A stretch of 64,000 bases of DNA from Qipengyuania sp. JC766. Lineage in GTDB: Bacteria; Pseudomonadota; Alphaproteobacteria; Sphingomonadales; Sphingomonadaceae. The stretch spans positions 2,366,001-2,430,000 of the forward strand of contig NZ_JBFEFL010000001.1 of NCBI RefSeq assembly GCF_040717445.1. The letters are read 5' to 3'. The position numbers and the translations under genes were made by a program. Below are positions 1 through 64,000 of this stretch, one piece after another. The notes below the pieces were generated by a model. That model was given only the letters and a program-made list of their open reading frames with translations, was not told the origin of the DNA and did not search any database. Numbering within the stretch: the stretch's first letter is position 1; every line of letters begins with the position of its first letter.

Positions 1-1468
1 ACACCACGACCTGGCGGGGATGCTCGTCTTCCTCGTCGGCTTCGTCGATGCGGACGAAGTCTCCACCCCCGCCGAGCGACGAACGCATGGAGAGGAGCGA
101 GCTGTAGGCGTCCTGGCTCTCGGCCGCGATGCTCTCGTTCTCGGCATCCGCCTCGAACTCGGCTTCGGCACGGGCAACCCCGGCGCGTTTCATGTAGTCG
201 GACAGGTCGAGCGCGAGCGGACCGTCATCGTCCTCGCCGTATCCGTCCTCGTCTTCCTCATCGAGATCGAGCGGCTGGCCGAACGGATTGAACGGCGTGC
301 GTTCGGGAAGGGCGGCTTCTTCGGAAGCCGGTTGCGGCTGCGCAGGCGCGGCGTCCTTCTCGGGACGGCGGAACACCATCGGCGTGTTCGCATCCTGCGC
401 GGGCTGCGGTGCAAGATCGGCGGCGGAGCGGTTTTCCAGCGCGAAGGCCAGGCGCTCGACCAGCTCGACGAGGCCCATGTCGGCCAGCGGCTTGGTCGCG
501 ATAGCGGGCAGGTCGCGCTCGGCGGCCGCGGGTTCGGCGGGTTCTTCGACCGAGTGCGCCTGTGCGGATTGCGACGGCGCGTCGAGGTCCGTGTGCTCCG
601 GCGGATCGAAATCGGCGAACGGGTTGTAGTCGCTACGCGGTGCGAAACTTTCGGTCATGTCGGGCCCATCCTCGGCAGGCAGTTCGGGTTCTGGTTCGGC
701 GGTCGCCTGCTCTTGTCCGCGCGTGTCGTGCAGGAAGGCTGCGTCGAAATCGGGTTCTTCGATTTCGGCATCCTCACTGAGGGCATCGTCAACGAAGGCG
801 TCATCGGCGAAGGCGAGCGGTTGCGCGGTTTCTGCCGGCGCAGGCGAGTCCTCGATCGGAAGTTCGTCGTTCGCGAGCGGCAGCGGGCTCTCGTCCTCGT
901 CCGCCAGCTCGGTCAGTTCGAGCGCGTCGAAATCGGCTTCGTCCCCGTCATCCCCGGCGTCGTCCCCGGCATCCTCGCTGGCACCGGGCACGGGGGCGTG
1001 ATCGAGAAATTCGCTCGGTCCGCTCTCGTCGGCGAGCGACAGGGCGCGGCGCCGGCCGAGATAGGGCGGGCGCGCGGGTGCATCCTGTTCGTCCACGGGT
1101 TCGTCGAGACTGTCGGAGCCCAGTTCGCTGCGGGCGGCGATCGGCTGCCTCGCCACGAGCGGACCGCTCGGCTTGGCAGGCTCCGCGACGCTGTTGCCCG
1201 ATGCGACGCGCCGCGCGAGCAGCAGGCCCATCACGACGCCGACGGCGGCAAGGGCGACGGCGATCACCAGGCGCGTGGTCATGCCGACCATGGGCCGCCC
1301 GGCCTCGTCCAGGCCGCCAAGGCCCATGTTCACATAGAGGCTTTGCGGCAGGATCAGGCTGCCGATGCCCAGCAATGCCGCGAACCACAGCGCGACCACG
1401 GCCGGAAAGGCGCGATGCGCACTGATCGGCACGGAAGATCGCCTGGTCTGGTTGTCTGTGCCCGTCAC
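1..1468 (-). CDS. Acidic membrane-anchored protein of unknown function (partial)
   Basis: An uninterrupted minus-strand frame runs from a GTG at 1468 off the left edge, so the C-terminus is missing (489 codons present). The start is supported by an AGGGGACGG-like ribosome site just upstream and by what follows: two hydrophobic segments at about residues 22-46 and 62-86, the second ending in LLLARR. After that comes a roughly 350-residue soluble region very rich in Asp, Glu, Ala and Pro, with long acidic stretches and a short less acidic helix-like patch (MGLVELVERLAFALE). I recognise no enzymatic motif. The stop of the glycosyltransferase upstream is only 19 bases away, so the two are probably co-transcribed. 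A scaffold or envelope-associated role is only a guess. Confidence 0.7.
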   Translation of the reverse strand, partial: MTGTDNQTRRSSVPISAHRAFPAVVALWFAALLGIGSLILPQSLYVNMGLGGLDEAGRPMVGMTTRLVIAVALAAVGVVMGLLLARRVASGNSVAEPAKPSGPLVARQPIAARSELGSDSLDEPVDEQDAPARPPYLGRRRALSLADESGPSEFLDHAPVPGASEDAGDDAGDDGDEADFDALELTELADEDESPLPLANDELPIEDSPAPAETAQPLAFADDAFVDDALSEDAEIEEPDFDAAFLHDTRGQEQATAEPEPELPAEDGPDMTESFAPRSDYNPFADFDPPEHTDLDAPSQSAQAHSVEEPAEPAAAERDLPAIATKPLADMGLVELVERLAFALENRSAADLAPQPAQDANTPMVFRRPEKDAAPAQPQPASEEAALPERTPFNPFGQPLDLDEEDEDGYGEDDDGPLALDLSDYMKRAGVARAEAEFEADAENESIAAESQDAYSSLLSMRSSLGGGGDFVRIDEADEEDEHPRQVVV

Positions 1469-1487
1469 TCGGGTCCGTCCCCTGTTG

Positions 1488-2738
1488 TCAGCCCTGCGGG
1501 ACCCGCTGCGGGTTTTGCGCACCGGATGCCCCTTCGACGGAGCGGCCTAGCAAGTTGTGGTAAACGGATTGATAACGCTGAACGTTCTTGGCCCAGTCGT
1601 GGTGCTCGGCGACATGCGCTCGCCCCGCATCGCGCATCCGGTCCCATGCTTCGCGCCGGTCGAGGAGATGGGCCAGGACACCGGCGCAGTCGGCGGGATC
1701 GTCCGGCGCGAACAGCACGCCCGTCACGTCCGGCTCGATCAGTTCGCGATGCCCGCCGACATCGCTCGCCGCCACGATCCGTCGCTGCGCCATCGCTTCC
1801 AGCGGCTTCAGCGGCGTGACCAGATCGGTCAGGCGCGATTTCTTGCGCGGATAGGCGAGCACGTCGATCAGCGAGTAGTACCGCTCCACTTCGGCGTGGG
1901 GCACGCGGCCGGTGAAGTGGATGGCATCGCGCGCCGGCGATGCCGCCGCTTGTGCCCGCAACGCCTCGTCCCGCGGGCCGCCGCCGACAAGCAGCAGGCG
2001 GGCGTCCGCATGGCGCTCCCGCAAAAGGGGCAGGGCGGCGATCAGGTCGTCCAGCCCTTCGTAGTCGTAGAAGCTGCCGATAAAGCCGATGACCGGCGCA
2101 TCGCCGATGCCGAGTTCGGCGGCCAGTTGCTCGTCGCGCGGCGGCGGCTCTCCGAAGAGCGAGAGGTCCACCCCGTTGGGCGAGAGGCCGATCCGGTCGC
2201 GGTCGAAGCCGCGCGCCGCGAGATCGTCCCGCAGGCCGTTGCAGATGGTGAACACCCGGTCGGCATGACGCACGACATGGTTTTCGAGCTGGCGCGTCAG
2301 GCGATACTTCACCGATGCCTCGCGGCCCGTGCCGTTCCCGACCGCCGCGTCTTCCCAGAACGCCCGGATCTCGTAGACGACCGGGATACCAAGGGCGCGT
2401 CCCGCACGGATCGCGGCGAGCCCGCACAGGGCGGGCGAATGGGCGTGCAGGATATCGGGCCGCCATTCCTTCGCGAGGGCGACGATGGCCTCCGCGAGGC
2501 GCGCGACCTCGCGCCATTCGGACAGGCCCGGCAGGCCGCCCGCTTCGCCCGGCGTGCGATGGAAGGTGAGGCCGTCCACCGTCTCCACCTGCGGACCGTC
2601 GGCCGCGTGCCGTTGCCCTGTGATGCCGCGCACCTCCAGCCCCGCGGCCTGCTGCGCCGTCAGGATAGCGCGCGTGCGGAACGTGTAGCCGCTGTGCATC
2701 GGCAGCGAATGGTCGAGGACGTGGAGCACCCGTGTCAT
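1488..2738 (-). CDS. XrtA/PEP-CTERM-associated glycosyltransferase (GT4 type)
   Basis: A 416-residue GT-B glycosyltransferase. The N-terminus MTRVLHVLDHSLPMHSGYTF and the later YEIRAFWEDAAVGNGTG stretch are typical of the family found with exosortase A (PEP-CTERM) systems. The C-terminal half carries the nucleotide-sugar fold: VIGFIGSFYDYEGLDDLI, a GGGP loop, and LIDVLAYPRKKSRLTDLVTPLKPLEAMA, the usual acceptor/donor Glu region. I start at the ATG at 2738; an ATG four codons upstream (2750) is also open. It is divergent from a small membrane protein and the O-glycosylation ligase, another exosortase-associated family. The likely role is building a glycan for exported proteins or exopolysaccharide; the sugar cannot be read from sequence. 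Confidence 0.85.
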   Translation of the reverse strand: MTRVLHVLDHSLPMHSGYTFRTRAILTAQQAAGLEVRGITGQRHAADGPQVETVDGLTFHRTPGEAGGLPGLSEWREVARLAEAIVALAKEWRPDILHAHSPALCGLAAIRAGRALGIPVVYEIRAFWEDAAVGNGTGREASVKYRLTRQLENHVVRHADRVFTICNGLRDDLAARGFDRDRIGLSPNGVDLSLFGEPPPRDEQLAAELGIGDAPVIGFIGSFYDYEGLDDLIAALPLLRERHADARLLLVGGGPRDEALRAQAAASPARDAIHFTGRVPHAEVERYYSLIDVLAYPRKKSRLTDLVTPLKPLEAMAQRRIVAASDVGGHRELIEPDVTGVLFAPDDPADCAGVLAHLLDRREAWDRMRDAGRAHVAEHHDWAKNVQRYQSVYHNLLGRSVEGASGAQNPQRVPQG

Positions 2739-2868
2739 GCCGCAGCCCATGGCACGGGCATGTTTAACGCGCCGTCAACTGCGTCCTGCTAGCCCGATGG
2801 AAACCTTCGCGACGGATGGCTGTCCGCCGCGCTCATGGCTGCCTTTTTGCTGGAAACACGCCCCCCAA

Positions 2869-3012
2869 GTGATCGACTATTTCGCCCTTGCCCTTGCCCA
2901 TGGCCTCCTGCTGATCGCCCTGCTGCGACTGGCGGGCCGCAAGGCGCTGGACGAGGAACCGGAGCTGGAAGCGCGCGAACGGCGCCGGCGGGACGAGCCG
3001 ACCGATGCTTGA
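2869..3012 (+). CDS. Small single-pass membrane protein next to the O-glycosylation ligase
   Basis: A 47-residue frame from a GTG at 2869 (VIDYFALALAHGLLLIALLRL...). It has one hydrophobic helix (about residues 4-22), then a strongly charged tail alternating Glu and Arg. It ends inside the next gene: its TGA at 3010-3012 lies just past the ligase ATG at 3005, an 8-base overlap that suggests translational coupling. The frame stays open upstream to an ATG at 2797, but the added residues look non-coding (Cys, Trp and Pro-rich) and neither start has a strong ribosome site. Function unknown; it may be an accessory subunit of the ligase. Confidence 0.55.
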   Translation: MIDYFALALAHGLLLIALLRLAGRKALDEEPELEARERRRRDEPTDA

Positions 3013-4414
3013 CCTCGCGCTGTTCGCCTTTGTCGGCCTGTTCATCCTGCTGGGCTTCCGGCGCCCGTTCCTGTGGGTGCTGGCCTATCTCTACATCGAC
3101 ATCCTCGCGCCGCAGAAGATCGGCTGGGCGATCACGCCCATGTTCCCGATCTCCTTCATCGCGTTCTGCGCCGCCTTTGCCGGCTGGATCCTGACCGACA
3201 GCAAGAAGGGCGCGGCCTTTACCGTGCGGCAAGGCATCATGCTGGCGCTGCTGCTCTATTGCGGCTGGACCACGCTGGGCGCTGCCTTCCCGGTCGAGGC
3301 GCAGTTCAAGTGGGAATGGGTGTGGAAGGCGATGGTGTTCGCGATCTTCCTGCCGTTGACCCTGACCACGAAGCTGCGGCTGGAAGCGGCCTTGCTGGTC
3401 ATGGTCCTGACCCTGTCCGCCATCGTCATCGCGACGGGCCTGAAGACGGTCGGCGGCGGCGGCGGGTACGAGAGCCTGTATTATTTCGTGAACGACAATA
3501 GCGGCCTCTACGAAAGCTCCACGCTGGCGACAGTCGCGATCGCCTCGATCCCGATCATGATCTGGTTCACCAGATACGGCACGATCTTCACGCCCGACTG
3601 GCGCGTGAAGGCCTTCGCCTACGCGCTGATCTTCGCCAGCCTGCTGATCCCCGTCGGCACGGAGGCGCGCACGGGCCTCCTCTGCATCGCGGCGCTCGGC
3701 GCACTGGCTCTGCGCGTGGTGAAGAAGCCGGTGATGTTCATCGTGGCGGGCGGTGTGCTGGGACTGTGCGCGCTGCCTTTCCTGCCGCAAAGCTATTACG
3801 ACCGCATGGCCACCATCGGCAGCCCGGAAGGGGACGAAAGCGCCTCCACCCGCGTGGCGGTGTGGGCATGGACCATCGATTACGCGGCCGAGCACCCGAT
3901 GGGCGGCGGGTTCGACGCCTACCGCGCGAACAAGTTCACCTACGATATGCCGGTGCGCGAGGGCGAGGGGAACACGGTCGCGGTCGAATATGTCGAGGTC
4001 ACCGACGAGGCGCGCGCCTATCACTCGGCGATTTTCGAGATGCTGGGGGAGCAGGGCTATCCGGGGCTGGCGCTGTGGATCCTGCTGCACGTCACCGGTC
4101 TGTGGCAGATGGAGAAGCTGGCGCGGCGCTTCCGCAACCGGGTGGAGGTCCACGGGCACACGCACGAGGCTTGGCTGGGGCCGCTCGCCACGGCGCTGCA
4201 GTTCGCCCAGGTCGTTTACCTGGTCGGCGCGCTGTTCCAGGGCATCGCCTACCAGCCCTTCGTCCTGATGCTGATCGCGCTGCAATGCGCGCTCTGGACC
4301 TATGCGCGGCGAATCGAAAAGGCGTGGCCCGTGACCGAAACGAGAGCCCGCCAACGGCGTGCCGCGAGACGTAACCGCAATGCCGTAACGGCAGGAGACG
4401 CCGCGTTGCGCTGA
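3005..4414 (+). CDS. O-glycosylation ligase, exosortase A-associated (O-antigen ligase superfamily)
   Basis: A polytopic membrane protein of 469 residues with about ten hydrophobic segments. It belongs to the O-antigen ligase/polymerase (Wzy/WaaL-like) superfamily and resembles the subfamily that accompanies exosortase A. The start MLDLALFAFVGLFILLGFRRPFLWVLAYLYIDI and the internal NDNSGLYESSTLA segment (about residues 163-175) are the features I rely on. A large periplasmic loop follows the HPMGGGFDAY motif (about 300-310), where catalytic Arg/His residues of the superfamily usually lie. The basic tail (ARRIEKAW...RQRRAARRNR) is cytoplasmic. Proposed job: transfer of a lipid-linked glycan to an acceptor in the periplasm. 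It overlaps the small membrane protein before it. Confidence 0.8.
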   Translation: MLDLALFAFVGLFILLGFRRPFLWVLAYLYIDILAPQKIGWAITPMFPISFIAFCAAFAGWILTDSKKGAAFTVRQGIMLALLLYCGWTTLGAAFPVEAQFKWEWVWKAMVFAIFLPLTLTTKLRLEAALLVMVLTLSAIVIATGLKTVGGGGGYESLYYFVNDNSGLYESSTLATVAIASIPIMIWFTRYGTIFTPDWRVKAFAYALIFASLLIPVGTEARTGLLCIAALGALALRVVKKPVMFIVAGGVLGLCALPFLPQSYYDRMATIGSPEGDESASTRVAVWAWTIDYAAEHPMGGGFDAYRANKFTYDMPVREGEGNTVAVEYVEVTDEARAYHSAIFEMLGEQGYPGLALWILLHVTGLWQMEKLARRFRNRVEVHGHTHEAWLGPLATALQFAQVVYLVGALFQGIAYQPFVLMLIALQCALWTYARRIEKAWPVTETRARQRRAARRNRNAVTAGDAALR

Positions 4415-4476
4415 CCCTTGCGATACGCCATGACGCCCCCAGTTCCACCGGGTATCCCGTAAAGAAGGAGAGGCGC

Positions 4477-4926
4477 ATGAGTCCGCAGGAAATCGCAGCC
4501 AAGACCGGCGAAAACATCGGCACCAGCGAATGGGTCGAGATGAGCCAGGACCGGATCAACCAGTTCGCCGAGGCGACGGGCGACCACCAGTTCATCCACG
4601 TCAACGAGGAAGCGGCCAAGATGACGCCGTTCGGCGGCACCATCGCGCACGGCTTCCTGACGCTGTCGATGATCCCGTATCTCAGCGCCCAGAGCGACCT
4701 GCCCAAGCCCGACGGCATCAAGATGGCCGTCAACTACGGTGGCAACAAGACGCGCTTCATCAACCCGGTGCGCAGCGGCAAGAAAATCCGCGGCCACTGG
4801 AAGCTGCTGGAAATGGTCGAGAAGCGGCCAGGCCAGTGGCAGCAGACGGTCGAGATCACCATGGAGATCGAAGGCGAGGAAAAGCCCGCCCTGATCTGCG
4901 AATGGATGACGATGTTCTTCGTCTGA
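4477..4926 (+). CDS. MaoC-family (R)-specific enoyl-CoA hydratase
   Basis: A 149-residue single hot-dog-fold hydratase. The signature hydratase-2 motif is present at about residues 32-57: FAEATGDHQFIHVNEEAAK, then FGGTIAHGFLTLSM; the Asp of GDHQ and the His of QFIH are the expected catalytic pair. The reaction is hydration of trans-2-enoyl-CoA to (R)-3-hydroxyacyl-CoA (or the reverse dehydration) in the cytoplasm. A strong ribosome site (AAGGAGAG) sits eight bases before the ATG. The thiolase gene begins 50 bases downstream on the same strand, so the two probably serve fatty-acid or polyhydroxyalkanoate-type acyl-CoA metabolism together. Confidence 0.9.
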   Translation: MSPQEIAAKTGENIGTSEWVEMSQDRINQFAEATGDHQFIHVNEEAAKMTPFGGTIAHGFLTLSMIPYLSAQSDLPKPDGIKMAVNYGGNKTRFINPVRSGKKIRGHWKLLEMVEKRPGQWQQTVEITMEIEGEEKPALICEWMTMFFV

Positions 4927-4976
4927 ACCGACCCTTCCGAATTTTTCGAGACACGCCAAACTGAAGGATTTCGAAC

Positions 4977-6155
4977 ATGCGTGACGCAGTCATCGTTTCA
5001 ACCGCCCGCACCGCCATCGGCCGGGCCTACAAGGGCGGCTTCAACGCCACGCCCGGCGCCACGCTGGGCAGCCATTCCCTGAAGCCCGCGATCGAGCGCG
5101 CCGGAATCGAGCCGGGCGAAGTCGACGACGTGATCTGGGGCGCGGCGCTGCAACAGGGCGCGCAGGCCGGCAACCTGGGCCGCCAGGTGGCGCTGCGCAG
5201 CGGTTGCCCCATCGGCGTGTCCGGCATGACCATCGACCGCCAGTGTTCGTCCGGCCTCATGTCGATCGCGACCGCCGCCAAGCAGGTGATGGTCGACAAC
5301 ATGAACATCGTGGCCGCCGGCGGCCAGGAATCGATCAGCCTGGTGCAGACCGCCGAAATGCGCGTCATGCCCGATCCGGAACTGATCGCCATGCACGGCG
5401 CGATCTACATGCCGATGCTCCAGACCGCGGAAACGGTCGCCAAGCGGTATGGCATCACGCGCGAGCAGCAGGACGAATATGCGCTCGCCAGCCAGCAGCG
5501 CACCGCCGCCGCGCAGGAAGCGGGCAAGTTCGATGACGAGATCGTGCCGGTCACGACCATGATGAACGTCAAGGACAAGGAAACCGGCGAAGTCAGCCAG
5601 CAGGAAGTCACGATCGACAAGGACGAGGGCAACCGTCCCTCGACCACGCTCGAAGGTCTCTCCAGCCTGCAGCCGGTGATGGGTCCGGACACGACAATCA
5701 CCGCGGGCAATGCGAGCCAGCTTTCCGACGGATCGAGCGCCTGCATCGTCATGGAAGCCAAGGAAGCGGAAAAGCGCGGCCTGACTCCGCTGGGCCGTTA
5801 TGTCGGCATGGCGGTTGCCGGGACGGAGCCGGACGAAATGGGCATCGGCCCGATCTTCGCCATTCCCAAGCTGCTCGAACGCACCGGCGTGAAGCTGGAA
5901 GAGGTCGGCCTGTGGGAGCTGAACGAGGCCTTCGCGGTGCAGGTCCTTTATTGCCGCGACAAGCTTGGCATCGACAACGACATCCTGAACGTCAACGGCG
6001 GCTCGATCTCCATCGGCCATCCCTACGGCATGACCGGCGCGCGCTGCACCGGCCACGCCCTGATCGAAGGCAAGCGCCGTGGTGCGAAGTACGTCGTCGT
6101 CACGATGTGCGTCGGCGGCGGGATGGGCGCGGCAGGAATGTTCGAAATCCTGTAA
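4977..6155 (+). CDS. Acetyl-CoA C-acyltransferase (thiolase)
   Basis: A full-length 392-residue thiolase. All catalytic residues are visible: Cys90 in DRQCSSG, the NEAFAVQ motif (about 314-320), His348 in [10 protein letters not shown] and Cys378 in MCVGGGMG. It cleaves 3-ketoacyl-CoA with CoA to give acetyl-CoA and a shortened acyl-CoA, or runs in reverse. HPYGMTG and the long degradative-type loop (residues about 200-225, rich in Lys, Glu and Asp) fit a fatty-acid-degradation thiolase better than a PhaA type, but this is a judgement. It is probably in an operon with the MaoC hydratase upstream. Confidence 0.93.
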
Positions 6156-6189
6156 AGCTGTGGTATCGGTGGTCGCGATTGGAGAACGC

Positions 6190-6843
6190 ATGCGTTTCGT
6201 CGCGACCACCGCCCTCATCCTGGCCCTCACCGCTTGCGAGCGGACCCCGATACCGAGCGAATCGTCCGACACGCAGAGTGTCGATGCGGGAGGGCAGGAC
6301 GCCGATGCCGCGCCTGACCCCGACGCGAAGGCCACGGGCGGGGAAGATGCCCAAAAATCGCGAACCGGCCCGGAATACACCTCCGCCTTCACCAAGTTCG
6401 ATCTCGCCACGTGCGAGACCCTGACCGAGGAGCGGGAGGAAGGCAGCAGCGCGACCTATCGCTGCCCGGGCTACCAGGGCATCCCGATCTTCGTCCAGGA
6501 AGGCGACGGCCGCTTCGATATGGATGCCGGCGCCGACAACAAGCGGTTCCAGACGCTGAGCGCGTTCAACGATTTCTTCGACACGATCGAATGGCGGATG
6601 AAGGACGGCAAGCCCTTTGCGATTATCGTGCGATACCGCGACGCCACGATGGAAAACGCGAAGGCCGGGCGCACGGTGCTGGCCGTGGAGAAGATCGGCG
6701 GCGAAGGAACCGCCGGCTGTCGCATCGCCCAGATCGCCGGGAACACGGACGATGCGAACGCCCGCGCACGCGCGATGGCGGACGAACGGGCGGAGGATTT
6801 CGCATGCATCGGCGAGCCCGTCTATGTGGGCGACGCGCGCTGA
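6190..6843 (+). CDS. Predicted lipoprotein of unknown function
   Basis: A 217-residue protein starting at the ATG at 6190, nine bases after a GGAGAA ribosome site. The start is fixed by a short lipoprotein signal, MRFVATTALILALTACERT, with lipobox LTAC and the acylated Cys at residue 16. A low-complexity linker rich in Asp, Ala and Gly follows (about 20-60), then a globular domain with two further pairs of Cys (CETL...YRCPGYQG and GCRI...FACIGEP). Those four cysteines could form disulfides in the periplasm. I recognise no known family. It follows the thiolase by 34 bases and may share its transcript. Confidence 0.75.
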   Translation: MRFVATTALILALTACERTPIPSESSDTQSVDAGGQDADAAPDPDAKATGGEDAQKSRTGPEYTSAFTKFDLATCETLTEEREEGSSATYRCPGYQGIPIFVQEGDGRFDMDAGADNKRFQTLSAFNDFFDTIEWRMKDGKPFAIIVRYRDATMENAKAGRTVLAVEKIGGEGTAGCRIAQIAGNTDDANARARAMADERAEDFACIGEPVYVGDAR

Positions 6844-6886
6844 GGCCTGACCGCGGAAAGGCCGCGGGCGCGGGCGGTCCGGCGTG

Positions 6887-7486
6887 ATGGGGGCGGTCGA
6901 GATCCTCGGCATCGCGGCCAGTGTCAGCCTGCTGTCCGGCTGGCGGCTTTATCTGTGCGTGCTGGCGACGGGCCTTGCCATGCGGTTCGGCGCGTTGCCG
7001 CTCCCCGAACATCTCGAAAGCCTTGCCGTGCTGGCCAATCCGTGGGTGCTGGGCATTGCTACAACGGCAGCGGCGGCGGAATTCTTCGCCGACAAGGTGA
7101 TGTGGCTCGATTCGCTGTGGGACACCGTGCACACGGCGGTGCGGCCGGTCGGCGGCGCGCTCCTCGCCCTCGCGATCGTCGATCCCTCCGATCCCGCGAC
7201 GCAGGTCGTCGCCTTCCTGCTCGGCGGCAGCGGCGCTCTGCTGGCGCATGGCGGAAAGGCGGGTGCGCGTGCCGTCGTGAACACCAGCCCCGAACCGGTC
7301 AGCAATGTCGCCGCCTCCACGGTGGAGGACATCGCGGCGGTCGGACTGCTCTGGGTGGCGTACGAATATCCCTGGATCGCCGCCGGGATCGCCGTGTGCC
7401 TGCTGACGCTCGTCGTCTGGCTTCTCGTGATGGTCCGGCGTGTTCTCGGGCGGCTTTTCGGCAACCGGCACCTTCGCCGCGAGTGA
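6887..7486 (+). CDS. DUF4126 family membrane protein
   Basis: A 199-residue hydrophobic protein with several membrane helices, matching the DUF4126 family in its opening (ILGIAASVSLLSGWRLYLCVLATGLAMRFG), the central FFADKVMWLDSLWDTVHTAVRPVGGALLA and the KAGARAVVNTSPEPVSNVAAS motif at about residues 125-145. The Lys/Arg and Asn/Ser-rich loop is the conserved core of the family. Function is not known. The codon before the chosen ATG is a GTG (6884) that could also start. It converges on the DNA ligase gene, whose stop lies 15 bases away. Confidence 0.85.
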   Translation: MGAVEILGIAASVSLLSGWRLYLCVLATGLAMRFGALPLPEHLESLAVLANPWVLGIATTAAAAEFFADKVMWLDSLWDTVHTAVRPVGGALLALAIVDPSDPATQVVAFLLGGSGALLAHGGKAGARAVVNTSPEPVSNVAASTVEDIAAVGLLWVAYEYPWIAAGIAVCLLTLVVWLLVMVRRVLGRLFGNRHLRRE

Positions 7487-7501
7487 TGTCCGCGCGTCGG
7501 G

Positions 7502-9109
7502 TCAGTCCCTGACGAGTGCGCGCAGCGCTTCGATCCGGTCGGCCTCGTGCACCGGCTTGTCCCAGCGGATGCGGTGGATGCGCGGAAAGCGCATGGCGAG
7601 GCCGCTCTTGTGCCGCTTGCTCTGGTGGACGCTGTCGAACGCGACTTCGAAGACCAGGCTGCGATCGGTTTCGCGGACCGGGCCGAAGCGGTTGACCGTG
7701 TTCTGGCGGACGTGCCGGTCGAGTTTCTTCAGTTCCTCGTCGGTGAAGCCCGAATAGGCCTTGCCCACCGGCAACAGCTCCGCGCCGCCATCGGGGTCGC
7801 CGTCCCAGCAGCCGAAGGTGTAGTCGGAATAAAAGCTGGACCGCTTGCCGCTGCCGCGCTGGGCATACATCAGGACCGCGTCGATCAGCAGCGGGTCGCG
7901 CTTCCATTTGTACCACAGGCCGGTCTTGCGGCCGGCTACGTAGGGGCTGTCGCGCCGCTTCAGCATCAGCCCCTCGATCGCGTCGTCGCGGGTGCCTTCG
8001 CGGATCTGTGCCAGGTGCTCGAAATCGCGCGCATCGACGATCTGCGACAGGTCGAAGCGCGCCGCCGGAAGGCGTGCCATCAGCTTTTCGAGGATGGCGC
8101 GTCGCTCGGACCACGGTTTCTCCCGCAGGTTCTCCCCTTCCAGCGAAAGCACGTCGTAGACGCGCACGAAGGCCGGGCTCTCGCGCAGCATCTTCTTGCT
8201 GACCGTTTTGCGACCGAGGCGCTGCTGCAAGGCGTTGAAGCTGGCTGCGCCGCCCGCTTCCCCGCCCTGCGTGGCCCCCTGGACCAACAGCTCGCCATCG
8301 AGGATCGCGGGGAAATCGAGCGCGTCCAGCATCTCGGGAAAGGTATGCGAGATATCGTCCCCGCCGCGCGAATAGAGGCGCGTTTCCCCGCCTGCATGGA
8401 CCAGCTGCACGCGGATCCCGTCCCACTTCCACTCAGCGACGTAATCCTCGAGGCTGACCACGGTCTCTTCCAGCGGATGGGCCAGCATGAAAGGCTTGAA
8501 CAGCGGCAGCCCGCCGATATCGGGCGGATCGGCCCCGTCGGCCGCCCATGCGAACAGCTCGGGGTAAGGGGGGCGCATCCCGTGCCAGTATTCCTCCACA
8601 TCCTCCACCGGCACGTCGAACGCCTGCGCGAAGGCGACCTTGGCGAGCCGCGTGGAAACGCCGATCCGCATGCCCCCCGTCGCGAGCTTGAGCAGGGCGT
8701 AGCGCCCCGGCGGGTCGAGCCGGTCGAGCAGGGCAGGCAGTTCGGTCGTCACGGACTTGCGAGTCATCGCTTCCAGCGCGGCCACGGCTTCGGACACCGA
8801 TGGAGCCGGATCGACGGGCGCGGCGGCACCCATCTGCGCGGTGTCCCACAACAGGCTGGCCGTTTCCGCCGTGTCGCCGACGAAGTCCCGGCTCAGCGTC
8901 CATAGCGCGGGATCGATCCGGTCCTTCATGATGGTGCGAATGGTGCCGGACTTGACTGCCGGGAAGTCCAGACCGTCCGTCAGGGCCGCCATCGCCCAGC
9001 CGCGATCCGGATCGGGCGTCGCGCGCAGGTATTCGGCGATCAGGCGCAGCTTCTCGTTGCGGCTGCGCGTGTAGATAAGGGCATCGATGAGGGCGGCGAA
9101 ATTTTCCAT
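7502..9109 (-). CDS. ATP-dependent DNA ligase (DNA-damage-response type)
   Basis: A 535-residue ATP-dependent ligase. It has an N-terminal helical DNA-binding domain (about 1-200), the nucleotidyltransferase domain with the adenylated lysine K228 in EWKWDGIRVQ, motif III-like LYSRGGDDISHTFPE, motif IV-like EGLMLKRRDSPY, motif V WYKWKRDP, then an OB-fold C-terminus ending in the MRFPRIHRIRWDKP motif. Sequence and length match the family annotated as cisplatin damage response ligase. This family usually travels with a beta-CASP exonuclease, which lies here at 10278-11282. Unusually, the lipoprotein/OmpA locus sits between them; its last stop is 20 bases from this ATG, so the ligase may be read from the same stress-inducible transcript. 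Confidence 0.92.
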   Translation of the reverse strand: MENFAALIDALIYTRSRNEKLRLIAEYLRATPDPDRGWAMAALTDGLDFPAVKSGTIRTIMKDRIDPALWTLSRDFVGDTAETASLLWDTAQMGAAAPVDPAPSVSEAVAALEAMTRKSVTTELPALLDRLDPPGRYALLKLATGGMRIGVSTRLAKVAFAQAFDVPVEDVEEYWHGMRPPYPELFAWAADGADPPDIGGLPLFKPFMLAHPLEETVVSLEDYVAEWKWDGIRVQLVHAGGETRLYSRGGDDISHTFPEMLDALDFPAILDGELLVQGATQGGEAGGAASFNALQQRLGRKTVSKKMLRESPAFVRVYDVLSLEGENLREKPWSERRAILEKLMARLPAARFDLSQIVDARDFEHLAQIREGTRDDAIEGLMLKRRDSPYVAGRKTGLWYKWKRDPLLIDAVLMYAQRGSGKRSSFYSDYTFGCWDGDPDGGAELLPVGKAYSGFTDEELKKLDRHVRQNTVNRFGPVRETDRSLVFEVAFDSVHQSKRHKSGLAMRFPRIHRIRWDKPVHEADRIEALRALVRD

Positions 9110-9129
9110 GTATGGTGAAAGTGCGATCC

Positions 9130-9609
9130 TCAGTCCTGCAGGATCACTTCGACGCGGCGGTTCTTTTGCCGCCCGTCCTCGTTGTCGGTCCCGTCCGGGT
9201 TGGCATTGGGCGCGGTCGGGCGGTCTTCCCCGTATCCGGTCACTTCCATCCGGTCTCCGGGTACCTGGTGCACGTCCTTCAGGAAGTCGCGCACCGCCTG
9301 CGCCCGGGCCCGCGACAGGCGATCGTTGTAGCCGTCGTCGCCCTTGGAATCGGTATGGCCCTCGACGGCGATTGTCGGCGGTTCCTCCGCATCGATCAGC
9401 TGCGCCAGCTTGGCGAGGACGGGGCGCGCACTCTCGCGGATCTCGGCCTTGTCGAAATCGAACAGGACATCGCCCGGCAGCGAAACGACGGTTCCGCGCG
9501 CCGTTTCGGTCGCGCCGAGTTCCGAACGGATGTTCTCGACCGAAGTGACCGAGCTGCGGCTGGGCTGCCCGTCGCCGGTCGAGGACCCGGCGCCTGCGGC
9601 CAGCTTCAT
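9130..9609 (-). CDS. OmpA-family peptidoglycan-binding domain (second half of a split gene)
   Basis: 159 codons from the ATG at 9609. The OmpA C-terminal domain is complete: LFDFDKAEIRESARPVLAKLA (about 50-70), the VEGHTDSKGDDGYNDRLSRARAQAVRDFL motif with the Asp and Arg that bind diaminopimelate, and NRRVEVIL at the end. This form has no signal peptide of its own, so as a free product it could not reach the periplasm. The same frame is open upstream to the A9 run at 9652-9660. One extra A, or one -1 ribosomal slip on that run, joins it in frame to the lipoprotein at 9648-10217. I therefore read it as the C-terminal half of one lipoprotein-OmpA protein. Confidence 0.8.
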   Translation of the reverse strand: MKLAAGAGSSTGDGQPSRSSVTSVENIRSELGATETARGTVVSLPGDVLFDFDKAEIRESARPVLAKLAQLIDAEEPPTIAVEGHTDSKGDDGYNDRLSRARAQAVRDFLKDVHQVPGDRMEVTGYGEDRPTAPNANPDGTDNEDGRQKNRRVEVILQD

Positions 9610-9641
9610 CGACGACTGCGGCGCGGGCCGCCCGTTAGACA

Positions 9642-9668
9642 GACGGCTCAGTTTTTTTTTGAGCCGTC
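9642..9668 (-). other. Hairpin carrying the A9 slippery run
   Basis: On the minus strand a perfect 9-bp inverted repeat (GACGGCTCA / TGAGCCGTC) encloses a loop of A8C, so the A9 run straddles the loop and the first base of the stem. The zero frame reads TCA AAA AAA AAC TGA. A tandem lysine slip by one base (A AAA AAA) would bypass the TGA and enter the OmpA frame. The run is inside the loop rather than after the stem, so this is not an ordinary terminator. Confidence 0.75.
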
Positions 9669-10217
9669 GTCCGAAAAGGCTGCCTCTTCCAAGGGCAGGT
9701 TTATGCGAAAGCCCGGCGTATTCGTGTGCTGGTTGCTGGTCTGGTTGCCGTCATTGACGATCAGCGTCGCGGTCTCGCCTTCCGGCAACTGGCCAAGGAA
9801 GACCAGTTCCGCTTCCATCCTCTGGCCGGGCTGGATCGTCAGCTGCTCGTTGTTGGTGGGCGCGGACAGGAACAGCTTCGTACCGCTGCCGGTCACCAGA
9901 TAGGTATCGTCATTGCCGTACTGGTTGAGGCGGACTTCGGAATCGCGGCCATTGGTCACGATCGCATTGATGACCGTTTCCGATGGTTTCACCTGCAGGG
10001 ACGTCAGCTGCAGCACCACCCGGTTGGGGTGGGCTTCCTGGATATTGAGCGCCATCGGCTCGCCGCCGCCGAACAACTGGGCCGTCAGGGACGGGCCCTC
10101 GGGCGTCATGTCCTGCGTTTCGCCGTCTTCGCTCGCGGCCTTCTCTTCCGAGGATGTGAGGCCGCATCCGGCCAGTGCCATGGCGGGGATAAGGGTCAGG
10201 GCCAGAACGCGCTTCAT
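9648..10217 (-). CDS. Lipoprotein, N-terminal half of a split lipoprotein-OmpA gene
   Basis: 189 residues from the ATG at 10217, which has a GAGGAGA ribosome site seven bases upstream. The signal MKRVLALTLIPAMALAGCG ends in lipobox LAGC (acylated Cys18). After an acidic linker comes an Ig-like beta domain of about 120 residues (VLQLTSLQVKPSETVINAIV... through ELVFLGQLPEGETATLIV). The frame ends at a TGA directly after an A9 run: the last residues are GSKKN. Reading the run one base longer continues into KKKLSRLSNGRPAPQSS and the OmpA domain. An EcfG-type promoter (10274-10249) lies just upstream. Outer-membrane anchoring by the lipid and peptidoglycan binding by the OmpA half would fit together. 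Confidence 0.82.
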   Translation of the reverse strand: MKRVLALTLIPAMALAGCGLTSSEEKAASEDGETQDMTPEGPSLTAQLFGGGEPMALNIQEAHPNRVVLQLTSLQVKPSETVINAIVTNGRDSEVRLNQYGNDDTYLVTGSGTKLFLSAPTNNEQLTIQPGQRMEAELVFLGQLPEGETATLIVNDGNQTSNQHTNTPGFRINLPLEEAAFSDDGSKKN

Positions 10218-10248
10218 CGAACGTCTCCTCGTGACGGGGCTATCGGCC

Positions 10249-10274
10249 AACGATGTTAGGCAGATGCGGGTTCC
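10249..10274 (-). promoter_or_regulatory. EcfG (general stress sigma factor) promoter
   Basis: Minus strand: GGAAC at 10274-10270, a 17-base spacer, CGTT at 10252-10249. This is an exact match to the alphaproteobacterial EcfG consensus (GGAAC, 16-18 bases, CGTT). It lies 31 bases before the lipoprotein ATG at 10217 and ends four bases from the stop of the exonuclease gene. It should place the lipoprotein/OmpA locus, and possibly the DNA ligase behind it, in the general stress response. Confidence 0.75.
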
Positions 10275-10277
10275 ATG

Positions 10278-11282
10278 TCACTCGTCCTCGTCCTCGCGCC
10301 CGACCAAGGCCAGTGCGCGGGCCTTGCGCTGGTGCAGCTGGCACCAGCGGAGCAAGGCATCCTCGCGTCCGTGCGTGATCCAGCTTTCCTGCGCGTCGAC
10401 CTGGCGGATCGTGTCGGTCAGTTCGCCCCAGTCGGCATGATCGGAAATCACCAGCGGCAGTTCGACGTTTCTCTGCCGCGCGCGCTGGCGCACGCGCATC
10501 CATCCCGACGCCATGGCGGTGATCGGTTCGGGCAGGCGGCGGCTCCAGCGATCGTTGAGCGCAGACGGGGGCGATACGACGATATGCCCGCGCATCTCGT
10601 CCTTCGTCGCATCGGCCACCAGACGCAATTCGCCGAGCGGCACGCCCCATTCCTCGTAGAGGCGGCACATGCGCTCCATCGCGCCGTGGAGGTAGATCGG
10701 TTCGGAATAGCCCGCGGCGCGCAGTTCGGCGATAACGCGCTGCGCCTTGCCCAGGGCATAGGCGCCGATCAGCACGCACCGTTCGGGATGGGCTGCCAGC
10801 CGGTCGAGCAGCTTGCGCATCTCGTCCTCGATCGGCGGGTGGGTGAAGACCGGCAGGCCGAAGGTCGCCTCGGTGATGAACACGTCGCACGGCGTGACCT
10901 GGAAGGGCGGGCAGGTCGGATCGGCACGGCGTTTGTAATCGCCCGTCACCACGACCCGTTCGCCGGCATGTTCGAGCAGGATCTGCGCGCTGCCCAGTAC
11001 GTGCCCGGCGGGGATGTAGGTCGCATCGACTCCGCCCTTCAGGCGGACGGTCTGGCCGTACTCCACCGGTTTGGAGCCCTTGCGGGTGTTGTAGCGCAAC
11101 CGCATGATCGCCAGCGTTTCGGGCGTGGCGTAGGTTTGGCCGTGCCCGCCGCGCGCGTGGTCCGCATGGCCATGGGTGACAAGCGCCCGGTCCGCCTCTC
11201 GCGAGGGATCGATCCATGCATCGGCGGGCACGACATGGATGCCGTGCGGATGCGGCTGGATCCAGGAGAAGGGCGCGCTCAC
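10278..11282 (-). CDS. Ligase-associated DNA damage response exonuclease (metallo-beta-lactamase fold)
   Basis: A 334-residue metallo-beta-lactamase/beta-CASP nuclease. The metal-binding HGHADH motif is at about residues 37-42, followed by the GHVLGSAQILLE motif with its His, VVTGDYKR with the bridging Asp, and the beta-CASP part with GAYALGKAQRVIAEL and, near the C-terminus, ISDHADWGEL. These fit the exonuclease that accompanies the bacterial ATP-dependent ligase; a role in DNA end processing is inferred from the family. The acidic tail is GREDEDE. ClpA ends 72 bases upstream on the same strand. The ligase partner lies on the far side of the lipoprotein/OmpA locus. Confidence 0.88.
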   Translation of the reverse strand: MSAPFSWIQPHPHGIHVVPADAWIDPSREADRALVTHGHADHARGGHGQTYATPETLAIMRLRYNTRKGSKPVEYGQTVRLKGGVDATYIPAGHVLGSAQILLEHAGERVVVTGDYKRRADPTCPPFQVTPCDVFITEATFGLPVFTHPPIEDEMRKLLDRLAAHPERCVLIGAYALGKAQRVIAELRAAGYSEPIYLHGAMERMCRLYEEWGVPLGELRLVADATKDEMRGHIVVSPPSALNDRWSRRLPEPITAMASGWMRVRQRARQRNVELPLVISDHADWGELTDTIRQVDAQESWITHGREDALLRWCQLHQRKARALALVGREDEDE

Positions 11283-11354
11283 GGATGTGCGAACGGACGG
11301 GCACGACGGCCGGTTCCGGAGGTGGACCCGGCCATCGCTACCGTTCGATCCGTC

Positions 11355-13751
<2,397 letters not shown>

Positions 13752-13896
13752 TGGTCGAGCCTTCGTGTGGAACCGGGTGTCGCGGGCCGGCGGAGACATT
13801 CGGATGATGGCGTGCCGGGTGAAGATGGCAGCTGGCGATGAACGATCGCTATACGATGCCATCCATATGGTGGCGCACTCGCGGTTTGCGAGTGGG

Positions 13897-14100
13897 TCAC
13901 CCGGGCTTTCGCCCGAAAAGGGCATCCGCCTCGGCGCGGTGCGCGGCGGCGCGGCCCCTGTGGGATTTCACGCGTTCGATCTCCGCTTCGAGCCGGGCGA
14001 TTCTCTCGTCGAGCTCTGCTTGGGAGTAGGGACCGAGGTCTTCCGTCGCCAGCCTGGAAGCGGCGTCGCCTTTCGGTCGGGGAAGATCGTCGGGATCCAT
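13897..14100 (-). CDS. DUF1192 domain-containing protein
   Basis: A 67-residue protein from the ATG at 14100 (MDPDDLPRPKGDAASRLATEDLG). The DUF1192 hallmark follows: YSQAELDERIARLEAEIERVK, a short coiled coil at about residues 26-46, then a basic tail. Its function is unknown; it is a small alphaproteobacterial family. It is divergent from the quinone oxidoreductase and 145 bases upstream of clpA on the same strand. A small hairpin (CACTCGC / GCGAGTG, 13876-13894) follows its stop, without a T run. Confidence 0.85.
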   Translation of the reverse strand: MDPDDLPRPKGDAASRLATEDLGPYSQAELDERIARLEAEIERVKSHRGRAAAHRAEADALFGRKPG

Positions 14101-14192
14101 GACTGCAATCTCGCAAAGGATGCGGCTTGCTGTCAATCGGCACGCTCGCTACTCCCCCGCGCACTCGCACAGAGCGCGGCGACGAGGGGGAG

Positions 14193-15206
14193 ATGCCGAT
14201 GCCGACCATTCCGCAGACGATGACAGCGATCGCCTTCGACACACCGGGCGATGCCTCGGTGCTGGCACCTGCCGAACTGCCCGTGCCGCAGCCGGCCCAG
14301 GACGAACTGCTGATCCGGGTCGCGCATGCCGGCGTGAACCGGCCCGACGTCATCCAGCGCAAGGGTCTTTATCCGCCGCCGCCGGGCGCTTCACCGCTGC
14401 TCGGCCTGGAAGTGAGCGGCGAAGTGGTCGCGGTCGGCGAAGGTGTTCCGGAAACGTGGATCGGGCGCGAGGTCTGCGCCCTGACGCCCGGTGGCGGCTA
14501 CGCCGAATACTGCGTCGCGCCAGCGGGTCACTGCCTGCCCGTGGACGGGGCTATGCCGCTGCGCCAGGCGGCGGCGATTCCCGAGACGCTGTTCACCGTC
14601 TGGTACAACGTTTTCCAGCGCGGGATGGCGCGCGACGGGGAAACGCTGCTGGTGCATGGCGGGACGAGCGGCATCGGCACGATGGCGACGATGCTGGGCA
14701 AGGCGATGGGCCTGACCGTCGTCACCACCTGCGGCAGCGACGACAAGTGCCGCGAATCGGAGCGGGTCGGCGCCGACCTCTCGATCAACTATCGCGAGAC
14801 CGACTTCGTGGAAGCTGTGAAGGACTTTGCGGATGGCGAGGGCATCGAACTGGTTCTCGACATGGTGTCGGGCGATTACGTGGCGCGCAATCTGGCCTGC
14901 CTGAAGGAGGGGGGGCGGCACGTGACCATCGCCGTCCTCGGCGGACCGAAGGCGGAAATCAACATGGCCCAGGTCATGAGCCGCCGGCTGACGCTGACCG
15001 GCTCGACGCTGCGGCCCCGGTCCAACGAATTCAAGCGCTTGCTTGCCGAGGAGATCGAGCAAGAGGCCTGGCCCCTGTTCCTGGATGGAACGCTGGCGCC
15101 CGTCATGGACGAAAGCTTCCCGCTCGCCGAAGCGGCCGCCGCCCATGCGCGGATGGAGGCGGGCGACCACATGGGCAAGATCGTGCTGGATGTGGCGAAG
15201 GGCTGA
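14193..15206 (+). CDS. NAD(P)H-quinone oxidoreductase (MDR superfamily, PIG3 type)
   Basis: A 337-residue zinc-free medium-chain oxidoreductase. The substrate-side half has HAGVNRPDVIQRKGLYPPPPGAS (about 45-68) and GLEVSGEVVAVG, and the Rossmann half has LVHGGTSGIGTMATMLGKAMG (about 145-165), the NADPH loop. There are none of the zinc-binding Cys/His residues of alcohol dehydrogenases. TLRPRSNEFK (about 275) is typical of the PIG3/TP53I3-like group. It probably reduces quinones using NADPH in the cytosol. I start at 14193, behind a GAGGGGGAG site; an ATG two codons later (14199) is equally possible. Confidence 0.88.
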   Translation: MPMPTIPQTMTAIAFDTPGDASVLAPAELPVPQPAQDELLIRVAHAGVNRPDVIQRKGLYPPPPGASPLLGLEVSGEVVAVGEGVPETWIGREVCALTPGGGYAEYCVAPAGHCLPVDGAMPLRQAAAIPETLFTVWYNVFQRGMARDGETLLVHGGTSGIGTMATMLGKAMGLTVVTTCGSDDKCRESERVGADLSINYRETDFVEAVKDFADGEGIELVLDMVSGDYVARNLACLKEGGRHVTIAVLGGPKAEINMAQVMSRRLTLTGSTLRPRSNEFKRLLAEEIEQEAWPLFLDGTLAPVMDESFPLAEAAAAHARMEAGDHMGKIVLDVAKG

Positions 15207-15337
15207 CCCGATTGCCGCCGAACCGCGGAAGTAAAAGCGGGGGATATTCTCCAAACCGTCACGGATCTGTGAATCCCCTGTAACAAATGCCTGCCAGAGG
15301 CCCGTGGCTATAGTATCGCGCTTTCGGGAGCCGATTT

Positions 15338-16249
15338 ATGGCCATGTACCGTGACGAGGACGTCCTCTTCCCCGGCGAGGGGCGGCAGGGCAATATTTCG
15401 AACTTTCCCGCCGTGACGCGGCCTGCGACGCCGGAACCCGAAGGCGGCAAGCGGCGAAAGTTCCGCACGATCTGGATCAGCGATGTGCATCTGGGCACCA
15501 AGGGCTGCAATGCCGAGATGCTGATCGACTTCCTCGACCATACCGACAGCGAGACGATGTATCTCGTCGGAGACATCATCGACGGCTGGCGCCTGAAGAA
15601 GAAGTTCTACTGGCCGCCCGCGCACAACGACATCGTCTGGCGGATCATGAAGCGAGCCAAGCGCGGCACGCGCGTGGTCTACATCCCCGGCAATCACGAC
15701 GAGATGTTCCGCCAGTTCACCGGCCTCAATTTCGGCGGCATCGAGATCCGCCGCGCGGCGTTCCACGACACGGCCGACGGGCGGCGCCTGATGGTGCTGC
15801 ACGGGGACGAATTCGATGCGGTGATGCTCTCTCACCGCTGGCTCGCCTTCGTCGGCGACACGCTCTACCACTTCATGATGGGCCTCAACCGCTGGGTGAA
15901 CCGTGCGCGGACCGCGCTCGGCCTGCCCTACTGGTCGCTGTCCAAAGCGGCGAAGAACAAGGTCAAGAACGCCGTCGAGTTCATCGGCCGGTACGAGGAA
16001 GTCGTCGCGCGCGCTGCCGGAGAGCGCGGCGTGGACGGGGTGGTGTGCGGCCATATCCACCATGCCGAAATGCGCGATTTCGAGCACGACGGGGAGCCGG
16101 TTGGGTATTACAACGACGGGGACTGGGTCGAAGGCTGCAACGCGCTGGTGGAGCATTTCGACGGTACGATGGAGATCCTCGACTGGCCGACCGAAATCGC
16201 CCGCCGGACACTGGCCGTCGCCCAGGACGAGGCAAGGGCCGCCGCGTGA
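15338..16249 (+). CDS. UDP-2,3-diacylglucosamine diphosphatase-like metallophosphatase
   Basis: 303 residues with the complete metallophosphoesterase signature: SDVHLGTKG (about 48-56), GDIIDGW (about 78-84), GNHDEMFRQ (about 119-127), HGDEFDAV (about 154-161) and GHIHHAEMR (about 233-241), all metal ligands present. The spacing resembles LpxH-like enzymes that remove UMP from UDP-diacylglucosamine in lipid A synthesis, and automatic annotation usually gives that name. The coupled glycosyltransferase makes another glycolipid substrate possible. The N-terminal 40 residues are an extra, Gly/Glu/Pro-rich stretch. Its TGA overlaps the GTG of the next gene. Confidence 0.82.
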   Translation: MAMYRDEDVLFPGEGRQGNISNFPAVTRPATPEPEGGKRRKFRTIWISDVHLGTKGCNAEMLIDFLDHTDSETMYLVGDIIDGWRLKKKFYWPPAHNDIVWRIMKRAKRGTRVVYIPGNHDEMFRQFTGLNFGGIEIRRAAFHDTADGRRLMVLHGDEFDAVMLSHRWLAFVGDTLYHFMMGLNRWVNRARTALGLPYWSLSKAAKNKVKNAVEFIGRYEEVVARAAGERGVDGVVCGHIHHAEMRDFEHDGEPVGYYNDGDWVEGCNALVEHFDGTMEILDWPTEIARRTLAVAQDEARAAA

Positions 16250-16254
16250 ACCGC

Positions 16255-17328
16255 ATGTCCGCCATCGCCGTGGAACGGGCCGCCGCGCTGGGGCCGTTTC
16301 CCGGGCGGATCGTGATCGTCACCGATGCCTGGCACCCGCAGATGAACGGTGTTGTCCGCACGTTGACCACCACGGTCGAGATCCTGCGCCAATGGGGTCA
16401 TGACGTGCACGTCCTGTCGCCCGACATGTTCCGCTCGGTCCCGTGCCCGAGCTATCCCGAGATCCGCCTGGCCGTCGCGGCCCCCGGCACCGTCTCGCGG
16501 TTCTTGGCCGACCTGCAGCCCGACGCCGTCCATGTGGCGACCGAAGGCCCGCTGGGCTTCGCGGCGCGGCGGCACTGCATCGACCGCGGGATACCCTTCA
16601 GCACCGCCTACCACACCCAGTTTCCCGACTACGTCGCGAAGCGGACCGGCCTGCCGGCGAGCCTGTTCTGGAAATATATCACCTGGTTCCATCGCCCCGC
16701 TGAACGCGTGATGGTGGCGACGCGGAGCATCCGGGCGGAACTGCGCGCGCACGGCCTGACCAAGCTGCATCACTGGAGCCGCGGGGTGGACCTGGAATGT
16801 TTCACGCCCGACGCGCCGCGCCCGCCCGAATACGAAGGGCTGGAAGGACCGATCCAGCTCTATGTCGGGCGAGTCGCGATCGAGAAGAACATCGAGGCAT
16901 TCCTGCGCGCGGACTATCCGGGCAGCAAGGTTGTGGTCGGCGACGGGCCCGCCTCCGAGGAACTGAAGGCCAAGTTTCCTGACGCCCGTTTCCTCGGCCG
17001 GAAAAGCGGGCGCGAGCTTGCCGGATGCTACGCCCATGCCGACGTGTTCGTCTTCCCGAGCAGGACCGACACGTTCGGGCTGGTGATGATCGAAGCGCTC
17101 GCCTGCGGGACGCCGGTTGCGGCATTCCCGGTGCCCGGACCGATGGATATCCTGACCGACACGGTCGGCGCGATGTCGGACGAGCTGGAGCGCGCCATCG
17201 CGGCGGCGATCTATTGCGACCGCGCCCGGTGCGCCGAATACGGGGCGCAGTTCAGCTGGGAAGCGGCGACCCGCCAGTTCCTCGACGGACTGGCCGCATT
17301 CGAGGAACTGGTGCCGTCCGACGCCTGA
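16255..17328 (+). CDS. Glycosyltransferase family 4/1 (PimB-like) paired with the metallophosphatase
   Basis: 357 residues from the ATG at 16255; a GTG at 16246 overlapping the previous stop (GTGA) is an alternative start and would give tight translational coupling. GT-B fold: the N-terminal domain has DAWHPQMNGVVRTLTTTVEILRQ (about 24-46) and VATEGPLGFAARR; the C-terminal domain has LYVGRVAIEKNIEAFL, VVVGDGPASEEL and the EX7E-like DVFVFPSRTDTFGLVMIEALACGTPV. It probably moves a hexose to a lipid acceptor at the inner membrane. The pairing with a metallophosphatase points to glycolipid synthesis, but the product is not known. A terminator follows (17373-17404). Confidence 0.85.
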   Translation: MSAIAVERAAALGPFPGRIVIVTDAWHPQMNGVVRTLTTTVEILRQWGHDVHVLSPDMFRSVPCPSYPEIRLAVAAPGTVSRFLADLQPDAVHVATEGPLGFAARRHCIDRGIPFSTAYHTQFPDYVAKRTGLPASLFWKYITWFHRPAERVMVATRSIRAELRAHGLTKLHHWSRGVDLECFTPDAPRPPEYEGLEGPIQLYVGRVAIEKNIEAFLRADYPGSKVVVGDGPASEELKAKFPDARFLGRKSGRELAGCYAHADVFVFPSRTDTFGLVMIEALACGTPVAAFPVPGPMDILTDTVGAMSDELERAIAAAIYCDRARCAEYGAQFSWEAATRQFLDGLAAFEELVPSDA

Positions 17329-17372
17329 GGGCTTGCCGCAAGACCATTCTCCGCCTAGATCGGATCGTGCAA

Positions 17373-17404
17373 GGCCGCTCCGAAAGGGGCGGCCCTTCTA
17401 TTTT
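17373..17404 (+). terminator. Rho-independent terminator
   Basis: Stem GGCCGCTCC (17373-17381), tetraloop GAAA, stem GGGGCGGCC (17386-17394, one G-U pair), then CTTCTATTTT. It closes the metallophosphatase-glycosyltransferase operon and separates it from trcR. Confidence 0.85.
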
Positions 17405-17427
17405 CAGGACTACAGGACACGCCGACC

Positions 17428-18141
17428 ATGGCCGACCAGCCCACCCCCCTCATGCCGCACGCGACCGCCACCTGGCTGGTCGACAACACCGGTCTCAGCT
17501 TCGAGCAGATCGCCGATTTCTGCGGTCTCCACATCCTCGAGGTCCAGGCCATGGCCGACGACCTGGCGAGCAGCAAGTATACGGGGCGCGATCCGCTGCA
17601 TTCGGGCGAACTGACCCAAGAAGAGATCGAGCGCGGTCAGGCCGATCCGTCCTACACGCTCAAGATGCAGAAGGCCCCGGTGGAGGTAACCCGCACCAAG
17701 GGCCCGCGTTATACGCCGGTTTCCAAGCGGCAGGACAAGCCGGACGGGATCGCCTGGATCCTGCGCAACCATCCCGAAGTCTCCGACGCGCAGATCGGCA
17801 AGCTGATCGGCACGACGCGCACGACCATCGGCGCGATCCGCGACCGGACCCACTGGAACATCCAGAACATCCAGCCGAAGGATCCCGTGACGCTCGGCCT
17901 CTGTTCGCAGCGCGAGCTCGATGCGGTGGTGGCGAAGGCCGCCAAGAAGGCCGGCATCGACGGCGAAGGCGCGGTCCCCGTCGCCGACCGGACGAGCGAG
18001 AAGGACAAGCTGATCGAGGAACTGCGCGCCGAACGCGACGCCAACGCCAAGGCGGCCGCCGAAGCGGTCCAGGAAGCCGAAGCGGCGGCGTGGCTGGAAG
18101 CGAAGCGCGCGGGCGAAGCCGAAGACGGCAACCAGCCCTGA
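17428..18141 (+). CDS. trcR: Cell cycle transcriptional regulator TrcR (DUF1013)
   Basis: A 237-residue protein of the DUF1013 family. The first part (about 1-75) has TATWLVDNTGLSFEQIADFCGLHILEVQAMADD, and the second (about 105-160) has DGIAWILRNHPEVSDAQIGKLIGTTRTTIGAIRDRTHWN; both look like helix-turn-helix units. The end is an acidic Ala/Glu/Lys-rich coil (about 190-237). TrcR is known from alphaproteobacteria as a regulator tied to the CtrA/GcrA cell-cycle circuit. It stands alone between two terminators (17373-17404 and 18155-18180), so it is probably a monocistronic unit. SciP, another node of the circuit, is at 59709-60011. Confidence 0.88.
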   Translation: MADQPTPLMPHATATWLVDNTGLSFEQIADFCGLHILEVQAMADDLASSKYTGRDPLHSGELTQEEIERGQADPSYTLKMQKAPVEVTRTKGPRYTPVSKRQDKPDGIAWILRNHPEVSDAQIGKLIGTTRTTIGAIRDRTHWNIQNIQPKDPVTLGLCSQRELDAVVAKAAKKAGIDGEGAVPVADRTSEKDKLIEELRAERDANAKAAAEAVQEAEAAAWLEAKRAGEAEDGNQP

Positions 18142-18154
18142 TCTAACGTCCGTG

Positions 18155-18180
18155 GCGCGCCGGCTTTCCGGCGCGCTATT
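18155..18180 (+). terminator. Strong hairpin after trcR, probable terminator
   Basis: A perfect 9-bp stem GCGCGCCGG / CCGGCGCGC (18155-18163 and 18168-18176) with a CTTT loop, followed by TATT only. Very stable stem but a weak U tract. Confidence 0.65.
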
Positions 18181-18239
18181 CGGCGCCATCGGCGTCTTTT
18201 GACCTTGCGGGGACGCGGCGTGTCGGCCACCATGCTGAC

Positions 18240-19901
18240 ATGGATGTAAGTAACGCGCCCTATCACCATCCCCGCCCGTGGGACACGCCGATCCCGACCA
18301 TGAGCCTGCCGGCTATGTTCGCGCGCAGCGCGGCGGCGAAGCCGGACGCGCCGATCGCCGATTTTCTCGGCCGCACCTACACCTATCGCGAGATGCACGG
18401 GCAGGCCCGCCATTTCGCCGCGGCGCTGCAGGCTATGGGGATCAGCAAGGGCGAGCGGGTCGGCCTGTTCCTGCCCAACGCCCCGATCTACATCGCGGCC
18501 TATTACGGGGCGATGATGACCGGAGCGACGGTCGTGAACTTCTCGCCGCTCTATTCCGTTGCCGAACTGTCCCACCAGGTGGAAGATTCGGGGACGCGCC
18601 TGCTGGTCACGATGGATGCCGCTTCGCTCCTGCCGACCGCGCTCGAAGTCCTCAACGGCTCCACGCTGGAACATCTCGTCGTCGGCAACCTGGCCGGGAT
18701 GCTGCCTTTCGTGAAAAGCTGGGGGCTGCGGATCGCCGGTCGCAAGCAGCTGGCCCCGGTCCCGAAGCGCGACGATGTCCTGAACTGGGCCGACATGACC
18801 CGCGGCGGAGAGCCGCAGCCGGTGACGATCGACCCGGAAACGGACCTCGCGCTGCTGCAGTATACCGGCGGCACCACCGGAACGCCGAAAGGCGCCATGC
18901 TGACCCATGCCAATCTGACCGCCAACGCGATGCAGGTCGATGCGATCGATCCGTTCGAGGATCGCGACGTCATCATGGGCGTCCTCCCGTTCTTCCACGT
19001 CTTCGCCAACACCTGCGTCCTCAACCGGACGGTCGCGAAGGGGGGCTGCATCGCCATGCTGCCGCGCTTCGATGCCGGGGACACGCTGAAGCTGGTCGAC
19101 CGGATCAAGCCGACGAGCTTCCCCGGCGTGCCGACGATGTACCAGGCGCTGCTGGACCACGAACGCATCGGCCGCACCGATTTCACCTCGCTGAAAGTGT
19201 GCGTTTCGGGCGGCGCGGCGCTGTCCGCCCCGACACGCGAGCGGTTCGAGGCGATCTCGGGGGCACGGGTCGTCGAAGGGTACGGCCTGACCGAAAGCTC
19301 GGGCGTCGTTTCCACCAACCCTTATATCGGTGAGCGCCGACCGGGGACCATCGGCCAGCCCCTGCCCGGCACCCGCGTGCGCCTGCTCGACAAGGAAGAT
19401 CCCTCCAGGCCCGCGCCCGAGGGCGAGCCGGGCGAACTGGTAGTTTCCGGCCCGCAGATCATGCAAGGATACTGGAACCGTCCGGAAACCGCGAAGGATG
19501 CCTTCGTAGAGGCGGAGGGAAGGCGCTGGCTGCGCACCGGCGACATCGCGCAGATCGACGCGGACGGCTTCATCCGGATCGTCGATCGCAGCAAGGACAT
19601 GATCTCGGTCGGCGGGTTCAAGGTCTTTCCAAGCCAGGTGGAAGACGTGCTGGTCGATCACGAGGCGGTCAAGGAAGCGCTCGTGATCGGCGTGCCCGAA
19701 GATTATCGCGGCGAAGTGCCGCGCGCCTACGTCACGCTGAACGAAGGTTTCGAGGAAAGCGGGGACGCGCTCGCCAAGTGGCTCAACGCCCGGATCGGCA
19801 AGCACGAGCGGGTCGATAGCGTGGTCGTCCGCGACGAATTGCCCAAGACAATGATCGGCAAGCTCGACCGCAAGGCCCTGCGGGCCGAAGTTCTGGACTG
19901 A
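18240..19901 (+). CDS. Long-chain fatty acid--CoA ligase (AMP-binding)
   Basis: A 553-residue ANL-superfamily adenylating enzyme. Motifs in order: the P-loop QYTGGTTGTPKGAMLTH (about 209-225), PFFHVFANT (about 250), VEGYGLTESSGV (A5, about 340-352), WLRTGDIAQIDADGFIRIVDRSKDMI (A7/A8, about 420-446) and the catalytic lysine region LPKTMIGKLDRKALR near the C-terminus. It activates fatty acids with ATP and CoA for beta-oxidation or lipid synthesis; the length and FVEAEG loop are FadD-like. It follows the trcR terminator and ends at a bidirectional terminator facing the bactofilin gene. Confidence 0.9.
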   Translation: MDVSNAPYHHPRPWDTPIPTMSLPAMFARSAAAKPDAPIADFLGRTYTYREMHGQARHFAAALQAMGISKGERVGLFLPNAPIYIAAYYGAMMTGATVVNFSPLYSVAELSHQVEDSGTRLLVTMDAASLLPTALEVLNGSTLEHLVVGNLAGMLPFVKSWGLRIAGRKQLAPVPKRDDVLNWADMTRGGEPQPVTIDPETDLALLQYTGGTTGTPKGAMLTHANLTANAMQVDAIDPFEDRDVIMGVLPFFHVFANTCVLNRTVAKGGCIAMLPRFDAGDTLKLVDRIKPTSFPGVPTMYQALLDHERIGRTDFTSLKVCVSGGAALSAPTRERFEAISGARVVEGYGLTESSGVVSTNPYIGERRPGTIGQPLPGTRVRLLDKEDPSRPAPEGEPGELVVSGPQIMQGYWNRPETAKDAFVEAEGRRWLRTGDIAQIDADGFIRIVDRSKDMISVGGFKVFPSQVEDVLVDHEAVKEALVIGVPEDYRGEVPRAYVTLNEGFEESGDALAKWLNARIGKHERVDSVVVRDELPKTMIGKLDRKALRAEVLD

Positions 19902-19911
19902 TCACGAAAAA

Positions 19912-19947
19912 CGGCCCGGACGGTGGTCCGGGCCGCTTCGAATTTTC
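19912..19947. terminator. Bidirectional terminator between acyl-CoA ligase and bactofilin
   Basis: A perfect 10-bp stem CGGCCCGGAC / GTCCGGGCCG (19912-19921 and 19926-19935), loop GGTG. On plus it is followed by CTTCGAATTTT; on minus by GTTTTTCG. It serves both convergent genes. Confidence 0.88.
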
Positions 19948-19963
19948 ATGGAGGATACCGGGA

Positions 19964-20422
19964 TCAGCTGGCGATCGTCAGCGTGGGCTCGTCGTCCTGC
20001 GCCGGGGCCTCTACCAGCCGCGATTCGATCGCCCGGTCGGTGCCCGGCATGCTGTGCGTGAAGCGGCCTTCGATATGCGCGCCCTGCTCGATGGTCAGCG
20101 CGTCGTAATGCACGTCCCCTTCGATGCTGGCGGATTTCAGGATCACCAGGTCGCGCACGGTCAGCGACCCGCGGACCGTGCCGGACAGGCGCGCGCTCTC
20201 GGCGTGGATCGCGCCGTGGATCTCGCTCCCTTCGCCCTGGACGAGCGAGGCGCAGCGGATGTCGCCTTCGATCCGTCCTTCGACGTGCAGCTCGGTCGCC
20301 GCTTCGACGTCGCCCTTGATCGACATGTCCGCCCCGAGGACGGAAAAGGTGTTGCTGCCGCTAGCCATCGACTTTGGCACGCTCGGCATCCCGGGAATGG
20401 AATCGGACTTCTTTGAGAACAT
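19964..20422 (-). CDS. Bactofilin (polymer-forming cytoskeletal protein)
   Basis: A 152-residue bactofilin. The DUF583 beta-helix core runs from about residue 25 to 125 with regular short repeats (SIKGDVEAATELHVEGRIEGDI..., ...EGDVHYDALTIEQGAHIEGRF), flanked by short disordered tails as is usual. Bactofilins form membrane-associated polymers that position cell-wall enzymes. That fits the gene directly upstream, an M23 peptidase whose 3' end overlaps this gene by 62 bases in another frame. The two are surely co-transcribed. Confidence 0.93.
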   Translation of the reverse strand: MFSKKSDSIPGMPSVPKSMASGSNTFSVLGADMSIKGDVEAATELHVEGRIEGDIRCASLVQGEGSEIHGAIHAESARLSGTVRGSLTVRDLVILKSASIEGDVHYDALTIEQGAHIEGRFTHSMPGTDRAIESRLVEAPAQDDEPTLTIAS

Positions 20423-21536
20423 GCGGCGCTCTCTCCAGGAAAGGTTTGGGATTTACGGCCCGCCCGTTCACGCGGACTTCGAAATGGAGGTGAGGGCCGG
20501 TCGACCGGCCGGTGCTGCCGATGCCGCCGATGCGCTGACCGGCATCGACCCGGGCACCCTGCTTGACGTCGAACCGCGCCATGTGGGCATAGCGGGTGAC
20601 CATGCCGTTGCCATGAGTGATCTCGACGGTGTTGCCGTAACCGCCCTTGCGTCCGACGAAAGTCACGGTGCCCTTGGCGGCCGCCAGGATCGGGCTGCCG
20701 GTCGGGCCCCGGAAGTCGAGGCCGGCATGCATGGCGCCACTGCCGTTGAAGGGGTCGCGGCGATAGCCGAAGCCGGAGGATACCGACGCCATGCTGGTCG
20801 GCACGACCTGCGGAATGCCCTCTAGCACGCGCTCGAGCGCGGCCATGCGGGTCAGGCTGAGACCGAGCTTCTCGAAGCGCGGATCGATCTTCCCGTTCGG
20901 GCCGGTCGAAACGCCTTCGAACGGACCACCCATGGCGGAACTGTCGTTCACCGACGCGAGCATCTGTGACGGGTTGAGGCCCAGCTCGCGGATCGCCTGC
21001 GAGGCCCGTTCGGCGCGGTTCTCGGCAAAGCGGGTCAGGCGGCCGGCAAGCCGGACCTGGCGGGCTTCGATCCGTGCCAGCGCACCGGCTTCGGGAAACA
21101 GCGTGCTGACCTTCTCGATCGTGTCGTCCATCGCCGCATCTTCGGCCGTGGCGGCGGCATCTTCGCTGCGTACGTCCTCGGGCAGCATTTCGGCCAGCGC
21201 TTCCAGCGCATCCTGCCGCTGCTCGAGACTGCGCGCCGCGCTCTCGATCTCGGTTCGGAAGGCGTCGACGCCTTCTTCCTCGGCCGCGACGAGGGCCTCA
21301 CGCTCCAGCAGCGACACGCGCTCGGAATGGGCCTGGTACTGGCTGAACGCCATTACGCCCATCGACGTGCCCCACGCGACGAGCGCGACGGCCACGGCGC
21401 CGGCCGCGCCGGCCTGCATCCGCGAACTGATCTTGATGAAGCGAACCTGTCCGCCGGACCGCATGAAGAACTCGCGATCGGGGAACCATTGCGCCAGGCG
21501 TTCCTTGATCCCGCCTGGTGATTTCAAAATGTCCAA
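20361..21536 (-). CDS. M23-family peptidoglycan endopeptidase with membrane anchor and coiled coil
   Basis: 391 residues. A cytoplasmic N-terminus is followed by one membrane helix at about residues 41-65 (AGAAGAVAVALVAWGTSMGVMAF), a long Glu/Ala-rich coiled coil (about 70-200) and the LytM domain: SGFGYRRDPFNGSGAMHAGLDFRG (about 280-303, with the zinc His and Asp) and later the HLHFEVRVNG motif. The listed start is a TTG at 21536; another TTG lies three codons on, so the start is uncertain. It should cut peptide cross-links in the periplasm. Its 3' end overlaps bactofilin by 62 bases. It is divergent from nadD across a 271-base region holding several GANTC sites. Confidence 0.88.
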   Translation of the reverse strand: MDILKSPGGIKERLAQWFPDREFFMRSGGQVRFIKISSRMQAGAAGAVAVALVAWGTSMGVMAFSQYQAHSERVSLLEREALVAAEEEGVDAFRTEIESAARSLEQRQDALEALAEMLPEDVRSEDAAATAEDAAMDDTIEKVSTLFPEAGALARIEARQVRLAGRLTRFAENRAERASQAIRELGLNPSQMLASVNDSSAMGGPFEGVSTGPNGKIDPRFEKLGLSLTRMAALERVLEGIPQVVPTSMASVSSGFGYRRDPFNGSGAMHAGLDFRGPTGSPILAAAKGTVTFVGRKGGYGNTVEITHGNGMVTRYAHMARFDVKQGARVDAGQRIGGIGSTGRSTGPHLHFEVRVNGRAVNPKPFLERAPHVLKEVRFHSRDAERAKVDG

Positions 21537-21597
21537 AACAACCCCACATGAAGTGAAAATCGTGGTCGGCCGGCTATCAAAGGGTGGCTGCGGGGTC

Positions 21598-21816
21598 GAA
21601 TCCGCGGGCCGGACAAACGGGCGAATGGAAGCATCGCCGGGATAAAGCGTTCAATTGCTCGAAAAAAATTCGGGCGATCGGGGAAACAAATCATGCCGAC
21701 ATGTGTTGCGCCGCATCGCGAATCGATATGAAGAGAATCGGTTCACCATCGCAAGCCGCGGAAATCCGCGGAATTTCTGGGTGCGCCGATGCTCTGGCGA
21801 GACACGTATGAGAATC
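21598..21816. promoter_or_regulatory. Cluster of GANTC (CcrM methylation) sites in a divergent promoter region
   Basis: GAATC occurs at 21598-21602, 21720-21724, 21735-21739 and 21812-21816, between the M23 peptidase/bactofilin operon (minus) and nadD (plus). GANTC is the target of the alphaproteobacterial cell-cycle methylase CcrM, and GcrA-dependent promoters often carry it. The link to regulation here is inferred from clustering alone. Confidence 0.4.
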
Positions 21817-22479
21817 GGCTTGCTCGGCGGGAGTTTCAATCCGGCGCATGGCGGGCATCGGCGCATCTCCCTGTTCGCGCGCGAGGCGCTTGGCCTGGAC
21901 GAGGTCTGGTGGCTGATCTCGCCGGGCAATCCGCTCAAGCCCAAGGCAGGTATGGCGCCGCTCGCGAAGCGCGTGCATTCGGCGCAGGCGATGGCGCGGC
22001 GCGCCCCGATCCGGGTGAGCGCCATGGAGTGCGAGCTCGGCACGCGCTTCACGGTGGAGACTTTGCGCGCGATCCGTATGCGCTATCCGAAACATCGTTT
22101 CGTCTGGATCATGGGTGCGGACAATCTGGCGCAATTCCATCGCTGGAAGCGGTGGCGCGAGATTGCGCGCAGCATGCCGATTGCAGTGGTCGCGCGGCCC
22201 GGCTATGATGGCGCTGCCGTCGCAAGCCCCGCGATGGCCTGGCTGCGGCGGCACGAGACCTCCGCAGCGCGATTTCGGAACAGGGGCGGATGGAGCGCAC
22301 CGGCGCTGGTGACTTTGCGGTTCGATCCCGATCCACGTTCGGCAACGGCGATACGCCGTGATACGCCGGATTGGGCGGACGGCCTGCCTTCCGGACCGCC
22401 GCGCGATCAGGTGACGCACCGGATCATCGATCCTGCATGCGGTTCGCCATCAAACCCCGGGGGAGAACGTTCGGCGTGA
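21808..22479 (+). CDS. nadD: Nicotinate-nucleotide adenylyltransferase
   Basis: 223 residues from the ATG at 21808 (MRIGLLGGSFNPAHGGHRRIS), which carries the nucleotidyltransferase GGSFNPAHxGH motif at residues 7-17 as expected for NadD. WWLISPGNPLKPK (about 36-48) and WIMGADNLAQFHRWKRW (about 101-117) are also typical. It makes deamido-NAD from nicotinate mononucleotide and ATP. The C-terminus is longer and less conserved than usual. It heads the common chain nadD-rsfS-rlmH followed by an EnvC-like gene and a C-terminal processing protease. Confidence 0.92.
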   Translation: MRIGLLGGSFNPAHGGHRRISLFAREALGLDEVWWLISPGNPLKPKAGMAPLAKRVHSAQAMARRAPIRVSAMECELGTRFTVETLRAIRMRYPKHRFVWIMGADNLAQFHRWKRWREIARSMPIAVVARPGYDGAAVASPAMAWLRRHETSAARFRNRGGWSAPALVTLRFDPDPRSATAIRRDTPDWADGLPSGPPRDQVTHRIIDPACGSPSNPGGERSA

Positions 22480-22539
22480 TGCCGGCGACGCGATTCTCCC
22501 GCAGGGACCTTCCCTCATCAAGGAGCATCGCTTTCGCCC

Positions 22540-22965
22540 ATGACACAGGCGCAAACTGTGGCCGCCGACGGCCAGCATATTATGACCACGACACCTGAAT
22601 TTCCCGAAGTAGAAGCCGAGCCCGGCTCGTTGCTGGCGCTCGTCCACGAACAGCTGGACGACGACCAGGCGCAGGACGTCGTGACGATCCCGCTCGAAGG
22701 CAAGTCGAGCGTGGCCGATCACATGGTCATCGCCTCGGGCCGTTCGACCCGCCAAGTCGCCTCCATGGCGCAGAAACTGGCGGAACGGATCAAGCAGGAA
22801 GCGGGCGGATCGGTCCGCATCGAAGGCCTGCCCGCCGCGGACTGGGTCCTGATCGATGCGGGCGATGTTGTCGTCCACTTGTTCCGCCCGGAAGTGCGCA
22901 GCTTCTACAACCTGGAACGGATGTGGGCCTTCGGCGACGCGCCGCCGGTCGCCGGGCACGCCTGA
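22540..22965 (+). CDS. rsfS: Ribosome silencing factor RsfS
   Basis: 141 residues from the ATG at 22540, 14 bases after AAGGAG; an in-frame ATG at 22582 is possible but has no ribosome site. The RsfS/Iojap core is clear: DDDQAQDVVTIPLEGKSSVADHMVIASGRSTRQVASMAQKL and WVLIDAGDVVVHLFRPEVRSFYNLERMW at the end. It binds ribosomal protein uL14 and blocks subunit joining in starvation. It lies between nadD and rlmH, its usual neighbours. Confidence 0.93.
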   Translation: MTQAQTVAADGQHIMTTTPEFPEVEAEPGSLLALVHEQLDDDQAQDVVTIPLEGKSSVADHMVIASGRSTRQVASMAQKLAERIKQEAGGSVRIEGLPAADWVLIDAGDVVVHLFRPEVRSFYNLERMWAFGDAPPVAGHA

Positions 22966-23008
22966 CCTTCCGGGTGCCTTCGGTACCCAGGCTTAAAGAG
23001 GCTGGCCG

Positions 23009-23431
23009 ATGCTGCTTCACGTCATCGCCCGCGGCAAGATCGGCCGCAGTCCCGAGGCGGAGCTCGTCGACCGCTACGCCAAGCGGATGACCTGGCCGCT
23101 CAAGTTGACCGAATGGCCCGAGCGGGGCGGCCGCGAGATCGAGCCGCAGACACCGGTGAAATCGGTCGTGCTGGACGAGAAAGGCCGGTCGCTCTCGTCC
23201 GAGGACCTTGCCGCGACGCTGGGCGACTGGCGCGATGGCGGGATACGCGAAACCCGCTTCCTGATCGGTGCCGCGGACGGACATGCGCCGGAGGACCGCG
23301 CCACGGCCGACCTGGTGCTTTCTTTCGGGGACGCGACCTGGCCGCACCTGATGGTCCGCGCCATGCTGATGGAGCAGCTCTACCGCGCAACCTCCATCCT
23401 TGCCGGCCATCCCTATCATCGGGCAGGGTGA
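23009..23431 (+). CDS. rlmH: 23S rRNA (pseudouridine1915-N3)-methyltransferase RlmH
   Basis: A 140-residue SPOUT methyltransferase of normal length. The SAM-binding knot is visible: FLIGAADGHAPEDRATADLVLSFGDATWPHLMVRAMLMEQLYRATSILAGHPYH at the C-terminus, with the family's GGxxG-like loop replaced by GAADG. It methylates pseudouridine 1915 of 23S rRNA. Its stop overlaps the GTG of the next gene (GTGA at 23428), so translation is coupled. Confidence 0.93.
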   Translation: MLLHVIARGKIGRSPEAELVDRYAKRMTWPLKLTEWPERGGREIEPQTPVKSVVLDEKGRSLSSEDLAATLGDWRDGGIRETRFLIGAADGHAPEDRATADLVLSFGDATWPHLMVRAMLMEQLYRATSILAGHPYHRAG

Positions 23432-24678
23432 GCCCCGTGCGTTTCACCCGACCCGCCTTTCTGACCCTAGCGTTCTGCGCCGCGGCCATCGCGCCCTTCG
23501 CCATTGTCGGTGGGGCGGCGGCGCAGCGCGGCGGGGCACCGACCGATGCGGACAATGCGCGCGCCGCGCTCGAACGGGCGCAGGCCGATGCCCGCGAGGC
23601 CCGGTCGCGGGGCGAAGCGCTGGAGGAAAAGGCGCAGAGCGCGACCCAGGCGCTGGAGAAAACCGCCAACGAACGCGCCGCGCTGGCCGCACGCATCCAG
23701 CAGTCGGAAGCTGAAATCGCGGGCGCGGAAGCGCGGCTTGCCCTGATCGCGCAGCAGCAGGATGCGCTCGAACGCCGCCTCGGGGAACGGCGCGGGCCGC
23801 TGATCCGCCTGACCGGCGCGCTGACCCGCTTTTCCCGTCGGCCGATCGCCCTGTCGGCCCTGCGCCCCGGCTCGGTGCGAGAAACCGTCTATTTGCAGGC
23901 CATGCTGGAAAGCACGCTGCCGGAAGTCCGCAAGCGGACCGAGGCCCTGCGCGCCGAAATCGAACGCGGCCGCAACCTTGAGCTGCAGGCGGAGCAGGCG
24001 CTCGCGGGCCTGCGCGACAGCGAACAGGCGCTGGAGACGCGGCGCAAGCGGCTTGCCGCACTCGAAAGCCGCCAGCGGCTCGCCTCGCGCCAAGCGGGCG
24101 GCGCGGCGGACCGGGAGCAGGAACGCGCCCTGTCGCTTGCGGAAGATGCGCGCGACCTCGATTCGCTGGTCGAACAACTCGACGAGGCGGGCACCTTGCG
24201 CGAAGAACTCGCCGCTTTGCCTGGGCCCATGCTTCGGCCCGCCAATCCGCAGGATACGGCACAGACCAAGGGTTCGAACCGCACCATCGCCGCCTCTCCG
24301 TCTGTCGCGGCAGGCGCGCCGGCATTCAGCCTGCCCGTGGCCGGGCGGACGATCGCCGGTTATGGCGAGCGGGCGCAGGGCGGCAGCCGCAGCACCGGTA
24401 TCACGCTTCGCCCGCGTCCCGGCGCACTCGTCACCACGCCCGCGCCGGGCCGGGTCGCCTTTGCCGGCAATTATCGCGGTTACGGGCGAATCGTCATCGT
24501 CGAGCATCCGGGCGGCTGGACCAGCCTCGTGACCGGGCTCGCACGCACCGATACCGCGGTGGGCGAAACGCTGGTCGCCGGTGCCCCGCTGGGCGTCGCG
24601 ACCATCGACAATCCGGCGATAACGCTGGAAATCCGCCGCAACGGCACGGTCCTGAACCCGCTGGAAGTGATCCGATAG
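23428..24678 (+). CDS. Murein hydrolase activator EnvC-like protein (degenerate M23 domain)
   Basis: 416 residues from the GTG at 23428; a GTG three codons later is an alternative. A signal peptide (FLTLAFCAAAIAPFAIVGGAAAQ) is followed by a long coiled coil (about 35-265, Glu/Ala/Arg/Gln-rich) and a LytM-like C-terminal domain (about 305-416: LPVAGRTIAGYGERAQGGSRSTGITLRPRPGALV... ITLEIRRNG). The zinc-binding His/Asp residues of active M23 peptidases are missing: the site that normally reads HxGxD is STGITL and the HLHFE motif is ITLEI. That is the pattern of EnvC, which activates amidases instead of cutting peptidoglycan. Division-linked activation of an AmiA/B/C-type amidase is the likely role. 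Confidence 0.85.
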   Translation: MSPVRFTRPAFLTLAFCAAAIAPFAIVGGAAAQRGGAPTDADNARAALERAQADAREARSRGEALEEKAQSATQALEKTANERAALAARIQQSEAEIAGAEARLALIAQQQDALERRLGERRGPLIRLTGALTRFSRRPIALSALRPGSVRETVYLQAMLESTLPEVRKRTEALRAEIERGRNLELQAEQALAGLRDSEQALETRRKRLAALESRQRLASRQAGGAADREQERALSLAEDARDLDSLVEQLDEAGTLREELAALPGPMLRPANPQDTAQTKGSNRTIAASPSVAAGAPAFSLPVAGRTIAGYGERAQGGSRSTGITLRPRPGALVTTPAPGRVAFAGNYRGYGRIVIVEHPGGWTSLVTGLARTDTAVGETLVAGAPLGVATIDNPAITLEIRRNGTVLNPLEVIR

Positions 24679-24776
24679 GCGACCTGCCCTTCACAGCGGG
24701 GGCACGCATCATCATCTGGCGTTAAGTCCCGATCGGCGATACCATCGGCAGGAATACGCGAAAGGCCGACCTCGAT

Positions 24777-26114
24777 ATGAAATTTGCCGCCCTTGCCAAA
24801 GCCAGCGCGCTCGTCACCGCCGTCGCACTCGTGCCGGCCACCACTGCCGGCCTTGCTCAGGTCGACGGCCCGACCAGCGCACGGTTCGCGGAACTCGAGG
24901 CGATCTACGCCAAGATCAAGTCCAGCTATGTCGAGGAAGTCGACGACGAGACGCTGATGCGCGGCGCGATCGACGGGATGCTGGCGGCGCTCGACCCGCA
25001 TTCGGGCTATCTCGACGGGTCCGACCTGCAGCGCATGAACACGCTGATCGATGGCAATTATTCGGGACTCGGCCTGTCGGTCGTGCAGGAAGACGGCGCG
25101 GTGAAGATCGTGTCGCCCTTCCGCGGAAGCCCGGCGGAGGACGCCGGCCTGAAAGCGGGGGACTACATCACCCATCTCGACGGCGAACTTATCTATGGAG
25201 GCGAACTGGACGATGCCGTGGCGCAGATGCGCGGGCAGGCCGGGACCGCGATCCGCCTGACCGTGTTCCGCCCGGGCCGCGACGAACCGTTCGACGTGAC
25301 CGTCACGCGCGGCGTGATAGAGCTGGAGCCGGTGACCTACGAGATTGCCGAGGGCAATATCGGCGTCATCACGGTCAACGAATTCTCCCGCGACGTGGGT
25401 CGCGACGTCTACACCGCATGGGAATCGATCCGCCGCGACGCGACGGGCCGGGTGAACGGGCTCGTCCTCGACCTGCGTTCCAATCCGGGTGGATCTTTGG
25501 ACGAGGCGGTCGCACTGTCCGACCTGTTCCTAGAAAAGGGCCGCATCGTGTCGCAGCGCGGACGTACGCGCGGCGAGACGATCAATTACGATGCCGAATC
25601 GATCTTCCGCGGCCAGATCGCGCCGGACGTGCCGATGGTCGTCCTGATCGATGCCGGCTCCGCTTCCGCTTCGGAAATCGTGGCCGGCGCGCTGCAGGAC
25701 CATCGCCGTGCGGTGGTCATGGGAGATCGCAGCTTCGGCAAGGGCAGCGTGCAGTCGCTGGTGCCGATCGGACGCGAAGCGGCGCTCAAGCTGACCACGG
25801 CGCGTTACTACACGCCGTCGGGCCACTCGGTGCAGGAAGGCGGCATCGCGCCCGACATCCGCGTGCCGCAGCTGTCCGATCCGGACATGGCGAAACGCGC
25901 CCGCTTCCAGCTTCGCGAGAGCGACCTGCGCGGTCACCTGGTCAACGAAATCGGCCTGAAGGACGAGGATCTGGAACTGGACGAGCGCACCGATCCGCGC
26001 TTCACCCAGACTGCGGAGGAACTGGAAGAGCAGGGCATCGAGGATTTCCAGCTGCATTACGCGCTGGACACGCTGCGCCGCGCCGCACCCAGCGCACTCG
26101 CCCGTCGCCAGTAA
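24777..26114 (+). CDS. S41-family C-terminal processing peptidase
   Basis: A 445-residue CtpA/Prc-type protease. Signal peptide at residues 1-27 (ending TTAGLAQ); N-terminal helical cap; PDZ domain at about 85-170 (GLGLSVVQEDGAVKIVSPFRGSPAEDAGLKAGD); S41 core with LDLRSNPGGSLDEAVALSDLFL (about 225-246), the catalytic Ser in GSASASEIVAG and the Lys 25 residues later in FGKGSVQSL. It cleaves periplasmic proteins near their C-termini. It sits 98 bases behind the EnvC-like gene, a pairing seen widely in proteobacteria. Confidence 0.93.
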   Translation: MKFAALAKASALVTAVALVPATTAGLAQVDGPTSARFAELEAIYAKIKSSYVEEVDDETLMRGAIDGMLAALDPHSGYLDGSDLQRMNTLIDGNYSGLGLSVVQEDGAVKIVSPFRGSPAEDAGLKAGDYITHLDGELIYGGELDDAVAQMRGQAGTAIRLTVFRPGRDEPFDVTVTRGVIELEPVTYEIAEGNIGVITVNEFSRDVGRDVYTAWESIRRDATGRVNGLVLDLRSNPGGSLDEAVALSDLFLEKGRIVSQRGRTRGETINYDAESIFRGQIAPDVPMVVLIDAGSASASEIVAGALQDHRRAVVMGDRSFGKGSVQSLVPIGREAALKLTTARYYTPSGHSVQEGGIAPDIRVPQLSDPDMAKRARFQLRESDLRGHLVNEIGLKDEDLELDERTDPRFTQTAEELEEQGIEDFQLHYALDTLRRAAPSALARRQ

Positions 26115-26130
26115 CGGCGGGCATAGGCGC

Positions 26131-26601
26131 ATGACACCCGCGACCCGGCTGGCGCAGAGGCTTGCGCTGGGCATTCCGGCGGCCCTGCTAGCCGGGGCCT
26201 ACATCTCCGAATTCGGCTTCGGCCTCTACCCGTGCGAAATGTGCTGGTGGCAGCGCTGGCCGCATTTTGCCGCGGTCGGCCTTGCGCTGGCGTCCACAGT
26301 TCTTCCCCCGCGCAAGCTGTGGATCGCAATGGCCGCGCTCGCCATCCTGGTTTCGGGCGCGATCGGCGGCTTCCATGCCGGCGTCGAATACGACTGGTGG
26401 GAAGGCATCACCGGCTGCGCCAACATGGTCGCGGCGGGCGAGGGCAGCGCGCTCGACGCGATCTTGAACGCGCCGATCGTCCGGTGCGACGAAGCCCCAT
26501 GGACCCTGTTCGGCATCAGCCTGGCGGGCTTCAACTTTCTCATCTCGACCGCCGCGGGCCTTGCCATACTGGCCCTGATCGCGCGAAAGGACCGGGTATG
26601 A
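26131..26601 (+). CDS. dsbB: Disulfide bond formation protein B
   Basis: 156 residues with four membrane helices. The first periplasmic pair is CEMC (YPCEMCWWQRWPH, about residues 32-44) and the second pair is the Cys of ITGCANM and of IVRCDEAPW (about 97 and 121), so the quinone-linked DsbA reoxidation machinery is complete. It passes electrons from DsbA to ubiquinone. Its TGA overlaps the ATG of coq7 (26598), which makes ubiquinone, a sensible functional pairing. Confidence 0.9.
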   Translation: MTPATRLAQRLALGIPAALLAGAYISEFGFGLYPCEMCWWQRWPHFAAVGLALASTVLPPRKLWIAMAALAILVSGAIGGFHAGVEYDWWEGITGCANMVAAGEGSALDAILNAPIVRCDEAPWTLFGISLAGFNFLISTAAGLAILALIARKDRV

Positions 26602-27119
26602 GCAAACCCGACACCACGCGCATGATCCGTGTCGACCAGGCCGGAGAGTTCGGCGCGACCCGCATCTACGAAGGCCAGCTCGCCGTGCTCGGAGACAGGC
26701 ACCCGCACTCTGCGGAAATCAAGGCGATGGCCGCGCAGGAAGAAGGCCACCGGGCCCGCTTCGATGCGCTGATGGCGGAGCGCGGGGTCCGGCCGACGGC
26801 GCTGCAGCCGTTCTGGAAAGCCGCCGGCTTCGGGCTGGGCGCGGTGACCGCGCTGATCGGCCCGGAGGCGGCGATGGCGTGCACCGCCGCGGTCGAGGAG
26901 GAAATCGACCGCCATTATTCCAACCAGCTCGACGAGCTGGAGGAAGCGGGTGCGGATCCCGAACTGTCCGCCATGATCGAGGAATTCCGCGAGGACGAGC
27001 GCGAACATCGCGACGCGGCGCTGGCACATGGCGCGGAGAAGGCACCCGCCTATCCGCTGCTGTCGGGCGTGATCCGGCTGGGTTGCAAGGCGGCAATTCG
27101 CCTCTCCGAACGGATCTGA
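26598..27119 (+). CDS. coq7: Demethoxyubiquinone hydroxylase (Coq7 family)
   Basis: 173 residues from the ATG at 26598 (MSKPDTTRMIRVDQAGEFGATRIYEGQ). The di-iron ligands appear in order: the Glu of AGEFGATRIYEGQ, AAQEEGHRARF, AVEEEIDRHY and EFREDEREHRDAAL. It hydroxylates demethoxyubiquinone at the membrane, a late step of ubiquinone synthesis. The length matches the short alphaproteobacterial Coq7 form. It overlaps dsbB by four bases. Confidence 0.92.
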   Translation: MSKPDTTRMIRVDQAGEFGATRIYEGQLAVLGDRHPHSAEIKAMAAQEEGHRARFDALMAERGVRPTALQPFWKAAGFGLGAVTALIGPEAAMACTAAVEEEIDRHYSNQLDELEEAGADPELSAMIEEFREDEREHRDAALAHGAEKAPAYPLLSGVIRLGCKAAIRLSERI

Positions 27120-27228
27120 CCCGGGGCGGCGGCCGGAACCAAGGCAGCCGTTCGGGCGCTTCATCCTATATTCAACGGTGTGGCGTTCAGTTAGGAACCG
27201 TCACGGCCCAACCGACAGGAACCATCCG

Positions 27229-27831
27229 ATGCGCACGCTCGCCCTTTCACTCGCCGCCACGGCTTTCGGACTGACCGGAGCCAGCGCCCTTGCCCAGGAA
27301 ACGACCGAGGCCGTGCCGGACAATGTGCAGACGGCAATCGTCTATGGCGAGGACGACGCGCCGCCCTGTCCCGAAGGCGTGATCTGCGTGATCGCGCGCA
27401 TGCCGGAATCGGAACGCTATCGCATCCCGCCCGTGCTTCGCCTGAGCGAGGATCCGTCAAACATGGCGTGGACGCGCCGGGTGGAACGGCTCGAGATCAT
27501 CGGCGATTCGGGCATCCAGTCCTGCTCGCCGGTCGGCGCGGGCGGCGAGACCGGCTGCACGCAGCAGCTGATCGCGGCCGCCTATGGCGAGCGCGAGAAT
27601 TCGAACAGCGTGCGCTTCGGCCAGCTGATCAACGAAGCGCGCGAGGAGCGCCTGTCCGAGATCGACTCCGAAGCGGCGGCGGAACAGCAGCGCGTCGAAG
27701 AACTTGAGCGCCAGTACATGGAACGCCTGGAAGCCGAGCGCGACGGCCCCGTTCCGGGCTCCGAAACGGACGCATCGGGCGAACCAGTGGCAGTCGATCC
27801 GGACGATCTCCCCGATCCGCAGGGGCTTTGA
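27229..27831 (+). CDS. Secreted protein of unknown function
   Basis: 200 residues from the ATG at 27229. A cleavable signal peptide is clear (MRTLALSLAATAFGLTGASALAQ, predicted cut after ALA at about 22). The mature part has four Cys in the first half (PPCPEGVICVIA and QSCSPVGAGGETGCTQQL), probably two disulfides, then a Glu/Gln/Arg-rich helical stretch (about 130-175) and a Pro/Asp-rich tail. I do not recognise the family. It is the last high-GC gene before the polysaccharide island. Confidence 0.75.
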   Translation: MRTLALSLAATAFGLTGASALAQETTEAVPDNVQTAIVYGEDDAPPCPEGVICVIARMPESERYRIPPVLRLSEDPSNMAWTRRVERLEIIGDSGIQSCSPVGAGGETGCTQQLIAAAYGERENSNSVRFGQLINEAREERLSEIDSEAAAEQQRVEELERQYMERLEAERDGPVPGSETDASGEPVAVDPDDLPDPQGL

Positions 27832-27901
27832 CGGGAGGCTAAGTCGGGCTTCGATCAGGTCTTTGGGTTGCCCTATCAGGCGATCATGGTAACGCCGGCA
27901 C

Positions 27902-29023
27902 ATGGCAAAAACCCTCAAGATTCTGACGGTCTTCGGCACGAGGCCGGAGGCAATCAAGATGTTTCCGTTAATCCATCTTCTGCAGGAAGATCAGCGGTTT
28001 GACAGCCGGGTGTGTGTGTCCGGGCAGCATCGTGGGATGCTGGACCAAGTCCTCGAAATCGCAGGCATCGAACCGCATCACGATCTAGATCTGATGCAGC
28101 CCGGCCAGACGCTAGATGCCCTGACCGCACGTCTACTGGAAGGAATAGGGAATGTCCTTGACGAAGAACGTCCAGACTGGGTCGTGGTCCAAGGCGACAC
28201 CGCGACTGCAATGTGCGGTGGACTGGCGGCATATTACAGAAAGATTCCGGTCGCGCACGTGGAGGCAGGACTGCGTAGCGGCGATATCCACCATCCCTGG
28301 CCGGAGGAGGTGAATCGAAAGATCATTGGAACTTTCGCCGCCCTTAATTTCGCCCCGACGGAAACTTCGGCGAAATCCTTGACGACGGAAAATGTCGATC
28401 CCGCGAAAGTGCACGTAACAGGCAATACGGTTATCGATGCACTTCATTGGATCACCGAAAAGGTTGCCGCGGAGCCTGCGCTTGCGACGGCTTTGTCCGA
28501 GGTCGAGAAGAGGTTCGCCGGCAAGCGCATTATTGGGGTGACCAGTCATCGCAGGGAGAATTTCGGTGACGGAATGGATGCCATCGCTGACGCGATCGGT
28601 CGGTTGGCCGATCGTGACGACGTCGCGATAATCTTCCCGGTGCACCTCAATCCTAATGTTCGATCCGTTATGAATGAGCGTCTCGCAGGACGAGACAACA
28701 TCGCTCTGCTCGAACCTCTGGATTATCCGAACTTTGCCCGTCTCCTCGACATAAGCTCAATCATGCTCACCGACAGCGGCGGCGTGCAGGAGGAAGCTCC
28801 TGCGTTGGGCAAACCGGTTCTGGTGATGCGGGAGACAACGGAGCGTCCGGAGGGTGTCGAAGCCGGCACGGCAAAGCTGGTCGGTACCGATGCCGACAGG
28901 ATCGTCGAAGAGGCGAGCCTTCTTCTCGATGATCAAGAAGCCTACTCAGCCATGGCCCGCTCGCACAATCCCTTCGGCGACGGGAAGGCTGCACAGCGCA
29001 TTGTCGATCTGCTGGCCGGCTGA
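27902..29023 (+). CDS. wecB: UDP-N-acetylglucosamine 2-epimerase (non-hydrolysing)
   Basis: A 373-residue non-hydrolysing epimerase. LTVFGTRPEAIKMFPLIHLL (about 8-27), VVQGDTATAMCGGLAAYY (about 95-112), VAHVEAGLRSGD (about 118-129, with the key Glu), VTSHRRENFGDG (about 202-213) and LTDSGGVQEEAPALGKPVLVMR (about 288-309) are all intact. It converts UDP-GlcNAc to UDP-ManNAc. The next gene, wecC, oxidises that to UDP-ManNAcA. Base composition drops here relative to the genes before it, which marks the left border of the island. Confidence 0.94.
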   Translation: MAKTLKILTVFGTRPEAIKMFPLIHLLQEDQRFDSRVCVSGQHRGMLDQVLEIAGIEPHHDLDLMQPGQTLDALTARLLEGIGNVLDEERPDWVVVQGDTATAMCGGLAAYYRKIPVAHVEAGLRSGDIHHPWPEEVNRKIIGTFAALNFAPTETSAKSLTTENVDPAKVHVTGNTVIDALHWITEKVAAEPALATALSEVEKRFAGKRIIGVTSHRRENFGDGMDAIADAIGRLADRDDVAIIFPVHLNPNVRSVMNERLAGRDNIALLEPLDYPNFARLLDISSIMLTDSGGVQEEAPALGKPVLVMRETTERPEGVEAGTAKLVGTDADRIVEEASLLLDDQEAYSAMARSHNPFGDGKAAQRIVDLLAG

Positions 29024-29047
29024 ACGGCCTTCATTGCATTTCCAGTG

Positions 29048-29069
29048 GGCGGGCCGTAGTTCGCCCGCC
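29048..29069 (+). other. GC-rich hairpin between wecB and wecC
   Basis: Seven-bp stem GGCGGGC / GCCCGCC (29048-29054 and 29063-29069), eight-base loop, no U tract. It lies in the 67-base gap between two co-oriented genes. It could protect an mRNA end or attenuate; no role can be assigned. Confidence 0.35.
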
Positions 29070-29090
29070 AACCATCACGACAGGAATCTC

Positions 29091-30392
29091 ATGTTCGTCG
29101 ACAAGAAGCCCGCAGTTTGCGTTATCGGTCTCGGCTATATCGGCCTTCCGACGGCAGCGACCATTGCCCGAGCGGAATGCCCGGTGATCGGCATCGACGT
29201 GTCGGAAAAGGTGGTCGAGACGATCAACCGGGGCGAAATCCATATCGAGGAAGTCGATCTCGATGCCCTAGTGCAGGCAGTGGTACGTCGCGGTACCTTG
29301 AAGGCGTCGACCGAGATGCAGGCGGCGGATGTGTTCGTGATCGCGGTTCCGACGCCGTTCGAGCACGACGGAAATCACACGCCCGACACGTCCTACGTCA
29401 TGGCAGCGGCGAAGGAAGTCGCCGGCGTGCTGAAAGCTGGGGACACGATCATCCTCGAATCGACGTCGCCCGTCGGCACGACCGAAGCGATGCGTGATCT
29501 GCTTGCCGATCTCAGGCCCGACCTCCGAATGCCCGGAGCCGATCAGGACAAGCCCGATGTAGCGATTGCATACTGCCCCGAGCGGGTCCTTCCCGGGCGC
29601 ATCCTGGAAGAGCTGACCCACAATGACCGCTCGATCGGCGGGATCACACCGCGCTGCGCGCGCAAGGCGCTCGCCTTCTACAAGCGGTTCGTGAAGGGCG
29701 CTTGCATCACGACCGATGCCAGAAGCGCCGAGATGACCAAGCTGGTCGAAAACGCCTATCGCGACGTGAACATCGCCTTTGCGAACGAATTGTCGATGGT
29801 CTCCGACGCGATGGGGCTCGATGTGTGGGAAGTCATCCGTCTGGCCAACCGACATCCCCGAGTGAATATTCTTCAGCCCGGACCCGGCGTCGGGGGCCAT
29901 TGTATCGCCGTCGATCCGTGGTTCATCGTGAACGGCGCGCCGGAGCAGTCCAGGCTCATCAGGACCGGACGCGAGGTCAATGTGGGCAAGACCCATCACG
30001 TGATCGAGAAGGCGCGGCAGCTCATCGCGGAAAACGAGGGCGTTCCGGTTGGATGCCTGGGGTTGGCTTTCAAGGCGAATATCGACGACTTCCGGGAAAG
30101 CCCTGCTCTCGAGGTCGCCGCGAGCCTGGCGCGCGAGTTCGGGGAGCGGATCCGGATCGTGGAGCCCTATGCGGCCGAACTGCCGATCGAGTTCACCGAT
30201 ACCGGCGCGGCGCTGATCGACATCGACACCGCGCTGGAGACATGCGGCGTGCTCATCGTTCTGGTGGACCACGACCTGTTCAAGGTCGTGCCCGCGGAAG
30301 AGCGCAATCATGCTGCGATCTACGACACGCGCGGGATCTGGCCCGACGCGCAGGAGAAGCCGGGCCGGCCGGGTCTGCGCCTCGCCAGCTAG
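29091..30392 (+). CDS. wecC: UDP-N-acetyl-D-mannosamine dehydrogenase
   Basis: 433 residues from the ATG at 29091. UDP-sugar dehydrogenase architecture: Rossmann VCVIGLGYIGLPTAATIA (about 8-25), VPTPFEHDGNHTPDTSYV, the middle-domain lysine in EMTKLVENAYRDVNIAFANEL (about 216-236), the catalytic Cys in PGPGVGGHCIAVDPWFI (about 263-279) and the C-terminal GLAFKANIDDFRESPALEVA. The HTPDTSYV and DDFRESPA details favour the UDP-ManNAc group. It makes UDP-ManNAcA with two NAD. It ends nine bases from the convergent epimerase gene. Confidence 0.92.
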   Translation: MFVDKKPAVCVIGLGYIGLPTAATIARAECPVIGIDVSEKVVETINRGEIHIEEVDLDALVQAVVRRGTLKASTEMQAADVFVIAVPTPFEHDGNHTPDTSYVMAAAKEVAGVLKAGDTIILESTSPVGTTEAMRDLLADLRPDLRMPGADQDKPDVAIAYCPERVLPGRILEELTHNDRSIGGITPRCARKALAFYKRFVKGACITTDARSAEMTKLVENAYRDVNIAFANELSMVSDAMGLDVWEVIRLANRHPRVNILQPGPGVGGHCIAVDPWFIVNGAPEQSRLIRTGREVNVGKTHHVIEKARQLIAENEGVPVGCLGLAFKANIDDFRESPALEVAASLAREFGERIRIVEPYAAELPIEFTDTGAALIDIDTALETCGVLIVLVDHDLFKVVPAEERNHAAIYDTRGIWPDAQEKPGRPGLRLAS

Positions 30393-30401
30393 GGCGTCCG
30401 G

Positions 30402-31415
30402 TCAGACGCCGTAATAGTCGCGGTACCAGGCGACGAAGCGCCGGATGCCTTCCTTCACGTCCGTCTGCGGGCGGTACCCGGTCAGTTCCTGAAGCAGCGT
30501 CGCATCGGCCCAGGTCGCCGGCACGTCGCCTGTCTGCATGCCCATGTAGTTGCGTTGTGCCTCCCGGCCGCATTCCGCCTCGATCGCCTCGATGAAGTCG
30601 AGAAGGCGGACCTTGTCGCTGTTGCCGATATTGACCACGCGGAACGGCGCGGCGGGCGACAAGCTGTCGTATTCGGGAATGTCCTCCCGGCTTTCCGGGC
30701 GTTCTGGCACCGCGTCGATCAGCAGGCGGATGCCACGGACGAGATCGCTCACATAGGTGAAGTCGCGATACATCTCGCCATGGTTGTAGATGTCGATCGG
30801 CGTGTCTTCGAGGATACCCTTGGTAAACTTGAACAGCGCCATGTCCGGACGCCCCCACGGCCCGTAGACCGTGAAGAAGCGGAACATGGTGACCGGCAGG
30901 TCCCACAGGTGGGCGTAGCTGTGCGCCATCGCCTCGTTCGCCTTCTTCGTGGCGGCGTAGAAGGTCAGCGGCGTGTCGCATTTCTCGCGCTCGTCGAACG
31001 GCATCTCGTCGTTCGCCCCGTAGACGGAACTGGTGCTTGCCATCAGCAGGTGGTCGACGCCCAGCTCGCGGGCGCATTCCATGACGTTGAAGGTGCCGGT
31101 GATGTTCGCGTCGAGATAGGCGCGCGGATTTTCCAGGCTGTACCGGACCCCAGCCTGCGCGGCGAGGTGGACGATGACGTCCGGCCGTTCCTCCAGCATC
31201 AGCGCGCGCAGGCCGTCGAAATCCTCCAGCATCCCGACATGGGCGCTGAAATGTTCGTTCTGCAGCAGCATCTGGTGCCGCCGCTCCTTGATGCGCACGT
31301 CGTAATAGTCCGTCATGCCGTCGTAGCCGACGACCCGGAACCCTTCCTTCAGCAGGAGGTCGGCGAGATGGAAGCCGATGAAGCCGGCGGTCCCGGTGAC
31401 GAATACGGTGCGCAT
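30402..31415 (-). CDS. NAD-dependent epimerase (UDP-glucuronate 4-epimerase-like)
   Basis: A 337-residue short-chain epimerase: NAD motif VFVTGTAGFIGFHLADLLL (about 3-21), DGMTDYYDVRIKERR (about 35-50), HLAAQAGVRYSLENP (about 83-97) and the catalytic STSSVYG plus YAATKKANE (Tyr/Lys). The motif set is that of UDP-glucuronate or UDP-GlcNAcA 4-epimerases. With the dehydrogenase directly upstream (31425-32693, same strand, nine-base gap) it would turn a UDP-uronic acid into its galacto form. Which uronic acid (GlcA or GlcNAcA) cannot be settled by eye. Confidence 0.88.
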   Translation of the reverse strand: MRTVFVTGTAGFIGFHLADLLLKEGFRVVGYDGMTDYYDVRIKERRHQMLLQNEHFSAHVGMLEDFDGLRALMLEERPDVIVHLAAQAGVRYSLENPRAYLDANITGTFNVMECARELGVDHLLMASTSSVYGANDEMPFDEREKCDTPLTFYAATKKANEAMAHSYAHLWDLPVTMFRFFTVYGPWGRPDMALFKFTKGILEDTPIDIYNHGEMYRDFTYVSDLVRGIRLLIDAVPERPESREDIPEYDSLSPAAPFRVVNIGNSDKVRLLDFIEAIEAECGREAQRNYMGMQTGDVPATWADATLLQELTGYRPQTDVKEGIRRFVAWYRDYYGV

Positions 31416-31424
31416 CCTATCGCC

Positions 31425-32693
<1,269 letters not shown>

Positions 32694-32766
32694 CGACACG
32701 TCCATCTACAAAATATGCTGGGGGCAGGCCGGCGCTCTAGCCGCCGGCCGGAAGGGCATCAACCGC

Positions 32767-33945
32767 TTAGCGGACCGCCTGCGAGAGGACCCCGGCCACG
32801 GCATCGCAGATGCGCGCGACATCCTCGTCCGTCAGGGTGGGATGGGTCAGGAACATCAGGCTCGTGCGGCCCAGCCGATGGGCGTTGGGCAGGCGCTGCG
32901 CCGGGCGCCAGCCCGTACCGTCGAAGGCGGCTTCGTCGTACACTTCCGAACAGCTGCCCTGCATCAGCGGCACGTCGCGGCCCATGACTTCCGCCACGAT
33001 CCGGTCGCGGTCCCAGCCATCCTTCAGCCCTTCGGGCCGGACATAGGCGTAGAAGCGGTACCAGGCGTGCGTCATGCCTTCGGGCGGCAGGGGCACGGAC
33101 ACGGCGGATGCGAATGGCGCCAGCGTTTCGGCGTAGCGGGCGGCGATCTGCGCCCGGCGCGCGCTCCACTGCGGCATCCGGCCGAGCTGGATGCGGCCGA
33201 TCGCGGCCTGCATTTCCAGCATCCGCCAGTTGGTGCCGAATTCGTCGTGCAGCCAGCGGAAGCCCGGGGGATGTTCGCGTTCGAACACCGCTTCCCAGGA
33301 CTTGCCGTGGTCCTTGAAGGACCACATGCGGCGGCGCAGCGCCTCGTCCCGGCAAGTGACCATGCCGCCTTCGCCGCCGGTCGTCATGATCTTGTCCTGG
33401 CAGAAGGACCAGGCCCCGGCATGGCCGAAGGACCCGACCGAGCGGCCATCGATCTTCGCCCCGTGGGCCTGCGCGCAATCCTCGATCACGACTATGTCGC
33501 GCGCCTCGGCTAGCTGCATGATCCCCTTCATGTCGCACGGCCAGCCGGCCAGGTGCACCGGGATGATGGCCTTCGTCCTGTCGGTCAGGACAGGCGCGAT
33601 CGTGGCGGGCGCGATATTGCCGCTTTCCGGATCGACATCGGCAAATACTGGCACGGCGCCCGCGTTCACGACGCTGGACACTGAAGCGATGAAGGTGCGC
33701 GGCGTCACCACCACCTCGTCGCCCGGTCCGATGCCGAGCGCGCGCAGAGCGAGGTCGAGGGCCAGCGTGCCGTTGGCGACGGCCACGGCGTGTTCGCAAT
33801 CGGCGAAGCGCGCGAACTCGCGCTCGAAATGGCGGACTTCCTCGCCCGTCCACTGGTTCACCCTGCCGGACAGCAGCACGCGCGAAGCGGCGTCCGCTTC
33901 TTCTTCGGTATAGGATGGCCAGGGGGCGACCGAGGTGTTGAGCAT
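32767..33945 (-). CDS. DegT/DnrJ/EryC1/StrS aminotransferase (PLP, nucleotide sugar)
   Basis: 392 residues. VANGTLALDLALRALGIGPGDEVVVTPRTF (about 57-86) and the PLP-binding lysine in WSFCQDKIMTTGGEGGM (about 180-196) define the family; IEDCAQAHGAKIDGRSVGSFG carries the PLP-stacking and phosphate contacts. It would aminate a 4-keto sugar nucleotide with glutamate as donor. The 4,6-dehydratase on the other side of the divergent promoter (34163-36094) could supply such a keto sugar, and the acetyltransferase at 36693 could N-acetylate the product, as in bacillosamine-type pathways. Confidence 0.9.
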   Translation of the reverse strand: MLNTSVAPWPSYTEEEADAASRVLLSGRVNQWTGEEVRHFEREFARFADCEHAVAVANGTLALDLALRALGIGPGDEVVVTPRTFIASVSSVVNAGAVPVFADVDPESGNIAPATIAPVLTDRTKAIIPVHLAGWPCDMKGIMQLAEARDIVVIEDCAQAHGAKIDGRSVGSFGHAGAWSFCQDKIMTTGGEGGMVTCRDEALRRRMWSFKDHGKSWEAVFEREHPPGFRWLHDEFGTNWRMLEMQAAIGRIQLGRMPQWSARRAQIAARYAETLAPFASAVSVPLPPEGMTHAWYRFYAYVRPEGLKDGWDRDRIVAEVMGRDVPLMQGSCSEVYDEAAFDGTGWRPAQRLPNAHRLGRTSLMFLTHPTLTDEDVARICDAVAGVLSQAVR

Positions 33946-34162
33946 GGGCGTCCTGCTATCGGGAACTCGAATGCAAAGGCAAACGCCGGGCGCGAGTGCA
34001 GCAATGCGCGGCGCAATGCAAGGCGCGCGATCGGGCTTGCGGAATTTCGAGCGTTTTCAGTGGCATGACATATCCAAGCTTGCGTTCCGGCATCGGCTTC
34101 CATATGCGCACGCTCCAGATTGCCGGGTTTGATGGGTGCCAGGCGCGAGCCGCGAGTATTGT

Positions 34163-36094
34163 ATGAAGGCACGACCGACCGAATTCGGGATTTCGGTGGC
34201 ACGCGGTATTTCCGCGTCGCTGCTGCGTGCCGATCGCAATTCCAAGCGGCTGCTGGCGGTCGCGGTGGACGTGCTCTGCTGCATCGTCGCGGTACTCGTC
34301 TCCTTCTCCATTCGGCTCGGCTACTGGGAAGTCGTTTCTCCCGCGGTAGGCGGCATGATCGTGGCGCAGGTCGCCATGTTCCTGCCGATCTTCTATTTCG
34401 GCGGGGTCTATTCCAACCTGTTCCGCTTCCACGGACCGCGCGGCATGACGCAGCTGGCATTCTGCTGCGCCGTCCTGGCGATACCGTCCGTCGTCATTTT
34501 CGGCGTCGTGTCGATATCCGGCGTGCCTCGCACGCTCAGCATCCTCTTCCCGCTGGTGTTCTTCGCGCTGGTGGCGCTGTCGCGGATCATCGCGCGCTAC
34601 GTGCTGGTGGACCTGTTCGGGGAGCGGAACGCGCGGCGCAACGTGCTGATCTACGGTGCGGGGTCGGCGGGACGGCAACTGGCCGCCTCGATCGCTCACG
34701 AGCGCGAATACCGGCTGATCGGTTATCTCGATGCCGATCCGGCGCTGGCTGGCCGGAAGCTCGAAGGGGTGCCGATCTTCTCGACCCTCGACATGGAAAG
34801 CGCGCTGGAGCGCCACGGTATCGAGATCGTGCTGCTGGCCGTTCCCAGCATGCCGCGCAGCACGCGCGCCAAGCTGGTGGAGCGGCTGCAGGACAGCGAT
34901 ATCCATGTGCTGACCCTGCCTGCCCTGGGAGAGATCGTCGACGGCAAGGTATCGGTCAGCGATCTGCGCCCGATCGACGTGGCCGACCTGCTGAGCCGCG
35001 ATCCGGTGGAGCCCGATCCGGCCCTGATGAGCCGGACGATCGAGGGGAAGTGCGTGCTAGTAACGGGCGCGGGCGGATCCATCGGCGGCGAATTGTCGCG
35101 CCAGATCCTGGTCCAGCGGCCGGAGCGGATCGTGCTGGTCGAAATGACCGAGGCGGCGCTCTACGCGATCGACGGCGAATTGCGGACGCTGGCGACGGAA
35201 CGGAACCTGCAGGTCGATATCGTCCCCGAACTCGCCTCGGTCGACAATGCCGCCAGCGCGCGGCGCATCCTGACCCGCTACCGCCCGCACACGGTTTATC
35301 ACGCGGCCGCCTACAAGCACGTGCCGATGGTGGAAGCGAACGTCGTCTCGGGCGTCTCCAACAATGTGCGCGGGACGCTCAACTGCGCGCTCGCCGCCTG
35401 CGAAATCGGGGTGGAACGGTTCATCCTCGTCAGCACCGACAAGGCGGTCCGGCCGACCAACGTCATGGGCGCGTCCAAGCGCGTATGCGAGATGATCCTG
35501 CAGGCGCTCTCGCGCGTCGAATGCCCGACCGTGTTCTCCATGGTGCGCTTCGGCAACGTGCTGGGATCCTCCGGCTCGGTCGTCCCGCGCTTTCGCGAAC
35601 AGATCGCCCATGGAGGGCCGGTCTCGATCACCCACCGCGACATCACCCGCTACTTCATGACCATTCCGGAAGCGGCAGGGCTGGTGATTCAGGCCGGCGC
35701 CATGGCCCGCGGCGGCGAGGTCTACCTGCTCGACATGGGCCAGCCGGTGAAGATCATGGACCTCGCGCGCACGATGATCCGCCTTTCGGGCCGGACCGTG
35801 CGCGGTCCCGACAATCCCGACGGCGATATCGAGATCGTGGAAACCGGCCTTCGTCCGGGCGAGAAACTCTACGAGGAACTCCTGATCGGAGCCGAAGCCC
35901 ATCCGACGGAACACCCGCGCATCTTCCAGGCGCAGGAAGATTTCCTCCCCTGGGTCCGACTGGAAGGTGAGATCGCGCGGCTGGATGCCATGGCCAGCGA
36001 AGGAGAGGGCGACGCGATCCGCGCCAAGCTGCGCGAGCTCGTCCCGGGCTTCAGGCCGTCCGACGCGGAACAGACACCGGGGCTGGCCGCATGA
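34163..36094 (+). CDS. UDP-sugar 4,6-dehydratase, membrane type (CapD/WbpM/PglF-like)
   Basis: 643 residues from the ATG at 34163. Four membrane helices (about 35-150), a first Rossmann-like domain (YGAGSAGRQLAASIAHE, about 167) and the catalytic SDR domain from about 290 with VTGAGGSIGGELSRQI. The active site reads STDKAVRPTNVMGASKR: Met takes the place of the usual Tyr ahead of the Lys, the hallmark of WbpM/PglF-like dehydratases. It makes the UDP-4-keto-6-deoxy sugar that starts bacillosamine or QuiNAc-type routes. Its TGA overlaps the ATG of the sugar transferase (ATGA at 36091). Confidence 0.93.
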   Translation: MKARPTEFGISVARGISASLLRADRNSKRLLAVAVDVLCCIVAVLVSFSIRLGYWEVVSPAVGGMIVAQVAMFLPIFYFGGVYSNLFRFHGPRGMTQLAFCCAVLAIPSVVIFGVVSISGVPRTLSILFPLVFFALVALSRIIARYVLVDLFGERNARRNVLIYGAGSAGRQLAASIAHEREYRLIGYLDADPALAGRKLEGVPIFSTLDMESALERHGIEIVLLAVPSMPRSTRAKLVERLQDSDIHVLTLPALGEIVDGKVSVSDLRPIDVADLLSRDPVEPDPALMSRTIEGKCVLVTGAGGSIGGELSRQILVQRPERIVLVEMTEAALYAIDGELRTLATERNLQVDIVPELASVDNAASARRILTRYRPHTVYHAAAYKHVPMVEANVVSGVSNNVRGTLNCALAACEIGVERFILVSTDKAVRPTNVMGASKRVCEMILQALSRVECPTVFSMVRFGNVLGSSGSVVPRFREQIAHGGPVSITHRDITRYFMTIPEAAGLVIQAGAMARGGEVYLLDMGQPVKIMDLARTMIRLSGRTVRGPDNPDGDIEIVETGLRPGEKLYEELLIGAEAHPTEHPRIFQAQEDFLPWVRLEGEIARLDAMASEGEGDAIRAKLRELVPGFRPSDAEQTPGLAA

Positions 36095-36693
36095 AGCGCT
36101 TTTTTGACATCGTGCTGTCCGCCCTTTTGCTGGTGATCCTGGCGCCGTTGCTGGCCGTCGTCGCCTTGCTCGTGCGCTTCCGCCTCGGCTCGCCCGTGCT
36201 TTTCCGCCAGACTCGCCCCGGACTCCACGGCAAGCCGTTCGAAATCCTGAAGTTCCGCACGATGACCGACGGCCGAGACGCACAGGGCGAACTGCTGCCC
36301 GATAGCCGCAGACTGACCGATTTCGGCCGTTTCCTGCGCTCCAGCAGCATCGACGAGCTGCCCGAACTCATTAACATCCTGCGCGGCGACATGAGCTTCG
36401 TCGGGCCGCGCCCGCTCCTGATGGAGTACCTGCCGCTATATTCGCAGGAGCAGGCGCGCCGTCACGAAGTCAGGCCGGGCATCACCGGCTGGGCCCAGGT
36501 AAACGGCCGCAATGCGATCGGCTGGGACGAGAAATTCGCGCTCGATGTGGAATATGTGGACCGGCGCAGCCTGCTGCTGGACGCCAGGATCATGGTCCTG
36601 ACCGCGCTCAAAGTGATCCGCCGCGAAGGCATCAACGCCGCAGGCGAAGCCACGATGCCGCGGTTTACGGGGGCAAGGGGAGGTCGCGACTGA
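36091..36693 (+). CDS. Phosphoglycosyl transferase (PglC-like sugar transferase)
   Basis: A 200-residue minimal phosphoglycosyl transferase: MKRFFDIVLSALLLVILAP re-entrant membrane helix (about 1-30), KFRTM, the catalytic Asp-Glu pair in SSIDELPELINILRGDMSFVGPRPLL (about 87-112) and PGITGWAQVNGRNA (about 128-142). It has only the catalytic core, like PglC, and lacks the WcaJ/WbaP N-terminal helices. It transfers phospho-sugar from UDP-sugar to undecaprenyl phosphate, the first membrane step. Overlaps with both neighbours point to one operon. Confidence 0.93.
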   Translation: MKRFFDIVLSALLLVILAPLLAVVALLVRFRLGSPVLFRQTRPGLHGKPFEILKFRTMTDGRDAQGELLPDSRRLTDFGRFLRSSSIDELPELINILRGDMSFVGPRPLLMEYLPLYSQEQARRHEVRPGITGWAQVNGRNAIGWDEKFALDVEYVDRRSLLLDARIMVLTALKVIRREGINAAGEATMPRFTGARGGRD

Positions 36694-37319
36694 TGCTTAT
36701 CGGAATATACGGGGCAAGCGGTTTTGGCAGGGAGGTCATGCCTCTGGCAAAGCGCCAGTTCGGCAGCGAAGCCGAATATTGCTTCATCGACGACCAGGGA
36801 GACTCCGAGACTAGGACGGCGGAGCCGGTACTTACCTGGGATGCTTTCCGCGAACGGGAGGGGGAAAAGCAGGTCGCACTCGCCATCGCCGACGCGGGCG
36901 TCCGAAAGAAGCTGGCCACGCGATTGCGGGAGTCCGGCATCTCTGCGGTTAGCCTGTTCGACCCCGGCGTGCTTTCCGGTTCTGACAACGAGATTGGCGA
37001 AGGGGCGATTTTCTGCGGCTTTAGCCAGATCACCAGCAACGCGAAGATCGGCCGATTCTTCCATGCGAATATCTACTCGTATGTCGCCCATGATTGCGTC
37101 ATCGGCGATTTCGTCACTTTCGCACCGCGTGTCTGCTGCAATGGCAACGTGTCGATTGGCGATTTCGCCTATATCGGAACCGGAGCGATCATCCGGCAGG
37201 GAATTGCGATAGGGGAAGGCGCAGTCATCGGAATGGGTGCAGTGGTCACGCGCGATGTGCCGGCCGGAGAAACATGGGTCGGTAATCCCGCGGCACAGCT
37301 TCAGCGTCGCAAGCCCTGA
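36693..37319 (+). CDS. Sugar O/N-acetyltransferase (PglD/NeuD-like, left-handed beta-helix)
   Basis: 208 residues. An N-terminal Rossmann-like half (IGIYGASGFGREVMPLAKRQF, about 3-24) and a C-terminal hexapeptide beta-helix (about 95-195: IGEGAIFCGFSQITSNAKIGRFFHANIYSYVAHDCVIGDFV..., ending in VVTRDVPAGETWVGNPA). The catalytic His (YVAHDCVIGDF) is present. It would acetylate the 4-amino group of a UDP-amino sugar. It follows the PglC-like transferase with a one-base overlap, the usual pglCD order. Confidence 0.9.
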   Translation: MLIGIYGASGFGREVMPLAKRQFGSEAEYCFIDDQGDSETRTAEPVLTWDAFREREGEKQVALAIADAGVRKKLATRLRESGISAVSLFDPGVLSGSDNEIGEGAIFCGFSQITSNAKIGRFFHANIYSYVAHDCVIGDFVTFAPRVCCNGNVSIGDFAYIGTGAIIRQGIAIGEGAVIGMGAVVTRDVPAGETWVGNPAAQLQRRKP

Positions 37320-37329
37320 CGGCCTGTAG

Positions 37330-38454
37330 ATGAAGGTTCTGTTCTCCTGTTCTGTCGCCCTTTCTTTACGCAATTTTCGCGGGCGTCTGCTCGAATCGAT
37401 CCGGAAGCGCGGGCACGAGGTCGTGGCGATCGCGCCGGACTTCGATCACGATATGCTGGCCTGGTGCGCCGAGCGCGGTATCGCGACGGACGACAGTCCG
37501 ATCGACGGACAGGGCCTCAACCCCCTTCGCGACCTGACCTCGCTGGCTAAACTCGTTGGGACCGTGCGCGAGCACAAGCCCGACGTCGTTCTTGGATATA
37601 CGCCGAAGCCGGCAATCTACACCGCCCTGGCTGCAAAGCTCGCCGGTGTTCCGCACGTGACCATGATGGTGACTGGCCTCGGATACGGGTTCATGGCCGG
37701 CGAAGAAGGCTGGAAGGCGAAAATCGTCCCGCCTCTCGTGCGAAACCTCTATCGGGCGGCTTGCGCGGCCTGCGATACCGTGATCTTTCACAACGCCGAC
37801 AACCGCCGCACTTTTCTCGACCTCGGCATCCTCCGGCAACCGCGAAAGGCCGTGGTGGTCAACGGATCGGGCGTGGATCTCGATCACTATGCTCCCCTGC
37901 CGTTTCCCGAAGTCGGCGGTCCGCACGAGATCGCTTTCCTGCTTGTCGGCAGGATCGTGCGTTACAAGGGCATCCTCGAATACGCGAAGGCCGCCGCTCG
38001 GGTTCGGGAGAAATATCCGCAGGCTCGCTTCCTCTTGGCCGGATATTACGACCGTAATCCACTAAGCTATTTGCCGGAGGAGTGGGCCTTTATCGAGAAA
38101 TCGCTGGACTATCTCGGACCGCAATCGGACGTCCGCGGTGTGTTTGCACAGTCGCATGTCTATGTCCTTCCCAGCTACGGAGAAGGAATGCCGCGCACGG
38201 TGCTCGAAGCCATGGCGCACGGCCGCCCGGTCATCACCACGGAGACGTTCGGATGCCGGGATACAGTTGCGGAGGGCGAGAATGGCTTTCTCGTCCCTGT
38301 AAAGGATGAAATAGACCTCGCTGACGCGATGATCGCGTTCCTTTCGGGTAATGCCGACTACGATGCGATGGGATCCCGCAGTCTCGAAATTGTCAGGGAT
38401 TGTTTCGAGGTCGAGAAAGTGAATGCAGACATGCGCGCGGCAATGAGGCTGTGA
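37330..38454 (+). CDS. Glycosyltransferase family 4 (PglA-like)
   Basis: A 374-residue GT-B enzyme. N-terminal half: FSCSVALSLRNFRGRLLESIRKRGHEVVAIAPD, GYTPKPAIYTALAAKLAGVPH and VTGLGYGF (about 110-117); C-terminal half: LLVGRIVRYKGILEYAKAA, FLLAGYYDRNP, and the EX7E-like VLPSYGEGMPRTVLEAMAHGRPVITT (about 280-305). The N-terminal pattern is like PglA/CapM, which add the second sugar to undecaprenyl-linked bacillosamine. It closes the 34163-38454 operon. A 121-base AT-richer gap follows before the sulfotransferase. Confidence 0.88.
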   Translation: MKVLFSCSVALSLRNFRGRLLESIRKRGHEVVAIAPDFDHDMLAWCAERGIATDDSPIDGQGLNPLRDLTSLAKLVGTVREHKPDVVLGYTPKPAIYTALAAKLAGVPHVTMMVTGLGYGFMAGEEGWKAKIVPPLVRNLYRAACAACDTVIFHNADNRRTFLDLGILRQPRKAVVVNGSGVDLDHYAPLPFPEVGGPHEIAFLLVGRIVRYKGILEYAKAAARVREKYPQARFLLAGYYDRNPLSYLPEEWAFIEKSLDYLGPQSDVRGVFAQSHVYVLPSYGEGMPRTVLEAMAHGRPVITTETFGCRDTVAEGENGFLVPVKDEIDLADAMIAFLSGNADYDAMGSRSLEIVRDCFEVEKVNADMRAAMRL

Positions 38455-38575
38455 CGCGATCGTCCGAGAAAATGCGGTTGACTGTCAATAACCTTCTTTA
38501 TTTCATAGACCGAATGGTACGGAGAAAATCCGACATCTGTCTGCCAGGTAATTCATAATAGAGAGAACATTTAGC

Positions 38576-39592
38576 GTGATTACAAGTAAGCACCCCATAA
38601 TCTTGGGCAATGCACCTAGTTCTGGCAGTACTCTCCTAGCTAACGTGCTTGGTCGATCAAAAAGCATATATCAACGCGGAGAACTTAGTGCGTTCGATAA
38701 GCCTGATTGGATAGATGCACCCGAAGAGAAAGTTGACAAAGAATTCAGGATTTGGCTTGATAAAGGTTATAGAAGGCGAATAGCCTGCGAGAACCGGGCT
38801 TGTTTCACGAATTACGATCAATACGGTCTAAGCAAATCCGAAATCTCTGATCTTGTTCGGTCAGGAATGAGTTACGTCGATATCGTTCGCGCTTTTTTAG
38901 ATCAGGCGCGGGAGCGTGACCGGAAAGAGCGATGGCTTGAAAAAACTCCTGCAAATGCGTTCGCCCTTACAAGGCTGGCGAGGGCAATCCCTGACGCTTT
39001 CTTTATAGGCATCACAAGGGATGCACGTTTCGTAATAAGTTCTCTCATACGTCGTGGCTTCTCTCCGGAAATTGCCGTCGCGCGGTGGTACTTGAGTAAT
39101 TTGGCCCTGCTTTCGGCAAGGGACAAAATTAATATCGAACTAGTGAGATACGAAGATTTCACTCGAAACCCTGCGGAGACGCTCGAAAACCTGTTCGCTT
39201 TCCTGAACGAGCATTTCGATGCCAGCATTTTAAGCCAGACGGGACAGGTTTCGGGCACTACGAAACTTGAAACCTGGTCCCACGGTGTGAACGACGCGAT
39301 ATCGCCATCACCCGAATGGGATCGAAGTAAGGCGTTGCCGCCGCGTGTGATTGACGCATTCAAACGTATGCGGCCGAGCGAACCGTTCCTGAGATCAATC
39401 GACTTAGAGTCGGCTCCTGAGCCGATCGAACTACAGAAACTCTTGGGGTACTCGACCTCAGGTCTGGAAGAAGAGGTCAGTGTTGCGATTCCGAAAATTG
39501 GCCTTCTGGTGCCGGCCTACTTTCGGTACTCGGCCTCTCTCGCAAGGCACCGCCTTTCTGCGCGGAGCATTCCATTCAGCTTTGTCAGCTAG
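38576..39592 (+). CDS. Sulfotransferase family protein, low GC
   Basis: 338 residues from a GTG at 38576. The PAPS 5'-phosphosulfate loop is at the N-terminus (ILGNAPSSGSTLLANVLGRS, about 8-27), WLEKTPANAFALTRLARAIPDAFFIGITRDARFVISSL (about 119-156) holds the 3'-phosphate site, and VRYEDFTRNPAETLENLFAFL (about 191-211) is standard for the family. It would sulfate a glycan from PAPS. GC and codon choice are clearly lower than in the neighbours (many AGA, ATA and TTT-type codons), which suggests recent transfer. It ends eight bases from the convergent flippase. Confidence 0.85.
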   Translation: MITSKHPIILGNAPSSGSTLLANVLGRSKSIYQRGELSAFDKPDWIDAPEEKVDKEFRIWLDKGYRRRIACENRACFTNYDQYGLSKSEISDLVRSGMSYVDIVRAFLDQARERDRKERWLEKTPANAFALTRLARAIPDAFFIGITRDARFVISSLIRRGFSPEIAVARWYLSNLALLSARDKINIELVRYEDFTRNPAETLENLFAFLNEHFDASILSQTGQVSGTTKLETWSHGVNDAISPSPEWDRSKALPPRVIDAFKRMRPSEPFLRSIDLESAPEPIELQKLLGYSTSGLEEEVSVAIPKIGLLVPAYFRYSASLARHRLSARSIPFSFVS

Positions 39593-39600
39593 TCGCGCTT

Positions 39601-40881
39601 TTAGTTTGGTAAGTCCCGGACTAATTTTGCGTGTTGATGCCTGACGAGCGTCCCGATCGAGATCGCTTGTACAAATTCGGCAATAGCAAAGCCGATCAAT
39701 CCGAATTGAATGCCCAAAATTACAGCGAGGGCGATTTTAACGAGGATTGATACATTCGTGATGCGAGCAAGCATCACTTGCTTGCCCGCGAATTTGAGTA
39801 CTGTCGACGGTATGTTCGCCAAGCTGCCGATAATTGCGGCAAGCACGATGAGGCTGAACGGCAAAAGGGGGATCAGGTTTTCTTCCTGGGTGAGAAATCT
39901 GATGGCCGGCAGGGCGATGGCCGCACCGGCGATCCCGATTATCGTCGAAAGAAGGGCGAAAAAGCGGATTTCCCCCATCAACCCATCGTGGCTTTCCCTG
40001 GTCATGCCGCGCGCAAAGCACTCGGCTACCTTGGGGCCATACAGCAGATTGATCGAGAACAGTCCGATCATGACCAGTCCGGCGACCGAAGTCATGAGTA
40101 CGAGGCTTCCCAGCTGCGCGAACGACAGGATCAAGCCGCCCACATAAATGGGGATACGGCTGCCCGCTATGCCGCTCAGGGCCACGAAAAAATACGGGAG
40201 TGCCTCCCTCATGAGGGGAACAACTGGCTCGATCCTGTCCCCGTCAACAGCTTTGGAGGGAAGCGCCGCCCACGTTTTCACCAAAAGGGCAACGGCAAGG
40301 AGAAAGACAATCAGGCTCGTCCCCGCGAAAGCCAGAGCGGACGAAAACAAGTCGAGCAGGTCTGCCCACAGCAATCCCATGATCGACGCAATCAATGCGA
40401 TCGGAGCGACGCTTCTTTGAATGAAAAGCGCGGCGATGCTGTTGCCATAAGCCCTGACCTGCGAGGTGAGAATGATCGTGGAACCCAGACACCACCCTGC
40501 AAACAAGGTGAGCCACAGCGCCTGAGACGATAGGATGTCGTAGTCAGCCAGAAAGGTTATCGGCAGCCAAAAGAGCAAGGCAAGCATCGCCACGATCAGA
40601 AGGCAGGACCAGAACAGCCTTCGACCGCTTTCCCGGATCATCGCCTGGTCGCGCTCCCCCTTGATCCGGTTGATTACCACGGAGTCGAGACCGAAAGCAG
40701 CGAAACCGCCGATCATCTGGCTGTTATTGCGAAGCAGGGCAAACAACCCGAAGCTCGACTGCCCCAAGAGCCGGACCAGAAGGATCTGCAGCAGGAAATT
40801 GCCTCCGACCGCCAGATAACCGTTGGATATACCGAGGATGGTGTCGCGCTGAAAAAGCTTCGCCAGGGAATGACGGTTCAT
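39601..40881 (-). CDS. Polysaccharide flippase (Wzx-like, MOP superfamily)
   Basis: 426 residues with about twelve evenly spaced hydrophobic segments, as in MATE/Wzx transporters. The N-terminus (GISNGYLAVGGNFLLQILLVRLLGQSSFGLFALLRNNSQMIGGFAAFGLDSVVINRI) has the polytopic start and the small-residue TM1-TM2 motif of the polysaccharide transporter family. It probably flips undecaprenyl-linked repeat units to the periplasm. It is the only Wzx-like protein in the window. A 212-base stretch without genes separates it from the glycosyltransferase upstream on the same strand. Confidence 0.88.
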   Translation of the reverse strand: MNRHSLAKLFQRDTILGISNGYLAVGGNFLLQILLVRLLGQSSFGLFALLRNNSQMIGGFAAFGLDSVVINRIKGERDQAMIRESGRRLFWSCLLIVAMLALLFWLPITFLADYDILSSQALWLTLFAGWCLGSTIILTSQVRAYGNSIAALFIQRSVAPIALIASIMGLLWADLLDLFSSALAFAGTSLIVFLLAVALLVKTWAALPSKAVDGDRIEPVVPLMREALPYFFVALSGIAGSRIPIYVGGLILSFAQLGSLVLMTSVAGLVMIGLFSINLLYGPKVAECFARGMTRESHDGLMGEIRFFALLSTIIGIAGAAIALPAIRFLTQEENLIPLLPFSLIVLAAIIGSLANIPSTVLKFAGKQVMLARITNVSILVKIALAVILGIQFGLIGFAIAEFVQAISIGTLVRHQHAKLVRDLPN

Positions 40882-41093
40882 AAAACGGCCTTGGTTTGGT
40901 CGCCGACGATCAAAGCTGCAGTTCTCTCACGAAGGATTGTATTCGAGATGTGCGGCGTACGAACAACGCGGAAGATGAAAGCATCCAGCAGATGATCGCG
41001 GTGGGTCAGTTGGCTCTTGATATCAAGTGCGGGAGCATATCTTCCGCCGACTGCTGTCTGGAACCTACGAACTTGGCGCTTTCAAGTTTGTTG

Positions 41094-42377
41094 TTAGCGT
41101 CCGAGGACGTGCTGAAAGACCAGTGACATTCGTTCTGCCATGCGGTCCGCTGACCAATTCCCGCTGGCGGCAACGGCATCGTAGGACATCGTTTGCGGTT
41201 CCCTCTCGAGCCGCACGATCCATTGGGTCATCCCCTCCACGTCATCATATTCTCTCGCAGCCCCGGCGCCCTCTTGCTCCACAATCTTTGATAGAGTGGC
41301 GCAGCGTTCGCCAACGACAAGGATCGGAGTGCCCGTTGCGATATAATCGAAGAACTTGCTCATGATGCTGACTCTTCCGACCGGATCGCGATGCAGCATT
41401 GCCAGAACAGCATCGGCTTGCTCGGTTTCGCGAACAGTAGCGGCGTGGTCGAGCGCTGGGACCGCTTCCACGATGTCAGTCGCATCGAGCCGACTGGCTT
41501 CCTCCGCCGCCAAGTACGAATCCGATCCGATGAATTTCAGGCGGATTGGACGCGTTGTCTGCAGGGCAGCCTTCTTTGCGGCTTGAATGATCGGCCCAGG
41601 TTCACGTGCTCCACCGTACAGAGCGCCCGCGTGTAGCAATATCAACGGAGTGTCAGGATCAGCAGCGGCCAGCCGTGCTTCCCGTGCTTTCATTTTTGCC
41701 TGGATCGCATCTGGATCGAAATCCGACCCGTTTGGCACCGCTCGAATTTCCGCGTCAGGATAAAGTCCTTTGAAATACTCGGTGAAGGTGTCGGACATCG
41801 TGACGGTGGCGTCCGCCCTGCCGACGATCCATCGTTCGAGCCGCGCCAGCAACCTGCGGCGGACCGGTCCGGTTTCGTCCTTCTCGGGAAGCCAGCTGAC
41901 CGGGTCGCGAAACTCGGCCACCCAGGCCGCACCGGTCTTCCGGGCAATGCGATAGGCCGCGATGTGCGATGCGAGGGACGGGGACGTGGACAGGATCACT
42001 TGCGCCTTGGCCACAAGCGGTTCCGAATGCGCGGCCCTTAGACGCATTGCCCAGAGCACGGTACGATCCGGAAAAAGCAGTCCTTTGGCAAAAGCCTTCA
42101 GCATGCCTCCCAAGCCTTTGCGCCTGCTGTCCGCGGTATTTTCGGACGCGTTCGCTGCGACCGCTGCAAGCGGATCGTCGTAGCGCAGGACGCGATCGGG
42201 TTCACCGGCAAGGGGGTCGTCCAGCCCGCGCGAGCGGACCATGGCAGCCTTTCCGACCGTCAGGACCGCGGGCGTCCAGCCGCGCTCGCCCAAGCCTCGC
42301 ACAAGTCGCGACATTCGTACTGCTGCGGGTGACGACGAGGGTGGATAGCCATAGCTGATGATCAAGCAGGACGGCAT
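41094..42377 (-). CDS. Glycosyltransferase family 4
   Basis: A 427-residue GT-B enzyme. N-terminal half: LIISYGYPPSSSPAAVRMSRLVRGLGERGWTPAVLTV (about 4-40), typical of the group with a WcaI-like N-terminus; STSPSLASHIAAYRIARKTGAAWVAEFRDPVSW (about 124-156) is the acceptor-side motif. C-terminal half: LLHAGALYGGAREPGPIIQA and SKFFDYIATGTPILVVGE. Sugar and linkage unknown. It is divergent from the Wzy-like gene at 42512. Probably one of the chain-building enzymes of the island. Confidence 0.87.
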   Translation of the reverse strand: MPSCLIISYGYPPSSSPAAVRMSRLVRGLGERGWTPAVLTVGKAAMVRSRGLDDPLAGEPDRVLRYDDPLAAVAANASENTADSRRKGLGGMLKAFAKGLLFPDRTVLWAMRLRAAHSEPLVAKAQVILSTSPSLASHIAAYRIARKTGAAWVAEFRDPVSWLPEKDETGPVRRRLLARLERWIVGRADATVTMSDTFTEYFKGLYPDAEIRAVPNGSDFDPDAIQAKMKAREARLAAADPDTPLILLHAGALYGGAREPGPIIQAAKKAALQTTRPIRLKFIGSDSYLAAEEASRLDATDIVEAVPALDHAATVRETEQADAVLAMLHRDPVGRVSIMSKFFDYIATGTPILVVGERCATLSKIVEQEGAGAAREYDDVEGMTQWIVRLEREPQTMSYDAVAASGNWSADRMAERMSLVFQHVLGR

Positions 42378-42511
42378 GCTGTTCGGCTCTTGCTGGTCTT
42401 TCGGGGGCGCCCCGGCCCTAGAGGAGCCGGGCCCTTAAGGGCAATCGAGAACTGCCCGCCGGAATCGTTCATTGCCCAGTCGGGGTAACGGCTCTAGGCG
42501 CGAACCAGATC

Positions 42512-43801
42512 ATGCCTCGCATCCCGACCCTGCTCCTGATTTCGCTCTACTGTCTGATGGCAGCGTTCACCACTGTCGAAGGCGAAGCCGGTCAGGGCGT
42601 GGCAGGTCGCGTCATCGAAGCCGACCTGCTCGCCCTGGGCCTGTTCCTGCCGGCCTTCCTGATGAGCGGAAGGATCAGGCTGGAAGCCAATTTCTGGTTT
42701 TACCTCGCCTTCATGGGAATGATGCTTGCATCCCTGCTGCTCGCGACGAGGCCCGGCGACGGCATTATCGAATATGTTGTCCACCTGTTCAATTTCGTGG
42801 TTGGCATCGCGCTGTTCAATCTGTGCGTTAATGCCCGCGATTTCAGCCTGTCGGACGTGCTCTACGCGTTCTTTTATGCTGCGGCGGTGGTGGCCGTCCT
42901 GTGTCTGCTCCAATTCTTCGTGTTTCCCAACTGGTTTGGTGGGCGCCAAGTCGGCGGCCTTGTCGGTACGTTCCGTAACACAGGCCAGGCTGGCACCTAT
43001 TTCGGGACAGCACTGGCCGTACTACTCCCCGCAATGGTGGTCGGTCTGATCCGCCGATCTGCCTTCAACGTGATGGCGATGCTGCTCATCGTCATGTGTC
43101 TCGTCCTCACGGTAAAGCGCGCTGCGTTGCTTGGCTTCTCCGTTGGACTGGTAGGGCTGCTACTCGCCGCCGCCCTGACCGGATCTCTGGAGGACCGTAG
43201 GCGCAACCTGACTTTCTTCGTGATAGCGTTGGTGCTTACGCCAGTTGTATTCCAAATCTATGACTTTGCTGTCCAGAATGTGTCCGGTCTCGAAAGTCGT
43301 TTCGAGCGAAAGGTAACGAATTTTTCGGTAGACGAATTCATGACGAAGTTTTTCGGTGAGAATTCGGCTGCTGCGTTGCGCGCTTTCCAAGATCGTCCTT
43401 TGTTAGGCGTCGGACCGAACAACATCGTCGGTGAGTACACCGAAAAATACGAAATACACTCGACACCCCTGTCGATCTTGTCGTCCACGGGAATTCTTGG
43501 GTTTCTCGTGTATCTGCTCTTTCTCGGTCACCTTCTTTGGACAATTTGGAAGGCGGGCGCCGGCCGGCTCATGGAAAATCGCTTCATGCGGCTGGCATTT
43601 CCCATGGTCTGCGGTTTGATAGTGAGTTGGGGCTATACCTATCACGTCCGAAAGCGTGAATTCTGGATAGCTTACGCGGTGATCATGTTCGGAGCGTTTC
43701 TGATCAAACGCTACCAGAGACAGTCATCAATTAAGCTTCCGGCCCAACGAACTGGCCCATCGATCTATCAAACAGGCAACGTTTTCGCACGCTCGGCTTA
43801 A
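42512..43801 (+). CDS. O-antigen ligase/polymerase family protein (Wzy-like) 1
   Basis: 429 residues with about eleven hydrophobic segments and one large loop (about 250-330). Wzy-family features: GTFRNTGQAGTYFGTALAVLLPAM (about 150-173) and RPLLGVGPNNI (about 294-304) before the late helices. The polar loop contains KREFWIAY. It would polymerise repeat units in the periplasm. It is one of two such proteins in the island (the other at 45359-46726), plus the XrtA-type ligase at 3005. Confidence 0.85.
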   Translation: MPRIPTLLLISLYCLMAAFTTVEGEAGQGVAGRVIEADLLALGLFLPAFLMSGRIRLEANFWFYLAFMGMMLASLLLATRPGDGIIEYVVHLFNFVVGIALFNLCVNARDFSLSDVLYAFFYAAAVVAVLCLLQFFVFPNWFGGRQVGGLVGTFRNTGQAGTYFGTALAVLLPAMVVGLIRRSAFNVMAMLLIVMCLVLTVKRAALLGFSVGLVGLLLAAALTGSLEDRRRNLTFFVIALVLTPVVFQIYDFAVQNVSGLESRFERKVTNFSVDEFMTKFFGENSAAALRAFQDRPLLGVGPNNIVGEYTEKYEIHSTPLSILSSTGILGFLVYLLFLGHLLWTIWKAGAGRLMENRFMRLAFPMVCGLIVSWGYTYHVRKREFWIAYAVIMFGAFLIKRYQRQSSIKLPAQRTGPSIYQTGNVFARSA

Positions 43802-43953
43802 TTCCTCAATCCACCTTGCCCTTAGTGTTGACGGACAATGGTTCTCGAGGATTGCCAGCGTTACCAATGGAGGACTTCTGATTTGCGGTTGCTGCCTCGC
43901 CGGGCGGGGACTACGCGAATGGCTCCAATGACGGTCAGGCGCAAGGGTTTCGG

Positions 43954-45351
43954 GTGGCTTCCAGGATAGATCGGATCTACGCGCGACTACCGGTCTTTGC
44001 GCAGGACCTGGCGATCAGCGTGCAGGGGTGGCGCTTCCGACGTGCGCGGTTCGGTGGGGCTTTCCGCGATCATCTCGCCGCAGCGGAGCGCGACGCGAAG
44101 CTGGATCCGGGCGCCCTTGCGCGGCTTCAGCTTTCGCGCCTGCAGGCATTCGTCGCCCATGCCTACGACCAGTCCCCTTTCTACCGGGCGAAATACGATG
44201 CGGCCGGCGTGCATCCCCGCGATCTGGTATCGCTCGAAGACATCCGGCGATTTCCGCCGCTCGAGAAGGAGGAGCTGCGCAGCCACACCTCCGAGATCCA
44301 GGCGCGCTCCACGATCGGGATGCAGGGTCTTCAGGCCGTGTCCACGTCCGGTACGACCGGGACGCCCATCCGGGTCGCCTATACGCCGGAGGACACCCAG
44401 CGCCGCTTCGCCTATCTCTACCGGATGCTCCGGCGGTTCGGCATCCAGCCTAGTTCCCGCTCGGTGCGGTTCTCGGGACGGACGCTATTTCCCTCGGCAG
44501 AGCGCAACGGGATTTTCTGGCGGCATAATCATGCCGCCAACCAGTTGCTGATGTCGACCTATCACATGACCCCGGCAAACCTGGACGCGTATGTCGAGAA
44601 GCTGCAGTCCTTCGCTCCGGAAATGCTGGACGGCTATCCGTCGGCCATCTTCCTGCTGGCGCGCCATGTGAACCGTCGGGGTATGGCGGGTACGATCGCG
44701 CCGCGCCTGATCATGACAACGGCGGAAACGCTGGAGGATTTCCAGCGCGAAGAGATCACGTGCGCCTTTCCGGGCAGCCGTATCGGGAACCAGTACGCTT
44801 CCAGCGAAGGTGCCCCTTTCGTCACCGAAGACGAATTCGGCGAACTGATCCTCAATACCGATACCGGCCTGATCGAGACGGCTGATGGATCGCCCGAGGG
44901 GGAAATGCTCGTCACGAGTTTCACGACCCACGCATTTCCGCTGATCCGCTATCGCATAGGCGATACAATCGCGTTCGAGCCGGGGCGACTGGCCCGCTCA
45001 ATGGCGATGCCGGTGGTGAAAGCGATTACCGGCCGGCAGGAAGACCTGATAGTCAGTCCCGACCGCGGCCCGGTCGGCCGGCTGGATCCGGTGTTCAAGA
45101 AGATGCCCTCCACCATCGTGGAAAGCCAGATCGAACAGGTTTCCGAAAGCCGGGTCGCCCTGCGGGTCGTTCCCGACATGACGGCGGGGTACCGGAGGGA
45201 TCAGCTTGCCAGCGTGATCGACGAACTCGAGGCGCGCCTGGGCCGGATGGAGATCGAGGTACAGGAGGTCGACACGCTCGAACGCGGGGCCAATGGGAAA
45301 CTGCGCGCGGTCAAGGGAATCGCCATGCGATCCCTAACCGCGTCCGGCTGA
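43954..45351 (+). CDS. Phenylacetate--CoA ligase family protein (CapK-like)
   Basis: 465 residues from a GTG at 43954. ANL-fold adenylating family near PaaK/CapK: AVSTSGTTGTPIRVAY P-loop (about 129-144), FPSAERNGIFWRHNHAANQ, MTTAETLEDFQREEI, GNQYASSEGAPF (about 273-284, adenine motif) and FPLIRYRIGDTI (about 328-339). The C-terminal lysine domain is present (NGKLRAVKGI). Members inside capsule loci are called CapK; their substrate is not known, and coupling an acyl group to the polysaccharide is one idea. It ends seven bases from the convergent Wzy gene. Confidence 0.85.
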   Translation: MASRIDRIYARLPVFAQDLAISVQGWRFRRARFGGAFRDHLAAAERDAKLDPGALARLQLSRLQAFVAHAYDQSPFYRAKYDAAGVHPRDLVSLEDIRRFPPLEKEELRSHTSEIQARSTIGMQGLQAVSTSGTTGTPIRVAYTPEDTQRRFAYLYRMLRRFGIQPSSRSVRFSGRTLFPSAERNGIFWRHNHAANQLLMSTYHMTPANLDAYVEKLQSFAPEMLDGYPSAIFLLARHVNRRGMAGTIAPRLIMTTAETLEDFQREEITCAFPGSRIGNQYASSEGAPFVTEDEFGELILNTDTGLIETADGSPEGEMLVTSFTTHAFPLIRYRIGDTIAFEPGRLARSMAMPVVKAITGRQEDLIVSPDRGPVGRLDPVFKKMPSTIVESQIEQVSESRVALRVVPDMTAGYRRDQLASVIDELEARLGRMEIEVQEVDTLERGANGKLRAVKGIAMRSLTASG

Positions 45352-45358
45352 CGCGATC

Positions 45359-46726
45359 TCAGCCGCGGATGCGCTCGCCTCTAAGCAGCCTGTCCGGTTC
45401 GAAGGTCAGTCCGCGCATCGCCATCACCAGGGCCAGCGTGCCGACGGCGGCGATGGTTGCCGTGCGGAGCGGATAGTCCACGAGGCTGTGGAGCGCGATT
45501 ACCAGCAGCACCACGTAGGGCGCGGCCCGGCGCACGATCTGCGTCAGGTTTCCGCGAAGGTGGCGGCGCGCCGACCGGGCGAGCACCATACCGAGCAGGC
45601 CAAGGATCGCGACGGCGAATATCCCGCCTTCGAGAATGAATTCGAGCCAGTCGTTGTGGGCGTGGTTGATATAGACCGACAGGATGACGTTCGGGTCTTC
45701 GTACTGCGGATAGAACCAGCGGAAATTCCCGAGCCCTATGCCATATGGGAAGGTGTCGACGATCGCCTGGTAGGTGCCGTCCCAGATATAGGTCCGCGAT
45801 CCCACGTCCGTCGTCTGGACGAACAGCTTTTCCGTCAGGCTGCGTGGGGCGAAGACGGCGAACATCATCGCGGCCAGTCCCCCAAGGGCGATGATGCCGA
45901 TGCCGCCCCAGCGCATCGCGGGGCTGCCGAGGCGCGCAATGAAGAAGGTCGCGCAGTAGGCCGCGACCATCATGCCGAGCGCAAGGCCGGCAAGGGAGCG
46001 GTTGAGGAATACGTTCGCCAGCAGGAAACCTGTAAAGGCGAGCCAGGCGAGCCAGGCGAACGATCCCCCGCCACGGCCCGTGCGGTCCGGCTCTATCCCC
46101 ACGATCGCCAACGCGGCGCAGACGATGAACAGTGTCGCAAAGTGGTTGCTGTTGGCGAAAAAGCCGACCGACGATGCGACCGAGGTAATATCGTAGAAAT
46201 AGAGCGGCGATCCGTCGCCCGCCGCGATCTGCGCGACGCCGACAACGGCTGCCAGGACCGTGGCCGCAAGGATGGCGAGGATGCCCCTGGTGATGGTATC
46301 GGGCTCCGCCCGGAGCGCCATCGCCAGTACGGCGAAGGGCGGTATGAAGGACAGGGCGGATGCGATGGCGCGTTCCCATTCGATCGCAAGCGGGCGCCAG
46401 CCCGGTTCGTTGCCCAGCAGTTCCATGCCCTGCGCTACGTTCGCCCGTCCCGGTATCGCCGACCACAGGCCGGACGGGAGCGGGACGAACTGGACCACGA
46501 TCCAGCCGCAGGTCGCGAGGATCAGCCATTTGAAATACCGGCCCGGAATATCCCCGGCGACCGGAACCGCGCGCTCTTGGGTCGCGGCAAACCACAGGAT
46601 CGCTAGGCCGAGCAACTGGAGCAGGGCATTGGCGACAGCACCCCCGCTGCTCGATCCGCCCAGCACCACGCACAGCGCGAGATAGGCAGGCAGCATGAGA
46701 CGCGGTTCGAACAGGCGGGCAATCAT
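45359..46726 (-). CDS. O-antigen ligase/polymerase family protein (Wzy-like) 2
   Basis: A 455-residue polytopic protein with about eleven helices. Family landmarks: VGFFANSNHFATLFIVCAALAIVG (about 187-210), FPYGIGLGNFRWFYPQYEDP (about 328-347) and INHAHNDWLEFILEGGIFAVAIL (about 354-376), where the HAHNDWL motif is the conserved periplasmic signature of the Wzy_C domain. Its ATG overlaps the stop of the TPR-like gene (ATGA at 46723-46726), so the two are translationally coupled. It is likely the polymerase matched to the Wzc/Wza export genes next door. Confidence 0.88.
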   Translation of the reverse strand: MIARLFEPRLMLPAYLALCVVLGGSSSGGAVANALLQLLGLAILWFAATQERAVPVAGDIPGRYFKWLILATCGWIVVQFVPLPSGLWSAIPGRANVAQGMELLGNEPGWRPLAIEWERAIASALSFIPPFAVLAMALRAEPDTITRGILAILAATVLAAVVGVAQIAAGDGSPLYFYDITSVASSVGFFANSNHFATLFIVCAALAIVGIEPDRTGRGGGSFAWLAWLAFTGFLLANVFLNRSLAGLALGMMVAAYCATFFIARLGSPAMRWGGIGIIALGGLAAMMFAVFAPRSLTEKLFVQTTDVGSRTYIWDGTYQAIVDTFPYGIGLGNFRWFYPQYEDPNVILSVYINHAHNDWLEFILEGGIFAVAILGLLGMVLARSARRHLRGNLTQIVRRAAPYVVLLVIALHSLVDYPLRTATIAAVGTLALVMAMRGLTFEPDRLLRGERIRG

Positions 46727-47964
46727 CGACTTGCCCCTTCGCGGGTTTCGAAACCGCGGAACTGAATGTCGATTTCGGCGCCTTCATCCTCGGAGCGGGC
46801 GAGCAATTCGAATGTCTGGGTGCGGCATGCCTCGCCGTCCGGAACGACGACCGAGAGGCCGGTGCTGCCTTCGCCTTCGTCGGGCGCTTCGATCGCTGCC
46901 GTGCCGACGACGTCCCCGCCTTCGCACCGCACGCGCCAGGTCAATGTGCTGGCGCCGCCCCGGACGAGATCGACGTGGTAGGGCAGCGTCCAGCGGTAGG
47001 TTCCGGCCGGCATAGCCGTCGTCTGCTGCAGCAGAAGAGTTTCGGGCCCGCCTTCGAAACTGACGGCGAGGGCGCGCTGCGCACCCCATGCCGATGGGCC
47101 GATCGGCGCGGCACGGCCGCGGTCCGAAGCCACGTCCTTCCAGCTGAAGATGCCGTTGCCGAAACCCTCGGCGAAGGATGGGTCGACCGGCCATGCGATT
47201 GCGCCACCCGCTCGGCTCGGATTGTTATGACGGTACAGGAGGCGGGCTTCCTCGACATGCCCGGCGCGGATAAGAAGAGGAAGGATCGCCCGTGCGTTCG
47301 AACCGGTCGGCGGGGCTTGCCGGATGAGCGCGAGACTGAGGGGCAACGACACCGCGTCGTCCCCGCGAAGGTAGCGGTAGTAGGAATTGGCCCGCTCAGG
47401 CCGCTCTTCGACCAGTTCGAGGATGTTGCGGCGGAAGACGGGGTCCACGCTGCCCTGGCGCACGACCGACATCATCAGTTCGCCGATGGAGCCGGGCAAT
47501 TCGGCAAGCGCGAACACCTCCCGCGCCCCGTCCTTGGTTCGGCCGATGGCGAGGTATTGTTGGGCGAGGGCCAGGCGGACAGGCTTGCTCCGCGGATCCT
47601 GCCGCAGGGCGAATTCGAGAAGCCCGATCGCCCGGTCGGTCTCGTTCGCGGCGAGGGCCGCATTCGCGGCGGAGGTGTAGGGCACGGGGTTCAAGGGAAG
47701 GCGCCCGTTGACGAACCGGACCAGCGAGGGATCGGGCGCGCCACCGCCCACCATTGCCCGTCCGTCCCGGCGGAAGTTCGCGTGCAGTTCCGCAATTCCG
47801 CTGGCCGGGACCGGCTTGAGTGCCTGTGCCGCTGCTTCACCCGACAGGCGCGAGATGACCTGCGCCTGCATGTTGAACAGCACGAGTGCAGCTCCGGAAA
47901 TAGCGAGCGCGCCGGCGACCCACGCGGTCACGGGCCTTCTCGTCGAACTGGCGTCTGGCGTCAT
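46723..47964 (-). CDS. TPR-like periplasmic protein coupled to Wzy
   Basis: 413 residues. One N-terminal membrane helix (about 13-35), then helical repeats (about 60-230: AANAALAANETDRAIGLLEFALRQDPRSKPVRLALAQQYLAIGRTKDGA is a good TPR pair). The last roughly 150 residues look like a beta-sandwich (FGNGIFSWKDVASD... LTWRVRCEGGDVVG... CRTQTFELLARSED). I do not know a named family with this combination. It is coupled to the Wzy gene by a four-base overlap and lies 43 bases after wzc. A chain-length or assembly accessory is inferred from position only. Confidence 0.75.
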   Translation of the reverse strand: MTPDASSTRRPVTAWVAGALAISGAALVLFNMQAQVISRLSGEAAAQALKPVPASGIAELHANFRRDGRAMVGGGAPDPSLVRFVNGRLPLNPVPYTSAANAALAANETDRAIGLLEFALRQDPRSKPVRLALAQQYLAIGRTKDGAREVFALAELPGSIGELMMSVVRQGSVDPVFRRNILELVEERPERANSYYRYLRGDDAVSLPLSLALIRQAPPTGSNARAILPLLIRAGHVEEARLLYRHNNPSRAGGAIAWPVDPSFAEGFGNGIFSWKDVASDRGRAAPIGPSAWGAQRALAVSFEGGPETLLLQQTTAMPAGTYRWTLPYHVDLVRGGASTLTWRVRCEGGDVVGTAAIEAPDEGEGSTGLSVVVPDGEACRTQTFELLARSEDEGAEIDIQFRGFETREGASR

Positions 47965-48007
47965 TCGTTCAAACCGCAGGGTATTTCGCGAAGGTCGGTC
48001 GGCAGGA

Positions 48008-50254
48008 TCAGCGCTTCAGCGATCCGAACACCTTGGCAAGACCGCGCGGTTCCGAACTGCCCTGTCCGTACGAATAGGCGTAGCTGTAGCCGTAGCCATA
48101 GGCTTCGTCGGTTTCTTCCGGCTTGGTCTGGGCGAGGACGACGCCGATGATGGAGCCGTTGTTGTCCTGGATGCGCTGGATCGCGCTGCGGACACCAGAA
48201 CTCGTCGCCCTGTTGAACTGCACGACGAACAGCGTGGCGCCGACGACGGAAGCCACGATCGGCGCGTCTGCCAGCCCCAAGACGGGCGGGGCATCAACGA
48301 TGATGTTGTCGTAGGATTCGAGTTCTTCCGACAGCAGGTTCGCAAAGCGGTCACTGGACAGCAGTTCGGCCGGATTCGGCGGCACCTGGCCGCTCGGGAG
48401 CAGGTGCAGCCTGTCGTTGATGGAGACGATGGCTTCGGAAGGCTGCGCTTCGCCGACCAGCACGTCCGTCAGGCCGCGGCCCTGGTTGGAGGAAACCTGG
48501 TCCTGCACCGCGTCGACACCTTCCCCACGCTCGAAGCCGAGGAAAGTCGGCATGCGCAAGTCGGCATCGATCAGCAGCACGCGCCGGCCCTGGCGCGCGA
48601 GGATGTGCGCGATGCCGTAAGCGGTCGAGGACTTGCCTTCGTTGGGGACGGTACTGGTGAGCGAGAGCAGCTTGGGGAAGCCCTGCGAGGTCGAGAACCG
48701 CAGGCGGTTGGCGACCGATACGAAGGATTCGTAGATCGGCGTCTTGGGATCGTTGAGCGCGATCGCCACGCTTTCGCCGTCTTCGCCGAAGGGGATGCCG
48801 CCGATGAACTTCTGCTGCAGCAGCTGTTCGACGTCCCGCTGGCCGCGGATCTTCGTGCTCAGGAGCCCGGACAGGACCGCCACGACGATACCGATGGCGA
48901 GGCCGGCGATAAGGCCCAGCAGCAGGTTGATGACCATGTTCGGCCGGACCGGCGAACGCGGGACCGCCGCCGGATCGACGACATTGATCAGGTTCTGCAC
49001 TTCCGTCCCGGCCGCGCCGATTTCCTTGAACCGCTCCAGCAGGGCATCGTACCGCGCGGCGTTGGTGTCCACGTCGCGCTTCAGAATGTTGTACTGGATG
49101 GATTCCCCGCGTTCGGTGAGCGCGGAAGACGTCAGGCTGTCCAGCTGTGCTTCCAGCTGGCGCTCTTCACCCAGCGCCGCATTGTAGGCGGACTGGAGCG
49201 CGTCGCGCGACTGGCTGCGGTCCTGGTTGCGAATGTTCTGCAACGAGGATTCGAGCGATGCGATCTGCTGCTGCAGGGCCTGCATTTCCGGGTAGTCCGG
49301 TTTGAACAGGTCCCGCTTCTGCTGGTATTCGGCGCGCAATTGCGCGAGCTGCGTCGTCAGCGCGGCCGAACCGGCATTCGTCGACGGCGTGTTGTTGGTG
49401 GCGAAGCGAAGCTGCTCCTGCGCGGCAATGCGGCGCGCGCGGGCCTCGATCAGTGCGCCGTTCACTTCCGCGAGGCTGCGCGTGGCAAGCGATTCCCCTT
49501 CGCCGCTCTGGTCGGGGGAAGCGAGAGTGATGATCTCGCGGTTGCGCGCATAGGTCACGAGCGCACGTTCTGAATCCTCGAGATTGCTGCGTGTCTCGGC
49601 GATCTGCTTCGCCAGCACGTCGCGCGCATAGGCATCCGTTTCGAGTTGCCATTCGATGTTCAGTTCGATGAACTCGCTGGCATAGGCATTGGCGACCTGC
49701 GCCGCCTGCTCGGGATCGGCGCTTTCGACCACGATTTCGAACAGGCGCGTATCCGGCAGGTTGTTGATCGTGACGGCACGCTCCAGCTCGGTAACGGCCA
49801 TTTCCAGCCTCTGGCGCGGCGCGCCGGCTTCGTCCCCGCCGCGCGCGGCGTCGAGACGCAGCTCGCGTGCAACCCGCTCACGCAGGGTCCGGGTGCGCAG
49901 CAGCTCTTCCTGCGTCTGGAGATAGGTTCCATCGATGCTGGCGCCCTGCGGCGACTGGCTGTCCACTTCCGCCAGTGCCTGCGCTTCGGGGTTCACCTCG
50001 ATCCGCGCGGTAGCCTCGTAGACGGGCGTGGTCAGGGCCGTGATCAGCAGGCCTGCCAGCAGGCCCAGCACGGCCAGCGCCGCAATGGTCCATTTCTGGC
50101 GCCGGATCGTGACCAGCAGGACGGGCAGGGACAGGCTGGAAAATCCGCCGCCGGCGGCATGGCCGGGCGCATCCGCCGCGGCACCGTTCCCCGTCGTCAA
50201 CTGGCCGGCGCGGAACGGCACGTTTTCGCCAATTCCATTATTGTTAACAACCAA
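48008..50254 (-). CDS. wzc: Polysaccharide copolymerase with tyrosine autokinase (Wzc-like)
   Basis: 748 residues from a TTG at 50254, supported by an AAGGGA site eight bases upstream and no better start. Wzz domain between two membrane helices (about 56-76 and 441-465) with a periplasmic coiled coil (about 200-400); then the BY-kinase: Walker A STVPNEGKSST (GKS 540-542), Walker A' LLIDADLRMP (560-569), Walker B IIVDAPP, and a C-terminal tyrosine cluster YGYGYSYAYSYGQ. It controls chain length and export through autophosphorylation. A cognate phosphatase gene is not seen here. It is divergent from wza. Confidence 0.93.
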   Translation of the reverse strand: MVVNNNGIGENVPFRAGQLTTGNGAAADAPGHAAGGGFSSLSLPVLLVTIRRQKWTIAALAVLGLLAGLLITALTTPVYEATARIEVNPEAQALAEVDSQSPQGASIDGTYLQTQEELLRTRTLRERVARELRLDAARGGDEAGAPRQRLEMAVTELERAVTINNLPDTRLFEIVVESADPEQAAQVANAYASEFIELNIEWQLETDAYARDVLAKQIAETRSNLEDSERALVTYARNREIITLASPDQSGEGESLATRSLAEVNGALIEARARRIAAQEQLRFATNNTPSTNAGSAALTTQLAQLRAEYQQKRDLFKPDYPEMQALQQQIASLESSLQNIRNQDRSQSRDALQSAYNAALGEERQLEAQLDSLTSSALTERGESIQYNILKRDVDTNAARYDALLERFKEIGAAGTEVQNLINVVDPAAVPRSPVRPNMVINLLLGLIAGLAIGIVVAVLSGLLSTKIRGQRDVEQLLQQKFIGGIPFGEDGESVAIALNDPKTPIYESFVSVANRLRFSTSQGFPKLLSLTSTVPNEGKSSTAYGIAHILARQGRRVLLIDADLRMPTFLGFERGEGVDAVQDQVSSNQGRGLTDVLVGEAQPSEAIVSINDRLHLLPSGQVPPNPAELLSSDRFANLLSEELESYDNIIVDAPPVLGLADAPIVASVVGATLFVVQFNRATSSGVRSAIQRIQDNNGSIIGVVLAQTKPEETDEAYGYGYSYAYSYGQGSSEPRGLAKVFGSLKR

Positions 50255-50687
50255 CTGCCGATCCCTTCGTCATCGCGGACTGGTTTGCGCTTCGTGCTTC
50301 CGGAGCCGAGATGCGATATCTCGGATTTCCGGGCGAAGCTGCATGCTGAAGATAAACTGGAAAGCACATTGCACGATCTGTCCACCCTTGGGTGCGAAAT
50401 CCTGGTCCTGGCCCTGCACTTCCAAATGTCTGTGGAGACAGCAAAGGGGGTAGCGGAGAATGTTCCCGCGCAAAAGGCTTTTTATCCCGCGTGCGACGGC
50501 ACGAGCCTGTCATGCGCCTCGCCGGGTGTCGGCAGGGCGCCACCGGTCCCCGGCCCGCTGCCCGTCGGACGGTCGCTTCGCCCTGCCGTCCGACCCCCGA
50601 AAGCGGTTGCCATCGCCGGAGCTTGCTGCGATGGAGCGGCGAATTGACGCTGGTTGGTCAACGACACTTCAATTTGCGAGATACGAA
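50255..50687. promoter_or_regulatory. Divergent wzc/wza regulatory region without genes
   Basis: 433 bases between two divergent export genes. No convincing gene: the open frames have no codon bias and no ribosome sites. It holds the wza leader hairpin (50564-50594) and presumably both promoters. I see no perfect sigma-70 or EcfG box. Confidence 0.5.
50564..50594 (+). other. Inverted repeat in the wza leader
   Basis: Perfect 9-bp arms GTCGGACGG (50564-50572) and CCGTCCGAC (50586-50594) around a 13-base loop, about 95 bases before the wza start. No U tract. It could be an operator or an mRNA hairpin. Confidence 0.5.
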
Positions 50688-51389
50688 TTGCTGAACGCCA
50701 AATCACTGATCCTGCTGGCGGGGATTGTCTTCCAGCTTTCGGCCTGCGCTTCGCCGCAATTCAAGGACTACGAGGTCCCGGCTCCGACCGCCGAATTCAA
50801 CGCGGAAAACCGATCGGCCGCCGAAGAACTTCTCGCAAGGCCCTATCCCCTGACGGTCGGTGACAAGGTCGAAGTGCGGGTCTATCGCGCGCCGGACCTG
50901 TCGGGCGACCACCGGATCGACGGCGACGGCAGCATCAGCCTGCCCCTGATCGGCGAAGTGCCCGCAGCAGGCCTTTCGCCCAGCGATCTCGCCCGCAATC
51001 TCGAATACCGTTACGGCCAGCGTTACCTCGAAAATCCCTCGATCAACGTCCAGGTCACCGAAACCGTCCGGCGCGAATTCTCGGTCGAAGGCGCGGTGCG
51101 CCGTCCGGGCATGTTCACCTCGCAGCCGACACTGACGCTTCTCGATGCCGTTGCACTGGCTGGCGGCGCGGACCCGGAGACCGCCACGCGCAAGGTCGTC
51201 GTGCTGCGGCGATCGGGCGGGGAAAGCTACGTGGCGGGCTTCGATCTGACGCAGATGCAGCTTGGCCAGCAACCCAATCCCTTCGTGCGACCGGGCGACG
51301 TGGTCATCCTGGAAGGCAGCGGACCGGGTCTCGACACGCTCGACTTCGTCCGGTTCGTGCCAATCCTGGCTCTGTTCACGCGCCTCTGA
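50688..51389 (+). CDS. wza: Polysaccharide export lipoprotein (Wza-like)
   Basis: 233 residues if the TTG at 50688 is used. That start gives a normal lipoprotein signal (LLNAKSLILLAGIVFQLSAC, lipobox LSAC). The frame is open further up to an ATG at 50631, but those 19 codons lack codon bias. The Poly_export domain is at about 50-130 (PYPLTVGDKVEVRVYRAPDLSGDHRIDGDGSISLPLIGEVPAAGLSP) and one SLBB domain follows (FSVEGAVRRPGMFTSQPTLTLLDAVALAGGADPETATRKVVVLRR). It forms the outer-membrane channel partnered with Wzc. It is shorter than E. coli Wza and has no clear C-terminal amphipathic helix. Confidence 0.88.
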   Translation: MLNAKSLILLAGIVFQLSACASPQFKDYEVPAPTAEFNAENRSAAEELLARPYPLTVGDKVEVRVYRAPDLSGDHRIDGDGSISLPLIGEVPAAGLSPSDLARNLEYRYGQRYLENPSINVQVTETVRREFSVEGAVRRPGMFTSQPTLTLLDAVALAGGADPETATRKVVVLRRSGGESYVAGFDLTQMQLGQQPNPFVRPGDVVILEGSGPGLDTLDFVRFVPILALFTRL

Positions 51390-51440
51390 CGGCTTGGGCA
51401 GACGGCTCCGAAAGGGGCTGACCCCGTCCGGCTGAGCGTA

Positions 51441-52244
51441 TCAGCTGAGCGCAATGTCCGGTGCGTCTTCCTGCTTCATGCCGATCGTGTGGTATCCCGC
51501 GTCGACGTGATGGACCTCGCCCGTCACGCCCGATGCCAAGTCGGACAGGAAGTACAGCCCCGATCCGCCGACATCCTCGATGGTCACGTTCCGGCGCAGG
51601 GGCGAATTCAGCTCGTTCCATTTGAGGATGTAGCGGAAGTCGCCGATACCGCTGGCTGCCAGCGTCTTGATCGGGCCTGCGGATATGGCATTCACCCGGA
51701 TGTTCTGCGGCCCCAGATCGTTGGCCAGGTAGCGAACGCTGGTTTCCAGCGCCGACTTGGCGACCCCCATAACGTTGTAGTGCGGCACGACCTTTTCGGC
51801 GCCGTAATAGGTCAGCGTCAGGATCGATCCGCCATCGGGCATCATGTCCGCGGCGCGCCTAGTCACCGCGACGAGCGAATAGGCGGAGATGTTCATCGTC
51901 ATCAGGAAGTTGTCGAGGCTGGTGTCGACATACCTGCCGCGCAGTTCGCTCTTGTCCGAGAAGCCGATCGCATGGACGACGAAGTCGATCGTGTCCCATC
52001 GTTCGCGAAGCGTGGCGAAAGCCGTGTCCAGCGCGTCCATGTCGGCGACGTCGCATGGGAAGGTGAAATCCGATCCCAGCTGTTCGGCCAGCGGCTTGAC
52101 CCGCTTCGCGAGCGCTTCGCCCTGGTAGGTGAAGGCAAGCTCCGCCCCTTCGGAAGCCAGCTTCTGGGCGATGCCCCAGGCGAGGGACTTGTCGTTCGCG
52201 AGGCCCATGATCAGCCCGCGTTTCCCCTTCATCAGATCGCCCAT
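51441..52244 (-). CDS. fabI: Enoyl-[acyl-carrier-protein] reductase (NADH) FabI
   Basis: 267 residues from the ATG at 52244, with AGGAG eight bases upstream. SDR enzyme with FabI features: GLIMGLANDKSLAWGIAQKLASEGAELAFTYQGE (about 9-42), the YxxxxxxK pair in YYGAEKVVPHYNVMGVAKSALE (about 147-168), and the final NAD loop AGPIKTLAASGI. It reduces enoyl-ACP in fatty acid synthesis and is the target class of triclosan. It is the last gene of a DnaJ-BrkB-FabI minus-strand set with gaps of 4-19 bases. Confidence 0.94.
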   Translation of the reverse strand: MGDLMKGKRGLIMGLANDKSLAWGIAQKLASEGAELAFTYQGEALAKRVKPLAEQLGSDFTFPCDVADMDALDTAFATLRERWDTIDFVVHAIGFSDKSELRGRYVDTSLDNFLMTMNISAYSLVAVTRRAADMMPDGGSILTLTYYGAEKVVPHYNVMGVAKSALETSVRYLANDLGPQNIRVNAISAGPIKTLAASGIGDFRYILKWNELNSPLRRNVTIEDVGGSGLYFLSDLASGVTGEVHHVDAGYHTIGMKQEDAPDIALS

Positions 52245-52263
52245 CGCAAATGCTCCTGTCGTA

Positions 52264-53250
52264 TCAAATCCGTGCGGCGGGATCGGGTGGCACCTCGTCC
52301 GCCTCTTCTTCCTCGGGCGTTTCGGCCAGCGCCGCATTCAGTTCCGCGCCGAATACCATGCCAAGGCCCACGAGCCAGAAAAAGAACAGCGTGATCATTA
52401 TCCCCGCAAGGCTGCCATAGGTCAGGTCGTAGGTGAAGAAGCTGCGCAGGATGGGCGGCAGGGCGAGCGTCACGGCGATCCACCAGCCCGCAACCAGCAG
52501 CGCGCCGGGCCATTTGGGGTAGCGCCGGCTGCGATAGTCGTGCGGCGTCAGGGTGTAGAAGAGCAGGTAGAGCGATCCGAACAGCCCGACGGCCGGGACC
52601 AGCCGCGACAGCGACAGTTCCGCGAGCGCGTCCGTGAGCCAGGGGAAATAGGCCTCGATATATTGCTGCGCGATCCCGATCATGACCTGCGCGATGAGGC
52701 TGGCCATCAGGAGGACGACCGCCAGGATCACGATCGCGAAGGAGAACAGCCGGTAGCGCCAGAAGGCGAGCGTCGCTTCCGTTCCGTAAGCCCGGCGCAG
52801 GATTTCGCGGATGGTTTCGATCAGGCTGGAAACGCTCCACAGGCCGATCAGCCCGCCCACCCACAGGACCCAGCCCGTGCGGGCCTCAACGACGTTCCGC
52901 GCGACGGGCTCTATGACGTCCACGACCACCGGGGGAAGGGCCAGCAGCACGGCATTGATCGTGGCCGCCCGTTCGCCTTCCTCTCCGACGGCCGAGAAGA
53001 TCGCGGCGCCGAGGATGAAGAACGGGAAAATCGTGAACATCGCCATGTAGGCAAGGTTGCCGGCATGCATCAGGCCGGATTCGAATACCCCCAGGACGAC
53101 GCGCTTCACGACTTGGTAGATGCGCGTGCCGGGCCCAACCCGGCCCTTTACCCGGGCCTTGATGCCCCGGCGTGCCTCGTCGCGCCGCCCCTCCGGCGTA
53201 TGCGTCGGGAGGCGCCGAGCCTGAGGGTCGGCAATGATATTCTTTGCCAA
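52264..53250 (-). CDS. YihY/BrkB family membrane protein
   Basis: 328 residues from a TTG at 53250, four bases after the DnaJ stop; the frame is open to an ATG at 53316 but that would overlap dnaJ by 62 bases. Six hydrophobic helices; family motifs are HAGNLAYMAMFTIFPFFILGAAIFSAVG (about 62-88), WVGGLIGLWSVSSLIETIREILRRAYG (about 130-156) and YGSLAGIMITLFFFWLVGLGMVFGAELNAAL near the end. The acidic tail (ETPEEEEADE) is cytoplasmic. The role of the family is uncertain despite its old RNase BN name. Confidence 0.88.
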   Translation of the reverse strand: MAKNIIADPQARRLPTHTPEGRRDEARRGIKARVKGRVGPGTRIYQVVKRVVLGVFESGLMHAGNLAYMAMFTIFPFFILGAAIFSAVGEEGERAATINAVLLALPPVVVDVIEPVARNVVEARTGWVLWVGGLIGLWSVSSLIETIREILRRAYGTEATLAFWRYRLFSFAIVILAVVLLMASLIAQVMIGIAQQYIEAYFPWLTDALAELSLSRLVPAVGLFGSLYLLFYTLTPHDYRSRRYPKWPGALLVAGWWIAVTLALPPILRSFFTYDLTYGSLAGIMITLFFFWLVGLGMVFGAELNAALAETPEEEEADEVPPDPAARI

Positions 53251-53254
53251 AGGC

Positions 53255-54202
53255 TTACACCCCGAGCTTGCTGCGCGGTTCGCTCGTGTCCTTCCAGCCT
53301 TCCAGTCGTTTTGCAAGGGTCGCCAGGTCGTCCGGCAGCTGGATCTCCAGATTGACCAGCTGGTCGCCGCGCCCGCCGGACTTGCGGGTGAAGCCCTTGC
53401 CGCCGAGCCGCATGACCGTGCCCCCGCCGGTGCCGGGCTTGATGGTCAGCATGACCGGACCATCCACGGTGGGGCAGCGAACCTTCGCGCCTTCGACCGC
53501 CTCGTCCAGCGTGATCGGCAGGTCCATGCGCACGTCGTCGCCGTCGCGCCGGAAGAAGGCGTGGCGGTCGATCGCGATCGTGACGATGCCGTCGCCGGCG
53601 CCTCCCGGACCCTGCTCGCCCTTGCCCTTGAGGCGCATCTGCGTGCCGTCTTCGACGCCGGCAGGGAGTTTCAGGTCGATGGTCTTGCCGTCCGCCAGCG
53701 TGATCCGCTGGTCCGCCCGGGTGGCCGCATCGGTGAAGGGCACCCGCAGGCGGTATCCGATGTCCGCACCCTTGCGTGGCGGGGCGGACGGGCGCCGCTG
53801 CTGCCCGAAGCCGCCCTGCGGACCGCGTCCGCCGCCGCCGAACAGGCCTTCGAATATGTCGCCGAGGTCCATCTCCGCGCGGCCGAAGCCCTCGAAATCC
53901 TGCGACCGGTAGGTGCGGCCGCCACCTCCGCCCCCCGAAAATCCGCCCTGACCGGCAAAGGGATGCGCAGGGTTGCCTTCGCCATCGATCTCGCCCCGGT
54001 CGAAGCGAGCCCGGGCTTCCTTGTCCGAGAGCAGGTCATAGGCCTGCGTGACCTTGGAGAAGCGATCGGCCGCGTCCGGATTGTCCTTGTTGCGGTCCGG
54101 GTGCAGTTCCTTGGCCAGCTTGCGATAGGCGCTCTTGATGTCGGACTCGGTCGCGGTTCGCGAAACGCCGAGCAATGCGTAGGGATCGGAAGCGGCTGCC
54201 AT
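53255..54202 (-). CDS. DnaJ-type chaperone without zinc finger (CbpA-like)
   Basis: 315 residues. J domain at 1-70 with the HPD tripeptide (KELHPDRNKDNPD, about 31-43) and SKVTQAYDLLSDKEARARFD; a Gly/Phe-rich linker (about 82-135); then two DnaJ C-terminal substrate-binding domains with no CXXCXGXG zinc repeats. That is the CbpA (type II) layout, a DnaK co-chaperone. It heads the minus-strand set DnaJ-BrkB-FabI and is divergent from pdxH. Confidence 0.92.
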   Translation of the reverse strand: MAAASDPYALLGVSRTATESDIKSAYRKLAKELHPDRNKDNPDAADRFSKVTQAYDLLSDKEARARFDRGEIDGEGNPAHPFAGQGGFSGGGGGGRTYRSQDFEGFGRAEMDLGDIFEGLFGGGGRGPQGGFGQQRRPSAPPRKGADIGYRLRVPFTDAATRADQRITLADGKTIDLKLPAGVEDGTQMRLKGKGEQGPGGAGDGIVTIAIDRHAFFRRDGDDVRMDLPITLDEAVEGAKVRCPTVDGPVMLTIKPGTGGGTVMRLGGKGFTRKSGGRGDQLVNLEIQLPDDLATLAKRLEGWKDTSEPRSKLGV

Positions 54203-54304
54203 CGGGCGTATCAGCTAGGTGCAACAGTCCCCCGGCGCAAGCCGCATCGCTATCGGCCATCGTCCCGCTGGACTGCCCGATTTCGCAGGCTTAGGGGAGG
54301 GGCC

Positions 54305-54910
54305 ATGTCGACACCGCGTCAAAGCGAGATACCGGCGAGCGATCCGTTCGCCCTGTTCGCGCACTGGCTGGCCGAAGCCGAAGCGTCCGAACCCAACGAC
54401 CCCAATGCGATGGCGTTGGCGACTGCCACGGCGCAAGGTGCGCCGTCTGTTCGCATGGTGCTGCTGAAGGACCATGGTCCCGACGGCTTCGTTTTCTATA
54501 CCAATGCCGAGAGCCGGAAGGGTGGCGAAATTCGCACCAATCCGCAGGCGAGCCTGCTGTTTCACTGGAAGTCGCTGCGCCGCCAGATCCGGATCGAGGG
54601 CCGCCTGAGCGAGGTTTCGGCCAGCGAGGCGGACGATTACTTCCACAGCCGGTCGCGCAAGTCGCAACTGGGTGCGGTTGCGTCCGACCAGTCGCGGCCG
54701 CTGCCGGACCGCGGCGAATTCGTCGATCGGTTCGAAGAGGCGGAACGCCGGTTCGAAGGCGAGGAAGTCGAGCGGCCCGCGTACTGGACGGGGTTCCGGC
54801 TGGTGCCCGAGGCCTTCGAGTTCTGGCTCGACCGGACCAACCGGCTCCACGACCGTCGCCGGTTCTTGCGAGACGGCGCGGGCTGGGCCGACACGCTGCT
54901 CTACCCGTGA
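54305..54910 (+). CDS. pdxH: Pyridoxamine 5'-phosphate oxidase
   Basis: 201 residues from the ATG at 54305. PdxH motifs: PSVRMVLLKDHGPDGFVFYTNAESRKGGEI (FMN binding, about 47-76), LLFHWKSLRRQIRIEGRLSEVSASEADDYFHSRSRKSQLGAVASDQS (about 86-132) and the C-terminal substrate motif FWLDRTNRLHDRRRFLR. It makes pyridoxal phosphate using FMN and oxygen. Its TGA overlaps the GTG of the cation transporter (GTGA at 54907). Confidence 0.93.
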   Translation: MSTPRQSEIPASDPFALFAHWLAEAEASEPNDPNAMALATATAQGAPSVRMVLLKDHGPDGFVFYTNAESRKGGEIRTNPQASLLFHWKSLRRQIRIEGRLSEVSASEADDYFHSRSRKSQLGAVASDQSRPLPDRGEFVDRFEEAERRFEGEEVERPAYWTGFRLVPEAFEFWLDRTNRLHDRRRFLRDGAGWADTLLYP

Positions 54911-55848
54911 ACGATCCCGCCCGGACCGACAGGCTCCGGCGGAGCGCCGCGATCGCCTCGATCTCGGTCGCGTCGCTGCTGGTCGGGCTGAAGCTCTGGG
55001 CCGCATGGCGCACCGGGTCGAGCGCCATGATCGGGAGCCTGGCCGACAGCGCGCTGGACCTGATAGCCAGCCTCGCGACACTCGCCGGGGTTTGGATCGC
55101 CAGCCGGCCGGCCGATGACGACCACCGGTTCGGCCACGGGAAAGCGGAAGCGCTGGCGGCGATCTTCCAGGTCATGCTCATCGCCCTGTCCGCCGGGGCC
55201 ATCGCGGTGCAGTCGATCGCGCGCCTGCTGGCCGGGAGTGCGGTCGGGCGGGCGGACGAAGGCATCGCCATTTCGCTCGTGGCAATCGCGGCGACCTTTG
55301 CGCTCCTCTCGTGGCAGCGCTTCGTCCTTGCAAGGACGTCATCGGTCGCCATCCGCGCGGACCATGTCCACTACCAGTCGGACCTGCTGCTCAATCTCGC
55401 CGTGATCGCGGCGCTGGCGCTCGACCAGTATCTCGGCCTCACCGGAATCGACCCGTTGTTCGGCCTCGGCATCGCGGCGTGGCTTGCCTGGGGTGCCTGG
55501 CGGGCGGCGGGCGAAGCGGTGGACCACCTGATGGACCGCGAGTGGGACGAGGACCGGCGACAGCGCTTCGTCGAAGTCGCGTCCCGCCACCCGGAACTGA
55601 GCAAGCTCCACGACCTGCGCACGCGGACGAGCGGCACGCGCGATTTCGTGCAGTTCCATGTAGACCTGCCCGGGACCATGTCCGTGGCCGCTGCGCACGA
55701 GGTAATCGAGCGCGTCGAGGAAGACCTCTGCGCCCACTTCCCGGACATGGAGCTGCTGATCCACATCGATCCGGCCGGCCATGTCGACAATCCGGGCAAT
55801 ACGCTGGTCGAACAGGACGAATTCGCCAGGCTGGAGGAGGAAGAATGA
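54907..55848 (+). CDS. Cation diffusion facilitator (FieF-like metal exporter)
   Basis: 313 residues from a GTG overlapping the pdxH stop. Six membrane helices; metal-site residues are visible as SLADSALDLIASL in helix 2 (Asp pair at about 46 and 50) and ADHVHYQSDLLLN in helix 5 (His and Asp at about 156-161), the Zn/Fe/Cd pattern of FieF. A cytoplasmic domain closes the protein (FVQFHVDLPGTMSVAAAHEVIERVE ... MELLIHIDPAGH). It exports divalent metal using the proton gradient. Confidence 0.9.
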   Translation: MNDPARTDRLRRSAAIASISVASLLVGLKLWAAWRTGSSAMIGSLADSALDLIASLATLAGVWIASRPADDDHRFGHGKAEALAAIFQVMLIALSAGAIAVQSIARLLAGSAVGRADEGIAISLVAIAATFALLSWQRFVLARTSSVAIRADHVHYQSDLLLNLAVIAALALDQYLGLTGIDPLFGLGIAAWLAWGAWRAAGEAVDHLMDREWDEDRRQRFVEVASRHPELSKLHDLRTRTSGTRDFVQFHVDLPGTMSVAAAHEVIERVEEDLCAHFPDMELLIHIDPAGHVDNPGNTLVEQDEFARLEEEE

Positions 55849-56642
55849 CACCGATTCCCTACTGGCACGTCGATGCCTTTGCCGATGCGCCTTTCGCCGG
55901 AAATCAGGCGGCGGTCATGATCCTAGACGCCTGGCCGTCCGACGAGCGCCTGATCGCGATCGGCGAGGAGAACAACTTCGCCGAGACTGCCTTCCTCGTG
56001 AAGGACGACGGGCCGGATGCGGATTGGGAATTGCGCTGGTGCACGCCCACTTGCGAGATCGCGCTGTGCGGGCACGCGACGCTGGCCAGCGGCCACGTAT
56101 TGCTGGGGCGCGACGGGGGCGAACGGGTGACCTTCCGCACGCGGCGCGCCGGCACGCTCGAGGTCCGGCGCAATGATGCGGGCTACGAGGTCGGATTGCC
56201 CGCCATACCGACCGAGCGCGGGGAGTGGCCGGAAGCGGTCGCCCTGCTCGGCGCAAAGCCTGCCGAGGTCTGGCTCAATCCGGACGGCTACGGGATCCTC
56301 CTCTTCGAAGACGAGGCCGCGGTCCGGTCGCTCGATCCGGACATTCGCGGGCTCGGCAGGCTCGGCCCGGACCAGTTCATCTGCACCGCGCCGGGGACGC
56401 GCACCGATGTCGTCAGCCGCGTGTTCGTCCCGGGCGGCGGGGTCGACGAGGACAGCGTCACGGGTTCGGCCCATGCGGCGCTGACTCATTTCTGGACCCG
56501 GCGGCTGGGAAGGGACCGCTTCACGGCCCACCAGGCATCGCAGCGCGGCGGGAACCTCGTCTGCCGCCTTGACGGAGACCGGGCCTGGCTCGGCGGCCAG
56601 TGCGCCACGGTGGTCGAAGGGACCTTCTACCTGCCGGGATAA
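55845..56642 (+). CDS. PhzF-family isomerase-like protein
   Basis: 265 residues from the ATG overlapping the transporter stop (ATGA at 55845). PhzF signature: HVDAFADAPFAGNQAAVMIL (about 8-27), the catalytic Glu in ENNFAETAFLV (about 41-51), CGHATLASGHVLL (about 76-88) and DSVTGSAHAALTHFW (about 206-220). The diaminopimelate-epimerase-like double fold is complete. Real substrates of most members are unknown. It is the third gene of a tightly coupled pdxH-transporter-phzF run; its last 16 bases overlap the convergent serine hydrolase. Confidence 0.9.
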   Translation: MTPIPYWHVDAFADAPFAGNQAAVMILDAWPSDERLIAIGEENNFAETAFLVKDDGPDADWELRWCTPTCEIALCGHATLASGHVLLGRDGGERVTFRTRRAGTLEVRRNDAGYEVGLPAIPTERGEWPEAVALLGAKPAEVWLNPDGYGILLFEDEAAVRSLDPDIRGLGRLGPDQFICTAPGTRTDVVSRVFVPGGGVDEDSVTGSAHAALTHFWTRRLGRDRFTAHQASQRGGNLVCRLDGDRAWLGGQCATVVEGTFYLPG

Positions 56643-57748
56643 AGCTCGACGACGTCGGCCAGCTGCTGCAGCAGCACGCGGCGCTCTTCCGCATCCGAAT
56701 GGCCGAGGCGCACGACCGTCAGGCTGCGCTCGGGCGAGATGAGCACGTACTGGCCCATGTGGCCGATCATGGCGAACACGTTCTCGTCCGCCCGGTCCGG
56801 GAACAGGGGATGCTGCTCTTCCCCGGTCGGACGGTTGATCCAGGTCTGCAGGCCGTATTGCGGGCTTGCCGGGCTCGGCGTCCGCATCAGTTCCACCCAG
56901 CGGCGGGGCAGGATCTGCGTGCCCCGATAGGATCCGCCGGTACGCAGAAATTCGCCGAAACGCGCCCAGTCCCGTGCGGTCGCGTGGATCAGGCTGCCAC
57001 CGATGAGCGTGCCCGATGCATCGTATTCGGGAACGACCGAGGTCATGCCGAGCGGTTCGAACAGCCGTTCCTTGAGATAGCGATCGACCGCCTGCCGCCG
57101 CACATCGGGATCGTTACTGTCGGTCAGCGCGCGCGCGGCGATGTCCGCCAGGATCACGGTCGTGTTGCTGGAGTATTCGAACTTCTCGCCCGGCTCCGCC
57201 TCCAGCGGCTGCTCCTCCGCCCAGGCGGCCATGTCGTCGCGCCCGTCGAGGAACAGCATCCGGACCTCGGACGAATCGTACGGCGGATCGCCCGCCTCGG
57301 TGTGGCGCAGGCCGGACCGCATCTGCAGCAGCTGGCGCAGGGTGATTTCGCCGCGCGGGTCGCCCGATTGCTGCCACGCCGGAACGGGCGCCCGGTCGTC
57401 CAGATTGAGGCGCCCGTCCGAAACCAGCAGTCCGATCAGCGCTGCCGTGATGGTCTTGGACATGGACCAGCCGATGAAGCGGGTGTCCGGTCCGTAACCG
57501 GGTGCATATCGCTCCGCCGCGATCTCGCCCGCGTGATAGACGACCACCGCGCGCGTTTCGCCCAGCGCGTCTTCCATCGCGAACAGGTCGTCGACCTGCC
57601 GAGCGAGCTGGTCACGTGCGGCACCCGGATCCTGCGACACCGCCTCGAGCGCCTCGGGGGTCAGGGGGTCCGGCTCGGGATCCTGCCCACCACACGCGGC
57701 GAGGGCTGGCAGCGACAGGAGCAAGGCGATAGGGAGTCGCGAAATCAT
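56627..57748 (-). CDS. Serine hydrolase, class C beta-lactamase fold (lipoprotein)
   Basis: 373 residues. Lipoprotein signal MISRLPIALLLSLPALAACGG with lipobox LAAC (Cys19). The nucleophile motif is SMSKT (IGWSMSKTITAALIGLL, about 92-108), the tyrosine motif is YSSN (FEYSSNTTVILADIAA, about 188-203) and the third motif is a degenerate HxG near the end (IGHMGQYVLI). It is probably a penicillin-binding-like esterase or peptidase on the outer face of a membrane, not a resistance enzyme. Divergent from the small membrane protein; its ATG abuts the latter's possible upstream start. Confidence 0.88.
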   Translation of the reverse strand: MISRLPIALLLSLPALAACGGQDPEPDPLTPEALEAVSQDPGAARDQLARQVDDLFAMEDALGETRAVVVYHAGEIAAERYAPGYGPDTRFIGWSMSKTITAALIGLLVSDGRLNLDDRAPVPAWQQSGDPRGEITLRQLLQMRSGLRHTEAGDPPYDSSEVRMLFLDGRDDMAAWAEEQPLEAEPGEKFEYSSNTTVILADIAARALTDSNDPDVRRQAVDRYLKERLFEPLGMTSVVPEYDASGTLIGGSLIHATARDWARFGEFLRTGGSYRGTQILPRRWVELMRTPSPASPQYGLQTWINRPTGEEQHPLFPDRADENVFAMIGHMGQYVLISPERSLTVVRLGHSDAEERRVLLQQLADVVELYPGR

Positions 57749-57782
57749 GGCAGGTCAGTCGCCGAAGGGGTCCCGAAATTCA

Positions 57783-58133
57783 ATGCGTAAATCCGGAACA
57801 GCGCGCGGCACGTCACGATGGAAAGCATGGCGCTGGGTCGCGCTGGCCGTCCTCGCGGTGCTTGCCGCCGCCTTCTATTTCAATCGCACCATGATCTACG
57901 GCAATGCGGAGGCGGGCACCGCCTATGCCGCCCGCGTGGCCTGTTCGTGCCGCTATGTCGCGGACCGGTCGCTGGAGGACTGCGCCAAGGACAAGCTGGC
58001 GGGCATGGAACTGGTCACCCTCTCCGACGACGACGAGACGAAGACGGTCACGGCCCGTTTCCCGCTGATCGCGACCAGCCGCGCGACCTTGCGCGACGGA
58101 TACGGATGCGTGCTGGAGGAGTGGGAAGGCTAG
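57783..58133 (+). CDS. Small membrane-anchored protein with Cys-rich motif, unknown function
   Basis: 116 residues from the ATG at 57783; an in-frame ATG at 57747, touching the divergent hydrolase start, is an alternative. A basic N-terminus, one membrane helix (about residues 18-35: [16 protein letters not shown]), then an extracytoplasmic part with [27 protein letters not shown] and a final Cys (DGYGCVLEE). The four cysteines probably form disulfides. I do not recognise the family. It overlaps mnmA at the 3' end by four bases, convergent. Confidence 0.72.
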
Positions 58134-59296
58134 GCCGCTGGCTCGGTCGTGTCGATCCAGCCGCCGCCCAGAACCCTCTCCCCGGCGTAGATGACCGCCG
58201 CCTGGCCGGGCGCCACGCCGTATTCCGGCTGCTCGAACCGCAAGGTGACTGCCGCGTTATCGCCGAGCGGACCGTCGAGCACGACCGGGACAGGCTTCGC
58301 CAGCGAACGGACCTTGGCCGTCAGCGGCGCGTCCGGAAGCGGACCGATGCGGTTGGTCTCCACGATCCGCGCGGCCCGGGTCGCGAGCATCGCCTTGGGG
58401 CCGACGCGAACTTCGGCGCTCGTCGCATCGAGCTCGACGACATAGAGCGGTTCGGGCTGGCCCCCGATTTCGAGCCCGCGCCGCTGGCCGACCGTGTAAT
58501 GGATGACGCCGCGATGATCGCCCAGATGCTCGCCCGTTTGCGCATGGACGATCCGCCCCGCGCGGCCGCCTTCCGGGCGAAGCGACTTCACGATCTTGGC
58601 GTAATCGCCGTCGGGCACGAAACAGATGTCCTGGCTGTCGGGCTTGGCCGCGTTGCGCAGGCCTGCATCGCCGGCAAGGTCGCGCACCTGGGACTTGGGC
58701 AGTCCACCCAGCGGGAAGCGCAGATAGGCGAGCTGGTCTTCGGTCGTGGCGTAGAGGAAATAGCTCTGGTCGCGTGCGGGATCGTGGGCGCGGTGCAGTT
58801 CCGGTCCCACGGGACCCATCACCCGCCGCACGTAATGCCCGGTCGCAAGGCAATCCGCGCCCAGCTCGCGCGCCATGGCGAACAGGTCCGTGAACTTGGG
58901 TCCCATGTTGCAGCGGATGCAGGGCACCGGGGTGCGTCCGGCAAGGTAATCGTCGGCGAACTGCTCGACCACGTCCTCGCGAAAGGCACTTTCGTGATCG
59001 AAGACATAGTGCGCAAAGCCCAACCGGTCGGCGACGGCGCGGGCATCCGCGATGTCGTCCCCGGCGCAGCAGGCGCCCTTGCGCCCGGTCGCGGCACCGT
59101 AATCGTAGAGCTGGAGCGTGATGCCGATGACCTTCGCACCGCTGGCCACGGCCAGTGCCGCGACGACGGAACTGTCGACACCGCCCGACATGGCGACGAC
59201 GATCGTGCTGTCCGCGGCGGGCCTGGGCAGGTCGAACAGGCGCTCCGCGTCCTGCGCGGTCAGGGTGTCCAGAATGTCGGGCATGACTGCGTCCAT
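58130..59296 (-). CDS. mnmA: tRNA-specific 2-thiouridylase MnmA
   Basis: 388 residues. PP-loop SGGVDSS at 37-43 for ATP, the conserved Cys region [14 protein letters not shown] (Cys126 and Cys129), the ATGHY motif, [10 protein letters not shown], and the second catalytic Cys in [12 protein letters not shown]. It makes 2-thiouridine at position 34 of Lys, Glu and Gln tRNAs. The N-terminal 30 residues are a short extension common in alphaproteobacteria; a downstream ATG at 59284 is also possible. Divergent from the sciP unit. Confidence 0.93.
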
Positions 59297-59358
59297 ACAG
59301 GAGGCGGCCCCGCCTTTCCATCCCCGATCCGCGGCACCTTCCGTAATCCTAATCGCCG

Positions 59359-59375
59359 GTAAATCGGTGATTTAC
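59359..59375. promoter_or_regulatory. 17-bp palindrome upstream of the sciP unit
   Basis: Perfect GTAAATC-GGT-GATTTAC, between mnmA (minus) and the 59410 gene (plus). The size and symmetry suit a dimeric regulator; the regulator is unknown. Confidence 0.5.
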
Positions 59376-59409
59376 GCGATCTTGACCATGTTCTTCTACA
59401 CCGGCCCGC

Positions 59410-59712
59410 ATGTTCGAGAATCCTACCTTCGACACCGGTCAGGCGACCGACCGCGACTCGTCGGGTTTGCGCGCGTTGACTTGGCTCGACCTCGCGGCGC
59501 GATTTGCAGCCATCAGGGAGTTGCGCAGCACTCTGGCGCGCCATCGGCATGGCCATGCCGGAAGCTTCGCGCGGCTCGCGGGGCAGGACAAAAGGTGTGA
59601 CGAACGGTCTGTTAACCACGTCGATTTAGGTCACGGCAAAGCCGATCGCGCAAAGCCTTCCGGAGACGAAGGCGCACCCCACTGCGTCGAACCCGGCCAC
59701 AGAGGCGCATGA
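59410..59712 (+). CDS. Small uncharacterised protein coupled to sciP
   Basis: 100 residues from the ATG at 59410. The N-terminal half looks like a real small domain: LRALTWLDLAARFAAIRELRSTLARHRHGHAGSFARLAGQ (about 20-59), with a VNHVDLGHGKAD motif after it. From memory, comparable short proteins (ALTW-like helix, GSF, VN...GKA) sit ahead of DUF1153 genes in other sphingomonads, but I cannot check that here. The TGA overlaps the sciP ATG (59709-59712), so it would be translated with sciP. There is no clear ribosome site. The function is unknown. Confidence 0.55.
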   Translation: MFENPTFDTGQATDRDSSGLRALTWLDLAARFAAIRELRSTLARHRHGHAGSFARLAGQDKRCDERSVNHVDLGHGKADRAKPSGDEGAPHCVEPGHRGA

Positions 59713-60011
59713 TGATCGAGAACCAGAATATCCGACCCGACCAGGTCATCGGGCCGCTTGGCGAGCCGCTGACGCTTGCCGATCTGCCGTCGCCCAAGAC
59801 GCGTCGCTGGGTCGTGCGCCGCAAGGCCGAAGTCGTCGCCGCCGTGAATGGCGGGCTGTTGACGATCGACGAGGTGCTGGAGCGCTACAATCTGACGCTC
59901 GAGGAATTCGCATCCTGGCAGCGCGCCGTCGACCGTTCCGGCATGCAGGGCCTGCGGGTCACGCGTATCCAGCATTATCGCGACCTCTACGAACGCCAGC
60001 TGAAATACTGA
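59709..60011 (+). CDS. sciP: CtrA inhibitor SciP (DUF1153)
   Basis: 100 residues, normal length for SciP. The DUF1153 helix-turn-helix fills most of it: RWVVRRKAEVVAAVNGGLLTIDEVLERYNLTLEEFASWQRAVDRSGMQGLRVTRIQHYRD (about 32-92). In Caulobacter SciP binds CtrA and represses CtrA-dependent promoters in the swarmer phase. Two consecutive ATGs (59709, 59712) are possible starts. Upstream elements include a palindrome (59359-59375), two GANTC sites (59418 and 59455) and a TTAACC CtrA-like half-site at 59612. Confidence 0.9.
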   Translation: MMIENQNIRPDQVIGPLGEPLTLADLPSPKTRRWVVRRKAEVVAAVNGGLLTIDEVLERYNLTLEEFASWQRAVDRSGMQGLRVTRIQHYRDLYERQLKY

Positions 60012-60078
60012 CCACCGCACTTCCCGGGAACCTTTCGTCGGCTGAAGACCTGTTCCTCCACTACCCCGCCCGCTGCGG

Positions 60079-60104
60079 GGAACCGTATCTTCCGGGCATC
60101 CGTT
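60079..60104 (+). promoter_or_regulatory. EcfG (general stress sigma factor) promoter
   Basis: GGAAC at 60079-60083, 17-base spacer, CGTT at 60101-60104: exact EcfG consensus. It is 36 bases from the GlsB-like ATG at 60141, a natural distance, and that gene family is stress induced. Confidence 0.82.
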
Positions 60105-60140
60105 GTCGATGCACCGGAAGCGGGGAAACAGGAGGAATAT

Positions 60141-60410
60141 ATGCTGGGTTGGATTATCGCTCTCATCGTAGGTGGCGTCGCCGGTTGGCTCGCCAGCATG
60201 GTGATGAATCGTGATGCCTCTATGGGCATCTTCTGGAATATCGTCGTCGGCTGCGTCGGCTCGCTCATCGGCAACGCGATTGCCGGTCCGCTGCTCGGCA
60301 TCGGCGGCAGCGTGCAGGAATTCTCGCTTACGGGTCTCATCATCGCCTTCGTGGGCGCGGTGGTGCTGCTCGCGATCGTGAACCTGATCCAGCGTGGTCG
60401 CGTCCGGTAA
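60141..60410 (+). CDS. GlsB/YeaQ/YmgE-family stress response membrane protein
   Basis: An 89-residue transglycosylase-associated-protein family member with three membrane helices: MLGWIIALIVGGVAGWLASMVM, MGIFWNIVVGCVGSLIGNAIAGPLLGIGG and LTGLIIAFVGAVVLLAIVNLI. The Gly-rich helices are characteristic. A strong ribosome site (AGGAGG) precedes the ATG. An EcfG promoter lies upstream and a terminator downstream, so this is a single-gene stress unit in the inner membrane. Molecular function is unknown. Confidence 0.92.
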   Translation: MLGWIIALIVGGVAGWLASMVMNRDASMGIFWNIVVGCVGSLIGNAIAGPLLGIGGSVQEFSLTGLIIAFVGAVVLLAIVNLIQRGRVR

Positions 60411-60434
60411 GGACACGGATCTGTTTGGTACCCG

Positions 60435-60467
60435 AAGGGCGGGAGGTTTCGGCTTCCCGCCCTTTTT
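60435..60467 (+). terminator. Rho-independent terminator
   Basis: Stem AAGGGCGGGA / TCCCGCCCTT (60435-60444 and 60455-60464) with a ten-base loop and TTTTT beginning at 60463. Ends the GlsB-like unit. Confidence 0.9.
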
Positions 60468-60554
60468 CGTTCCGGTCCGATATTCGCTGGTCCGGCGCAA
60501 TCCGCCGCCCGTCGACCGCGCATTGCCTGCCCGGTGACGCGCGTGTAGGAGATG

Positions 60555-60597
60555 CTTGCGAAAGGTGACATAGCCGCGTAATACACCTGTTCGCAAG
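60555..60597 (+). promoter_or_regulatory. Promoter embedded in a long inverted repeat upstream of the RND efflux operon
   Basis: Left arm CTTGCGAAAGGTG (60555-60567), right arm CACCTGTTCGCAAG (60584-60597), pairing over 13 positions with one bulged base. Inside lie a sigma-70-like -35 TTGCGA (60556-60561) and -10 TAATAC (60579-60584) with a 17-base spacer. The layout is that of a repressor operator covering its promoter. The right arm ends 11 bases before the adaptor ATG. Confidence 0.65.
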
Positions 60598-60608
60598 AAG
60601 GGCAGACG

Positions 60609-61805
60609 ATGAATTACGAAACGCCGGTTCACGCCGAAACGGCCAAGCCTCTCGGGGAATCCACCTACGATACGGTCGATCCGGACGCCCGGGGCGGGCG
60701 GCGCCGGCTCTATGTCATCGGCGCGGTAATCGCGATCCTTATCGCGGGCGCGATCGCGTTCGCCTACATGACCGGTGGCGGCGAAACCGCGACACCGGCC
60801 GGCGGCGATTCCGAGCAGGCCCCGACGATCAGCGTCATCACGCCCGGTCGCGCGACGATCGAAGGCACCATCACGGCCACCGGCACCCTTGCCGCCCGTC
60901 GGTCGGTGCCTGTGGGCGTCGTCGGCGAGGGCGGCCGCGTCGTCTCGGTCACCGCGGACGCCGGTGACTGGGTGGAAGCGGGGCAGGTGCTCGTGTCCAT
61001 CGACCGCGCCGTCCAGAACCAGCAGGCATCGGCCGCCACCGCGCAGATCGAAGTCGCGCGTGCGGACGCGAACCTGGCGCAGTCCAATCTCGACCGCGCG
61101 CTGCAGCTCGTCGATCGCGGCTTCATTTCCACGGCGGACGTGGACCGCCTGACCGCGACGCGCGATGCCGCGGTCGCCCGCGTCCGCGTGGCGCAGGCGC
61201 AGGCGAGCGAACTGCGCGAACGCAATGCCCGCCTGAACGTGGTCGCCCCGACATCGGGTTACGTGCTGGAGCGCATGGTCGAACCCGGGCAGGTCGTCTC
61301 CGCCGGGTCCGGTGCGCTGTTCACCATCGCACGCGGAGGCGAGATGGAACTGAACGCGCAGATCAGCGAAACCGATCTCGCCAGGCTGTCCGTCGGTGTT
61401 GAGGCTACCGTCCAGCCGGCCGGCACCGACGAGGCCTTTACCGGCCAGATCTGGCAGCTGGCGCCGGTCATCGACGAACAGTCGCGCCAGGGCGTCGCCC
61501 GCATCGCGCTGTCCTACGCCCCCGAACTGCGGCCCGGCGGCTTCGCCACCGCCCGCATCCAGAGCGGGACGGTCGTCGCGCCCCGGCTGCCCGAATCCGC
61601 CATCCTCTCGGACGACGAAGGCAGCTTCGTCTATGTCGTCGATAGCGAGAACAAGGCCCGTCGCCGCGCGGTCACCACCGGTCTGGTGACGCAGGAAGGC
61701 GTCGCGATCACCACCGGCCTCACCGGGACAGAGCGCGTGGTCTTGCGGGCGGGCGGCTTCCTGACCGACGGCGAAACCGTCAATCCGCAGAAAGCGGAGA
61801 ACTGA
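60609..61805 (+). CDS. RND efflux periplasmic adaptor subunit
   Basis: 398 residues of the MexA/HlyD-type membrane fusion family. A cytoplasmic N-terminus of about 35 residues, one membrane helix (about 36-56, YVIGAVIAILIAGAIAFAYM), a biotinyl-lipoyl half (VPVGVVGEGGRVVSVTADAGDWVEAGQVLVSID), an alpha-helical hairpin (about 135-205), the second lipoyl half (LNVVAPTSGYVLERMVEPGQVVSAG) and beta-barrel domains. It links the inner-membrane pump to an outer-membrane channel. The permease follows by six bases. No TolC-like gene is visible before the window ends. Confidence 0.92.
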   Translation: MNYETPVHAETAKPLGESTYDTVDPDARGGRRRLYVIGAVIAILIAGAIAFAYMTGGGETATPAGGDSEQAPTISVITPGRATIEGTITATGTLAARRSVPVGVVGEGGRVVSVTADAGDWVEAGQVLVSIDRAVQNQQASAATAQIEVARADANLAQSNLDRALQLVDRGFISTADVDRLTATRDAAVARVRVAQAQASELRERNARLNVVAPTSGYVLERMVEPGQVVSAGSGALFTIARGGEMELNAQISETDLARLSVGVEATVQPAGTDEAFTGQIWQLAPVIDEQSRQGVARIALSYAPELRPGGFATARIQSGTVVAPRLPESAILSDDEGSFVYVVDSENKARRRAVTTGLVTQEGVAITTGLTGTERVVLRAGGFLTDGETVNPQKAEN

Positions 61806-61811
61806 TTCCTC

Positions 61812-64000
61812 ATGGATTTCAGCCAGATTTCCGCATGGTCGATACGCAATCCGGTCATACCGCTGGTCTTCTTCACGGCGCTGCTGCTGGCGGGGCTGCT
61901 GAGCTTCGCGCGGATGGACGTCGTGAACAATCCGGACATCGAGTTCCCGGCGGTTAACGTCTCGATCTCGCAGCCCGGTGCCGCGCCCACGGAAATCGAG
62001 AACCAGATCACCCAACGCGTCGAATCCGCGGTGCGCTCGATCAACGGCGTGAAGACGATCAATTCGACCGCCAGCGAAGGCAATTCGAACACCTTCATCG
62101 AGTTCGAGATCGGCATCGACCCGAACGATGCGGTGTCCGAAGTGAAGAACGCCGTCGACACGATTCGCGGCAGCCTGCCCGACGGCATTCTGGAGCCGCG
62201 CGTCACCAAGGAGGAAATCGCCGGCGGTTTCCTCGGGGTCTATGCCGTCGAGGCGGACGACATGACGATCGAGCAGCTCAGCTGGTTCATCGACGATACC
62301 ATCGCCAAGCAGCTCCTCGCGATCGAGGGCATGGCCGAAGTCAGCCGGTTCGCAGGCGTCGACCGCGAAATCGAGGTCATCCTCGACCTGCCCAAGATGC
62401 AGGCCTTCGGCGTCACGGCCAGCCAGATCAACGCCGTCCTGCGCCAGACAAACGTCGACGCCGCGGGCGGCGCCACGGAAGTCGGCGGGACGCGCCAGTC
62501 GGTCCGCGTCCTCGGCAGCACGGAAACCGCCTACGAACTGTCCCAGCGGCAGATCCAGCTCGGCAACGGCAATACGGTCAAGCTGGCCGATGTCGCGACC
62601 GTGCGCGACGGCTACAGCGAGCGTACCTCGATCAGCAAGGTGCGCGACAAGGAAGTCGTCAACTTCGCCATCTCCCGCGCCAAGGGCGCGTCCGACGTCA
62701 CCGTCTATTACGAGGCGATGGAGGTTATGGAGCAGATCGAGGCGGACAATCCGGGCATCACCTTCATCCCGCTGTTCAACACGGTCAAATACACCGAGGA
62801 ACAGTACGAAACCTCCATGGCCGCGATGATCGAGGGCGCAATCCTGGCCGTCATCGTCGTGTTCTTCTTCCTGCGCGATTGGCGCGCCACCGCCATTTCC
62901 GCGATCGCCATTCCGCTGTCCGCGATCCCGACCTTCTGGTTCATGGACTTGCTGGGGTTCAATTTGAACCAGCTGTCATTGCTGGCCTTGGCGCTGGTGG
63001 CGGGGGTGCTGGTCGACGATGCGATCGTGGAGATCGAGAACATCGTCAGGCACATGCGAATGGGCAAGTCCGCCTATCAAGCGTCCATCGATGCGGCGGA
63101 CGAGATCGGCCTGCCGGTCGTCGCCACCAGTTTCTGCATCGTCGCGGTGTTCCTGCCGGTGGGCCTGATGCCGGGCATTTCCGGGCAGTTCTTCAAGAAT
63201 TTCGGCATTACCGTGGTCATCGCGGTGCTGATGTCGCTGGCCGTCGCGCGGATGATCACGCCGATGCTCGCGGCCTATTTCCTGAAGGCCAAGGGCCATG
63301 CCTCGCATGGCGAAGGGCCGATGATGGACCGGTACATGGGCGTGCTCGGCTGGTCGCTCGATCGCGGCAAGATGTACGCCCGCCGCAAGGGGCTGGATGC
63401 CCCGCGGAACCGGTTCCTTTACGGGCTATCCTTCACCGCGGTGGTCATCGCCCTGATCATCCTGCCGATGCTGGTGTCCTTCGGCCTGCCCGGCGACGAC
63501 CAGAACCCGGGCATCCCGGGCGCCTTGCAGGCGATCCAGTCCCTTTCCGTGCCCGAACAGGTCGCGGGCGCGATCGGGGGCGCTCCGGACAGCTGGCTGC
63601 ACGGCTTCTTCCTCAAGACCTTCGAGTTCCTGGAATTCGGTGCGACCATTCTCGTCGCCTTCCTCGCCGGGCTCGTCTTTCTGAAACTGATCGGACTGCT
63701 GTTCGGGCGGATGGACGCCTGGCGCTGGCTGGAAGCGCGTTTCTACGACCACCGGGCATGGATGCTCATGGTGGGCTATTTCGCGCTGCTGCTGACCGTG
63801 CTGCTCTTCATGAGCGTGCCGCCGCAGTTCCAGCCGACCATCAACGACGACAACAGCCGGGTCGAGATCGAGATGGTGCCCGGCACCACGCTGGAGACGA
63901 CCGAGCGCGTTGCCGACCGCGTGGCCGCGATCCTCTACGAACAGCCCGAGGTGGAGCGCGCGCTGGAGCGGGTGCGCGAAGGCGCGGCCACCATCTTCGT
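61812..64000 (+). CDS. RND efflux permease subunit (partial)
   Basis: 729 complete codons are present; the gene continues past the right edge. Start MDFSQISAWSIRNPVIPLVFFTALLLAGLL (helix 1), porter domain PN1/PN2, helices 2-6 from about residue 335, with the proton-relay motif LVAGVLVDDAIVEIENIVRHM in helix 4 (about 396-416). It differs from AcrB-type pumps by an insertion of about 100 residues (about 530-640) between helix 6 and helix 7, holding two extra hydrophobic segments and a Gly/Pro-rich loop. The second periplasmic domain begins at about 666 (PQFQPTINDDNSRVEIEMVPGTT). Export of drugs or lipophilic compounds is likely; substrate unknown. Confidence 0.92.
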   Translation, partial: MDFSQISAWSIRNPVIPLVFFTALLLAGLLSFARMDVVNNPDIEFPAVNVSISQPGAAPTEIENQITQRVESAVRSINGVKTINSTASEGNSNTFIEFEIGIDPNDAVSEVKNAVDTIRGSLPDGILEPRVTKEEIAGGFLGVYAVEADDMTIEQLSWFIDDTIAKQLLAIEGMAEVSRFAGVDREIEVILDLPKMQAFGVTASQINAVLRQTNVDAAGGATEVGGTRQSVRVLGSTETAYELSQRQIQLGNGNTVKLADVATVRDGYSERTSISKVRDKEVVNFAISRAKGASDVTVYYEAMEVMEQIEADNPGITFIPLFNTVKYTEEQYETSMAAMIEGAILAVIVVFFFLRDWRATAISAIAIPLSAIPTFWFMDLLGFNLNQLSLLALALVAGVLVDDAIVEIENIVRHMRMGKSAYQASIDAADEIGLPVVATSFCIVAVFLPVGLMPGISGQFFKNFGITVVIAVLMSLAVARMITPMLAAYFLKAKGHASHGEGPMMDRYMGVLGWSLDRGKMYARRKGLDAPRNRFLYGLSFTAVVIALIILPMLVSFGLPGDDQNPGIPGALQAIQSLSVPEQVAGAIGGAPDSWLHGFFLKTFEFLEFGATILVAFLAGLVFLKLIGLLFGRMDAWRWLEARFYDHRAWMLMVGYFALLLTVLLFMSVPPQFQPTINDDNSRVEIEMVPGTTLETTERVADRVAAILYEQPEVERALERVREGAATIF

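Follow-up and report, generated by a model that had tools for sequence, protein, structure and literature searches.

We have found that a lipoprotein gene of Qipengyuania sp. JC766 very probably carries a conserved programmed frameshift at a run of nine adenines (A9), by which one gene would give rise to two envelope lipoproteins. The gene lies in the 64,000-nucleotide stretch of DNA that was analyzed, hereafter called the window. When the run is read faithfully, translation is predicted to end at a TGA and to yield a short outer-membrane lipoprotein, free of the wall, that carries an Ig-like domain. Some events would add one A to the run and so join the lipoprotein to the reading frame of an OmpA domain; the resulting long form would grip peptidoglycan via that domain and hold the outer membrane to the wall. 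A steady mix of the short lipoprotein and the OmpA-bearing long one would be the simplest reading. An earlier note on this DNA had proposed programmed slippage with a short and a peptidoglycan-anchored long lipoprotein as its products, and conservation among relatives strongly supports that proposal. We infer from sequence comparisons that both proteins are made, and likewise which agent slips, in what ratio the products arise, that they reside in the outer membrane and that the long form acts as a tether. No prior report of a lipoprotein/OmpA slip gene was found in the searched literature, which omits most subscription journals.

The lipoprotein begins with MKRVLALTLIPAMALAGC, which includes the lipobox LAGC (Table 1), and the lipidation site, Cys18, is invariant across an 8-row alignment (A2) and in all 10 genomes with an A9 run. 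Its final codons are GAC GAC GGC TCA AAA AAA AAC TGA, the stop falling directly past the run where the earlier note had placed it. Reading the run as A10, or a single -1 slip, leads into SKKKLSRLSNGRPAPQSSMKL..., which is open as far as the TGA at 9130; the -1 frame past the A9 run (KKKLSRLSNGRPAPQSSMKLAAG...) is open into a full OmpA domain, and the continuation described in the earlier note is thus borne out. Taken by itself, the downstream ORF (9609->9130) contains the full Pfam OmpA domain and is without a signal peptide, again as the note had claimed. In the window genome a lipobox and an OmpA domain can come together in one product only via a frameshift, while they lie in a single frame in two relatives (G761 and G780).

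Table 1. Features of the lipoprotein/OmpA locus in the window (Qipengyuania sp. JC766)
Feature	Position	Strand	Description and basis
Lipoprotein ORF, short 0-frame product	10217->9648	minus	189 aa including signal peptide, ending ...AAFSDDGSKKN-TGA; orthologues
Signal peptide and lipobox LAGC, residues 1-18	10164..10217	minus	sequence
Ig-like beta-sandwich domain (resemblance at fold level), lipoprotein residues 55-174	9696..10055	minus	AlphaFold and Foldseek
A9 slip site (putative), 0 frame TCA AAA AAA AAC	9652..9660	minus	sequence
0-frame stop TGA, directly after the A9 run	9648..9650	minus	sequence
Perfect 9-bp inverted repeat, A9 run in loop	9642..9668	minus	folding; lineage-specific, probably dispensable
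-1 frame linker KKKLSRLSNGRPAPQSS..., unbroken into OmpA	9466..9651	minus	its counterpart in fused relatives aligns with it (LSNGRP / LSNMRP)
OmpA C-terminal-like peptidoglycan-binding domain, PF00691	9187..9465	minus	Pfam OmpA, E 1.6e-21
Predicted long product, lipoprotein plus OmpA	9130..10217	minus	362 aa; frame analysis, single-frame homologues

Homology searches of relatives recovered nine further genomes with an A9 run (G311, G772, G629, G107, G820, G462, G439, G714 and G433), among them the MAG DS4.bin38 (G772, L073), Qipengyuania qiaonensis (G629, L074) and Sphingomonas spermidinifaciens (G439, L075). A single-protein query against the genome contigs returned no match, and a 3-row alignment query returned three loci. 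Together with the window and the two genomes with A10 (G761 and G780), these relatives form a 12-genome set with one genome per species. The consensus in the ten A9 genomes is GACGAYGGCTC followed by exactly nine A and then C or G. All ten share the codons GAC GAY GGC TCA AAA AAA AA[C/G] and the -1 continuation into OmpA. The 0-frame stop past the run is an immediate TGA in four of them, whereas five have 3 codons before it and G433 has 24. The run is kept in all 12 genomes, across genera, and the frame break in 10 of the 12.

This conservation is concentrated at the run itself, which is surrounded by a nearly invariant island of DNA with variable flanks; the lipoproteins of the seven relatives in alignment A2 are 35-61% identical to that of the window. 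Most of the 34 fully conserved lipoprotein columns vary synonymously, whereas the slip site shows zero synonymous variation. Its Ser codon is TCA in 10/10 cases, as against 4/262 Ser codons elsewhere in the same genes, and its Lys codons are AAA in 20/20 cases, as against 26/147. A slip-prone run thus lies at the overlap of two frames, the second a homologous coding region, and both the run and the frame break persist across species with unusual synonymous conservation. With both strands counted, the 2.70-Mb window genome has two A9 runs, the second of them intergenic, and each of the eleven relatives has one to three distinct runs of at least nine. The slip-gene run is the sole run of at least nine in 4/12 genomes (G714, G433, G761 and G780), and the lipoprotein/OmpA frame junction accounts for 12 of the 21 found across about 38 Mb. 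The rarity of A9 runs, together with the conservation of this run and its frame break in other genera, goes beyond chance. The second A9 run of the window genome (G000:C1:2614597-2614605, L133) is upstream of a gene beginning MRTLLIGAAVLL.

Both halves of the locus are under purifying selection, with dN/dS values of 0.10-0.32 for the lipoprotein part and 0.04-0.34 for the OmpA part in the -1 frame; constraint on the linker is weak (0.23-1.06). The earlier note had allowed for a sequencing error or a disrupted gene, and a split by itself would look just like one. However, the same A9 run and the same break occur in ten separately assembled genomes, and dN/dS on either side of the break is far lower than 1; this explanation is therefore refuted for practical purposes, its probability being negligible. 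A further explanation holds that there are two separate genes and that the OmpA ORF starts by itself, through reinitiation after the lipoprotein stop. The OmpA frame of the window does offer an ATG, at 9609, but this codon is not conserved in relatives. Candidate starts in G107, G462 and G433 occur only at the edge of the OmpA domain, and G439 has no ATG, GTG or TTG between the run and the domain, so that its OmpA part could be made only by frameshifting. A reinitiation product would moreover be without a signal peptide, whereas OmpA domains work in the periplasm, and we consider reinitiation highly improbable.

The earlier note had also drawn attention to the hairpin whose loop contains the run. 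Its perfect 9-bp inverted repeat is present (GACGGCTCA-AAAAAAAAC-TGAGCCGTC) and folds, and a similar one is found in G629. In the orthologue alignment, the split and the A-run turned out to be conserved (as A10 in two genomes) and the stem did not: stems that enclose the run reach at least 8 bp in just 2/12 genomes, the window and G629. The pairing also follows in part from the coding constraint GGCTC...CTGAGC. A role for the hairpin as a functional element, be it slippage promoter or terminator, is accordingly very improbable, and the suggestion that it promotes slippage went unsupported. The note had judged the hairpin unlike a terminator, and it was right to do so; a terminator reading of the stem was rejected, there being no U-tract after it on the coding strand. 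An Rfam search gave a single match, below threshold, which was disregarded. The frameshift proposed here would probably not need the hairpin.

The two genomes with A10 are sisters in both trees (support 100/100 for the lipoprotein and 99/95 for OmpA), and in both the lipoprotein and OmpA parts are in one frame (GCA AAA AAA AAA TC...). Slips in either direction in these genes hit early stops, as when one added A in G761 gives KKKI-TAG; the exception is one added A in G780, which opens a detour of 44 codons. The long frame is the default in the A10 genomes, and slippage would give short products. This clade has kept a full-length run with flanks that differ from those of the A9 genes, and since its genes are already in a single frame, the run is retained even where the default yields the long protein. 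A comparable difference in polarity separates Thermus dnaX from Shigella mxiE (PMC1088944). The earlier note had raised phase variation as well, in which replication slippage would toggle the OmpA anchor, with A10 as the on state and A9 as the off state. The existence of both A9 and A10 genomes does imply at least one change of length at the DNA level. Nevertheless, the run is exactly A9 in ten species (one genome each), and A10 is confined to one clade of two sister genomes. A run of nine is short for a contingency tract, and relatives that encode both products simultaneously as two genes suggest a joint need for them. Phase variation is thus unsupported and, in our judgment, improbable.

For the programmed frameshift itself, RNA polymerase slippage on the A9 run appears to be the most likely agent, and we hold this with moderate confidence. 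All nine bases of the run have been retained, even those superfluous for an A_AAA_AAG heptamer, which favors the polymerase. So does the direction of slippage: transcriptional insertions predominate at A/T runs (PMC5574713), and in each of the ten A9 genes a single inserted A leads into the long frame. Nine is also the length at which, in many bacterial genomes, selection against slippage on an A-run sets in (PMC1088944). Downstream RNA structure showed no conserved element among the 12 genomes (z from -1.0 to +1.8), and no upstream Shine-Dalgarno stimulator is conserved, SD-like words occurring in 3/12 genomes at differing places. The lack of either favors slippage on the homopolymer alone.

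The alternative is -1 programmed ribosomal frameshifting on A_AAA_AAA, A_AAA_AAC or A_AAA_AAG, which would give the same two products and might act alone or alongside the polymerase. E. coli-type heptamers (A_AAA_AAA and A_AAA_AA[C/G]) are present in the 0 frame of all A9 genes. All of the conserved letters contribute to such heptamers and would also serve a ribosomal slip, the early ones of the run within A_AAA_AAA. A stop immediately past the run recalls dnaX-type arrangements. A_AAA_AAG is reported to be a highly efficient motif, and A_AAA_AAC is a proven case in insertion sequences without an established stimulator (PMC4066793). Against a ribosomal agent stand the absence of a conserved downstream stem or upstream SD, the full-length run of the A10 clade despite its different flanks, and the genes of the AAG group, in which TCA and the first AAA are invariant yet A_AAA_AAG needs none of the first three A's. 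We therefore regard ribosomal frameshifting as possible but distinctly less likely than polymerase slippage.

Part of the family does without the run. A tandem pair takes its place in 13 other sphingomonad genomes: directly after a short lipoprotein gene (LP1) comes a second gene, LP2, in which the same lipoprotein domain, the linker and OmpA are fused in one frame. The longest sense A-run in these loci is 2-6. The earlier note had counted fused orthologues without an A-run against its proposal; such orthologues exist, but a second, short lipoprotein gene stands upstream of each one, and this speaks for a system with two products. The tandem pairs (G072, G199, G173, G302, G531, G518 and others) have the same two architectures as the predicted products of the slip genes and are homologous to them through the junction (ALSNMRP / RLSNGRP), although they achieve this with two genes, no A-run and no need for a frameshift. 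Both copies from ten of the 13 genomes were taken into the trees. LP1 and LP2 form one clade separate from the slip genes in the lipoprotein tree (96/94), and in the OmpA tree, rooted on separate OmpA lipoproteins, the LP2 genes nest inside the slip genes (95/94). An AU test did not reject a single clade of slip genes (p = 0.198). From these trees we favor, as an unproven order of events, a slip gene that came first and whose duplication afterwards produced a short gene and a fused one. In G521 (L101) the fused LP2 lacks its OmpA part and runs into EAL-like sequence (DDFGTGYSSLSNL), perhaps through a recent rearrangement.

A third arrangement, found in G011, G446, G441, G444, G445, G494 and G088, pairs the lipoprotein gene with a downstream gene for a separate OmpA lipoprotein that has a signal of its own. 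The linker of this OmpA lipoprotein (L066, L067, L068, L069, L070, L042 and L097) mostly begins with a conserved RSLKDE/RSLKDQ-like motif.

The slip-type gene is patchily distributed, occurring in 6 of 295 genomes of genus g106, and a search across the class turned up a single weak relative beyond the family (G1183). In the window, the locus is flanked by genes at 7502-9109 and 10278-11282, both on the minus strand. In the window genome and in G311, G629, G772, G761 and G780, which are of the Erythrobacteraceae type, the gene adjoins an ATP-dependent DNA ligase and/or a gene of the metallo-beta-lactamase fold resembling ligase-associated exonucleases. This constant ligase/exonuclease neighborhood suggests vertical inheritance with losses. 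The slip-type genes of Sphingomonas (G107, G462, G439 and G714) have a small lipoprotein gene directly downstream (in G107 at about 1780-2161 on the reverse complement of L041) with a CR...NSL.YV.FF.GD motif; by eye its product is like lysozyme-inhibitor lipoproteins, and it had no Pfam match. A search of plasmids gave one match, a distant lipoprotein relative with 32% identity on a predicted conjugative plasmid of Sphingomonas paeninsulae (NZ_CP032827.1, 82206-82577).

The lipoprotein domain matched no Pfam family, with weak DUF4352 matches only. An AlphaFold model built from four sequences had a mean pLDDT of 68, with strands spanning residues of about 55-174 and blocks of pLDDT 67-91. Its best Foldseek matches were beta-sandwich lipoproteins or secreted proteins (Listeria 4eae, Bacillus 4les, YcdA 4r4g and MPT63) at TM scores of about 0.4-0.5, a fold-level hint that the domain resembles an Ig-like beta-sandwich. 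Since the OmpA domain belongs to the type that binds peptidoglycan, the long form would probably tie the outer membrane to the wall, the short form being free.

We lean slightly toward a fuller reading, in which polymerase slippage sets a fixed-ratio split between free and wall-anchored lipoprotein, one sister lineage has resolved the split by duplication, and another has flipped the default via run length. If true, this would be a natural series in which recoding and gene duplication replace one another. Few cellular genes are well supported as making two working products by poly-A slippage, and this family offers three natural controls: the split A9 gene, the fused A10 gene and the two tandem genes. 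It would be a good case for studying the benefit of a fixed mix of free and anchored lipoprotein, and the replacement of a frameshift-dependent gene by duplication. Automated annotation is likely to record an intact lipoprotein at such loci and to treat the OmpA portion as a truncated or stray gene.

Several known systems resemble parts of this locus. YiaD, YfiB and Pal combine a lipid anchor with an OmpA C-terminal domain, as the predicted long product does, but they are read in a single frame and to our knowledge have no Ig-like domain; the window protein fell below the NCBIfam cut-offs of YiaD, YfiB and Pal-type OmpA lipoproteins. E. coli dnaX, a case of -1 ribosomal frameshifting on A_AAA_AAG, shares the slippery A-run and a nearby stop in the alternative frame. 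Its stimulators are an SD upstream and a stem downstream, neither of which is conserved in the slip genes. The nine-A run inside a cellular coding gene has its counterpart in dnaX of Thermus thermophilus, where polymerase slippage on A9 gives two products of different length (PMC1088944). The default there is the long product, as predicted for the A10 relatives, whereas the default in the window would be the short one, and protein, compartment and phylum all differ. A further likeness is found in tssM, which encodes a T6SS membrane protein of a different family and for which we know of no two-gene equivalent. In Citrobacter rodentium tssM1 (A11), poly-A slippage before a stop yields an envelope protein in two lengths, and both forms are needed (PMC4256274). 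Yersinia pseudotuberculosis tssM3 has the opposite polarity (PMC4256274), and this difference between Citrobacter and Yersinia parallels the one that we predict between the A9 and A10 genes.
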